Positions 1 to 32,381 of a DNA stretch of 32,381 nt are shown here, one piece after another (position 1 is the first letter of the stretch; each line of letters starts with the position of its first letter). The position numbers and the translations under genes are program-made. The DNA is from Bacillota bacterium (GTDB lineage: Bacteria; Bacillota_I; Bacilli_A; RF39; UBA660), in NCBI GenBank assembly GCA_003149915.1, contig QAMK01000002.1, positions 1-32,381 of the forward strand, in the 5' to 3' direction. The notes below the pieces were generated by a model that saw only the letters and a list, made by a program, of their open reading frames with translations, was not told the DNA's origin and did no database searches.

Positions 1-40
1 AGAACTGACTTGATAAATTTATACACGAAATAAAAAGTTC

Positions 41-865
41 TTAACTATGGCAACATCGATAATTAATCGGTGTTGTTTTTAGTTTATTTTTAATTTTTAT
101 GTTATTATTATAGTATACAAATTTGTTTAATACAATTTGTAGTTCATCAAGAGTCTTGGGATTGTCTTTCTTGATGAAATCTTTGAATTGGCCGTTGAGT
201 GTTTCTATCCAAGGATTATGAGTGCAAGTGTAAGGTGCGGACATACTTGGTATAAGATTCATTTCAGCGGTTTTTGTATTATATATTCCACTTTTATACA
301 TTCCTCCACGATCTGAATGTAATATGATATTATCTAATTTATAATCACTGTCATTTAATAAATTTAGATTGTATTCTATGAAATCATTATTTAGTGATTT
401 ACCAATACATGATACTAATATTTCAGTGCTATAAGCATCAATAAAGAATGATACATTTTGCTTTCCGTCTTTTTCCAATTTTACTTCTGTTGTATCAGTT
501 GATATTACTTTATAAATATCATTTATATCCATATTTTCTGCTATATTTTGATAAGTGTATTTCTTTTCATCCCCTTTCGTTGTAACCGTATATTTACCTT
601 TATTTTTATTTTTCTTTCTAGCCTCAGGTAATTTCATTATGCAACATTTAATTAAGAAAGCCATATAATATGAGATAATGATTCCTTCATGATATTCAAG
701 TTGTTCTTTTATTTGTCTATATCCTGCAGTTCCATTTGATAAATCATAATATTTTTGAATTAGCGGTTTTAATGCTTCATGATTTAATTCGTATCTATTT
801 TTTATATTTTTTCTTTTAAGCCATTTGTAATAAGTATCTCTGGATATTTCTAATTCTTCACACAT
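41..865 (-). CDS. IS3-family transposase OrfB (DDE integrase domain)
   Basis: The 274-residue frame is the catalytic part of the IS3 transposase, an RNase H-fold (rve-type) integrase that cuts and joins DNA at the element ends. The three acidic residues are visible in their usual settings: Asp in STDTTEV, Asp in LHSDRGG and Glu in NPWIETLNGQFK, with the conserved spacing between the last two. The N-terminal part (about residues 1-60) resembles the HTH_21 region preceding the catalytic domain. The annotated ATG has no ribosome binding site and lies in the -1 frame relative to orfA, so the protein is most likely made as an OrfAB fusion. No truncation is apparent; the stop lies 3 nt from the left inverted repeat. 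Confidence 0.88.
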   Translation of the reverse strand: MCEELEISRDTYYKWLKRKNIKNRYELNHEALKPLIQKYYDLSNGTAGYRQIKEQLEYHEGIIISYYMAFLIKCCIMKLPEARKKNKNKGKYTVTTKGDEKKYTYQNIAENMDINDIYKVISTDTTEVKLEKDGKQNVSFFIDAYSTEILVSCIGKSLNNDFIEYNLNLLNDSDYKLDNIILHSDRGGMYKSGIYNTKTAEMNLIPSMSAPYTCTHNPWIETLNGQFKDFIKKDNPKTLDELQIVLNKFVYYNNNIKIKNKLKTTPINYRCCHS

Positions 866-870
866 TATAT

Positions 871-1197
871 TTATTGGGTATTGTTTCTTGAATTTTTCGA
901 TGAATTGGAATTTGTATGTATTTCTTTTTCCAGGAAGGCATTGAATTTTTTTAGTATTTCATATCTAACATTGTCTTCCGTTATTTCTATTTTTTTCAAT
1001 CCTTTTTTCTTTTTAAAACAATTTTCTTCGCCTTCCTGAATATACTCTCTAATCCATCTATTAAGTGTACCTGTACTTTTCTTTTTACCTAATATAGTTC
1101 TTTCAACTTCCATTTGAGATTTCTTATCAATCAAAACCATTTTTACAGCTTTAATTTTTTCTTCTCGAGTAAAATTTCTATATTCTCTTGTTATCAT
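871..1197 (-). CDS. IS3-family transposase OrfA (helix-turn-helix protein)
   Basis: This 108-residue protein is the DNA-binding first frame of an IS3 element. The N-terminal half (about residues 8-55, from FTREEKIKAVKMVL through LNRWIREY) has the helix-turn-helix pattern of OrfA proteins that recognise the element ends. A strong ribosome binding site (AAGGAGG) precedes the ATG. Near the 3' end a run of seven A (complement of 946-952) sits so that a -1 slip after the two lysines enters the orfB frame with no stop between them. The full transposase OrfAB is therefore expected from a fusion across 41-1197, while unshifted translation ends at 871. The tail after the slippery site is probably non-functional. 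Confidence 0.85.
   Translation of the reverse strand: MITREYRNFTREEKIKAVKMVLIDKKSQMEVERTILGKKKSTGTLNRWIREYIQEGEENCFKKKKGLKKIEITEDNVRYEILKKFNAFLEKEIHTNSNSSKNSRNNTQ
946..952 (-). promoter_or_regulatory. Programmed -1 frameshift site (A7) of the IS3 element
   Basis: On the transcribed strand the sequence reads CTA AAA AAA TTC in the orfA frame. A slip of one base back gives CTA AAA AAA ATT CAA and joins orfB without a stop. Heptamers of the A-AAA-AAA type are the known -1 slippage sites in the IS150 branch of IS3 elements. The frames fit exactly: orfA codons begin at positions divisible by 3, and orfB codons one base further. Confidence 0.75.
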
Positions 1198-1229
1198 TGA
1201 ATCCTCCTTATTTAAATTTTATCATACAA

Positions 1230-1266
1230 AAAATCTACACACTTTTTATTTTGTGTAGATTTTTTT
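1230..1266 (-). terminator. Hairpin with T-tracts on both strands, at the right IS end
   Basis: The arms AAATCTACACA and TGTGTAGATTT are perfect complements around an 11-nt loop and are followed by T-runs on either strand. On the minus strand the hairpin would terminate the slipin transcript before it enters the IS. The right inverted repeat of the IS lies within this structure. Confidence 0.6.
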
Positions 1267-1299
1267 CAAATCACTTCTTCAGTGACTTTTTTCTTTGTC

Positions 1300-2079
1300 T
1301 TAATTTTTCTTATCTGTAATTTTTTGAACGACATCTTTGACATTGGTTCCCTCAAAAGCACGTAATACTTCGATTGGAATCGCAAAAATAATCGTATTAG
1401 ATTGATCACTAGATAAATCATTTAACGTAGAAAGCGTTCTCAAATGAAGCGCTCCCGGTGTGCTAGACATGATTTCAGCAGCATGAGCTAAATTATTAGC
1501 TGCATCTACTTCACCTTGCGCTTTCGTAATGACAGCTGCTTTCTCACGTTCTGCTTCAGCAACTTTTGCAATGACACGTTTCATTTCTTCTGGTAAAGCA
1601 ATATCTTTTAATTCGACATTTTCCACTTGGATGCCCCAAGGATCCGTTGCTTCATCGATGATAGAACAAATCTGTTGTGAAATTTTTTCCCGTTCACCTA
1701 AAAGTTCATCTAGCGTAACGGCACCGACGGCATTTCGCATCGTAGTCTGTGCTAGTTGACTCACTGCATACCAAGAATCTTTTACTGCTAAGACACTCTT
1801 AGAAGCATCAAATATCCTGTAATATAATACCGCATTGATACGAATGGAAACGTTATCTTTCGTAATCGCTTCTTGCTCTGGTACATCTACAGCACGAGTT
1901 CTAACGTCTACCTTTTGAAAAGATTGAAAAATTGGTAAAACGACATGCCATCCAGCATCTAAAATTCGTGTAAATTTACCAAAAGAGAACAAGACTCCCT
2001 TTTCGTATTCATTGACCTGTTTAATAGATGCCAATAAAATGATAATGATTAAAATAATGATAACAAACATAAACTCCAT
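1300..2079 (-). CDS. Slipin / stomatin-like SPFH (band 7) membrane protein
   Basis: The 259-residue product is a prokaryotic stomatin homologue. It has an N-terminal hydrophobic anchor (about residues 2-18, rich in Ile/Leu), then an SPFH domain with the family signatures NEYEKGVLFSFGKF, DAGWHVVLPIFQ and DVRTRAVDVPEQEAITKDNV. A charged helical stretch follows (about 165-195, MKRVIAKVAEAEREKAAVIT) that drives oligomerisation. Such proteins scaffold membrane microdomains and often pair with an NfeD-type protein, but none is present next door. I chose the ATG at 2079 because GGAGGGAG lies just before it; the frame can be extended six codons to a GTG. A -10 box (TATAAT, 2099-2104) precedes the start, so the gene is probably transcribed on its own. 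Confidence 0.88.
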   Translation of the reverse strand: MEFMFVIIILIIIILLASIKQVNEYEKGVLFSFGKFTRILDAGWHVVLPIFQSFQKVDVRTRAVDVPEQEAITKDNVSIRINAVLYYRIFDASKSVLAVKDSWYAVSQLAQTTMRNAVGAVTLDELLGEREKISQQICSIIDEATDPWGIQVENVELKDIALPEEMKRVIAKVAEAEREKAAVITKAQGEVDAANNLAHAAEIMSSTPGALHLRTLSTLNDLSSDQSNTIIFAIPIEVLRAFEGTNVKDVVQKITDKKN

Positions 2080-2098
2080 ACTTCTCCCTCCTAGCACT

Positions 2099-2104
2099 AT
2101 TATA
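2099..2104 (-). promoter_or_regulatory. Putative -10 box for the slipin gene
   Basis: TATAAT on the minus strand lies about 20 nt before the chosen start codon. The matching -35 region is weak (ATTGTT-like). Confidence 0.45.
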
Positions 2105-2127
2105 TCAAAATAGTAGAAAAAACAATA

Positions 2128-2802
2128 CTAATTTGAAAGAAAATATCGCACAATATAACTGCCAATCAAAAGACCTGCACTAGCGGGCACAAAAATCAAG
2201 GATCCCGGTTGTCTAGTTCCCGTTTTAATTGGTAACTCAGAAGAATATAAGACAGGAATGGGAGTACGAATTCCCCGATCTTTCGCCCATTTTCGCATAA
2301 TCCGAGCAAGTGGGTCCCCTTCTGTTTTCGCTAAATCCGTAACAGTCAACTTAGAAGGATCCAAACGATTTCCTGTTCCCATCGAGCTTATAAAGGGGAT
2401 CCCTCGATTCAAGCACTCTGTAATTAAAATCTGTTTACTCCGTACGATATCACATGCATCGACTAAGAAGTCAATTTTTTCGCTAAAAATATCGTAGCGA
2501 TTCTCTTCTCCGTACATGATACGATAAGATACAACTTGGGTATCTTCACAAATATCGTGAATCCTCTCTTCCATCAAAGAAACTTTCTCTTTTCCAATCG
2601 TACTGTGAAGAGCAATAATCTGCCGGTTAATGTTCGTCTCATCGACGACATCATAATCGACTAAAATCAATTTGCCGACACCACTTCTAGCTAAACTTTC
2701 AGCCACATAGCCCCCGACACCACCAATTCCAACAATAGCAACCGTTTTATTTTTTAACTGATTGATATCGATTAACATACTAACACGACTAAATTCACTC
2801 AT
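2128..2802 (-). CDS. tcdA: tRNA threonylcarbamoyladenosine dehydratase (ThiF/E1-like)
   Basis: TcdA uses ATP to cyclise t6A37 in ANN-decoding tRNAs to ct6A. The 224-residue protein opens with a FSR-type N-terminus and a Rossmann nucleotide-binding loop (VAIVGIGGVGGYVAESLARSG, about residues 22-42). It then shows LVDYDVVDETNINRQ and the DACDIVRSK segment typical of the family, where a conserved Asp and Lys bind the nucleotide. The RKWAKDRGIRTPIPVLYS region corresponds to the TcdA-specific C-terminal part. It is somewhat shorter than the E. coli protein (about 270). It starts 3 nt after the preceding unknown gene, so the two are probably co-transcribed. Location next to a 6S RNA gene is also known in Bacillus. 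Confidence 0.9.
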   Translation of the reverse strand: MSEFSRVSMLIDINQLKNKTVAIVGIGGVGGYVAESLARSGVGKLILVDYDVVDETNINRQIIALHSTIGKEKVSLMEERIHDICEDTQVVSYRIMYGEENRYDIFSEKIDFLVDACDIVRSKQILITECLNRGIPFISSMGTGNRLDPSKLTVTDLAKTEGDPLARIMRKWAKDRGIRTPIPVLYSSELPIKTGTRQPGSLIFVPASAGLLIGSYIVRYFLSN

Positions 2803-2805
2803 ACT

Positions 2806-3279
2806 TTAATCCTTTCTATAAACCTTAGCAGGCTCTACTTCTAATAACGGATGACCAAGTTGCTCATTGAAATACTGATTCCAAAGTGTTAATGCCTGAT
2901 CTTCCTCTCTTGCTCGTTTGAGATATGCAGCAAGTTCTCTAGAAATCTTTAACTGTGTCACAGATAGCTCCTGATTTGCAGAATCCAAAATAGAAACTGG
3001 ACAAGTACGTAACAATTCAAAATCAAATTGAGATAAGAAAAGAACAAAATCAGAAACAATGTCTTTCTTCTTACGATTCGTTTTAAATTCAATGTCGTCT
3101 ACTTGCCTAAGCAATGCACTAAGTTGCATGGCATCCGTCCGCTTACCAGTCCGGCGCGATGCTTGAAACATAATATTGGCAACTCCACCCTCTTTATTAT
3201 AAGGAGAATGATAATCTTCTCGTAACGTCACACCATAACAATAAAAGGTGTCATCTTTAATAAAAGATAATACTAACAT
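2806..3279 (-). CDS. Protein of unknown function upstream of tcdA
   Basis: This 157-residue soluble, mixed-charge protein is not one I recognise. It has no signal peptide or membrane segment. Visible features are a basic patch in the middle (ASRRTGKRTDAM and FKTNRKKKD, about residues 40-75) followed by an alpha-helical C-terminal half rich in Leu and Glu. I took the ATG at 3279 because GGGAAG lies 8 nt before it; the frame extends three codons further to a GTG. The 3-nt gap to tcdA suggests one transcript. The basic patch could bind nucleic acid, but this is only a suggestion. Confidence 0.65.
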   Translation of the reverse strand: MLVLSFIKDDTFYCYGVTLREDYHSPYNKEGGVANIMFQASRRTGKRTDAMQLSALLRQVDDIEFKTNRKKKDIVSDFVLFLSQFDFELLRTCPVSILDSANQELSVTQLKISRELAAYLKRAREEDQALTLWNQYFNEQLGHPLLEVEPAKVYRKD

Positions 3280-3352
3280 ATGTAACACTTCCCATCAAAA
3301 TTAAGTAACTTCAATATATAATGAGGGAAATAGAATGTCAAGAAAATCCAAG

Positions 3353-3564
3353 AAAAAAACACCGAAATTGGTGTTTTAAAGCAAACTCAGTCAGAAGAGA
3401 GAGACCCTACCAACGATAAAACCTGCTCCACACAGGTGGGTGTCCATACGCAAGCCTTAGGATCCCTAAACACGTAGTAAAGGTCTTCAACACAGCTTGC
3501 TGATCCGAACTCCCGTATCGTCATTATTAGTCGGTTTTATAAATAGGTAGAGAACTACATCCCC
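3353..3564 (-). ncRNA. ssrS: Probable 6S RNA (ssrS), independent transcription unit
   Basis: The 340-nt gap between genes holds a promoter, a structured region and a terminator. On the minus strand the 5' part (CTCTACC and ATAAAACC) pairs with the 3' part (GGTTTTAT and GGTAGGG), closing a long rod of about 170-190 nt. GCAAGC and GCTTGC pair further in. A single long hairpin with a large internal bulge is the 6S RNA design, which mimics an open promoter and sequesters sigma-A RNA polymerase. In Bacillus subtilis a 6S gene lies beside tcdA (yrvM) and aspS, and tcdA is the second gene downstream here. I did not run a covariance search, so the identity rests on structure and neighbourhood. Confidence 0.6.
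3355..3378 (-). terminator. Intrinsic terminator after the 6S-like RNA
   Basis: On the minus strand AAAACACC and GGTGTTTT form a stem around AATTTC and run into seven T. It ends the RNA before the downstream unknown gene. Confidence 0.75.
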
Positions 3565-3570
3565 TCGACA

Positions 3571-3576
3571 ATTATA
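3571..3576 (-). promoter_or_regulatory. -10 box of the putative 6S RNA gene
   Basis: TATAAT on the minus strand, with transcription expected to begin near 3564 at the G-rich GAGGGG segment. I see no good -35 hexamer 17 nt upstream. Confidence 0.5.
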
Positions 3577-3619
3577 GTATATCATAGATTCCTAAAAAAG
3601 ATACTGTTTTTACATAACT

Positions 3620-4351
3620 TTACATAATTTCTAATTCGTAGTCATCATCCGGTACGATAACATTGTCGTGATAAAACTGTGTTTCTGCAATTTTCTTCTT
3701 CATTTTGTTGCTCATTCCAGTTGTTAAAATCGTAAGTTTCGGATACTTAATCGCAAAATCTTTTAACGTATCTAAATCCATGTGAAAAGCATTCTCGTGC
3801 TCTTTCCCACATTCGCAAATAAAGTAAGTAGATTTTCTGGCCCATTCTTCTAAATTTGGACACATTCTGCTTTCTCCTGTCACAACCAAAGTAGCAACGT
3901 GACGGAATGCATAACCATAACACTCTGGAACATTGCCATGATCCACTTCAAATGCCGTAATCGAAAGGTTCCCTATCATAAAAGATGGAGATTCTGAAAC
4001 ATCGATGTAACGAATTCGCAAACCTTGTAAAATATCTGCTCCTGTATCTTTACCGAATGCCAAACGCATGAGTTCTGCAACGTATTCTTCCAAAAAAGAG
4101 GGTCCAACGAGAGTGATGCCTGTTCGCTTTCGCTTGTATAAATCCAAAAACAAAAATGGAAGATCAAAAACACGGTCCCCATGTAGATGGGTAATCAAAA
4201 TAAAATCCAAGTTGGCAAACGGAAAATCCTCTTGTAACAACTTCTTATACTGTCCATTTGGACAATCGATTAAAATGTGCTGGTCAATCAAAACGCAAGA
4301 GTTTGCCCGTTTTGATGTAATGTTACCAGTCCCTAACAATTTCACGTTCAT
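3620..4351 (-). CDS. Metallo-beta-lactamase-fold protein related to ribonuclease Z, metal site degenerate
   Basis: The 243-residue protein has the length and layout of the RNase Z/ElaC branch: an N-terminal LLGTGN strand, the metal motif at residues 55-60, a central His (H138 in FEVDHGN) and a C-terminal LTILTTGMS strand. The metal ligands are partly lost. The motif reads HLHGDR instead of HxHxDH, the usual SGDT position reads TGES (158-161), and the usual THxS reads TTGMS. It may bind one metal, have changed substrate, or be structural. It is probably not the cell's working tRNA 3'-end processing enzyme. It is divergent from the neighbouring hydrolase gene with about 50 nt between starts. 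Exact function is unknown. Confidence 0.75.
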   Translation of the reverse strand: MNVKLLGTGNITSKRANSCVLIDQHILIDCPNGQYKKLLQEDFPFANLDFILITHLHGDRVFDLPFLFLDLYKRKRTGITLVGPSFLEEYVAELMRLAFGKDTGADILQGLRIRYIDVSESPSFMIGNLSITAFEVDHGNVPECYGYAFRHVATLVVTGESRMCPNLEEWARKSTYFICECGKEHENAFHMDLDTLKDFAIKYPKLTILTTGMSNKMKKKIAETQFYHDNVIVPDDDYELEIM

Positions 4352-4400
4352 ATTATCACCTTACCTAAATTATAACATAACTTATAATAGGAAGTGAAAT

Positions 4401-5165
4401 ATGTATTTCAAATATCAAGATATCAAATTGTACTATGAAAAATATGGAACGGAACCAGAGTCACTCATCATCCTACCCGGTTGGGGCAACACTAGAAAAA
4501 CGTGGAATCATATTATCAGTCAATTAGAACCGTACTTTACAATTTATATTTTAGACTATCCCGGATTTGGAAATACAGAATTTCCAAACCGTGATTTAAC
4601 ACTATACGACTATACGAACATGGTGCGGACTTGGATTACATCTCTTCATTTAGAACACCCTATCCTCTTAGGCCACTCAATGGGTGGCAGAATCATCATT
4701 CAAATTCTAGGGTACTACAAAGATTACTATAAAAAAGCAATTCTTCTAGATAGTGCCGGCATCAAACCAAAACCGCAAAAATGGAAATCATGCCGGTATC
4801 AATTTCAAAAAAAACTTACCAAACTATTACCCAAATCGAAGCGAGCAATCTATCTAGAATCACTCGTTCAAAAATACGGTTCCGATGATTATAAGGCACT
4901 CCCTAAATACATGCGTAAGACATTTTCTAACATTGTCGGATTAGATTTACAATATTACCTAAATAAGATTAATACCAATGTCATGATTGTACATGGTGAA
5001 AACGATCTCGTAACACCAATCGAAGATGCCTATAAAATGCACCAATTAATTGCCAACTCACAACTGAAAATCATTGCCCAAGCAGGACACTTTCCATATT
5101 TAGACCAAGCCGATACATTCATTCAAATTATCTACGATATGACCAAAGAAAAACCACCTTCATAG
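4401..5165 (+). CDS. Alpha/beta-fold hydrolase
   Basis: The 254-residue cytoplasmic protein has a complete alpha/beta hydrolase triad. The nucleophile Ser is in the elbow GHSMGG (about residues 91-96), the acid is probably Asp in VHGENDLVTP, and the His is in AQAGHFPYLD near the C-terminus. The oxyanion-hole region is LPGWGNTRKTW near residues 25-35. A cap insertion (about 120-190) is basic and aromatic. The family includes esterases, lipases and C-C bond hydrolases, and the substrate cannot be read from sequence. This is one of only two plus-strand protein genes here. A -10-like TATAAT (4383-4388) and the site AGGAAG come directly before the ATG, so its leader is very short. Its last codons overlap the terminator of the convergent gene. 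Confidence 0.85.
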   Translation: MYFKYQDIKLYYEKYGTEPESLIILPGWGNTRKTWNHIISQLEPYFTIYILDYPGFGNTEFPNRDLTLYDYTNMVRTWITSLHLEHPILLGHSMGGRIIIQILGYYKDYYKKAILLDSAGIKPKPQKWKSCRYQFQKKLTKLLPKSKRAIYLESLVQKYGSDDYKALPKYMRKTFSNIVGLDLQYYLNKINTNVMIVHGENDLVTPIEDAYKMHQLIANSQLKIIAQAGHFPYLDQADTFIQIIYDMTKEKPPS

Positions 5166-5172
5166 GTGGTTT
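5151..5172 (-). terminator. Terminator hairpin overlapping two convergent stop codons
   Basis: AAACCACCT and AGGTGGTTT form a 9-bp stem with loop TCAT. The minus-strand T-run is good, the plus-strand one weak. The stop codon of the plus-strand hydrolase (5163-5165) lies in the loop and 3' arm, and that of the minus-strand gene (5171-5173) at the edge. Confidence 0.75.
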
Positions 5173-5596
5173 AATCATCGTACGTTGTATCTACATAGAC
5201 CAGTTTTTGATGACACTTCGGACATTTTCCTTTTAATGCTGTCGTATAACTGATTTTGTTTAGTTTATGTTTACAAGTCTTACAATAATATGTCGGAGAA
5301 AACGTCTCCTCTTTCGTCTGCAACGTAAAAACAAAATGACTTGTTAACTCGCCACACTCTGGACATCGCATAATTTGATACCCATAAGTATCCGCTAACG
5401 TTGCCCCATCGTGAATCATATGGACAACCTTTGTTTTCAAAGCTTTCGTCTTAATTTTAGACAAAAGATTGTAAGCATTAGCAAGTTCATTATCGACGTT
5501 TAAAAGCATATCCTTTGTATCTAACGAGGTAATCCCCTCTTTTAAACTAACTTTGTATTTACAACTATTACATTTAATTTTAATTGTCTTACTCAT
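5171..5596 (-). CDS. Zinc-ribbon protein of unknown function
   Basis: The 141-residue protein carries four CxxC knuckles: CNSC near the N-terminus, CPEC in the middle (CPECGELTSHF), then CKTC and CPKC in the last third. They could form two zinc ribbons. The N-terminal half between the first two knuckles is helical and hydrophilic. No enzyme motif or membrane segment is visible. Small multi-ribbon proteins of this kind often bind nucleic acid or act as assembly factors, but I do not recognise a named family. It stands alone between a terminator and the unrelated 423-aa gene. Confidence 0.7.
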   Translation of the reverse strand: MSKTIKIKCNSCKYKVSLKEGITSLDTKDMLLNVDNELANAYNLLSKIKTKALKTKVVHMIHDGATLADTYGYQIMRCPECGELTSHFVFTLQTKEETFSPTYYCKTCKHKLNKISYTTALKGKCPKCHQKLVYVDTTYDD

Positions 5597-5662
5597 ACTA
5601 CTACCCTCGGTAATAGTATTATAACATCAATTTTCTATTTTTCCAAAAAACTTCTTTAAATT

Positions 5663-6934
5663 TTATGCATCTTCTAAAAAATCAGATGCATTTGGTAAAA
5701 GTGGTTCCCGATAAGCGACCCGAGAAACTGGTGGAATTCTAAGTTCTAGAGATGGTTCCACTTTTCTTCCGTCCGTGAATTCCGTAATTCCTTCCAATTG
5801 AGCATTATTAAAACTATGATTAAGGGAGTGGATAACATCGTCAATTGCAGCATCTTGTTTATAAGAAGAAACCGAATATTTTCCATCCTCATAAGAAACA
5901 TTAATCGTTACCATCGTATATTGATGATTTGGATTTTTGACAATTGCTAAACCATTTGCCTCAAAAGGCGTTGCATCTACCACACCAAAGTGAGTACTAA
6001 TTGGTTCTACCAAAGCTTCACTTAACAACACATCTCCATCCGAGCCAAGTTGATCTTCTATTTTATGAGACAAATTAATAAAACGAGCCATATTATCAAC
6101 CAAACGAGAATCTGGCTTTGAAAAATCCAAATAGTTTCCAGCTGGTAAAATCAAATCTTTAAATTTTTCATAAAAATGTTCTAAAGAAATGGGATTCACA
6201 AAAGAATAACGATCATTCAAATTATGTTCCGGATCAATCATTTCATAAGAATCTAAAGTTTCTTGTGGATTTTGTTCCCACTCTGCTGCAATTAAAGAAT
6301 AACGAATTTCATCAAACCGATTTGAAACAGGCAACTGATGACCATCATGGTCGTAACGATTGACGTCACAAGCGCGTGAAACAACTTCACCCTTATCATT
6401 CAATTTTTCATCAATCATTGTGATATAGGAATCATCTTTACCCACAACAGCACGAATAGAAGTCCGCTTGGTTGCTTTCGCAATGACAATTTGAAGTTCT
6501 GAATCAAACTTTTCGACGTGATACTTCGTTCCTTTTGCAGTTTCAAAAGAAATTTTCCAGTTCGCTGCATCATTATCAAAATTCAAATTGACAATATCCA
6601 TTAAAGAATATGGTCTATTAGCTTGCAATAACTCCATATAAGTATTCTGATCGACAATTGGCAATTGACTCGTATGTCCATCATCGTGGTTCAAAGCTTT
6701 TAAAAGGGTACTCTCAGTCAATTTTTGAATCGTCGAATCCCCATCGAATTTTTCTGGTAACTGCATAATCAAATAACGAACGACATCGAATTTAGAAACC
6801 ATCGGTCCATACACCGAAACAGATTCGTTCTGCTTAGGTACTAATTCCATTGTAGCAACTGAATCAGCTGAAGTATAATTGGTATCGATTATAGAATTTC
6901 TATCTGATGCGACAGGCATCCCTCTATTTTCCAT
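5663..6934 (-). CDS. 423-aa acidic protein of unknown function
   Basis: I do not recognise this protein. It is acidic and soluble, with no signal peptide, membrane segment or enzyme signature. Two regions look like alpha+beta folds, about residues 120-190 (with WKISFETAKGTKYHVEKF) and 320-385 (with TMVTINVSYEDGKYSVSSYK). The first 45 residues and last 30 look disordered. GAGGGG precedes the ATG by about ten bases. It is a single-gene unit preceded by a perfect consensus sigma-A promoter (6967-6995), so it is probably highly expressed. A structural or abundant cytoplasmic role is possible, but nothing in the sequence specifies it. Confidence 0.7.
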   Translation of the reverse strand: MENRGMPVASDRNSIIDTNYTSADSVATMELVPKQNESVSVYGPMVSKFDVVRYLIMQLPEKFDGDSTIQKLTESTLLKALNHDDGHTSQLPIVDQNTYMELLQANRPYSLMDIVNLNFDNDAANWKISFETAKGTKYHVEKFDSELQIVIAKATKRTSIRAVVGKDDSYITMIDEKLNDKGEVVSRACDVNRYDHDGHQLPVSNRFDEIRYSLIAAEWEQNPQETLDSYEMIDPEHNLNDRYSFVNPISLEHFYEKFKDLILPAGNYLDFSKPDSRLVDNMARFINLSHKIEDQLGSDGDVLLSEALVEPISTHFGVVDATPFEANGLAIVKNPNHQYTMVTINVSYEDGKYSVSSYKQDAAIDDVIHSLNHSFNNAQLEGITEFTDGRKVEPSLELRIPPVSRVAYREPLLPNASDFLEDA

Positions 6935-6966
6935 ATCATATCATCCCCTCTTTTTAACGTTACTAG

Positions 6967-6995
6967 ATTATATCACAAACTTAACATTTTGTCAA
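6967..6995 (-). promoter_or_regulatory. Perfect consensus sigma-A promoter for the 423-aa gene
   Basis: On the minus strand TTGACA (6995-6990) and TATAAT (6972-6967) are separated by exactly 17 nt. Both hexamers match the consensus fully. Confidence 0.85.
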
Positions 6996-7012
6996 TTATA
7001 GAAAAAGAAGTC

Positions 7013-7041
7013 AAAAAAAAGAATCCTTAAAATTGGATTCT
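7013..7041 (-). terminator. Terminator of the glyS unit, embedded in its 3' end
   Basis: AGAATCC and GGATTCT form the stem and a run of T follows on the minus strand. The glyS stop codon TAA lies in the loop, so the last glyS codons build the 5' arm. Confidence 0.8.
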
Positions 7042-8391
7042 CTCTTCAATATAAGAAACGAGTTCTGAAACAGGAATGGTAACTTGCTCCATCGTATCGC
7101 GATCTCTTACCGTAACAGTATCATTTTGAATCGTATTATCGTCTACGGTAACAGCAAATGGTGTACCGATAGCATCTTGTCTACGATATCGTTTTCCAAT
7201 AGAGGCCCCTTCATCGTAACTAGTCATGAAATGTTTGGATAACATTTCGTAAATCTCATTTGCCTTTTCACTATGGAATTTCTTATTTAAAGGAAGTACG
7301 GCAACCTTATAAGGAGCGATGGCTGGATGAAATTTCATGACTTCTCTTACTTCTCCATTTGGAAGAGTCTCTTCTGTATAAGCATGATCTAACAATGCTA
7401 AGACGAGACGATCACATCCAACGGTAGATTCGATAATATAGGGAATGAACTTTTCATTCGTCTCTGGATCAGTATACTCTTGAGAAACACTAGAATACTC
7501 TTGATGACGAGATAAATCGTAATTAGTACGGTTATGAGTTCCATTGATTTCACCCCAACCGAAACAGAAATTGTATTCGACGTCACACGCTTCTTTGGCA
7601 TAATGGGCTAACTTCTCATGGTCGTGGAATCTCAAATCGCTTTCTGGTAATCCTAAGTCCATAAAGTACTTCTTAGCGTACTCTTTAAAGTATTGATAAA
7701 GTTCACTATCGGTACCTTCTTTACAGAATGTCTGATACTCCATCTGTTCAAATTCAATCGTTCGGAATGTAAAGTTACCTGGTGTGATTTCATTTCGGAA
7801 TGCTTTTCCGATTTGACCGATACTAAACGGTAACTTTGCTCTCATCGAACGTTGTACATTTAAGAAATTGACGTATTCCCCTTGGGCATTTTCTGGTCTT
7901 AGATACACTTTGTTCTTAGCATCCTCCGTAACCCCACGATACGTTTCAAACATCAAGTTAAATTGCCGAATCGGTGTAAAATCACTATGCCCACAATGAG
8001 GACAAGGGACGTGGTGTTCTTGGATATATTGCATCATCTCTTCTTGTGTCATCCCATCAGCGTGTGCATCAGGATCGAAATCGTCGATTAAGTTGTCAGC
8101 CCGGTGACGCATCTTACACTCCTTACAATCGATTAACGGATCAGAGAAACTGGCAACGTGACCAGATGCTTCCCAAACTCTAGGATGCATTAAAATAGCA
8201 GCATCGACTTCGTAAGCATTGCGTCTTTCTTGAATGAATCGTTTCCGCCAAGTATCTTTGACGTTATTTTTTAGTCTAGCTCCCATTGGACCATAATCCC
8301 AAGTATTGGCAAGACCACCATAGATTTCACTTCCTTGGAAAATAAATCCGTATTGTTTACAATAATTAACTAACGTTTTTAAGTCTTTCAT
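7027..8391 (-). CDS. glyS: Glycine--tRNA ligase, dimeric type
   Basis: This class II synthetase charges tRNA-Gly with glycine using ATP. The 454-residue protein is the alpha2 (eukaryote/archaea-like) form, not the tetrameric GlyQ/GlyS form. The N-terminus shows GFIFQGSEIYGGLANTWDYGPMG and motif 2 appears as FRNEITP. Motif 3 lies in ESTVGCDRLVLALL, and the anticodon-binding domain begins near APYKVAVLPL (about residue 350). A zinc-binding insert is visible with CKEC near residue 95 and CPHC near 135. GAGGG precedes the ATG, and the LOG-family gene ends 1 nt upstream, so both are read from the T-box-controlled transcript. Regulation by glycyl-tRNA charging is expected. Confidence 0.95.
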   Translation of the reverse strand: MKDLKTLVNYCKQYGFIFQGSEIYGGLANTWDYGPMGARLKNNVKDTWRKRFIQERRNAYEVDAAILMHPRVWEASGHVASFSDPLIDCKECKMRHRADNLIDDFDPDAHADGMTQEEMMQYIQEHHVPCPHCGHSDFTPIRQFNLMFETYRGVTEDAKNKVYLRPENAQGEYVNFLNVQRSMRAKLPFSIGQIGKAFRNEITPGNFTFRTIEFEQMEYQTFCKEGTDSELYQYFKEYAKKYFMDLGLPESDLRFHDHEKLAHYAKEACDVEYNFCFGWGEINGTHNRTNYDLSRHQEYSSVSQEYTDPETNEKFIPYIIESTVGCDRLVLALLDHAYTEETLPNGEVREVMKFHPAIAPYKVAVLPLNKKFHSEKANEIYEMLSKHFMTSYDEGASIGKRYRRQDAIGTPFAVTVDDNTIQNDTVTVRDRDTMEQVTIPVSELVSYIEERIQF

Positions 8392-8392
8392 A

Positions 8393-8944
8393 TTATCCCT
8401 CTTTCTTTATTTTTTCTTTTAAATAACGAAGTACATCGCTTTGTTCGTTGAACACTTTAATATGAGAAAAGATACTAGTATCGTTAAATCCCATTTGGAC
8501 GAGTTTAGCGAGTAACTCTAAAACCCATGCGTAGTATCCATTTTGATTATACAAAATGATTTCTTTTGTATTTTCAATCGTACGATGTTGTTCTAGCATC
8601 GCAAAAAGTTCACTGATAGATCCGGTACCACCCGGTAAAAATAATACGGTATCGGCATCTCGGTACAAATGAAGTGTCCTTTCAAACGTCGTTCGATGAT
8701 ACTCCACTTTCGTATATTTCTTGTCATTTACTTCTTCCTGATACTCTTTTAACGTATGAACCGTAATTCCTCTCTTGGCATCTAAAAATGCTTGATAGAC
8801 GCGTCCCATCATCCCACCATCGACAAGCCCACCGATTACCAAGTCGTATCCAGCATTGGCTAAATGCGTGGCAAGCTCAGATGCTTCAATTTGAAACGCA
8901 TCAAAATTTGTCTTTCTGGATGAACATCCAATAAAAATCTTCAT
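8393..8944 (-). CDS. LOG-family (YvdD-like) nucleotide phosphoribohydrolase
   Basis: The 183-residue protein belongs to the LOG / lysine-decarboxylase-like superfamily with a Rossmann fold. The diagnostic loop PGGTGSISE (about residues 105-113) corresponds to PGGxGTxxE, and an upstream Gly-rich loop (GYDLVIGGLVDGGMMG) binds the phosphate. Characterised members cleave N6-substituted AMP or related nucleotide monophosphates at the glycosidic bond. The second of two tandem ATGs (8944) sits at the better distance from GGAGGTG, so I chose it. The gene lies between the glycine T-box and glyS, 1 nt from glyS, so it is induced with the synthetase. Why a LOG protein is co-regulated with glycyl-tRNA supply is not evident. 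Confidence 0.82.
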   Translation of the reverse strand: MKIFIGCSSRKTNFDAFQIEASELATHLANAGYDLVIGGLVDGGMMGRVYQAFLDAKRGITVHTLKEYQEEVNDKKYTKVEYHRTTFERTLHLYRDADTVLFLPGGTGSISELFAMLEQHRTIENTKEIILYNQNGYYAWVLELLAKLVQMGFNDTSIFSHIKVFNEQSDVLRYLKEKIKKEG

Positions 8945-9015
8945 CATTCACCTCCGAGAACATAACTTTTAATGACAATCGTTATCTACAAGATAGAACG
9001 AGCACGTTTCTAAAA

Positions 9016-9151
9016 TAAAAAAACTCCTAGAAATTTGTAAGGACTAGTTTCCCAGCGGTTCCACCTTACTTATTCCTAGAAGAATCTCTCTTTATTATAT
9101 TGCTGATAGAAACGCCACTTTCCGTCATTGCATTGATGAACTAAATTGTAT
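9016..9151 (-). promoter_or_regulatory. Short glycine-type T-box riboswitch upstream of LOG gene and glyS
   Basis: The minus-strand leader contains AGGTGGAACCGC (9066-9055), a close match to the T-box core that pairs with the tRNA acceptor end. GTAAGG and CCTTAC flank it and form the antiterminator. The competing terminator (9050-9016) uses AACT..TCCT against AGGAGTT and runs into seven T. A 32-nt stem I candidate (9132-9101: TGC, TGA and GAAA pairing with TTTC, TCA and GCA) presents GGC, a glycine codon, in its loop (complement of 9114-9116). Uncharged tRNA-Gly would stabilise the antiterminator and allow expression. The whole leader is only about 135 nt. Confidence 0.8.
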
Positions 9152-9157
9152 GTATTT

Positions 9158-9186
9158 ATTGTATGCTTGTTTTCCCCGTTCGTCAA
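9158..9186 (-). promoter_or_regulatory. Sigma-A promoter of the T-box/LOG/glyS unit
   Basis: TTGACG (9186-9181) and TACAAT (9163-9158) are spaced by 17 nt on the minus strand. The -35 box starts 4 nt after the yfhO stop codon and there is no terminator between, so read-through from the upstream operon is possible. Confidence 0.75.
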
Positions 9187-9189
9187 GTA

Positions 9190-11898
9190 TTAAAGATGAA
9201 AACGGTAGAAAAAAGAAATGATAAAGCCTAAAATCGGTACGATGAAAAATGCTACAGTAAGAATGAAATACAATGCTAGATATCCGTAATATACAATTTG
9301 CTGAGCTACGAAATTAGAAGCCAAATTCTCATACAGTGGCGTGGTAAACAAGAATAAGCAGAACAAGAAAGTGACAATGCTAATCAAAAGTCCAGCCTTC
9401 ACACCTGGCGAATGATAAGTAAGTGTCAATGTGTGCTCTCCACCAGATAGAGAAACACCGATGTAATTATCAAATAACACCTCGATATCGGTTGGGACAC
9501 CATCCACTTCTAACGTATATCCTTCATGGTACGTGATTGGCAAAAATAACAACCCTTCCGCGTCCGTTTCAATTATAATTTGATTTTTATGAGTAGATAC
9601 ATCCGTCACAGGAACGCTAGAACGGGCAAAGTCCAAATACTTATCGTATGACATGGCACCAATTTTTAAAGTGCGAACAGAAACATCGCTAATAATCTGA
9701 ATGTCGATATCGACCGTTTCATCTTCAAATGTTCCAAGTTCCAATAATCCATTCTGCATCTCTCTTGGATAATCGTCGATTAGTAACACACCGTTTACAT
9801 AGATGTTCATCGTTCCCATAATTGCTGCATTAACGGTATTATCCATACTCTTCAATACATCCAAATATAGTACAGAACGATCTTTTACTTCGACCGTCGT
9901 GTGCAACATAGAAAGAAGTTCGTCGTCTACAATCTCGTAAGAGGTAAGATCATCTTCCGTCGTAATGTGTAAATTCTCACTCCGGAAATCATCCTCGTAA
10001 ACAGAAAACAAATCTTCTTCTTTACCCGTTACTGCGCGGTACAAAAGATTTTGTGACTCGAATGCATTCGAAACGTCAGTAAAAGAAGTATTTCCTTGAA
10101 CGATGTATCCATATTGAACTGGATTCTGTGATTCATATAAATGAATCGTACCAAAGGTATCCACATACTGATAATTCTCATCATCGATGCGATCTTCCGT
10201 AATCAAGTATTTATTACCTAGTAAGGCATCACTAAACAACGTTCCACCCGAAGAGTACGTCTTAACCCAATAAGAAGCATAACCGAGTCTTCTAAGTGTT
10301 TCCATGTTAGTCCCATTGGTAACAGAAGTAAAGTGATCTAACGTCGGATACTGGGTAATCATACCGTAATTTTGAACGAAGTTCGATACATTGGATTTCA
10401 CCCGGAACACATCATCCTCTTCATGAGCATGCGATAGTTCCGTCATACTAGCAAATTCTTGATCCATGGACTCATATGCAAAGTCCATACCGTAATAGAC
10501 AAACGACCAACAAAGAATATTGGTAACTGCCAAAAGATAAAAGCCACCAATCGTAAGGTAAGAAAACTTCTTTTTCGATGTGACACAAAGTAAAATTGTA
10601 AAGAATACTGTGCCTAAGATAAGTAGTAACGCAATCAAAGGAACTTTCCAACGAGATCCGGTTGTAATGTTATAGATTGTATGTTGAAAATAAGAGTAAT
10701 TGAAGTGAATCGTCAAAATAATCACGATAGAGAACAAAACTGTAAAAATAAATGCTACAACCTGTTTCTTTGTCACAGACTTTTGAAGGACCTCGATAAT
10801 ACTCGTTTTTTTCTTAACAATCGCTGGCTGATACTCTCTAAAATAATGTAAAAATATCAAGATTAAAAAGAAATAAAATAGGAAAAACGTTCGTAACGGG
10901 AACAAGGCATAAGAACCCAAATGGAACATTTTATTGACTGGTTCGATCAAAACAGGAACTAAGAAAATAACAAATGAAGATATGACATACCAAAAGAACG
11001 TGTGATTTTTAGATGTTTTATAATCTCGTACTAAGAAATAGATGACACAGCCAAGAAGAACTCCAGCGGTACAGAAAAGCATCACCTTATCACCGATCAT
11101 CGAAAACTTAGAATTCAATAATTCATTAATGTCGAAAGCCATTCGACTGGATTCCGAAATCTGAATGTAAGAAGGAACTAAAACAACTGCACTCAGTAAG
11201 ACGCTGAGAAGTGTCCCTACTCCTAACCCAACCAAAGTCTTTTTCATATCTTCCCTGTGGAAGAACCACAAATATGGCAAAGCCAAGAAGAAAATAAAAA
11301 GTAACATTAAGATTGCTAAATAGAAACACAAGATGAACGATAACGTAAGGGTGACGATGTACAAATACGGTTTCTCGCCATCCAAAACTTTCTTAAGACC
11401 AAGCCAAAGGATTGGAAATAAATAGACGATATCCATCCAGGCTGTAATCTGATACATGACGATGGCATAAGCGGAAAATGCATAGCAAATAGCAAGTAAA
11501 ATTGCAATGTAACTAGGTGTCTTTGGAAACGTCGTACGAATGGCATAAAGACAAGTAAGAGATGCAAGCAACACCTTCACAGCAATAATAATGGAAATAG
11601 CTTGATAAATGTTATCACGTGGAAATAACAAAATTAAAAAGTTGATTGGACTTGCCAAATAATACGTAAAAATGCCAAAGAAATTAATACTTCCAGAGGT
11701 CGTGAAATCAACCCAAATCGATGCATCTCCTAAAAACGAATCGTATAAATGATAGAAAAATGCCGTAATTTGATCTTGCATATCGCCCCAAATCAAAGAA
11801 TGGGTTCCAAACGGATAAATTCCTTTGCTCAGAAACAAAATCACAAAAATCAATACGACGATAAAAGCAACAATTCCATAATCTCGTTTGTGTTTCAT
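9190..11898 (-). CDS. yfhO: YfhO-family polytopic membrane protein (GT-C-like glycosyltransferase)
   Basis: The 902-residue protein follows the YfhO plan: about a dozen membrane helices in the first 470 residues, an extracellular beta-rich part (about 490-825), and two or three helices at the C-terminus. The first loop contains WGDMQDQI, the acidic segment typical of GT-C enzymes, and DFTTSGSINFF follows shortly after. The extracellular part ends with the LTLTYHSPGVKAG motif seen in this family. In Bacillus subtilis and Listeria, YfhO-type proteins add sugars from undecaprenyl-phosphate donors to lipoteichoic acid or other envelope polymers outside the membrane. It starts 11 nt after recO with GAGG before the ATG, so it ends the era-recO operon. 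No CsbB-like partner is present in this window. Confidence 0.82.
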   Translation of the reverse strand: MKHKRDYGIVAFIVVLIFVILFLSKGIYPFGTHSLIWGDMQDQITAFFYHLYDSFLGDASIWVDFTTSGSINFFGIFTYYLASPINFLILLFPRDNIYQAISIIIAVKVLLASLTCLYAIRTTFPKTPSYIAILLAICYAFSAYAIVMYQITAWMDIVYLFPILWLGLKKVLDGEKPYLYIVTLTLSFILCFYLAILMLLFIFFLALPYLWFFHREDMKKTLVGLGVGTLLSVLLSAVVLVPSYIQISESSRMAFDINELLNSKFSMIGDKVMLFCTAGVLLGCVIYFLVRDYKTSKNHTFFWYVISSFVIFLVPVLIEPVNKMFHLGSYALFPLRTFFLFYFFLILIFLHYFREYQPAIVKKKTSIIEVLQKSVTKKQVVAFIFTVLFSIVIILTIHFNYSYFQHTIYNITTGSRWKVPLIALLLILGTVFFTILLCVTSKKKFSYLTIGGFYLLAVTNILCWSFVYYGMDFAYESMDQEFASMTELSHAHEEDDVFRVKSNVSNFVQNYGMITQYPTLDHFTSVTNGTNMETLRRLGYASYWVKTYSSGGTLFSDALLGNKYLITEDRIDDENYQYVDTFGTIHLYESQNPVQYGYIVQGNTSFTDVSNAFESQNLLYRAVTGKEEDLFSVYEDDFRSENLHITTEDDLTSYEIVDDELLSMLHTTVEVKDRSVLYLDVLKSMDNTVNAAIMGTMNIYVNGVLLIDDYPREMQNGLLELGTFEDETVDIDIQIISDVSVRTLKIGAMSYDKYLDFARSSVPVTDVSTHKNQIIIETDAEGLLFLPITYHEGYTLEVDGVPTDIEVLFDNYIGVSLSGGEHTLTLTYHSPGVKAGLLISIVTFLFCLFLFTTPLYENLASNFVAQQIVYYGYLALYFILTVAFFIVPILGFIISFFYRFHL

Positions 11899-11909
11899 GT
11901 CCTCATCCC

Positions 11910-12641
11910 CTATCCTAATAGACGTAAGTTTTTCAAAAGCTTTCGGCTTTGTAAATAAAGGCCCGTATAGCGATCGTAATAATCTTCCAAAAACTGATTG
12001 AGTTCTTTTTTTACTTGCGCGCTCACTTTAATCTTCGTCACTTTTTCCAAATCGACCATCAAAAGCATTCGAATCATTTGAAGTGTCTTCGTACTGACGA
12101 GTGGCTCGTCGTGGTAACAATTTTTACATAAGTACCCGCCCGCATAAGAACTGATTGTCACAATGTCCGTAGGACTTCCACAAACGGCACATCCATTTAA
12201 ATAAGGCTTAACACCTAAAAAGTCGAGTAACTGCAATTCGACAATATTCGTGATGATGTCAGAATCGAAACCACTGTCCAATTTTTTTAATGCCAACACC
12301 AAAAGATCATAGACTCGTTCTTCTTTGGTTTGATTCATTACTTGAGAGACGAGTTCCATGATATACGTTGCATAACTGATTTTAGTAATATCCGTCAAAA
12401 TGTGATTGAAAGAAAAAATGGGATCCGCACTAATCAAAGTAGAAATTCCACTTTTCTTTCTTTTAATCCACCAAGTCGCATAGGTAAACTTTGTGCTTAC
12501 ACTGCGTAAAGGACTCTTGATTGTCCTTGCTCCTTTCGATAGAAGACCAATCGTACCTTCCTTGGTAATCACATTGATAATTTTTGACGTTTCACTATAA
12601 TTGGTTTCGCTAACTACGATTCCCTCCACGCTTTCGGTCAT
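11910..12641 (-). CDS. recO: DNA repair protein RecO
   Basis: RecO anneals single strands and, with RecR, loads RecA on SSB-coated DNA. The 243-residue protein starts with the OB-fold (EGIVVSETNYSETSKIINVIT and IGLLSKGART, residues 6-43). It has a helical middle and a four-Cys zinc site (CAVCGSP and YLCKNCYH, about residues 151-181), as in most Gram-positive RecO. I chose the ATG at 12641; the frame extends three codons to a GTG. The start overlaps the 3' end of yqzL by 32 nt, so translation is coupled. The neighbours era and yqzL are the usual ones in Bacilli. Confidence 0.93.
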   Translation of the reverse strand: MTESVEGIVVSETNYSETSKIINVITKEGTIGLLSKGARTIKSPLRSVSTKFTYATWWIKRKKSGISTLISADPIFSFNHILTDITKISYATYIMELVSQVMNQTKEERVYDLLVLALKKLDSGFDSDIITNIVELQLLDFLGVKPYLNGCAVCGSPTDIVTISSYAGGYLCKNCYHDEPLVSTKTLQMIRMLLMVDLEKVTKIKVSAQVKKELNQFLEDYYDRYTGLYLQSRKLLKNLRLLG

Positions 12642-12732
12642 CTTTACCACGCTTACTTTCTAATTCTTTCAGTAACAAGAAGTATTTTACTTCACCTGTT
12701 TTCCGAAATAACTTCCATAATGTATCTTTCAT
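12610..12732 (-). CDS. yqzL: YqzL-family small protein
   Basis: This 40-residue ORF begins MKDTLWKLFRKTGEVKYFLL and continues with LKELESKRG. The pattern of Trp-x-x-F-x-x-TG-x-V-x-x-Y/F-L-L-x-K-E is that of the YqzL family, which sits between era and recO in Bacillus, exactly as here. Function is unknown. It has a ribosome binding site (GGTGATAGG just before the ATG). Its last eleven codons overlap the recO start in another frame, probably coupling translation. The C-terminal tail is basic. Confidence 0.8.
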   Translation of the reverse strand: MKDTLWKLFRKTGEVKYFLLLKELESKRGKDDRKRGGNRS

Positions 12733-12781
12733 CCTATCACCATTCTTATCATGATGACAAATGAACTATTTTATTCAAAAA

Positions 12782-13672
12782 TTAAAAATCAGAATGATTT
12801 TCAAATCCCAAATCGATTAAATATTTTTCTTTGTCACGCCAATTGTCGATTGTTTTGACGTATGTCTGTAAATATACTTTTTTAGAGAAATATTCCTCTA
12901 AATCCTTTCTTGCTTCGGAACCGATCTGTTTTAACATCGATCCGCGTTTACCGATGATGATCTTTTTCAAGTTATCTCGTTCGACGACAATGCATACTTG
13001 AATGGAAACTAAATCGTCTTCTTCCTCTAACGATTCTACATAGCAAGTGACAGTATGAGGAACTTCTTTCTCTGTTTTCTGTAAAATCTTTTCTCGAACA
13101 ATTTCTGCTACGTAAAATTTGGTACTGATATTAGTAATCGTATCATCTTCGTATAACTTTCCTTCATTCGATAGATAAGGCGTAATTGTCTTAATTAGTT
13201 CCTTGATATTCTTCTCTTTTAGAGCAGAAATCGGAACAACTTCTACAAAATCGTATGCTTGACTTGCCTTTTGAATGGCTAAGAAGATATCATCCTTTTT
13301 CATGCCATCGATTTTATTCAAAACTAAAATGACCTTGGCATTCGCTTCTTTCAAACGATTTAAAATAAACAAGTCCCCTTTGCCAATGCCCGTCTTAGCA
13401 TCTACCAAAAACAATACGACATCGACGTCTTGAATGGCATGAAACGCCGTCTGATTTAAAACGGTTCCCAAACGATTGAGTGGTTTGTGAATACCAGGTG
13501 TATCGACGAATACAATTTGCACGTCATCGTCGTTATAAACTCCTAAAATCGTATTGCGAGTCGTCTCTGCCTTATCGCTTGTAATTGCTAATTTTCGCTC
13601 TAACAACGTATTTAATAATGTACTTTTACCGACATTGGGACGGCCAACGATACTGACAACACCACTTCTCAT
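12782..13672 (-). CDS. era: GTPase Era
   Basis: Era binds the 3' end of 16S rRNA and guides 30S subunit maturation. The 296-residue protein carries the GTPase motifs G1 GRPNVGKST (about residues 10-18), G3 DTPGIHKP (about 58-65) and G4 NKID (about 119-122). A C-terminal KH domain includes VERDNLKKIIIGKRGSMLKQIG (the GxxG loop is GKRG). Length matches the family. It overlaps the cdd stop by 4 nt (ATGA), a typical operon junction. yqzL and recO follow downstream. Confidence 0.96.
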   Translation of the reverse strand: MRSGVVSIVGRPNVGKSTLLNTLLERKLAITSDKAETTRNTILGVYNDDDVQIVFVDTPGIHKPLNRLGTVLNQTAFHAIQDVDVVLFLVDAKTGIGKGDLFILNRLKEANAKVILVLNKIDGMKKDDIFLAIQKASQAYDFVEVVPISALKEKNIKELIKTITPYLSNEGKLYEDDTITNISTKFYVAEIVREKILQKTEKEVPHTVTCYVESLEEEDDLVSIQVCIVVERDNLKKIIIGKRGSMLKQIGSEARKDLEEYFSKKVYLQTYVKTIDNWRDKEKYLIDLGFENHSDF

Positions 13673-14061
13673 GCCAAATCATCTCCTGTAAACGGATAAG
13701 GGCAAAGATCTTTTACTTTGTACTCTTCTTTTGCACCAGACTTGGCATACAAAATAACTGGATTATCCATATCCATGAATTCCGTCATCACTTGCCTGCA
13801 CAAAAAACAAGACGAAGCAAGGGTATTTCCAGATGTCATGACGTGAATTTCAGCAAAGTCTCCCTTACGGTACCCTTCGCTAACGGCTTTTAAAATCGCT
13901 ACTCGTTCAGCACAAACAGCTGCTCCATAAGAAGCATTTTCAACATTGACACCAGTAAACACATGCCCATCTTTCATGACGACGATAGAAGAAACCGCAT
14001 AATGAGAATACGGCGAATAACTGTTTTCTAATAATTTTTCTAACTGTTCTCTATAGTCCAT
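13669..14061 (-). CDS. cdd: Cytidine deaminase
   Basis: The enzyme hydrolyses cytidine and deoxycytidine to uridine forms for pyrimidine salvage. The 130-residue size fits the small tetrameric class. Zinc ligands are visible: Cys in the N-terminal motif CAERVAI, with Glu as the proton shuttle, and the two Cys in SCFLCRQVMTEF. NVENASYGAAVCAER is the substrate-binding segment. It lies in its usual place between dgkA and era. Confidence 0.95.
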   Translation of the reverse strand: MDYREQLEKLLENSYSPYSHYAVSSIVVMKDGHVFTGVNVENASYGAAVCAERVAILKAVSEGYRKGDFAEIHVMTSGNTLASSCFLCRQVMTEFMDMDNPVILYAKSGAKEEYKVKDLCPYPFTGDDLA

Positions 14062-14071
14062 AAAAAACCTC

Positions 14072-14488
14072 CTAAAACATTTTTGGAACGAAAATCAAGA
14101 TTGCACCAATTAAAGCTGTAACAGATAAAACGAGCGTTGCAGCAGACGCCGTATCCTTTGCTACTTTCGCAAGTGGATGCTTCTCACTCGTAACCAAATC
14201 GATTGTTGCCTCAATTGCTGTATTGATCATTTCAGAAGCGGTAACAGCACCGATGATACCAATGACAAACAACCATTCCGGTACAGAAATATTATAGTAT
14301 AATCCCGCCAAAGTCGTCACCAAAGTAGCAACGATGATGATTGCCATGTTATGCTCACAAATCGCCGCATAAAAGAAGCCATCGATGGCATGACAAAAAC
14401 TCTTATAATATCGAACCAAAAAATTCCCTGTATCTTTATTTCTCACAATACTTCTTTTTTTATGAAATAACTTAGCGAACAATCCCAT
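14072..14488 (-). CDS. dgkA: Diacylglycerol kinase / undecaprenol kinase family
   Basis: The 138-residue integral membrane kinase has three predicted helices: around IIIVATLVTTLAGLYY, VPEWLFVIGIIGAVTASEM and ATLVLSVTALIGAILIF. The signature ASEMINTAIEATIDL and the following KVAKDTASAA carry the conserved Glu, Asn, Lys and Asp of the active site. In Gram-positives this family mainly phosphorylates undecaprenol, recycling the lipid carrier of the wall. I placed the start at the ATG at 14488, overlapping ybeY by 17 nt, because homologues start near here. A 16-codon longer frame exists but lies over ybeY. AGGAGG is 12 nt upstream. Confidence 0.9.
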   Translation of the reverse strand: MGLFAKLFHKKRSIVRNKDTGNFLVRYYKSFCHAIDGFFYAAICEHNMAIIIVATLVTTLAGLYYNISVPEWLFVIGIIGAVTASEMINTAIEATIDLVTSEKHPLAKVAKDTASAATLVLSVTALIGAILIFVPKMF

Positions 14489-14918
14489 ACTCCGATAATA
14501 CCTCCTCTTGTTTCGCAAACATAATCTTCTCGTCATGTGGATTCATATGATCGTATCCAAGCAAATGAAAAATGCCATGAACTGCCAAAAAACAAATCTC
14601 TCGTTTAAAGGAATGCCCATACTCTTCCGCTTGTTCATGTGCTCTCGGAATACAAATGTAAATATCTCCTAAAACACGTTCTTTAGTAGGCATCGGCATG
14701 CCGTCTTCCAAAGCAAAACTGATGACATCTGTCACACGATCGACGTTGCGATAAGTCTTATTTAATTCATGAATTTTCTCACTTCCAACAAATATGACGT
14801 TGCAAGAAGCATTTTTTACTTTTTCCTTTTTCAAAGCAAGTTTGATGACGTTTTTAATATCCGTCTTCAACACGCCTAAATCCTCTTCTGTTTCATTGAA
14901 TATACCAATTTGATTCAT
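14472..14918 (-). CDS. ybeY: Endoribonuclease YbeY (rRNA maturation factor)
   Basis: YbeY is a zinc-dependent RNase that matures the 3' end of 16S rRNA and helps 70S quality control. The 148-residue protein ends with the metal motif AVHGIFHLLGYDH (His-x3-His-x5-His, about residues 115-127). It also has DVISFALED and the LGDIYICIPRA strand typical of the family. It overlaps the VanZ-like gene by 4 nt upstream and dgkA downstream. phoH, its normal upstream neighbour, is missing. Confidence 0.95.
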   Translation of the reverse strand: MNQIGIFNETEEDLGVLKTDIKNVIKLALKKEKVKNASCNVIFVGSEKIHELNKTYRNVDRVTDVISFALEDGMPMPTKERVLGDIYICIPRAHEQAEEYGHSFKREICFLAVHGIFHLLGYDHMNPHDEKIMFAKQEEVLSEYGIVR

Positions 14919-15532
14919 ACTAACACCACCATGTAAATAACTCCTAATAATACGATGAGTAAAAGAACACTAACCGTATCTAAAAACCAGCGACTTTTCA
15001 AAAACTTAGGAAATGTACTCCATAGTTTCGTAATCGCATAGTAAAATAAAAATCCCAACATGCCACCGACGACATTCAAAATAATATCATCGATATCGAA
15101 GGCTCGTCCAATTGCAAGTTGCGTTACTTCGATGGTAAACGAAGCAAGCAACGAAAGAAGAAAAGCAATCCAACCTTTATCGTTCTTGGTATAATAACTA
15201 GCAAATAGACCAAATGGGAAAAAGAGCAACATATTGCCAAGCACGTTCTTCAAAAACAAACGACTACCAAACGAATACCTCGTCATCTCATGAAATGGCA
15301 TGAAGTTGTTGTTGTACATTCCCACACTGACATCTTGATAGGTTACCACTTGGAATAGGCAAAGGATGTAGATGATGAAAAAAAGAGACAAGATTTCTTT
15401 GTATAAAACGATGTTCTTTTTATTTTTTAAAAGATATGTTAACCGCAAGGATGTCAAGATTACCAAACAAATTGCAATCATAGGCCATGTAAATTCCATT
15501 ACTTCTAAAATTGTCGTTTGGAAACTATCCAT
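14915..15532 (-). CDS. VanZ-like family membrane protein
   Basis: The 205-residue protein has five or six membrane helices and the VanZ signatures: NMLLFFPFGLFASY (about residues 101-114), SFTIEVTQLAIGRAFDIDDIILNVVGGMLGF written here as the blocks SFTIEVTQ and RAFDIDDIILNVVGG, and a C-terminal helix. VanZ members can give low-level glycopeptide resistance, but most are uncharacterised envelope proteins. It lies within the yqfC-recO operon at the position usually held by phoH, with a 4-nt gap to yqfD and a 4-nt overlap with ybeY. It should be co-expressed with them. Confidence 0.85.
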   Translation of the reverse strand: MDSFQTTILEVMEFTWPMIAICLVILTSLRLTYLLKNKKNIVLYKEILSLFFIIYILCLFQVVTYQDVSVGMYNNNFMPFHEMTRYSFGSRLFLKNVLGNMLLFFPFGLFASYYTKNDKGWIAFLLSLLASFTIEVTQLAIGRAFDIDDIILNVVGGMLGFLFYYAITKLWSTFPKFLKSRWFLDTVSVLLLIVLLGVIYMVVLV

Positions 15533-15536
15533 ATCC

Positions 15537-16700
15537 TCACTCTCCTTGCTCTTGTTTCTGCAAATCTTCTTCTTTGATTTCTACATATTCCGTGATATCT
15601 TCTTCCGCCTTCAAAAACACATCTACTATTATTTTACTATCTTCTGTAGTGATTTTCAAATCTTTTTGACTGATTATCCGGCAAACCGCAGAATTGGTCA
15701 AAATCTTTTCTTCTGCCAAACGATGTGCCTGTTCTAATGCCTCCTCATAAGAATACGTCTTGTCGGTCACTTCGATTTCTTCTTCCTTTGTAATTGCAAC
15801 ACGAGCCGGAAACATCGCATTTTCTATCTTAAAAATATCTTCTCTGCTAGCCGTATCATAGGAAGAAAGTCCTAAGTGAATCGTGTGATTTAAAAACTGC
15901 AACGTAAGAACCGTCTGACTCTTACCGGTTTCCTTTTCTTCATAATAATGAAACGGTACTTCGATGTGTGCTTCATACCAAACTTCTCCTAACACGCGAC
16001 CTTTGGCAGCTAGTAAGTTCTTCACTTCTTCATCACGCATGATGGCACCACTCAAGATAACTTCCCCTTGTTTGACGTAGTCGTTAATTTTCTTCATGAC
16101 TTCGCCATTTTCTGCTTCAATTTTCGTAATCAAAGCATCTTTCTTTGCAACCAAATTGCGCGGTGCAACTTCACTCGTTTCATCGTTAATTTTTCTTCTT
16201 TCAACGTGAACGACATAATGAGTTCCTTGTGGACTGATTTCGATCCATTCGAGTTCCTTAGGATATGTCTCTAAAATTTTCTGTTCGATCTCTTCTTTTT
16301 TAGCATAAGAAACCTGTAAATGAAGCGGTGCGATTCCGTAACGTTCCAACTCGTTCTTTAATACCTCTCGAAACTCCGCATCATTTTCTAAAATCGTCAC
16401 TTGAAAACAAAAAGAACTTAAAATATAGAGAATCAAACAAAAAAGAAAAGCCCCAATTACCAAATAGTACTTCTTTAAAAGTAGATGACAAAGCGCTAAA
16501 AAGCCGGTGTATCCGACCAGTTCCACTTTGTAACTCGTCCGAATCTTTTTTAATTTCTGATAGTCTGTTTCACAAACCAAGATTTCAAATTCGCGTCGTC
16601 CCATTCGAAGCAGTTTGAAAGAGATTTGATTCGATAGTAGCTTACGTAAAAAATATTCTGGATTCCGACCAGAAATACGAACGCGGTAACGACTATTCAT
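15537..16700 (-). CDS. yqfD: Sporulation protein YqfD
   Basis: The 387-residue protein matches YqfD. It has a cytoplasmic N-terminal domain (about 1-85, beginning YRVRISGRNPEYFLRKLL), one membrane helix (about 86-108, YYLVIGAFLFCLILYILSS) and a large exported part. That part carries LERYGIAPLH, EWIEISPQGTHYVVHVERR, VAKKDALITKIEAENGEV and VKQGEVILSGAI. In Bacillus subtilis yqfD is a SigE-controlled mother-cell gene. It overlaps yqfC by 8 nt. The last twenty residues are highly acidic. Its exact role is not known. Confidence 0.9.
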   Translation of the reverse strand: MNSRYRVRISGRNPEYFLRKLLSNQISFKLLRMGRREFEILVCETDYQKLKKIRTSYKVELVGYTGFLALCHLLLKKYYLVIGAFLFCLILYILSSFCFQVTILENDAEFREVLKNELERYGIAPLHLQVSYAKKEEIEQKILETYPKELEWIEISPQGTHYVVHVERRKINDETSEVAPRNLVAKKDALITKIEAENGEVMKKINDYVKQGEVILSGAIMRDEEVKNLLAAKGRVLGEVWYEAHIEVPFHYYEEKETGKSQTVLTLQFLNHTIHLGLSSYDTASREDIFKIENAMFPARVAITKEEEIEVTDKTYSYEEALEQAHRLAEEKILTNSAVCRIISQKDLKITTEDSKIIVDVFLKAEEDITEYVEIKEEDLQKQEQGE

Positions 16701-16935
16701 AAACCTTCTTGACGATTTGTAAAACCGTTCCTGTTATTAAAATTTCATCATCCATCATTTGTTTTAAAACGAGATTCTCACCACGAATTTCAATTTGAAT
16801 GGAACCGATAGCAACCAAAATAATAGTAGGCTCTAAAATCAAAACTTTCGAAATATTAGTAATGTTTAAAAAATCTTCTGTCAGAAAAAGACGATACTGA
16901 TGATCGAATATACGCCTCTCTAGTTTCTGAAACAT
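16693..16935 (-). CDS. yqfC: Sporulation protein YqfC (YabP family)
   Basis: The 80-residue protein belongs to the YabP/YqfC family, small beta-rich proteins of the mother-cell sporulation programme. Typical traits are an N-terminal basic start and a central hydrophobic strand pair (TIILVAIGSIQIEIRGENL, about residues 37-55). A C-terminal strand (ILITGTVLQIVKKV) follows. It is the first gene of the yqfC-yqfD-VanZ-ybeY run. Its only ribosome-binding sequence (GGTGATT) is one arm of a 13-bp inverted repeat, so translation may be structurally controlled. Confidence 0.85.
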   Translation of the reverse strand: MFQKLERRIFDHQYRLFLTEDFLNITNISKVLILEPTIILVAIGSIQIEIRGENLVLKQMMDDEILITGTVLQIVKKVYE

Positions 16936-16937
16936 AT

Positions 16938-16974
16938 AATCACCCGATATAGTATATGAAGATATCAGGTGATT
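16938..16974 (-). promoter_or_regulatory. 13-bp inverted repeat covering the yqfC ribosome binding site
   Basis: On the minus strand AATCACCTGATAT pairs with ATATCGGGTGATT (one G.U pair) around an 11-nt loop. The 3' arm contains GGTG, the only Shine-Dalgarno-like sequence for yqfC, 5 nt before its ATG. No T-tract follows, so it is not a terminator. It could be an RNA hairpin hiding the start or a DNA operator. Confidence 0.6.
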
Positions 16975-17005
16975 TTAGTAGCAATTCTCAAATTAGACAA
17001 AGAAA

Positions 17006-17030
17006 AACGACCAAATTTAATTTAGTCGTT
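17006..17030 (-). terminator. Terminator built into the yqeY stop codon
   Basis: A 12-bp stem (with one G.U pair) has the TAA of yqeY at its tip and TTTTTC after it on the minus strand. Confidence 0.75.
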
Positions 17031-17457
17031 CCTTAATCAAAGCAGAGACATGACTCATATCTGCCTTTCCTTTCACAAGTGGTGTCACTTCTTTCATGAC
17101 TTTGCCCATATCCTTAGCAGAAGTTGGAGCAACACTTGCAAATACTTGATCGATGATTTTTTCAATTTCCTCTTCGCTCAATTGTTCTGGCAAATATGCC
17201 TTTAAAATATCGATTTCTTTGGCCGTTTCATTTGCCAAATCTTCTCTACCACCTTTTGTAAACTCAGCAATAGATTCCTTTCTTTGCTTGATTTCTCTAC
17301 TGATAACATCGATGACAACATCGTCAGTAAGTTCTTTTCCTTTATTAATATTTTCTAATTGTAAAGAACCTTTCAACATTCTTAAAACACTCAATTTATC
17401 TTTATCTTTTGCTTTCATGGCAGCGACGATATCTTGATAAATTCGATCTTTTAACAT
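17017..17457 (-). CDS. yqeY: GatB/YqeY domain protein
   Basis: The 146-residue protein is YqeY, related to the C-terminal tRNA-binding domain of amidotransferase subunit GatB. Visible blocks are DIVAAMKAKDKDKLSVLRML, VISREIKQRKESIAEFTKGGREDLA and ILKAYLPEQLSEEEI (about residue 85). A C-terminal GKVMKEVTPLVKGKADMSHVSALIKERLN segment is split here as GKVMKEVTPLVKGKADMS and ALIKERL. It follows rpsU as in Bacillus. Its role is unclear but may involve tRNA. AGGAGG precedes the ATG, and terminators bound it on both sides. Confidence 0.93.
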   Translation of the reverse strand: MLKDRIYQDIVAAMKAKDKDKLSVLRMLKGSLQLENINKGKELTDDVVIDVISREIKQRKESIAEFTKGGREDLANETAKEIDILKAYLPEQLSEEEIEKIIDQVFASVAPTSAKDMGKVMKEVTPLVKGKADMSHVSALIKERLN

Positions 17458-17497
17458 TCTGATTCCTCCTCTAGTAATAGTATATCATAGAAAAAGA

Positions 17498-17524
17498 AAA
17501 GAGACTAACAAAACTAGTCTCTTT
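17498..17524 (-). terminator. Terminator overlapping the rpsU stop codon
   Basis: AAAGAGACTA pairs with TAGTCTCTTT around a 7-nt loop, followed by TTCTTTTTC on the minus strand. The rpsU stop TAG lies at the loop side of the 5' arm. Confidence 0.8.
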
Positions 17525-17714
17525 CGCGACGAGAACGATTTCTTTTACGAGTATTGCGAATACCCTCTTTTTTTGCTTCTCTTCTTTGAACTCCAGGTTT
17601 CGAATAAGCTTCTCTCTTCTTGACTTCAGAAGGGACACCATCTCTGGCTTGTTTTTGTTTGAATTTTCTTAATGCCAAATCCAAATTACCATTCTTTACA
17701 ACAACTGTACTCAC
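17514..17714 (-). CDS. rpsU: Small ribosomal subunit protein bS21
   Basis: The 66-residue highly basic protein of the 30S platform has the bS21 pattern: STVVVKNGNLDLALRKFKQK, then GVPSEVKKREAYSKPGVQRR and an Arg/Lys-rich tail. I chose the GTG at 17714 because GGGAGGG lies 6 nt before it and the family starts with the xTVVV strand. The ATG eight codons further upstream lies before this site. A strong promoter precedes it. yqeY follows, as is common. Confidence 0.93.
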   Translation of the reverse strand: MSTVVVKNGNLDLALRKFKQKQARDGVPSEVKKREAYSKPGVQRREAKKEGIRNTRKRNRSRRERD

Positions 17715-17747
17715 TTTTATCCCTCCCTTCGTCTTCAACTAAAAAAG

Positions 17748-17776
17748 ATTATAGCAAAACTTTCGCGTCATTTCAA
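17748..17776 (-). promoter_or_regulatory. Sigma-A promoter of rpsU
   Basis: TTGAAA (17776-17771), a 17-nt spacer and TATAAT (17753-17748) with an extended TGC in front of it. Confidence 0.8.
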
Positions 17777-17803
17777 CATTTTTTTTGAAATTCATTGGTT
17801 TTT

Positions 17804-18274
17804 CTATCTCTTCTGGTGAAAAAACGGAAATGGATGCTGATAGATAACCAGTCCTTTCTGGGTAGCCCGTTCCACTCCGTCGTAAGAGCCAACCAAATCT
17901 TCCGGATCCAAAGGTCCAAGCGCACGATTTAATAATAAAACGTTAGACCGATCAAGCATTTCTGTATAACGCATCATGTGATCACAATGAAGATCCTCAG
18001 AAAAATCAGGATCTTCTTTTGGAATCGATGTTGCAGAATCAAATTCTTCCTCTAAGATATTCTGTAACATCCAGCTGATATCTAAAAATGTAGTCTCCTC
18101 ACTACAAAGTTCATCGCTAATTGCGTCGTAATCAGATGCTGTAAGTAAACTAAAAAACGCAATCTCATCAGAAGAAAGCTCTCCACCCAAAGCTTCCTTC
18201 AAGAGAATGCGTTTGCAAAACGTTCTTCCTTTACTTGTCATTTTCCCATCTACGTAACATTTCTCTAAACTCAT
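17804..18274 (-). CDS. Acidic protein of unknown function next to the bacteriocin locus
   Basis: I do not recognise this 156-residue soluble acidic protein. It has no membrane segment. Its middle (about residues 45-95) is rich in Asp/Glu, with an ISDELCSEETTFLDISWML stretch. Its end contains GPLDPEDLVGSYDGVERA and an aromatic tail (HPFPFFHQ). I chose the ATG at 18274, with AAGGAG ten bases before it, instead of the start 17 codons earlier, which overlaps the promoter. It has its own promoter and is therefore probably not part of the peptide operon. A role in immunity cannot be excluded. Confidence 0.65.
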   Translation of the reverse strand: MSLEKCYVDGKMTSKGRTFCKRILLKEALGGELSSDEIAFFSLLTASDYDAISDELCSEETTFLDISWMLQNILEEEFDSATSIPKEDPDFSEDLHCDHMMRYTEMLDRSNVLLLNRALGPLDPEDLVGSYDGVERATQKGLVIYQHPFPFFHQKR

Positions 18275-18295
18275 ATTCCCCACTCTCCTTACTTC

Positions 18296-18325
18296 ATTAT
18301 ATACACGAGATTTTATTTTTTGCAA
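18296..18325 (-). promoter_or_regulatory. Sigma-A promoter of the 156-aa gene
   Basis: TTGCAA (18325-18320), an 18-nt spacer and TATAAT (18301-18296) on the minus strand, about 22 nt before the chosen start. Confidence 0.7.
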
Positions 18326-18341
18326 TAGAACAATTCAAAAA

Positions 18342-18485
18342 TTAACTAGAAGTAGAAATTTGACAATACAATTGTGATAAATTGGTTCCGACTGCTTGTC
18401 CAAAAGAAAATACGATTGGTGAAAGAATTAAAATTACCAAAACCATAAATGTAATGGCTAACCCTTTTACAAGTCTGTCGGACAT
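18342..18485 (-). CDS. 47-aa one-helix membrane peptide, putative immunity protein of the bacteriocin locus
   Basis: The ORF starts MSDRLVKGLAITFMVL and has one strongly hydrophobic segment (about residues 9-28). A short polar tail follows with a single Cys (C41) seven residues from the end. There is no double-glycine leader, so it is unlikely to be a substrate of the exporter in the usual way. Its ATG overlaps the last six codons of the second peptide, and it has no clear ribosome binding site, so translation is probably coupled. Tiny one-helix proteins encoded directly after bacteriocin genes are often immunity proteins; that role here is inference. The hydrophobic segment could also be a signal peptide. 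Confidence 0.65.
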   Translation of the reverse strand: MSDRLVKGLAITFMVLVILILSPIVFSFGQAVGTNLSQLYCQISTSS

Positions 18486-18640
18486 AACGAATCGCTAGTA
18501 GCTCGTCTAATACCAGAACCGACACTCCTGCCAGCATCTAATAATACTTTTAAGATGTCGACAAAAGCATTTAGTAAAGATCCCGTAATACTAGCCCCTC
18601 CTTTTATTTCTTTTAATTCTTGACTCGTTAAACGTTTCAT
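18467..18640 (-). CDS. Double-glycine-leader peptide B, putative class IIb bacteriocin component
   Basis: The 57-residue precursor has a 15-residue leader, MKRLTSQELKEIKGG, that fits the consensus exactly: Leu at -12, Glu-Leu at -8/-7, Ile at -4 and Gly-Gly at -2/-1. Cleavage by the C39 domain of the exporter would release a 42-residue peptide beginning ASITGSLLNAF. The mature part is amphipathic, then carries a GRSVG (GxxxG) motif (residues 37-41), an Arg pair and a lone Cys (C53). The start overlaps the stop of peptide A by 4 nt, so both are made in step, as expected for two-peptide bacteriocins. A signalling-peptide role is the main alternative. Confidence 0.8.
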   Translation of the reverse strand: MKRLTSQELKEIKGGASITGSLLNAFVDILKVLLDAGRSVGSGIRRATSDSLCPTDL

Positions 18641-18783
18641 GAATCTTTGTCACAGCTAAGTGGTCGTACAAAGCCATCGAGAACCCCTGCTAAGAAGATG
18701 ACGATGGCACCGATAACGAGACCAGCTGTAACGGACAAACCTCCTTTCATCGCTTTTAATTCATAATCAGATAATTGTCTCAT
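18637..18783 (-). CDS. Double-glycine-leader peptide A, putative class IIb bacteriocin component
   Basis: The 48-residue precursor has the leader MRQLSDYELKAMKGG with Leu at -12, Glu-Leu at -8/-7, Met at -4 and Gly-Gly before the cut. The 33-residue mature peptide begins LSVTAGLVIGAIVIF and is strongly hydrophobic. It carries two GxxxG motifs (GLVIG at residues 21-25 and GVLDG at 33-37), the helix-helix contact of class IIb bacteriocins, and a lone Cys (C44) five residues from the end. AAGGAG lies 4 nt before the ATG, inside the upstream accessory gene, whose stop overlaps this start by 4 nt. Peptide B follows with the same junction. Confidence 0.82.
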   Translation of the reverse strand: MRQLSDYELKAMKGGLSVTAGLVIGAIVIFLAGVLDGFVRPLSCDKDS

Positions 18784-19166
18784 AATTCTCCTTTCCATTT
18801 TTGAATCAAAATCTCAAGTAATGTATAAGTTCCAGAATGAATGGAAACTTTCGTACTGGTATCTTTAGGACATATCGTATTTGCTTCTAAGACACCTGAA
18901 AGCACCGTATCATAAGAAAGTTTCACCCTTTCACATTTTTGGTTTGCTAGAAAAACATCTCCCTCCACTACGAAGGACGCATCTTCCAAAGGAACATAGA
19001 AAACAAAAGTATCAACCTGCCAATATCCAGAGTACTCTTGATGAATCGTGATGGGAACGAAAAAACAAAGTATCATTCCAAATAGACATACTAAGTAAAT
19101 CAGACAAAACCAAGCATTCCGAAATGAAACCGAAGCATGAATTCTATGATAGACGTCCATCGGCAT
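18780..19166 (-). CDS. Short membrane-anchored accessory protein of the peptide exporter
   Basis: The 128-residue protein has a short cytoplasmic N-terminus, one membrane helix (about residues 18-41, AWFCLIYLVCLFGMILCFF) and an external beta-rich part with YWQVDTFVFYVPLEDA. Its place between the exporter and the peptides is that of HlyD-like membrane fusion proteins, and the N-terminal anchor fits. It is only about a quarter of their usual length and lacks the coiled coil, so it would be a stripped-down version. It starts 23 nt inside the PCAT 3' end and ends in a 4-nt overlap with peptide A. Homology to HlyD is inferred from context and not shown by motifs. Confidence 0.65.
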   Translation of the reverse strand: MPMDVYHRIHASVSFRNAWFCLIYLVCLFGMILCFFVPITIHQEYSGYWQVDTFVFYVPLEDASFVVEGDVFLANQKCERVKLSYDTVLSGVLEANTICPKDTSTKVSIHSGTYTLLEILIQKWKGEL

Positions 19167-21171
19167 GAAAATGAATCACCTTTGTAAATAATTTGGGATT
19201 GAATTTTTGATGAGAAACGACAATGACAATACGATTTTTCAAATATTGAAACAAATTTTGTAACACTGTTTGACGTAAATAAGCATCCAAAGTTTGAAAT
19301 ACTTCGTCATATAAGTAAACACTGGCTGGACAAATCAAACTGCGCGCCAAAATGAGTCTCGTTCGTTCACCGGAAGATAGTTGAAAGCCGTCTTCTAAAA
19401 GAACTGTTTCATAACCGTTAGAGAGTGAAATATCATCCGCATGAGTTAAGTTCATGACACGTTCAAATTCTTCCTGTGACGGCGTATACGACAAGACCAC
19501 ATTTTGGTATACAGAAGTGGGAAACAATTTTTCCTCGCTAGAGACATATAAAATTTGTTCCTCCCTCTTTTCTTTGCCGTCTAGCAAAATCGTTCCAGAA
19601 GTCGCATCTAAAAAACCTGCTAAGACTTTTAAAAAAGTACTCTTACCAGAACCAGATGGACCGCTAATTAAAACCCGTTCCCCTGGCGAAAAAAAGAAGG
19701 ATACGGAAGAGAATATACTCCTCTTTCCATAATGGTAACTCAAGTTACGTACTTCTAACGACACCGCTTTACTTTTCTGAAACGACTGAGACGACACTTC
19801 TTCAATTTGCCATAGTTCGTTCATTCTCGTTTTCGAAGTCACAAAATCCGGATATCGTAAAATCGTATCGACGATATTTTGAACTGGTGCCATCAAATAG
19901 AAAAAAATCGTATCAAAGGTAATGAAATCGGTAAGAGATAATTTTCCTTGAATCACCAAATACGCACCATATAAAGATAAAATAGCAAGGGATAGTTCAT
20001 ACAAAAGAGACCGCACCAGACGAAACAAAACATCTTTCTTCATCACGACATGAGAGCCATCTAAGACTTCTCCATACGAAAGACTAAGGGTATCTTTTGC
20101 ATAAGAAGTCACATGAAAATGTGACAAAGACTCAAGAGAACCCAAAAAGGAAGAAATCATTTGATTACAACGACTCCACTTTTCCTTATAGGATAAAAAG
20201 TCATGTCGTGAGAGAATCTGAAATATCACGGTCATAAAAGTGAGAATCACCAAAAATAACAATGTAATCATAAATAGACCAATCGAAAACTTGGCAAGTA
20301 AGAAAAGTGAAATCACAATCAAAAGAACATCCAAACTTGCTAAAATAACGCGGATAATAAAATCAGATAGACCTGACATTTCATTTACTCTCGTTAAAAT
20401 CTCTCCTGTACTTTTATCTTTATAGTACAAATAAGGAAGCGATAGAAAGCGACCAAACAACGACGTGATGAGTGGATAATCGAGTTGTTGCTTTAAAATG
20501 ATGAGAATCGTATCCCGAAAAAACGACGAAAGATTTTTACAAAGTACGATAAAAAGAAGAAAACAAGCGAAAAAGAACAAATTATCGAAACTTTGACTTT
20601 CCAAAACAAACATCGATAGAAACGTGAATCGATACATCATGAGAGTATGAAAAATAAGATAGAGGAAAGAAAATGCAAACAGATGAGCAAAAAAATTCCA
20701 ATGCTGAATTACGGTTCGAAAAATCAATTGTTCCATCTTAGAAATTTTGCGAAAATGTGGCAAATCCCGTTCTACTTGAAACAAAAGATACTGATTCTGA
20801 GAAATTGCTTGGTATTCTTGGTAACTCAAAATCCGTTTGCCCAAATCGGGATCCAACATCATTACTCGCCTAGAAGTTTGCTCGACATTCGTTAAAACGA
20901 CAAAATGATCTGCCTGTCTAGAGTTCTTAACGTGTGCAATACATGGGAAATCTTGAGAGCGAAGAGCCATTACATCACCACGAACACCATAACAGGAAAA
21001 TCCTAATTTTCTTGCCCCTTCTAATAGATGATACGCATCACATCCATCTTTCTTAGTCTGCGTTAAAACACGTAGAAATTCCTTCGAAATATCTCCTCCA
21101 TAGTAACGAATGATCATCAAAAGACAACTAACACCGCAATCGGATGCACTGCTCTGTCGCTCTAATGTCAT
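19144..21171 (-). CDS. Peptidase C39-containing ABC transporter (bacteriocin processing and export)
   Basis: The 675-residue PCAT cleaves double-glycine leaders and exports the mature peptide. Domain order: C39 peptidase (about 1-130; Gln6, Cys12 in ASDCG, His89 in ADHF, Asp107 in LDPD), a six-helix membrane domain (about 155-440) and an ATPase domain (about 470-675). The ATPase shows Walker A GPSGSGKST (504-512), signature LSSGE (598-602), Walker B VYLYDE (618-623) and the switch His654. The Q-loop Gln is not evident: the strand reads ILYVSSEEKLF where YVPQ is usual. The ATG at 21171 has a poor ribosome binding site. A strong one (GAGGAGG) lies 34 nt upstream, in frame with two ATT codons, so translation may begin earlier. 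It heads the peptide operon. Confidence 0.9.
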   Translation of the reverse strand: MTLERQSSASDCGVSCLLMIIRYYGGDISKEFLRVLTQTKKDGCDAYHLLEGARKLGFSCYGVRGDVMALRSQDFPCIAHVKNSRQADHFVVLTNVEQTSRRVMMLDPDLGKRILSYQEYQAISQNQYLLFQVERDLPHFRKISKMEQLIFRTVIQHWNFFAHLFAFSFLYLIFHTLMMYRFTFLSMFVLESQSFDNLFFFACFLLFIVLCKNLSSFFRDTILIILKQQLDYPLITSLFGRFLSLPYLYYKDKSTGEILTRVNEMSGLSDFIIRVILASLDVLLIVISLFLLAKFSIGLFMITLLFLVILTFMTVIFQILSRHDFLSYKEKWSRCNQMISSFLGSLESLSHFHVTSYAKDTLSLSYGEVLDGSHVVMKKDVLFRLVRSLLYELSLAILSLYGAYLVIQGKLSLTDFITFDTIFFYLMAPVQNIVDTILRYPDFVTSKTRMNELWQIEEVSSQSFQKSKAVSLEVRNLSYHYGKRSIFSSVSFFFSPGERVLISGPSGSGKSTFLKVLAGFLDATSGTILLDGKEKREEQILYVSSEEKLFPTSVYQNVVLSYTPSQEEFERVMNLTHADDISLSNGYETVLLEDGFQLSSGERTRLILARSLICPASVYLYDEVFQTLDAYLRQTVLQNLFQYLKNRIVIVVSHQKFNPKLFTKVIHFHADGRLS

Positions 21172-21204
21172 CCCTAACCGTCGCTTTTTAGATAAAATAA
21201 TATC

Positions 21205-21212
21205 GCCTCCTC
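21205..21212 (-). promoter_or_regulatory. Strong ribosome binding site displaced from the first ATG of the PCAT gene
   Basis: GAGGAGGC on the minus strand lies 4 and 7 nt before two in-frame ATT codons (21201-21199 and 21198-21196), but 34 nt before the first ATG (21171). The frame between is open, adding about ten residues with the basic stretch SKKRR. Confidence 0.55.
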
Positions 21213-21247
21213 ACTATATACATTGTCTGTTTCATGAAAAAATGGCA

Positions 21248-21270
21248 CAAAAAAAGTAGATTTCTCTACT
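21248..21270 (-). terminator. Terminator after the 204-aa gene
   Basis: AGTAGA and TCTACT form the stem, followed by seven T on the minus strand. The stop codon TAG overlaps the start of the 5' arm. Confidence 0.7.
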
Positions 21271-21883
21271 AATTTTTTACACTCCACACAGAATCATATT
21301 CAAAGTCAGGACAAAACGATGAAGCAGACGTCGTTACTGCACGAACAATATAACCATCGCGATCTAAAAATAAAAGACTCTTATTGCCATCGTAATCAAA
21401 AGAAAAACAGCCATCTACCAAAGTACTCGTAAGATTTGGTTCATCAAAGTCACACTCGCCAGATGTAAATTCAAATTCTTTTTCATTCAAATAGCCACCA
21501 TTTTCTGAATAATTTCTAGAAACTGCAACAAACGTCGATTGAAGAGCGGGTAAGGAAATCGTTTCATCATCGAAATGTACGAACAAATCTTGCTCTGTCA
21601 TATTCCAGAAAAAGACGACGTAATTTCGTTCCTCACCTTGTGTTTCAAACGTATAAATATAGTACTGGACACCAGATATCACACCTTCTCGGTATACGTT
21701 TTGGCGAATTCTAGATAAAATCGGATGATTTTCAGGATTGAATGGATTTCCACGAAAATGGCTTGCAATAAAAGGAATATTTGCCAGTACAACGATAAGA
21801 ATGATTCCTACTAGGATAAGAATTCGTTTGATCCAAGTTCGTTTCTTTTTTTCTTTTTCATCTAACATAGAAAAGTTTTTCAT
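21269..21883 (-). CDS. Membrane-anchored extracellular protein of unknown function
   Basis: The 204-residue protein has a basic N-terminus (DEKEKKKRTWIKR), one membrane helix (about residues 20-40, ILILVGIILIVVLANIPFIA) and an external domain. That domain is rich in aromatic and acidic residues, with three Cys (in GECDF, DGCF and SFCPDF) that could form a disulfide. I know no family for it. It lies between the lysis pair and the PCAT operon but has its own terminator. GGTGG lies 7-8 nt before the ATG. A role in the neighbouring peptide system is possible but not supported by motifs. Confidence 0.65.
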   Translation of the reverse strand: MKNFSMLDEKEKKKRTWIKRILILVGIILIVVLANIPFIASHFRGNPFNPENHPILSRIRQNVYREGVISGVQYYIYTFETQGEERNYVVFFWNMTEQDLFVHFDDETISLPALQSTFVAVSRNYSENGGYLNEKEFEFTSGECDFDEPNLTSTLVDGCFSFDYDGNKSLLFLDRDGYIVRAVTTSASSFCPDFEYDSVWSVKN

Positions 21884-21933
21884 ACACTTACCACCACTTT
21901 ACGATACATTCATTATATAACAAAATATGACAA

Positions 21934-21960
21934 ATAAAAAGGAAAACGACGTTGTTTTCC
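21934..21960 (-). terminator. Terminator of the holin-endolysin unit
   Basis: GGAAAAC and GTTTTCC pair around a 6-nt loop with TTTTTATTTG after them on the minus strand. It begins 4 nt after the endolysin stop codon. Confidence 0.75.
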
Positions 21961-21964
21961 CAAT

Positions 21965-22729
21965 CTACTCAAGGTATTGATTTGCACACATACCAACGGT
22001 ACCATTATACTCTACTTTATCCATCGAGTACCCTTTAGCAGTCGTATAGTTCTCTTGTAAAACTGTAACTGTTGCATTATGTGGCATAACGAAAAGTGTT
22101 CCAGAATTATCCAGTTTCATTAAATATAAACCATTCGTGACCCGAACTCGTTTGGTCTTTGCTACAGGAGTCACTTCTTCTTTTGGCATACTTTGAAACA
22201 CCAAAGAAGCAGAATCAACTACTTTCGTAAAATCATCGTTAAGATACATCACCTGTTCTGGTGGATACGATGTTCCTGTCATTACCCAAGCTGCTGCCGT
22301 ATTTTGAGTCCAATTATCGCAATGACCTCGTCCGCATGTGATATGTAAATGGTTAGCAGCTGCACCATCCGTTCCTTCATAAGCGATAATTTCGCCTGCT
22401 TTGATAATATCGCCAACTTTAAACTTGGCCGTAATAGAACCGTCGTTCCAATGCGTTAACGTTAGCCAAACCGTATCTGTAAATGTTGGTGTCTCTACCG
22501 CCTCTACTGTCTCTAACCAGATTGTATTGGTTACGTAATTGCCAACTCCTCGAATCGCAACCACTTTCATATCAACCGGAGCAAAATAAGCACTTTGCCT
22601 ACCATCGACACCTGCACAATCGATTGGATAATCAGCCGGCGTTCCATGAGAATGATGATAGTGACTAGTAGCACCGTTATAGTCTTGTGTCACCCGCAAC
22701 GTTTCCATTCCGAAATAAAACTTTTGCAT
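21965..22729 (-). CDS. M23-type peptidoglycan endopeptidase with C-terminal SH3-like domain (endolysin-like)
   Basis: The 254-residue protein resembles phage-type endolysins. The first 150 residues look like an M23 (LytM-like) zinc peptidase. A His/Asp cluster (YHHSHGTPADYPIDCAG, about residues 24-40), the loop around FAPVDMKVVAIRGVGNYV and the final HLHITCG motif (about 145) would hold the metal. The last 65 residues (KRVRVTNGLYLMKL to the end) look like a bacterial SH3 wall-binding domain. There is no signal peptide, so release would depend on the holin upstream. I chose the ATG at 22729, since AAGGAGG lies 8 nt before it and overlaps the end of the holin gene. Confidence 0.82.
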   Translation of the reverse strand: MQKFYFGMETLRVTQDYNGATSHYHHSHGTPADYPIDCAGVDGRQSAYFAPVDMKVVAIRGVGNYVTNTIWLETVEAVETPTFTDTVWLTLTHWNDGSITAKFKVGDIIKAGEIIAYEGTDGAAANHLHITCGRGHCDNWTQNTAAAWVMTGTSYPPEQVMYLNDDFTKVVDSASLVFQSMPKEEVTPVAKTKRVRVTNGLYLMKLDNSGTLFVMPHNATVTVLQENYTTAKGYSMDKVEYNGTVGMCANQYLE

Positions 22730-22730
22730 T

Positions 22731-23066
22731 CTATTCACCTCCTTCTTGCTTAGAAGAATCGATTTGTAACAAATCTTTTAATTTTTTCAAATCTTTTCCA
22801 GCATAGTAAATAATACCCGAAGTGAACAGTAGTTCCATTGCATCCGTCAAATTCACATCGATGCCTTGAATATTTGCTACTAAAATATTAGGATTCAAAA
22901 GAGCACAAATATACATTAGCAATCCACCTAAAACGATGCAGAATGTTTTGCCAATTCCAGTAGCAAGTGTCTTCTTACAGAAAGTACATTGGATCGACGC
23001 AATGCTAACACCCAACACAATATTGGACATCATAACTAGAAAAAGTCCAATTACAATCGGAAACAT
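22731..23066 (-). CDS. Phage-type holin (toxin secretion / phage lysis holin family)
   Basis: The 111-residue protein begins at the ATG at 23066 behind a perfect GGAGGTGAAAAT. It has three hydrophobic segments (about residues 2-22, 34-55 and 75-92), Cys-rich between the first two (QCTFCKK), and a charged C-terminal tail (KDLKKLKDLL). Size, topology and the endolysin gene directly downstream fit a holin of the TcdE/BhlA-like group. Holins make membrane holes that let a leaderless endolysin reach the wall. No structural phage genes are nearby, so the pair is either a phage remnant or a host-adopted lysis/secretion module. Confidence 0.75.
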   Translation of the reverse strand: MFPIVIGLFLVMMSNIVLGVSIASIQCTFCKKTLATGIGKTFCIVLGGLLMYICALLNPNILVANIQGIDVNLTDAMELLFTSGIIYYAGKDLKKLKDLLQIDSSKQEGGE

Positions 23067-23097
23067 ATTTTCACCTCCATAATAATATATGAAGCAC

Positions 23098-23132
23098 AAA
23101 AAAAGTGGTATAGGACATACACCACTTTTTTT
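23098..23132 (-). terminator. Terminator at the end of the DUF4097 gene
   Basis: AAAAAAAGTGGTGTA pairs with TATACCACTTTTTTT on the minus strand. The TAA stop of the DUF4097 gene overlaps the first bases of the 5' arm. Confidence 0.8.
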
Positions 23133-23931
23133 ACATCGTTTCGATTGCAATGGAACCAATTCCACCATCTACTTGAACATTCGTAGGACCAGAGCCATAT
23201 GTTCCAGAAGAGCATCCCTTTTGATTTAATGAAACAGAACCAATTCCAGTGGATAAGATAAACGTATACTCTTCTTCTGAATCGTTAAGATGTAACGTCA
23301 TTGTTCCAATTCCTGAATCCAAATCATTGAATCCTGTCAATGTTCCCGTAAATTCGAATTCTCCGACACCGCCATCATAAGAAAAATTATGGAAAGATGC
23401 ATCCTCTATGGTAACCTTACCGGCTCCACCATCCATCTCTACTTCATCGGTAACGATAACGGAACGAAGCGAAACATTTCCCGCTCCTAAACTGAGATCC
23501 AATTTAGAGAATTTCAAAGAAGAAAGAGAAACCTTACCTGCTCCAGCATCGATGCTAACGAAGTCCAAATACTCAGTAGGAACTTGTACGATAACTTGAT
23601 CGTTTATTGTATCAAACCAATCGAAGTCATCTTCTTCTACATATAACGTACCGTTTTCTATATATGCACGAACATTAGAGTCCGTTGATGATACCATCAA
23701 GCGACTTCCTAAGACAAGTTCCAGATTAGCCGTCGATACATCGATTTCTAAGTTGGATACAGCATAGTCTGTTTCTAAAACAACTGTCAACTCCTTGGAT
23801 ACATCATGATACAATCCAAAAATATGACCCACCATCGATAAACCAATCAAAATACTAGAAAAGATGAGAACGATTAGAAAGATTGCAAATCCAATTGCAA
23901 TAGCCTTAATTACTCGTTGTGCACTTGTCAT
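23131..23931 (-). CDS. DUF4097-family membrane-anchored beta-repeat protein
   Basis: The 266-residue protein has one N-terminal membrane helix (about residues 12-38) and an exported beta-solenoid-like domain. The domain shows a repeated D/S-x-G-x-G-x-V/M pattern: DAGAGKVSL, LGAGNVSL, DGGAGKVTI, DGGVGEFEF, DSGIGTMTL, STGIGSVSL and DGGIGSIAI. The spacing is about 20 residues, as expected of DUF4097/YvlB-type adhesin-like folds. I chose the ATG at 23931, which overlaps the LiaF-like stop by 4 nt. Such genes often sit with LiaF- or PspC-type envelope-stress genes, but the precise role is unknown. Confidence 0.82.
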   Translation of the reverse strand: MTSAQRVIKAIAIGFAIFLIVLIFSSILIGLSMVGHIFGLYHDVSKELTVVLETDYAVSNLEIDVSTANLELVLGSRLMVSSTDSNVRAYIENGTLYVEEDDFDWFDTINDQVIVQVPTEYLDFVSIDAGAGKVSLSSLKFSKLDLSLGAGNVSLRSVIVTDEVEMDGGAGKVTIEDASFHNFSYDGGVGEFEFTGTLTGFNDLDSGIGTMTLHLNDSEEEYTFILSTGIGSVSLNQKGCSSGTYGSGPTNVQVDGGIGSIAIETM

Positions 23932-24611
23932 TTGATTTCCACTCCACCAAAAATACAAGTGGCATCGATATAAATTGTCTTGGCATGATCAGAAGAATCG
24001 TTCTTTGCCTTATTGGAAACTCCTCCAAAAATAGGTGTAGAACGAACCTTGACAGCAACATCGTCTGGTACGTAAATATCGATTCCACCAAAAACAGCAC
24101 TGGCTGAAATGACAACATCTTTCTTAATCGTAGCACCTCTTAAATCGCAAGTAACACCGCCAAAAACAGCTTCTAAAGATGCCCCTTTAAACTCTTCCTT
24201 CGTATAATCTGCTGTAACACTTCCAAATGTTGCACAGTACTCTTCTAAATTCTTTTCTTTCTTAGCAGCATCACGAATCTCCTTCATTCTTTTAGAATAA
24301 ATCGTATCTTTGAATATCAAAGAAAGTCCCCATACAACCAAAATGAACGGTATAATTAATTTCAGTACCATACCAAAGTCTAAGATGTTTTGACAAGAAA
24401 GAAGCAAAACAATTCCGATTGCTAGACCAATTAAATTTCCAGTCCGGTCTTCTTTATGAAACATTCCAATAAAACACGGAACGATGATAAAAAGAGTCCA
24501 CCAACCGTTAAAAAAGACATCAATATGAGCAAATCCCAAAGCATTCACTCCAAAAATAAGTCCCAGTACGATTAATACCAATCCCCATAAAACATGATCA
24601 ATTCTTTTCAT
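23928..24611 (-). CDS. LiaF-like membrane protein
   Basis: The 227-residue protein has four membrane helices in the first 125 residues, the first beginning HVLWGLVLIVLGLIFG. A cytoplasmic C-terminal beta domain has the repeated signature (VFGGVTCDL, VFGGIDIYVP, IFGGVSNK, CIFGGVEI). This fits the LiaF C-terminal (DUF2154-type) fold. In Bacillus LiaF restrains the LiaS/LiaR two-component system that senses lipid II-targeting antimicrobials. No liaS or liaR is in this window. I chose the ATG at 24611 because GGAGGTAAGT precedes it; an ATG four codons earlier lies before that site. DUF4097 follows in the same operon. Confidence 0.83.
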   Translation of the reverse strand: MKRIDHVLWGLVLIVLGLIFGVNALGFAHIDVFFNGWWTLFIIVPCFIGMFHKEDRTGNLIGLAIGIVLLLSCQNILDFGMVLKLIIPFILVVWGLSLIFKDTIYSKRMKEIRDAAKKEKNLEEYCATFGSVTADYTKEEFKGASLEAVFGGVTCDLRGATIKKDVVISASAVFGGIDIYVPDDVAVKVRSTPIFGGVSNKAKNDSSDHAKTIYIDATCIFGGVEIK

Positions 24612-24639
24612 ACTTACCTCCATATCCTTATTCTATTAT

Positions 24640-24801
24640 AAGCAACTAAAATATGCAAGCAGAACAAAATGAAAATAAATTTTCATCTCCCAGTCGTTGC
24701 CTCCTGGGCTTTCTGCTTCTTAGATAGAGTACCCTCTATTCTCCACAGACTTAACTTCCGACAGTCGCTGCCGTAGATTTTGTTCTTCTTTTTTAATTTT
24801 A
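24640..24801 (-). ncRNA. Structured right end of an IS200/IS605 relic, possible omega RNA
   Basis: Directly 3' of the TnpB remnant lies a structured stretch. On the plus strand there are three hairpins: ATAGAG/CTCTAT (24724-24739), CCCAG/CTGGG (24689-24708) and the perfect palindrome ATGAAAAT-AA-ATTTTCAT (24669-24686). An 11-bp direct repeat with one mismatch (CAGTCG[T/C]TGCC) occurs at 24691-24701 and 24762-24772. In this IS family the guide (omega) RNA is encoded at the 3' end of tnpB running into the right end. The position fits, but I have no alignment to confirm it. Confidence 0.4.
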
Positions 24802-25237
24802 TTATATAAATTCGTTTCTACATTTCTTGATTCCTTCAAATAATATATTAACACTAGCATTGATATCTCTGTCATGGTAACTTCCACATTTTGAGCATAT
24901 CCAATCTCTAACTGTTAAATCCTTTACTTTTTCATTTTGATATCCGCACCTACTACATTTCTGACTACTTGGATAGTAGGTATCTATCTGAATATATCTT
25001 TTTCCATAATATTCTGCTTTGGATTTCAAGAGATTACAGATCTTAGATAAACTGGCATCACTTAAAAACTTGGAAATCTTCTTTTCTTCCAGCATCTCTT
25101 TTACCTTTAATGTTTCACTTACTATGATATCATTTTCTAATACTAGTTTTTAGTTATTTGATGGATAAAATATTTTCTGGCGTTTCTTAATCTTTGAAAT
25201 AAAACTGATAACTTTTTTACATATGAATGTTATCCAC
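24802..25237 (-). pseudogene. Degraded IS200/IS605 TnpB (RNA-guided nuclease) remnant
   Basis: The intact 97-residue C-terminal piece (24802-25095) is clearly TnpB. It has SDASLSKICNLLKSKAEYYG, YYPSSQKCSRCGYQN, the second zinc knuckle CSKCG and the RuvC-III motif HDRDINAS. Upstream, a second frame reads RLRNARKYFIHQITKN, the usual preceding helix, and a third reads VLENDIIVSETLKVKEM with the RuvC-II Glu. So at least one frameshift and an in-frame stop split the gene. About the first 200 residues, including the RuvC-I Asp, are missing. A GGAGGTG and promoter still stand in front. No TnpA is present. Confidence 0.8.
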
Positions 25238-25265
25238 ACCTCCTTTTTCGTTCACAGTTAACAAG

Positions 25266-25294
25266 AATATATCAAACAAATGTACGCTAGTCAA
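25266..25294 (-). promoter_or_regulatory. Sigma-A promoter in front of the TnpB remnant
   Basis: TTGACT (25294-25289), a 17-nt spacer and TATATT (25271-25266) on the minus strand. Confidence 0.7.
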
Positions 25295-25370
25295 GTAAAA
25301 TATAAATTTTTTTTACATTTTTCTATTCCGATACTCTTTTTCTCGTATGCAAAGCAAATTCCTAGTATAC

Positions 25371-25394
25371 AAAAAAGAACCCAAATGGGTTCTT
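25371..25394 (-). terminator. Terminator of tRNA-Arg
   Basis: AAGAACCCA and TGGGTTCTT form a 9-bp stem, and TTTTTT follows on the minus strand, 13 nt beyond the tRNA 3' end. Confidence 0.8.
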
Positions 25395-25406
25395 TTATTT
25401 CCAATA

Positions 25407-25483
25407 TGGTGTTCCGGAAGAGATTCGAACTCTTGACACCCGCCTTAGAAGGGCGATGCTCTATCCAGCTGAGCTACCAGAAC
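25407..25483 (-). tRNA. tRNA-Arg (anticodon UCU)
   Basis: The minus strand folds as a full cloverleaf: acceptor GTTCTGG/CCGGAAC, D-arm GCTC/GAGC, anticodon stem TCGCC/GGCGG with loop CTTCTAA, and T-arm with GTTCGAATC. The anticodon TCT reads AGA/AGG. CCA is encoded (25409-25407). Confidence 0.95.
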
Positions 25484-25521
25484 AGGTATAACCACAACAC
25501 TTAATGATTATACACTGATTT

Positions 25522-26469
25522 TTAATAATTTTCAATATCTTTTTTCGATTTTGTTAGGAAATCATGCCCATTCACCTGAAAAACGACGGCAGAAGCATCA
25601 TAATTAGCAAATACACTTCCCGCCACAGAGTATACAACTTCCTCTAGTATCTTTTGATTGGCATCAAAAATGGCCTCGTTAAAATTCAAAATCATCACGT
25701 CATTAGACATACGATAATCCAAAAGTTCAGTTGCTTCACTTAGGTAACTACTCAAATTCGGTTCATGAATGTAACTAGATGATAGATTTTCGATGATTAC
25801 TTTAATCTTATCCTTATCGTTATTGATGTACTTAGTGACAGGCACATAGTAATTGATGTCATCTAACGTCTCATAATAATACGTCGTCACTTTCATAACA
25901 CCCATTAAACTCGTAAAATCGAAGTCTTTATTGATACCGTACTCCTTAGTAAGTACCTCCGGAATCATGATTTTGGTCTGTGGCAGAGACGTAACACCAA
26001 CTCCTTCCACCTGCAAAGTAAGGCCATCAATTCCAGGAATTGAAGTCACACTGTAAGTAAGCGCTTCGACGATGACCTCCTCCAAATAAGAAGATCCTGT
26101 AAACAATGCAGACGATAAATTGAGTGTCATGGTAGTCCCTGTGACATGATAGTCTAACAAACTCGTATCAGTCGGAATAAATTTATGAAAAAAAGTAGAA
26201 ATTGTCACCGTAGACTCTAATCGCATCGCATCCAAAATTCTATGGACTCTCCCCTCTATCGTATCCTCTGCAATTTCAATTTGATATCGCACCAGTCTTT
26301 CCTCGTTATCTAATAGATACACCGTTTGATAAATCGGGTCCGATAACGTAACGGCACTGACGACAGAATCGGAATCATTTTTAAAAGAAGATAAAATACT
26401 GGCTACTAAAAAGACAAATAGACATAACGTCGTCATTAAAATCTTTCGCATTGCCTTTTCCCGTAACAT
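25522..26469 (-). CDS. gerM: GerM-like protein with two GerMN domains
   Basis: The protein of about 315 residues has an N-terminal membrane anchor or lipoprotein-type signal (about residues 9-27, LMTTLCLFVFLVASIL). Two GerMN repeats follow: one around residues 55-175 with EGRVHRILDAM and TLNLSSALFTGSS, and one around 205-310 with DKIKVIIENL and MILNFNEAIFDA. GerM of Bacillus is a mother-cell protein that stabilises the SpoIIQ-SpoIIIAH channel and later affects germination. Its neighbours gerE and spoIIIAH fit this role well. The start is uncertain: I took the ATG at 26469 after GGGTGAT, but one six codons later is also possible. Confidence 0.85.
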   Translation of the reverse strand: MLREKAMRKILMTTLCLFVFLVASILSSFKNDSDSVVSAVTLSDPIYQTVYLLDNEERLVRYQIEIAEDTIEGRVHRILDAMRLESTVTISTFFHKFIPTDTSLLDYHVTGTTMTLNLSSALFTGSSYLEEVIVEALTYSVTSIPGIDGLTLQVEGVGVTSLPQTKIMIPEVLTKEYGINKDFDFTSLMGVMKVTTYYYETLDDINYYVPVTKYINNDKDKIKVIIENLSSSYIHEPNLSSYLSEATELLDYRMSNDVMILNFNEAIFDANQKILEEVVYSVAGSVFANYDASAVVFQVNGHDFLTKSKKDIENY

Positions 26470-26494
26470 AACATCACCCAATTAAGCATATGAA

Positions 26495-26519
26495 AAATCG
26501 TACTAAAATAGTACGATTT
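26495..26519 (-). terminator. Terminator at the end of gerE
   Basis: AAATCGTACTA pairs with TAGTACGATTT around TTT, followed by T on the minus strand. The gerE stop codon overlaps the 5' arm. Confidence 0.75.
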
Positions 26520-26733
26520 AAATTTCTAGTTCTCCTAATTTCACGAGTTCAATAACCGCACACGCTCGTCCTTTCACAGACAATTTCTGCATAACATTCG
26601 AAATATGATTGCGAACAGTTTTCTCACTGATGTGCAACTCTTCTGATATCTCGCGCGTCGATTTGTTAGAAATTAGTAACGTCAGAACTTCTTTCTCACG
26701 GTTCGTCAAAATATTTTTTCGCAACTGGCTCAC
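26518..26733 (-). CDS. gerE: Late sporulation regulator GerE
   Basis: GerE is the small LuxR-type helix-turn-helix regulator that acts last in the mother cell and controls coat genes with SigK. The 71-residue protein consists almost only of the HTH: LTNREKEVLTLLISNKSTREISEELHISEK is split here as LTNREKEVLTLL and REISEELHISEKTVRNHISN. It continues with VMQKLSVKGRACAVIELVKLGELEI. It matches Bacillus GerE in length and in the ISEKTVRNHISN and VKGR segments. It has no receiver domain, which separates it from NarL-type regulators. It lies between gerM and spoIIIAH. Confidence 0.93.
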   Translation of the reverse strand: MSQLRKNILTNREKEVLTLLISNKSTREISEELHISEKTVRNHISNVMQKLSVKGRACAVIELVKLGELEI

Positions 26734-26791
26734 TCCTTTAATGCTCTTATATTATTTTATGAGTGAACCGGTAGATTGCCCTTATGAACGC

Positions 26792-27322
26792 CTAGATTTC
26801 GAATTTAACTGTAATGTACATGTGCTTATCAAAACGTTCCTGAATCGTTCGCATGATGTTATTAGCGAGTGTTGCATCGTAGTTTGTAGTTGCTACGACA
26901 ACTTCGATACGATCTGTTGAGACCTTAATAAAGTTGGCAACTTGATACGTATCTTGAATCAATTTTTCTAACTCATCTTCCAATGACTTCGTATCGGTAA
27001 TTCCTTTCATTTCTTCATAAGCGTTGTTTTTATCTTCCGTAGAACTTTCCGGATTGTTAATCGTCTCGTTGGCAGTGGCAATTAAGGCATCCAATTCTTC
27101 ATCCCGTGCTACTTGCATTGCGGTAATGGCATCACTTTCCATAACCGTTACAACTTCGCCACTAACTTCCTCTATGACAGGATCATCCGTTTTCGTACTC
27201 GTAGGAACTTGAAAAGTCTGATCCGTTGGAATAACCACATACAAAATCGATAATGCTACTAACAAAATAAATAATGTTCCAAACCAAATGGTTTCTCTTT
27301 TCATCCATGTTTCTTTTTTCAT
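26792..27322 (-). CDS. spoIIIAH: Stage III sporulation protein AH
   Basis: SpoIIIAH is the mother-cell component that forms the SpoIIIA-SpoIIQ channel to the forespore. The 176-residue protein has a cytoplasmic basic start, one membrane helix (about residues 12-30), an acidic linker and a C-terminal YscJ/FliF-like ring-building domain. That domain contains TDTKSLEDELEKLIQDTYQ, IKVSTDRIEVVVATTNYD and MRTIQERFDKHMYITVKFEI, listed here in short segments. GAGGAAATG precedes the ATG. Downstream of efp it takes the place where Bacillus has the whole spoIIIA operon; AA to AG are not here. Confidence 0.85.
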   Translation of the reverse strand: MKKETWMKRETIWFGTLFILLVALSILYVVIPTDQTFQVPTSTKTDDPVIEEVSGEVVTVMESDAITAMQVARDEELDALIATANETINNPESSTEDKNNAYEEMKGITDTKSLEDELEKLIQDTYQVANFIKVSTDRIEVVVATTNYDATLANNIMRTIQERFDKHMYITVKFEI

Positions 27323-27370
27323 ATCATTTCCTCTTTCGTTATATCATACGAAAAAAGAAATTCGTTTAGA

Positions 27371-27393
27371 ACAAAAAAAGAGCTTACGCTCTT
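27371..27393 (-). terminator. Terminator built into the efp stop codon
   Basis: AAGAGC and GCTCTT form the stem, the loop GTAA contains the efp stop TAA, and seven T follow on the minus strand. Confidence 0.8.
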
Positions 27394-27941
27394 GATTGAT
27401 ATTTACCGTCCTTAGTAGAAACGATAATTGTTTCTCCTTCGTTGATAAATAATGGAACTTTGACAGTCATACCAGTTTCCAATACAGCATCTTTCATGGC
27501 ATTGTTTGTCGTGTTTCCTTTAACACCTGGTTCTGTCTTCGTAACTACCATTTCGATCTTATCAGGCAATTGTAATCCTAAAATTTCACCTTCATAAGAA
27601 ATGATATTCAATACTAAGTTTTCTTTTAAATACTTCTTATCGTCACCAAGTTGAGACTCTTTTACTTCAATTTGATCATATGTTTCCATATTCATGAAAT
27701 AATAAGTATCACCTTGTGAGTATAGGAATTGCATATCTCTCTTTTCGATATGGGCAAGTTCAACTTTTACACTAGAGTTAAACGTAATTTCAATAATTGC
27801 ACCCGTTCTCAAGTTTTTCAATTTAGCCTTAACAAATGCAGCACCCTTTCCAGGTTTTACATGTTGATAATCGACAACTGAATAGATATTTCCCTCGTAT
27901 TTAATTGACATTCCCGTTTTAAAATCATTAACGTTTACCAT
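27384..27941 (-). CDS. efp: Elongation factor P
   Basis: EF-P rescues ribosomes stalled on polyproline. The 185-residue, three-domain protein begins with the KOW-like domain whose loop KPGKGAAFVKAKLKN carries the tip Lys. The OB domains contain MNMETYDQIEV and ENLVLNIISYEGEILGLQLP, followed by VVTKTEPGVKGNT and the C-terminal PLFINEGETIIVSTKDGKY. In Bacilli the gene lies just before spoIIIA, as here. A perfect inverted repeat (27957-27981) lies just upstream of its ribosome binding site. Confidence 0.96.
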   Translation of the reverse strand: MVNVNDFKTGMSIKYEGNIYSVVDYQHVKPGKGAAFVKAKLKNLRTGAIIEITFNSSVKVELAHIEKRDMQFLYSQGDTYYFMNMETYDQIEVKESQLGDDKKYLKENLVLNIISYEGEILGLQLPDKIEMVVTKTEPGVKGNTTNNAMKDAVLETGMTVKVPLFINEGETIIVSTKDGKYQSRA

Positions 27942-27956
27942 AAATCCTCCTTCACT

Positions 27957-27981
27957 CTAATTTATGCATTTCATAAATTAG
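27957..27981. repeat. 10-bp perfect inverted repeat upstream of efp
   Basis: CTAATTTATG and CATAAATTAG flank a 5-nt spacer, 15 nt before the efp start codon. There is no T-tract after it. It could be an operator or a 5'-UTR hairpin. Confidence 0.55.
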
Positions 27982-28051
27982 AAACCCTCATAACTTCCAA
28001 CAGATGAAAGTAAAAATTCATCCGATGAATCAAAATCATTTAGACACAAAA

Positions 28052-28070
28052 AAATAAGGAATCCTTATTT
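28052..28070 (-). terminator. Terminator overlapping the rpmG stop codon
   Basis: AAATAAGG pairs with CCTTATTT, followed by further T on the minus strand. The stop codon TAA is part of the 5' arm. Confidence 0.8.
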
Positions 28071-28232
28071 CTTTTCTTTGTGTTCCGTGTGACGAGCACA
28101 TCTAGGGCAATATTTATTTAAAGCTAGACGATCAGTTGTATTTTTTACATTCTTTTCAGTTCTGTAGTTTTCTTCACCACAAACAGAACATACTAATGTC
28201 TTATTTTGTCTGCTACCTACTTTTTTACTCAT
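28065..28232 (-). CDS. rpmG: Large ribosomal subunit protein bL33 (zinc-binding form)
   Basis: This 55-residue ORF reads [20 protein letters not shown] at the start and [18 protein letters not shown] at the end. The two CxxC pairs (residues 15-18 and 42-45) form the zinc knuckle of the C+ form of bL33. AGGAGG precedes the ATG. It lies between efp and a class B PBP and has its own terminator. The basic tail HKEKK is common in Firmicutes paralogues. Confidence 0.93.
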
Positions 28233-28305
28233 TCTAATCCCTCCTCGTTATTTCCTTTTAATATTATAACAGATATTTGTAAAAAAGCAAAAGGTTTTTT
28301 ATGGT

Positions 28306-30327
28306 TTAAGCGGGATTTCTATAAAGTTCAAAGAATTTTGAACTGATTTGCTTAGAAAGTCTACGATTTACGTAAGAAAAATAAGAATTCGTTGTAGAAG
28401 GATGAGAAATATCTGGACTAGTAACGGCAATCGTCATAACCGGGTCATCATACGGTGCATACCCGACGAAGGCATTGCTGATTGTCTCTGTGTCGATCAC
28501 GCCATCTCCATCCGTATCTAAAAACGTTTCAGAAGTACCTGTTTTCCCAGCCGGATTTGGACTAGTACCCATGACACCTTTTCCTAACCCATAACTCATC
28601 ACGGCCTGAAATCCTTCTTGAATTCGGTCTAGATAAGCTTCATCATACGGAAGAGCTCCTAACTCGGTTCTAGAAACCGAAGAAATCTCAGGTCCTAGGG
28701 AACCGTCGTCCGTACTTTCATGAACACTCTTTAAAAAATGAGGTTGAATACGTACACCATCATTTGCAATCGTCGTAATGTATTGAGACATTTGCATGAC
28801 TGTATACGTGTCATATTGGCCCATCGCAAAGTCTAAAAGAAGTCCTGGTGAAGTTCCCGTACCGATGTTTCCTACAGATTCAACTGGAAAATCGACCCCT
28901 GTTTTTACACCCAAACCAAATTGACGAAACACGTTTCGATACGTTTCGAAGTCATCTAAAGATGCATGCATCGGCATTCCATAATAGTACTGATTTCCGG
29001 ATACTCTCATAGCGATATGAAATTGATAGACGTTCGAGGAATATGCCAGTGCTTCAATATCGTTGATTCTGCCCAATTTGGCATGCGAACATTTTTCTGG
29101 AGTTCCGGCAATTTTAATACATTCATCATAGATTGTCTCGCCAATTTGAACTGCACCCGTCGTGTAGCCTACTAACATACTGGCACCCTTAACGATACTT
29201 CCCGGTGTCATTGGGGAAGTAAATATGTTTCTACTTGCATCGATTAATGAGTATCCTGTCACCGTAGAAACTGCATTTTTACCAGAGATTGCTAGAATAC
29301 CTCCCGTTTTGGGATCAGAAAGGACGACATAACTTCCTTTGTAATATTCAGTATTCCCTTCCGTTTTTGCTCGTAAGATCTCCGTTTCTAAAATCTCATC
29401 AACTGCTTGTTGTAACTCGATATCGATGGTAAGAACGATATCGTTGCCACGTTTCGCTGAAGAAACCAAAGAAATACTGTGATTTCCATTAATTTTATAT
29501 TTTGCTTTCTCCCCCTTTAAAACCTCATCGTACTGTTTTTCAAGACCGCTGATTCCTACTCGGTCATTTAAACTGTAATCACTGCTATAGTAATCGATAT
29601 CATCTAAAGGAATTCCCTGTGTAGAAGAAGAAACACCGCCCAAAATACTCTTTAACGTATCGCCATAGAAATAAACTCGTTCCCAATCGTACGTGATAAA
29701 GCATCCCATAAGTTCGCCCATATGTTCGCTTAATGCTGCCAATTCTTCCGTACTGAGATCTCGTTTAATCACTTTGATGTCGTAAGAGTAACTCTGATTC
29801 ATCCATTGATAGATTTGAATTACCCGTTTGTCATCCTCATTGTAATTGGATAACTGTTCAGAAGAAATGAAACTCTTTAAAATATTGTTGTACTCTGACA
29901 ATGTAATTTCTCTCTTCTTGTATTGATTTTCTACTTCTTCACCTGCCATAGCAACAAGTTCTTCACGGTGAAACAACAAATAAAACGATCTCATATCTTC
30001 TTCATCGATATCGTCTCCAGAAACTTCGATCAACTCGTTAATTTTTTTAGCAAGTTCCACTTCTTTCGTTACCGTTGTCGAAGAAGATTTCGAATACGCC
30101 AAAACCGAAACTGCCTCGTTATCGACCAAAACATTTCCATTGACATCTAAAATTCTTCCTCGCGGAGCCGTCCAACCATATAAGTATTGGTTAGATAACC
30201 GTTCGTATTCACTTTGATAAAAATCGTTCTTAGACACCATAAAATAGATGAAATAAAGAATAATTCCAAATAATGCCAAACAAATAAATGCAAAGATAAT
30301 TCGAATGCGATGATTGTTTTTATACAT
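28306..30327 (-). CDS. Class B penicillin-binding protein (PBP2-like transpeptidase) with EF-hand-like insert
   Basis: The 673-residue protein has a membrane anchor (about residues 9-31), the PBP dimer domain (about 45-290, starting APRGRILDVNG) and a transpeptidase domain. The active-site motifs are SIVK (377-380), SSN (430-432) and KTG (595-597). It cross-links peptidoglycan outside the membrane. Nine residues after the KTG motif lies DTDGDGVIDTET (604-615), an EF-hand-type calcium loop in the beta3-beta4 region, not usual for the family. No PASTA domains follow, so it is PBP2/MrdA-like and not SpoVD-like. Whether it serves elongation or sporulation cannot be told. GAGGG precedes the ATG. 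Confidence 0.9.
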   Translation of the reverse strand: MYKNNHRIRIIFAFICLALFGIILYFIYFMVSKNDFYQSEYERLSNQYLYGWTAPRGRILDVNGNVLVDNEAVSVLAYSKSSSTTVTKEVELAKKINELIEVSGDDIDEEDMRSFYLLFHREELVAMAGEEVENQYKKREITLSEYNNILKSFISSEQLSNYNEDDKRVIQIYQWMNQSYSYDIKVIKRDLSTEELAALSEHMGELMGCFITYDWERVYFYGDTLKSILGGVSSSTQGIPLDDIDYYSSDYSLNDRVGISGLEKQYDEVLKGEKAKYKINGNHSISLVSSAKRGNDIVLTIDIELQQAVDEILETEILRAKTEGNTEYYKGSYVVLSDPKTGGILAISGKNAVSTVTGYSLIDASRNIFTSPMTPGSIVKGASMLVGYTTGAVQIGETIYDECIKIAGTPEKCSHAKLGRINDIEALAYSSNVYQFHIAMRVSGNQYYYGMPMHASLDDFETYRNVFRQFGLGVKTGVDFPVESVGNIGTGTSPGLLLDFAMGQYDTYTVMQMSQYITTIANDGVRIQPHFLKSVHESTDDGSLGPEISSVSRTELGALPYDEAYLDRIQEGFQAVMSYGLGKGVMGTSPNPAGKTGTSETFLDTDGDGVIDTETISNAFVGYAPYDDPVMTIAVTSPDISHPSTTNSYFSYVNRRLSKQISSKFFELYRNPA

Positions 30328-30398
30328 AAAAATCCCTCAATTTTAGTTTGGTCATATTTTTTAATTTCAAACCATACAATCAAAAAAGGAGGAAATCT

Positions 30399-30662
30399 AT
30401 GATGAAAGAATTTGTCAAACAATATATTATGAACCTTTCTTCCAAAAATATAGAAATGATTCTGGCATATGCAAATAAAAACCAGATCGTCCTGACACCA
30501 AACCAAGCATATCAAATCTTATTGCTCATGCAAAAAAACTGTCAAAACTTATTAAACGGAATTTACCAACCAACTTTTCAAGAAATAACCAAAATTGTCG
30601 ACTTCAATACAGCTAAAAAAATAGAAATGGTATATTTACAAAACATTGGCAAACTAAATTAA
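30399..30662 (+). CDS. DUF2624-like (YqfT-type) small protein
   Basis: The 87-residue helical protein begins MMKEFVKQYIMNLSSKNIEM and contains LTPNQAYQILLLMQKNCQNL and FNTAKKIEMVYLQNIGKL. The pattern of an N-terminal helix, a LTxxQA turn and a TAxK/xxK helix resembles DUF2624 (Bacillus YqfT). Its neighbour nfo (YqfS) is also the Bacillus neighbour, which supports the call. AAGGAGG lies 6 nt before the first ATG. It is a plus-strand gene converging on nfo and shares that gene's bidirectional terminator. Function unknown. Confidence 0.6.
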   Translation: MMKEFVKQYIMNLSSKNIEMILAYANKNQIVLTPNQAYQILLLMQKNCQNLLNGIYQPTFQEITKIVDFNTAKKIEMVYLQNIGKLN

Positions 30663-30690
30663 TTTCTAAGGAACAGAACTCTCTCCAAAC

Positions 30691-30718
30691 AAAAAAAGAT
30701 TGTCATCAATCTTTTTTT
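30691..30718. terminator. Bidirectional terminator between the DUF2624-like gene and nfo
   Basis: AAAAAAAGATTG pairs with CAATCTTTTTTT around TCAT, giving T-runs on both strands. The nfo stop codon (30706-30708) lies in the loop and arm, so nfo's Lys-rich end encodes part of the stem. Confidence 0.85.
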
Positions 30719-31602
30719 TGTGTCCGAATTTCTTCTATTAAATTGGGATTAAAGGTCTTCGAACGAATCATTTCGATTTCTTTCCCATACGGTGCATAAA
30801 TACCATCCACATACGGAGTTTCTAATATTTTAGGAATCATTTCCAATTTCGGATGATAGATGATTTTGCATAAAGTATCGAATCCCAAATCACCAAACCC
30901 GATATTTTCATGACGGTCTTTGTGAGAAGCAACTGGATTTTTACTATCGTTTACATGCACACAATGAACCTTATCCAAACCGACGATAGAATCAAATAAA
31001 TCTAAAAATTCATCAAAATGATCCATATCGTAACCAGCGTCGTGTAAATGACATGTATCTAAACAGACACCAATTCGGTCTTGCTCCTCTACTAACGAAA
31101 TAATTTTCTCAATTTCTTCTAATTTACTACCAATTTCCGTTCCTTTGCCAGCCATTGTCTCTAATAAAATCGTAACGTGTTCGTCGTGGCCTGACAATAC
31201 TTTATTCAAAGCATTCGCAATATTGTAAATTCCAGCATCGACTCCAATTCCAACATGAGAACCTGGATGTAAGACCATATAATGAATACCGAGTGCCTCA
31301 CATCGCTTGATTTCTTCTAATAAAAAGTTAATGGAAAACTGATACTTTTCATGTTCGTTATTGTTTGCAAGATTAATAATATAAGGAGCATGGACGACAA
31401 CATATCGATAATCGATATCACTGTTTTTCATTTTTTCCATCGCTTGAAGTGTTAAATCATCGCGAATTTCACTTCGTCTCGTATTTTGTGGCGCACCAGT
31501 ATAAAACATAAATGTAGTCGCACCATAACTCATTGCTTCTTCCGTACTTCCAAGCAATTGTGTATCTTTATTAAACCCAACATGGGAACCGATTAATAAC
31601 AT
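30706..31602 (-). CDS. nfo: Endonuclease IV (AP endonuclease Nfo)
   Basis: The enzyme cuts 5' to abasic sites in base excision repair. The 298-residue TIM barrel keeps its zinc ligands: VVHAPY (about residue 70), HPGSH (about 112), LLETMAGKGTEIG (Glu about 146), CLDTCHLHDAGYD (about 179-191), VHVNDSK (about 216) and the His of KDRHENIG with a final Glu in ILETPY. Length is typical. It is a monocistronic gene with its own terminator. YqfT-like DUF2624 is its neighbour. Confidence 0.95.
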   Translation of the reverse strand: MLLIGSHVGFNKDTQLLGSTEEAMSYGATTFMFYTGAPQNTRRSEIRDDLTLQAMEKMKNSDIDYRYVVVHAPYIINLANNNEHEKYQFSINFLLEEIKRCEALGIHYMVLHPGSHVGIGVDAGIYNIANALNKVLSGHDEHVTILLETMAGKGTEIGSKLEEIEKIISLVEEQDRIGVCLDTCHLHDAGYDMDHFDEFLDLFDSIVGLDKVHCVHVNDSKNPVASHKDRHENIGFGDLGFDTLCKIIYHPKLEMIPKILETPYVDGIYAPYGKEIEMIRSKTFNPNLIEEIRTQKKD

Positions 31603-31641
31603 AATTTCACCTCAAACTAATTATATCAAAAGGCAAAAGAA

Positions 31642-31662
31642 AAGACTAGTGAAACTAGTCTT
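31642..31662 (-). terminator. Terminator of the prepilin-like gene
   Basis: AAGACTAGT pairs with ACTAGTCTT around TTC, followed by TTCTTTT on the minus strand, about 17 nt after the stop codon. Confidence 0.8.
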
Positions 31663-31678
31663 ACGTACATTAATCGAA

Positions 31679-32314
31679 TTATAGTAATACGTCACCGTTA
31701 TTTGGATATAGACGATATAGGCGAACATTATCAGCGGTTCCTGAAATAGCAATGTTGTAGTTATCTACAAAATCTACCTGAGTAGAACCTGATATAGGCC
31801 AAGTAGTAGTATCATCATCATCTGTAGGAAGTTTCTTGATTTTACTGTCAATTGTTTCTCCCTTAGATAATTCTGAAACGTTTTGAACAACTCCACCTTT
31901 TAAATCATCTTCAAGTGTCAATGGGATGAAGTTACCACTTGCATCATATCCAGCATAATAGTAATTGTAGTTATTATTATCTGTTGCTTCGATTACAACA
32001 TAGTTGTATCCAGCAATCCAAGCTGCTCCGAAAGCACTCTTTGTACCACCAGAATCTAGTTTAACTGCAATTTTACCGTTTTCATCAACTACACGATAAA
32101 CTACTTTATCTCCAGTATAGTTTGGAAGTCCGTTAGCAGTAATTGCATACTTTCTTACGGCATCGATAATGTTTGCTCCTGTTGAAGCAAATGAATTCTT
32201 TCTTGAACTCGTAATGTAACCTGTAACAGATGGAATTGCGATTAACATAATTACACCTAAGATTACGATAACAGCTAAAAGTTCGATTAATGTAAAACCT
32301 TTACTTCTTCTCAT
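31679..32314 (-). CDS. Type IV prepilin-like protein
   Basis: The 211-residue protein has the class III (prepilin) signal: a short basic leader MRRSKG cut before FTLIELLAVIVILGVIMLIAIPSV, given here as FTLIELLAVIVILGV, with Glu at +5. The first helix is the pilin alpha-1. The external part is Asn-, Tyr- and Gly-rich (DNNNYNYYYAGYDASGN), Cys-free, with an acidic DDDDTTT stretch. It is longer than competence pseudopilins such as ComGC (about 100 residues), so it may be a pilus subunit or a large pseudopilin. The other pilus genes would lie outside this window. AGGAGGG precedes the ATG. Confidence 0.87.
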   Translation of the reverse strand: MRRSKGFTLIELLAVIVILGVIMLIAIPSVTGYITSSRKNSFASTGANIIDAVRKYAITANGLPNYTGDKVVYRVVDENGKIAVKLDSGGTKSAFGAAWIAGYNYVVIEATDNNNYNYYYAGYDASGNFIPLTLEDDLKGGVVQNVSELSKGETIDSKIKKLPTDDDDTTTWPISGSTQVDFVDNYNIAISGTADNVRLYRLYPNNGDVLL

Positions 32315-32324
32315 AATAGTTTAT

Positions 32325-32381
32325 TTCCCTCCTCTATTATTCTTCTTTATCATATCAAATTTTATACATCTAGTAAATATC
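32325..32381 (-). promoter_or_regulatory. Putative promoter of the prepilin-like gene
   Basis: On the minus strand TTTACT, 17 nt and TATGAT are arranged as a sigma-A promoter in the last 60 bases of the window. The boxes are moderate matches. Confidence 0.5.

Follow-up and report, generated by a model that had tools for sequence, protein, structure and literature searches.

A putative core operon for the export of two double-glycine-leader peptides in RF39 bacteria

The peptide-export locus and its neighbourhood

The window analysed here (the whole stretch of 32,381 nucleotides from an RF39 genome) carries, at positions 18342-21212, overlapping genes for a C39-ABC exporter, a 128-aa accessory protein, two small peptides, A and B, and a 47-aa peptide, C. 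All five lie on the minus strand, as do the genes that follow them:

19144..21171, minus strand: C39 peptidase-containing ABC exporter, 675 aa (Pfam C39, ABC_membrane and ABC_tran, all over cut-off)
20779..21165, minus strand: C39 protease domain (Pfam), spanning residues 3-131 of the exporter
18780..19166, minus strand: accessory protein, 128 aa, one TM helix and a small beta domain; same position as the accessory of relatives
18637..18783, minus strand: peptide A precursor; leader 18739-18783, mature part 18640-18738 (33 aa); profile match in relatives
18467..18640, minus strand: peptide B precursor; leader 18596-18640, mature part 18470-18595 (42 aa)
18342..18485, minus strand: peptide C, 47 aa, a one-helix membrane peptide without a leader, similar to B over the C-terminal half of the latter
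17804..18277, minus strand: ORF between C and rpsU; no Pfam or NCBIfam match above a cut-off
17514..17738, minus strand: rpsU (ribosomal protein S21; TIGR00030, 52.6 bits, cut-off 28.95)
17017..17457, minus strand: gene that we take to be yqeY-like; weak NCBIfam match to a GatE model; recurrent neighbour
15537..16700, minus strand: yqfD-like gene (TIGR02876, 199.8 bits, below the cut-off of 256.7)
14915..15532, minus strand: VanZ-like membrane protein (below cut-offs)
14472..14918, minus strand: ybeY (TIGR00043, 161.3 bits, cut-off 45)
14072..14536, minus strand: presumably a dgkA-like gene; no NCBIfam match at 1e-5
13669..14061, minus strand: cdd, cytidine deaminase (TIGR01354, 132.2 bits, cut-off 113.65)
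12782..13672, minus strand: era (NF000908, 354.1 bits, cut-off 237)

The exporter and accessory genes overlap by 23 nt, the accessory/A and A/B junctions each share an ATGA, and B and C overlap by 19 nt. These coordinates bear out the sequence-only reading of this DNA, in which an exporter frame ran through overlaps into a 128-aa membrane protein and two small peptides, with a 47-aa one-helix ORF overlapping peptide B. Promoter and terminator scans gave signals at chance level only, and the sole Rfam match at the gathering threshold is a tRNA-Arg (25410-25483). In 4 of 20 RF39 stretches, a relative of the dgkA-like gene is found with ybeY on one side and cdd/era on the other.

All three Pfam domains of the exporter score above their cut-offs (C39, 88.9 bits against 22; ABC_membrane, 50.1; ABC_tran, 83.1), and in an alignment of 10 sequences H89 and D107 are invariant and C12 nearly so, positions that we assume to be the catalytic ones of the C39 domain. 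The exporter reaches 253.8 bits against the bacteriocin ABC transporters of TIGR01193, below the cut-off of 523.85, and aligns over its full length with NF045998, the mycoplasmal Mbov_0121 family, at 234.3 bits, below the cut-off of 500. The accessory protein of the window scores 11.7 bits (E 0.21) against NF045999, the family of the mycoplasmal accessory MAG1140, again under the cut-off (35); among 19 members of its own family, 8 match NF045999 at E<=0.1, the best at 4.9e-7. Its structure model (pLDDT 78.8) combines one TM helix with a small beta domain, to be compared with the TM helix and MFP beta-barrel of HlyD-type membrane fusion proteins. The parallel with mycoplasmas extends to gene order: in all seven loci examined in mycoplasma-like genomes, the exporter and accessory genes directly precede ybeY, with era also downstream, and the window has ybeY-cdd-era downstream of its own pair. 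The two systems differ in that neither A nor B accompanies the pair in these seven loci, and in that both proteins of the window score under the family cut-offs.

Conservation and inheritance of peptides A and B

The leaders of A (MRQLSDYELKAMKGG, before a 33-aa core) and B (MKRLTSQELKEIKGG, before a 42-aa core) both have L at -12, E at -8, L at -7, M or I at -4 and GG, and GxxxG motifs occur in both cores (GLVIG and GVLDG in A, GRSVG in B), in agreement with the perfect double-glycine leaders and the GxxxG motifs of both mature parts described previously from the sequence. The start of peptide A has to be moved from that of a 53-aa ORF to the inner ATG (18783), at which relatives place it. 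Among the relatives, GG is kept by 129 of the 131 A precursors and by 129 of the 132 B precursors, a cysteine lies within the last 10 residues of 130/131 A and 132/132 B, and 129 of the 132 B peptides contain G-x3-G-x3-[RI]R. In the sole exceptional A (locus L034), the cysteine is one position further inward. A and B resemble each other only in the leader and at the very start of the core, and homology of the two peptides was rejected since the match stops shortly past the leader. The structure model of B is a single long helix (residues 17-48, pLDDT 73.8); no convincing match to A or B was found among solved structures, carnobacteriocin B2 appearing at E 1.5 via its leader part.

Short ORFs are common here, 88 of at least 30 aa overlapping positions 14000-24000 of the window, so that A and B could in principle be spurious ORFs beside a generic exporter. 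This explanation is refuted by conservation in both sequence and position: B is found in 183 of 193 sampled RF39 genomes, 525 protein clusters match its profile, and A immediately precedes B in 89 of 90 loci of the order, these being the 90 best B matches. The exporter is present in 88 of the same loci; two loci with misses (L075 and L113) are at contig ends. A and B were detected in loci by profile searches, and of 60 loci found by the exporter alone, some of which had supplied profile seeds, 56 have A and 54 have B. Across the 193 genomes, assigned to RF39 through the published placement of a relative, C39 and B occur together in 183, C39 alone in 2, neither in 8 and B alone in none; one genome counted as C39-positive (G175) has a weak C39 match. 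The genomes lacking B look mostly like assembly gaps. The expectation that A and B would be conserved with the exporter in relatives thus held, with the same order in 89/90 loci. A class-wide sample of 296 genomes yielded no full-length B match outside the RF39 pool.

B is a single match in 166 of the 183 B-positive genomes, and the host genomes are small (0.6-1.9 Mb). A, B and the exporter are kept together, often ahead of rpsU-yqeY. Distances among relatives track YqeY, a sign of vertical inheritance to which the ybeY-linked gene order in RF39 and mycoplasma-like genomes adds. Origin from a plasmid was rejected by a search of 72,556 plasmid records with B, which returned a single spurious match (E 0.7). 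Pooled pN/pS (up to 31 disjoint pairs, many of the underlying ones near saturation at silent sites) is 0.31 for mature A, 0.29 for mature B, 0.29 for the exporter, 0.51 for the accessory and 0.48 for C, which places the mature peptides under purifying selection at the rate of the exporter. Taken together, the genomes point to a core operon that exports the same two peptides in nearly all sampled RF39, and such near-universality suggests a basic role rather than that of an occasional weapon. The sequence-only description of a two-peptide bacteriocin locus therefore stands as far as a C39 exporter with two conserved GG-leader, GxxxG peptides is concerned; the idea of an ordinary, idiosyncratic locus finds no support, the operon being near-universal, mostly single-copy and apparently vertical.

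Peptide C and the possible role of the system

A comparison of the C and B profiles scores 31.2, against at most 12.4 when columns were shuffled 200 times, the similarity falling in the C-terminal half of B with its G-x3-G-x3-R; the strict motif occurs in 51 of 62 C peptides versus 1 of 773 other TM ORFs. A and C do not match, and homology between these two was accordingly discarded. C follows B in 62 of 129 judgeable loci and is absent from 67. Cognate specificity of C for its own B received no support, 1165 of 5000 permutations reaching the observed closeness. The proposal that C is an immunity peptide is plausible because C resembles B, although it cannot apply to the loci without C which, if A and B are toxic to the producer, need other protection.

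Taking as established at the sequence level the gene set, its order-wide conservation, the co-occurrence, the purifying selection, the conserved cysteines and the similarity of C to B, we lean towards a vertically inherited core two-peptide membrane-active system of RF39, class IIb-like, with C as a B-like protector. The exporter, aided by the membrane-anchored accessory, would cleave the GG leaders of A and B and export both. Outside, A and B would insert into membranes as helices, pair by their GxxxG faces, possibly be locked by a disulfide between the C-terminal cysteines (chemically uncertain in the anaerobic gut), and permeabilise the membrane in class IIb fashion. C would remain in the producer membrane, exposing its B-like G-x3-G-x3-R end on the outer face; protection of the producer would probably come from C taking the place of B as the partner of A.

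The main rival, a rather unlikely one in our estimate, is a non-toxic, housekeeping function in which the envelope of the producer itself is the site of action of A and B, with stability, division or uptake as examples, and C is an optional third subunit. It fits the near-universal, mostly single-copy retention in small genomes, the exporter-like rate of purifying selection, the agreement with YqeY, the place of exporter and accessory ahead of ybeY in mycoplasma-like genomes too, and the half of the loci without C. Against it, class IIb bacteriocins typically combine GG leaders with C39 export. A review describes GxxxG motifs, too, as typical of that class, and a small one-helix ORF right after B fits an immunity gene such as CbnZ (PMC8538875). 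Signalling, with A and/or B as pheromones sensed at the surface, is far less probable: a few family members weakly match the ComC, EntF and BlpC models, and some GG-leader peptides do act as inducers, but the cores are hydrophobic, membrane-helix-like and paired, and inspection of the cassettes of 14 loci (one without a detected exporter) revealed no sensor gene.

For the preferred membrane-active system, the most likely use would be the killing or leaking of neighbouring cells. What speaks against a toxin is near-universality and lack of diversification, in which the peptides are unlike most bacteriocins. RF39 bacteria are described as uncultivated, present in a large share of human gut metagenomes and devoid of many pathways including fatty-acid synthesis (PMC6784871), a condition that killing or leaking neighbours would suit; stripped of pathways as they are, nearly every sampled genome retains the operon. 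A bolder scenario, which we regard as possible and somewhat short of probable, is that a whole order of genome-reduced gut auxotrophs keeps, as a core function, a cysteine-linked A-B helix pair, exported by a C39 machine of ancestral origin that mycoplasmas also have, either to leak lipids and metabolites from neighbours or to serve its own envelope, leaderless C protecting by mimicry of B. If A and B permeabilise membranes, they would be an order-wide weapon or feeding tool that shapes gut communities and a handle on the auxotroph lifestyle; if not, the usual class IIb signature is also that of a secreted complex with a housekeeping role, and automated annotation would be mistaken in calling bacteriocins in lineages of this kind. 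For C, immunity by mimicry is an idea open to direct test.

Comparison with known two-peptide bacteriocins

The earlier statement that the peptides resemble no known bacteriocin was too strong. Against TIGR03949 (lactobin A/cerein 7B, class IIb), B of the window scores 14.7 bits, short of the cut-off of 21.5, and A of the window has no match. Of the 30 members of the A family, 28 match this model at E<=0.1, and those of L037 (23.3 bits) and L047 (21.5) reach the cut-off. Literature searches, in which the IIBacFinder atlas was represented by a partial preview, turned up no recognised description of the operon, and A and B may already be among the predicted candidates of that atlas.

Compared by description, CibABC of Streptococcus pneumoniae, reported as a two-peptide bacteriocin with an immunity protein universal in the species (PMC13059744), shares this composition and universal presence, which concern one species there and a whole order here. 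CbnZ, the carnobacteriocin XY immunity peptide, has 42 aa and one TM domain and was the smallest described for class IIb as of the review (PMC8538875); compared again by description only, C is similarly small and one-helix, and its similarity to the neighbouring B is the new element. With class IIb systems such as lactococcin G, the RF39 operon has in common adjacent GG-leader peptides, GxxxG in both cores, a C39-ABC exporter in the operon and a small adjoining membrane peptide; it differs from them in its order-wide core distribution, in the conserved near-C-terminal cysteine of both peptides and in the resemblance of C to B.

Layout of the operon and the sequences of its peptides

The operon occupies overlapping frames, with a further open reading frame (ORF) next to it:

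18342-21171, minus strand: C39-ABC exporter, accessory protein, peptides A and B and peptide C, in overlapping frames
17804-18277: 157-aa ORF with no family match, between C and rpsU

The exporter and accessory genes overlap by 23 nt and those of B and C by 19 nt, and ATGA is common to the accessory/A junction and likewise to the A/B junction. The accessory protein is a 128-aa protein with one helix, C is a 47-aa one-helix ORF, and A and B are double-glycine precursors; the leaders and GxxxG motifs that the sequence-only reading had assigned to both are indeed found in the window sequence. The conserved end of A is G-x3-G-x2-R-P-x2-C and that of B is G-R-S-x-G-x3-R-R...C. The ten C-terminal residues include a cysteine in 130 of 131 A peptides (in the exception, from the relative locus L034, it sits just outside) and in all 132 B peptides, and exactly one cysteine is present in the core of 121 A and 123 B peptides; an A-B disulfide would be the obvious idea. 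The slot between C and rpsU holds different ORFs, of 82-133 aa, in the relative loci L004, L018 and L020.

Scored by position and hydrophobicity alone in 132 loci unique by B, the window included, a membrane ORF after B is present in 62, missing in 67 and not judgeable in 3. The strict motif G-x3-G[TSIN]-x2-R occurs in 51 of these 62 ORFs versus 1 of 773 other membrane ORFs from the same loci, the window C being a looser case without the R. Comparison of the C and B profiles gives a probability of 91.7 and a score of 31.2 over 32 columns, against a maximum of 12.4 in 200 column shuffles and 11.1 upon reversal; knowledge of the motif guided the choice of the C set and so works in favour of this match. 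The A and C profiles do not match. In line with a resemblance of C to B, the B profile alone yields weak second matches (E 3.6e-4 to 0.06) in seven loci:

217-251 nt after the B start: weak second B-profile matches in the C ORF (L075, L082, L089, L106, L122, L130, L143)

C is commoner where an accessory-sized gap separates the exporter from A (57 of 92 loci, versus 3 of 35 without the gap), in counts that ignore kinship. Under the positive-inside rule, the lysine-rich N-terminus of C suggests that its C-terminal end would lie outside. Among metagenomic relatives of window 18342-18640, the first part of B is fused in frame to C in P0128, B continues in another frame across C in P0127, and four residues around AGRS are missing from P0126; these rare variants may be errors or genuine B/C changes. 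Locus L062 has a third double-glycine ORF between B and C, 179 nt after the B start (about 39 aa from Met, core CLWSKKIIHAV...).

Retention and selection across the order

In a sample of 193 genomes, all from the order to which one relative belongs, B is found in 183, with genome sizes of 0.6-1.9 Mb, and the C39 domain in 185: both occur together in 183, neither in 8, C39 alone in two and B alone in none. One of the two C39-only genomes, G034, has a weak C39 match, and in the other, G121, the coordinates place the end of a 5-kb contig where A and B belong. The downstream gene rpsU is present in 54 of 60 order genomes, including 53 of the 57 B-positive ones, and in only 3 of the 10 B-less genomes, in one of which (G071) it lies 44 nt from the contig start; therefore, most B absences are probably assembly gaps. 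A is detected in 56 of 60 order genomes and missed in G034, G036, G040 and G037, the last with a weak B match. Counted from the table, 166 of the 183 genomes have one B match and the others two or three; these 17 may encode extra peptides like that of L062.

We name the order RF39 because the genome of Candidatus Coprosoma, for which a GTDB placement there has been published (PMC8035907), draws the same pool, and we infer that the genome of the window belongs to this pool as well. In a class-wide sample, 40 of 296 genomes match the B profile, 35 of them order members already seen; the remaining five (G203, G215, G290, G355, G360) match positions 1-30 or 1-36 alone, that is, mainly the leader.

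The same gene order recurs in relatives, a check that the sequence-only reading had proposed: in the 90 order genomes with the best of the 183 B matches, A immediately precedes B in 89 and the exporter also lies upstream in 88; the exceptions fall at contig ends. Of these loci, 50 have at least 3 kb of downstream sequence, and within 3 kb rpsU follows in 32 and yqeY in 23; in eight loci of L001-L150, an FtsZ-type motif lies within 2.5 kb downstream instead (FtsA-FtsZ judged by eye). Across the 54 loci with all four proteins, distances correlate with those of YqeY (Spearman 0.50 for the exporter, 0.43 for A, 0.42 for B; 0 of 2000 permutations for each). Pooled pN/pS over disjoint pairs is 0.29 for the exporter (31 pairs), 0.31 for mature A (31), 0.29 for mature B (30), 0.37 and 0.38 for the leaders, 0.51 for the accessory protein (25), 0.48 for C (13), 0.20 for S21 (17) and 0.25 for YqeY (10), many pairs being near saturation at silent sites. 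The mature peptides are therefore under purifying, not diversifying, selection.

Exporter relatives and a mycoplasma-like neighbourhood

An alignment of 10 exporter sequences retrieved 60 loci, 25-36% identical over their best segment and labelled mostly as MAGs of uncultured Bacilli, Tenericutes or Erysipelotrichaceae. When their frames were searched with profiles whose seeds came partly from these same loci, A was detected in 56 loci and B in 54. Among the misses, L006 and L019 stop short of the B start, L053 is cut, and in L058 and L059 the query match is confined to the ATPase domain; L050 (7463-7594) retains exporter and accessory, with an A devoid of the RPxxC end and no B found, and is perhaps a decayed cassette. 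The metagenome set contains six near full-length relatives of the window B, 89-98% identical and differing mostly in the leader, and four close exporters (99, 87, 73 and 72% identical; the next, 36%).

Of 19 relatives of the accessory protein, eight hit MAG1140, a mycoplasma family, at E<=0.1, the lowest E value being 4.9e-7. In an order that we call mycoplasma-like from its code-4 frames and small genomes, 14 of 59 genomes match MAG1140 at E<=0.01, five of them over the cut-off. In each of the seven best-matching loci, an exporter gene, whose C39 and ABC_tran domains both exceed their Pfam cut-offs, and the accessory gene are followed by ybeY (over cut-off in 7/7), a cdd- and/or dgkA-like gene and then era (over the TIGR00436 cut-off in 3/3 tested, the rest by eye), and neither A nor B was seen between these genes. 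In the window, ybeY-dgkA-cdd-era likewise lies downstream of the operon on the same strand. Among 20 RF39 loci for which 15-16 kb of sequence after B was inspected, relatives of YqfD, YbeY, Era and RecO occur in this order in five (L183, L189, L190, L192, L193), together with some other block members; the block is absent from the other 15, which have rpsU or yqeY alone, a single distant match, or nothing. Under the simplest reading, exporter and accessory are shared by descent with the mycoplasma-like genomes; A and B would then be RF39 cargo.

Two mycoplasma-like genomes encode a double-glycine ORF of 94-130 aa (L151:6039-6431 and L155:5827-6111, both minus strand) adjoining apparent rplU and rpmA genes, by eye, with a core start slightly like mature B (SGALLNG... 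vs TGSLLNA...); similar leader-part matches lie in 139-aa frames of G215, G290 and G360. A wider core theme of such peptides in reduced Bacilli is possible.

Nature of the two-peptide system

So what could this operon do? Its components fit a membrane-active system of two peptides that would pair through GxxxG motifs and be secreted by the C39-ABC exporter, and hence one that would work like class IIb. Whether it belongs to that class is a different question: the window A and B reach the cut-off of no curated bacteriocin model, whereas two relatives of A do reach one. Retention throughout an order of tiny genomes speaks against an ordinary bacteriocin, and so does the absence of C from half of the loci; on these grounds, we predict a membrane-active, weapon-like system with somewhat better than even confidence, and consider a function in the envelope rather unlikely.

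Upstream of the exporter, window 23131-24623 encodes a DUF4097 (toastrack) protein over cut-off and a second protein whose match to the LiaF C-terminal domain stays under the cut-off; the two hint at an envelope-stress module close to the operon. In window 21965-23168, one protein matches Peptidase_M23 weakly and under the cut-off (E 5e-4); its small neighbour (22731-23168) contains hydrophobic segments, and the two may form a lysis-like pair.

Of 525 relatives of B, 120 were listed; names are few among these and read 'hypothetical protein', one name being empty; the literature searched, which did not cover the main class II bacteriocin atlas, yielded no description of the operon. There are precedents for its separate features: CbnZ, a 42-aa immunity peptide with one transmembrane segment, for C (PMC8538875), and the pneumococcal CibABC, reported to be universal in its species, for universality, there within one species (PMC13059744).
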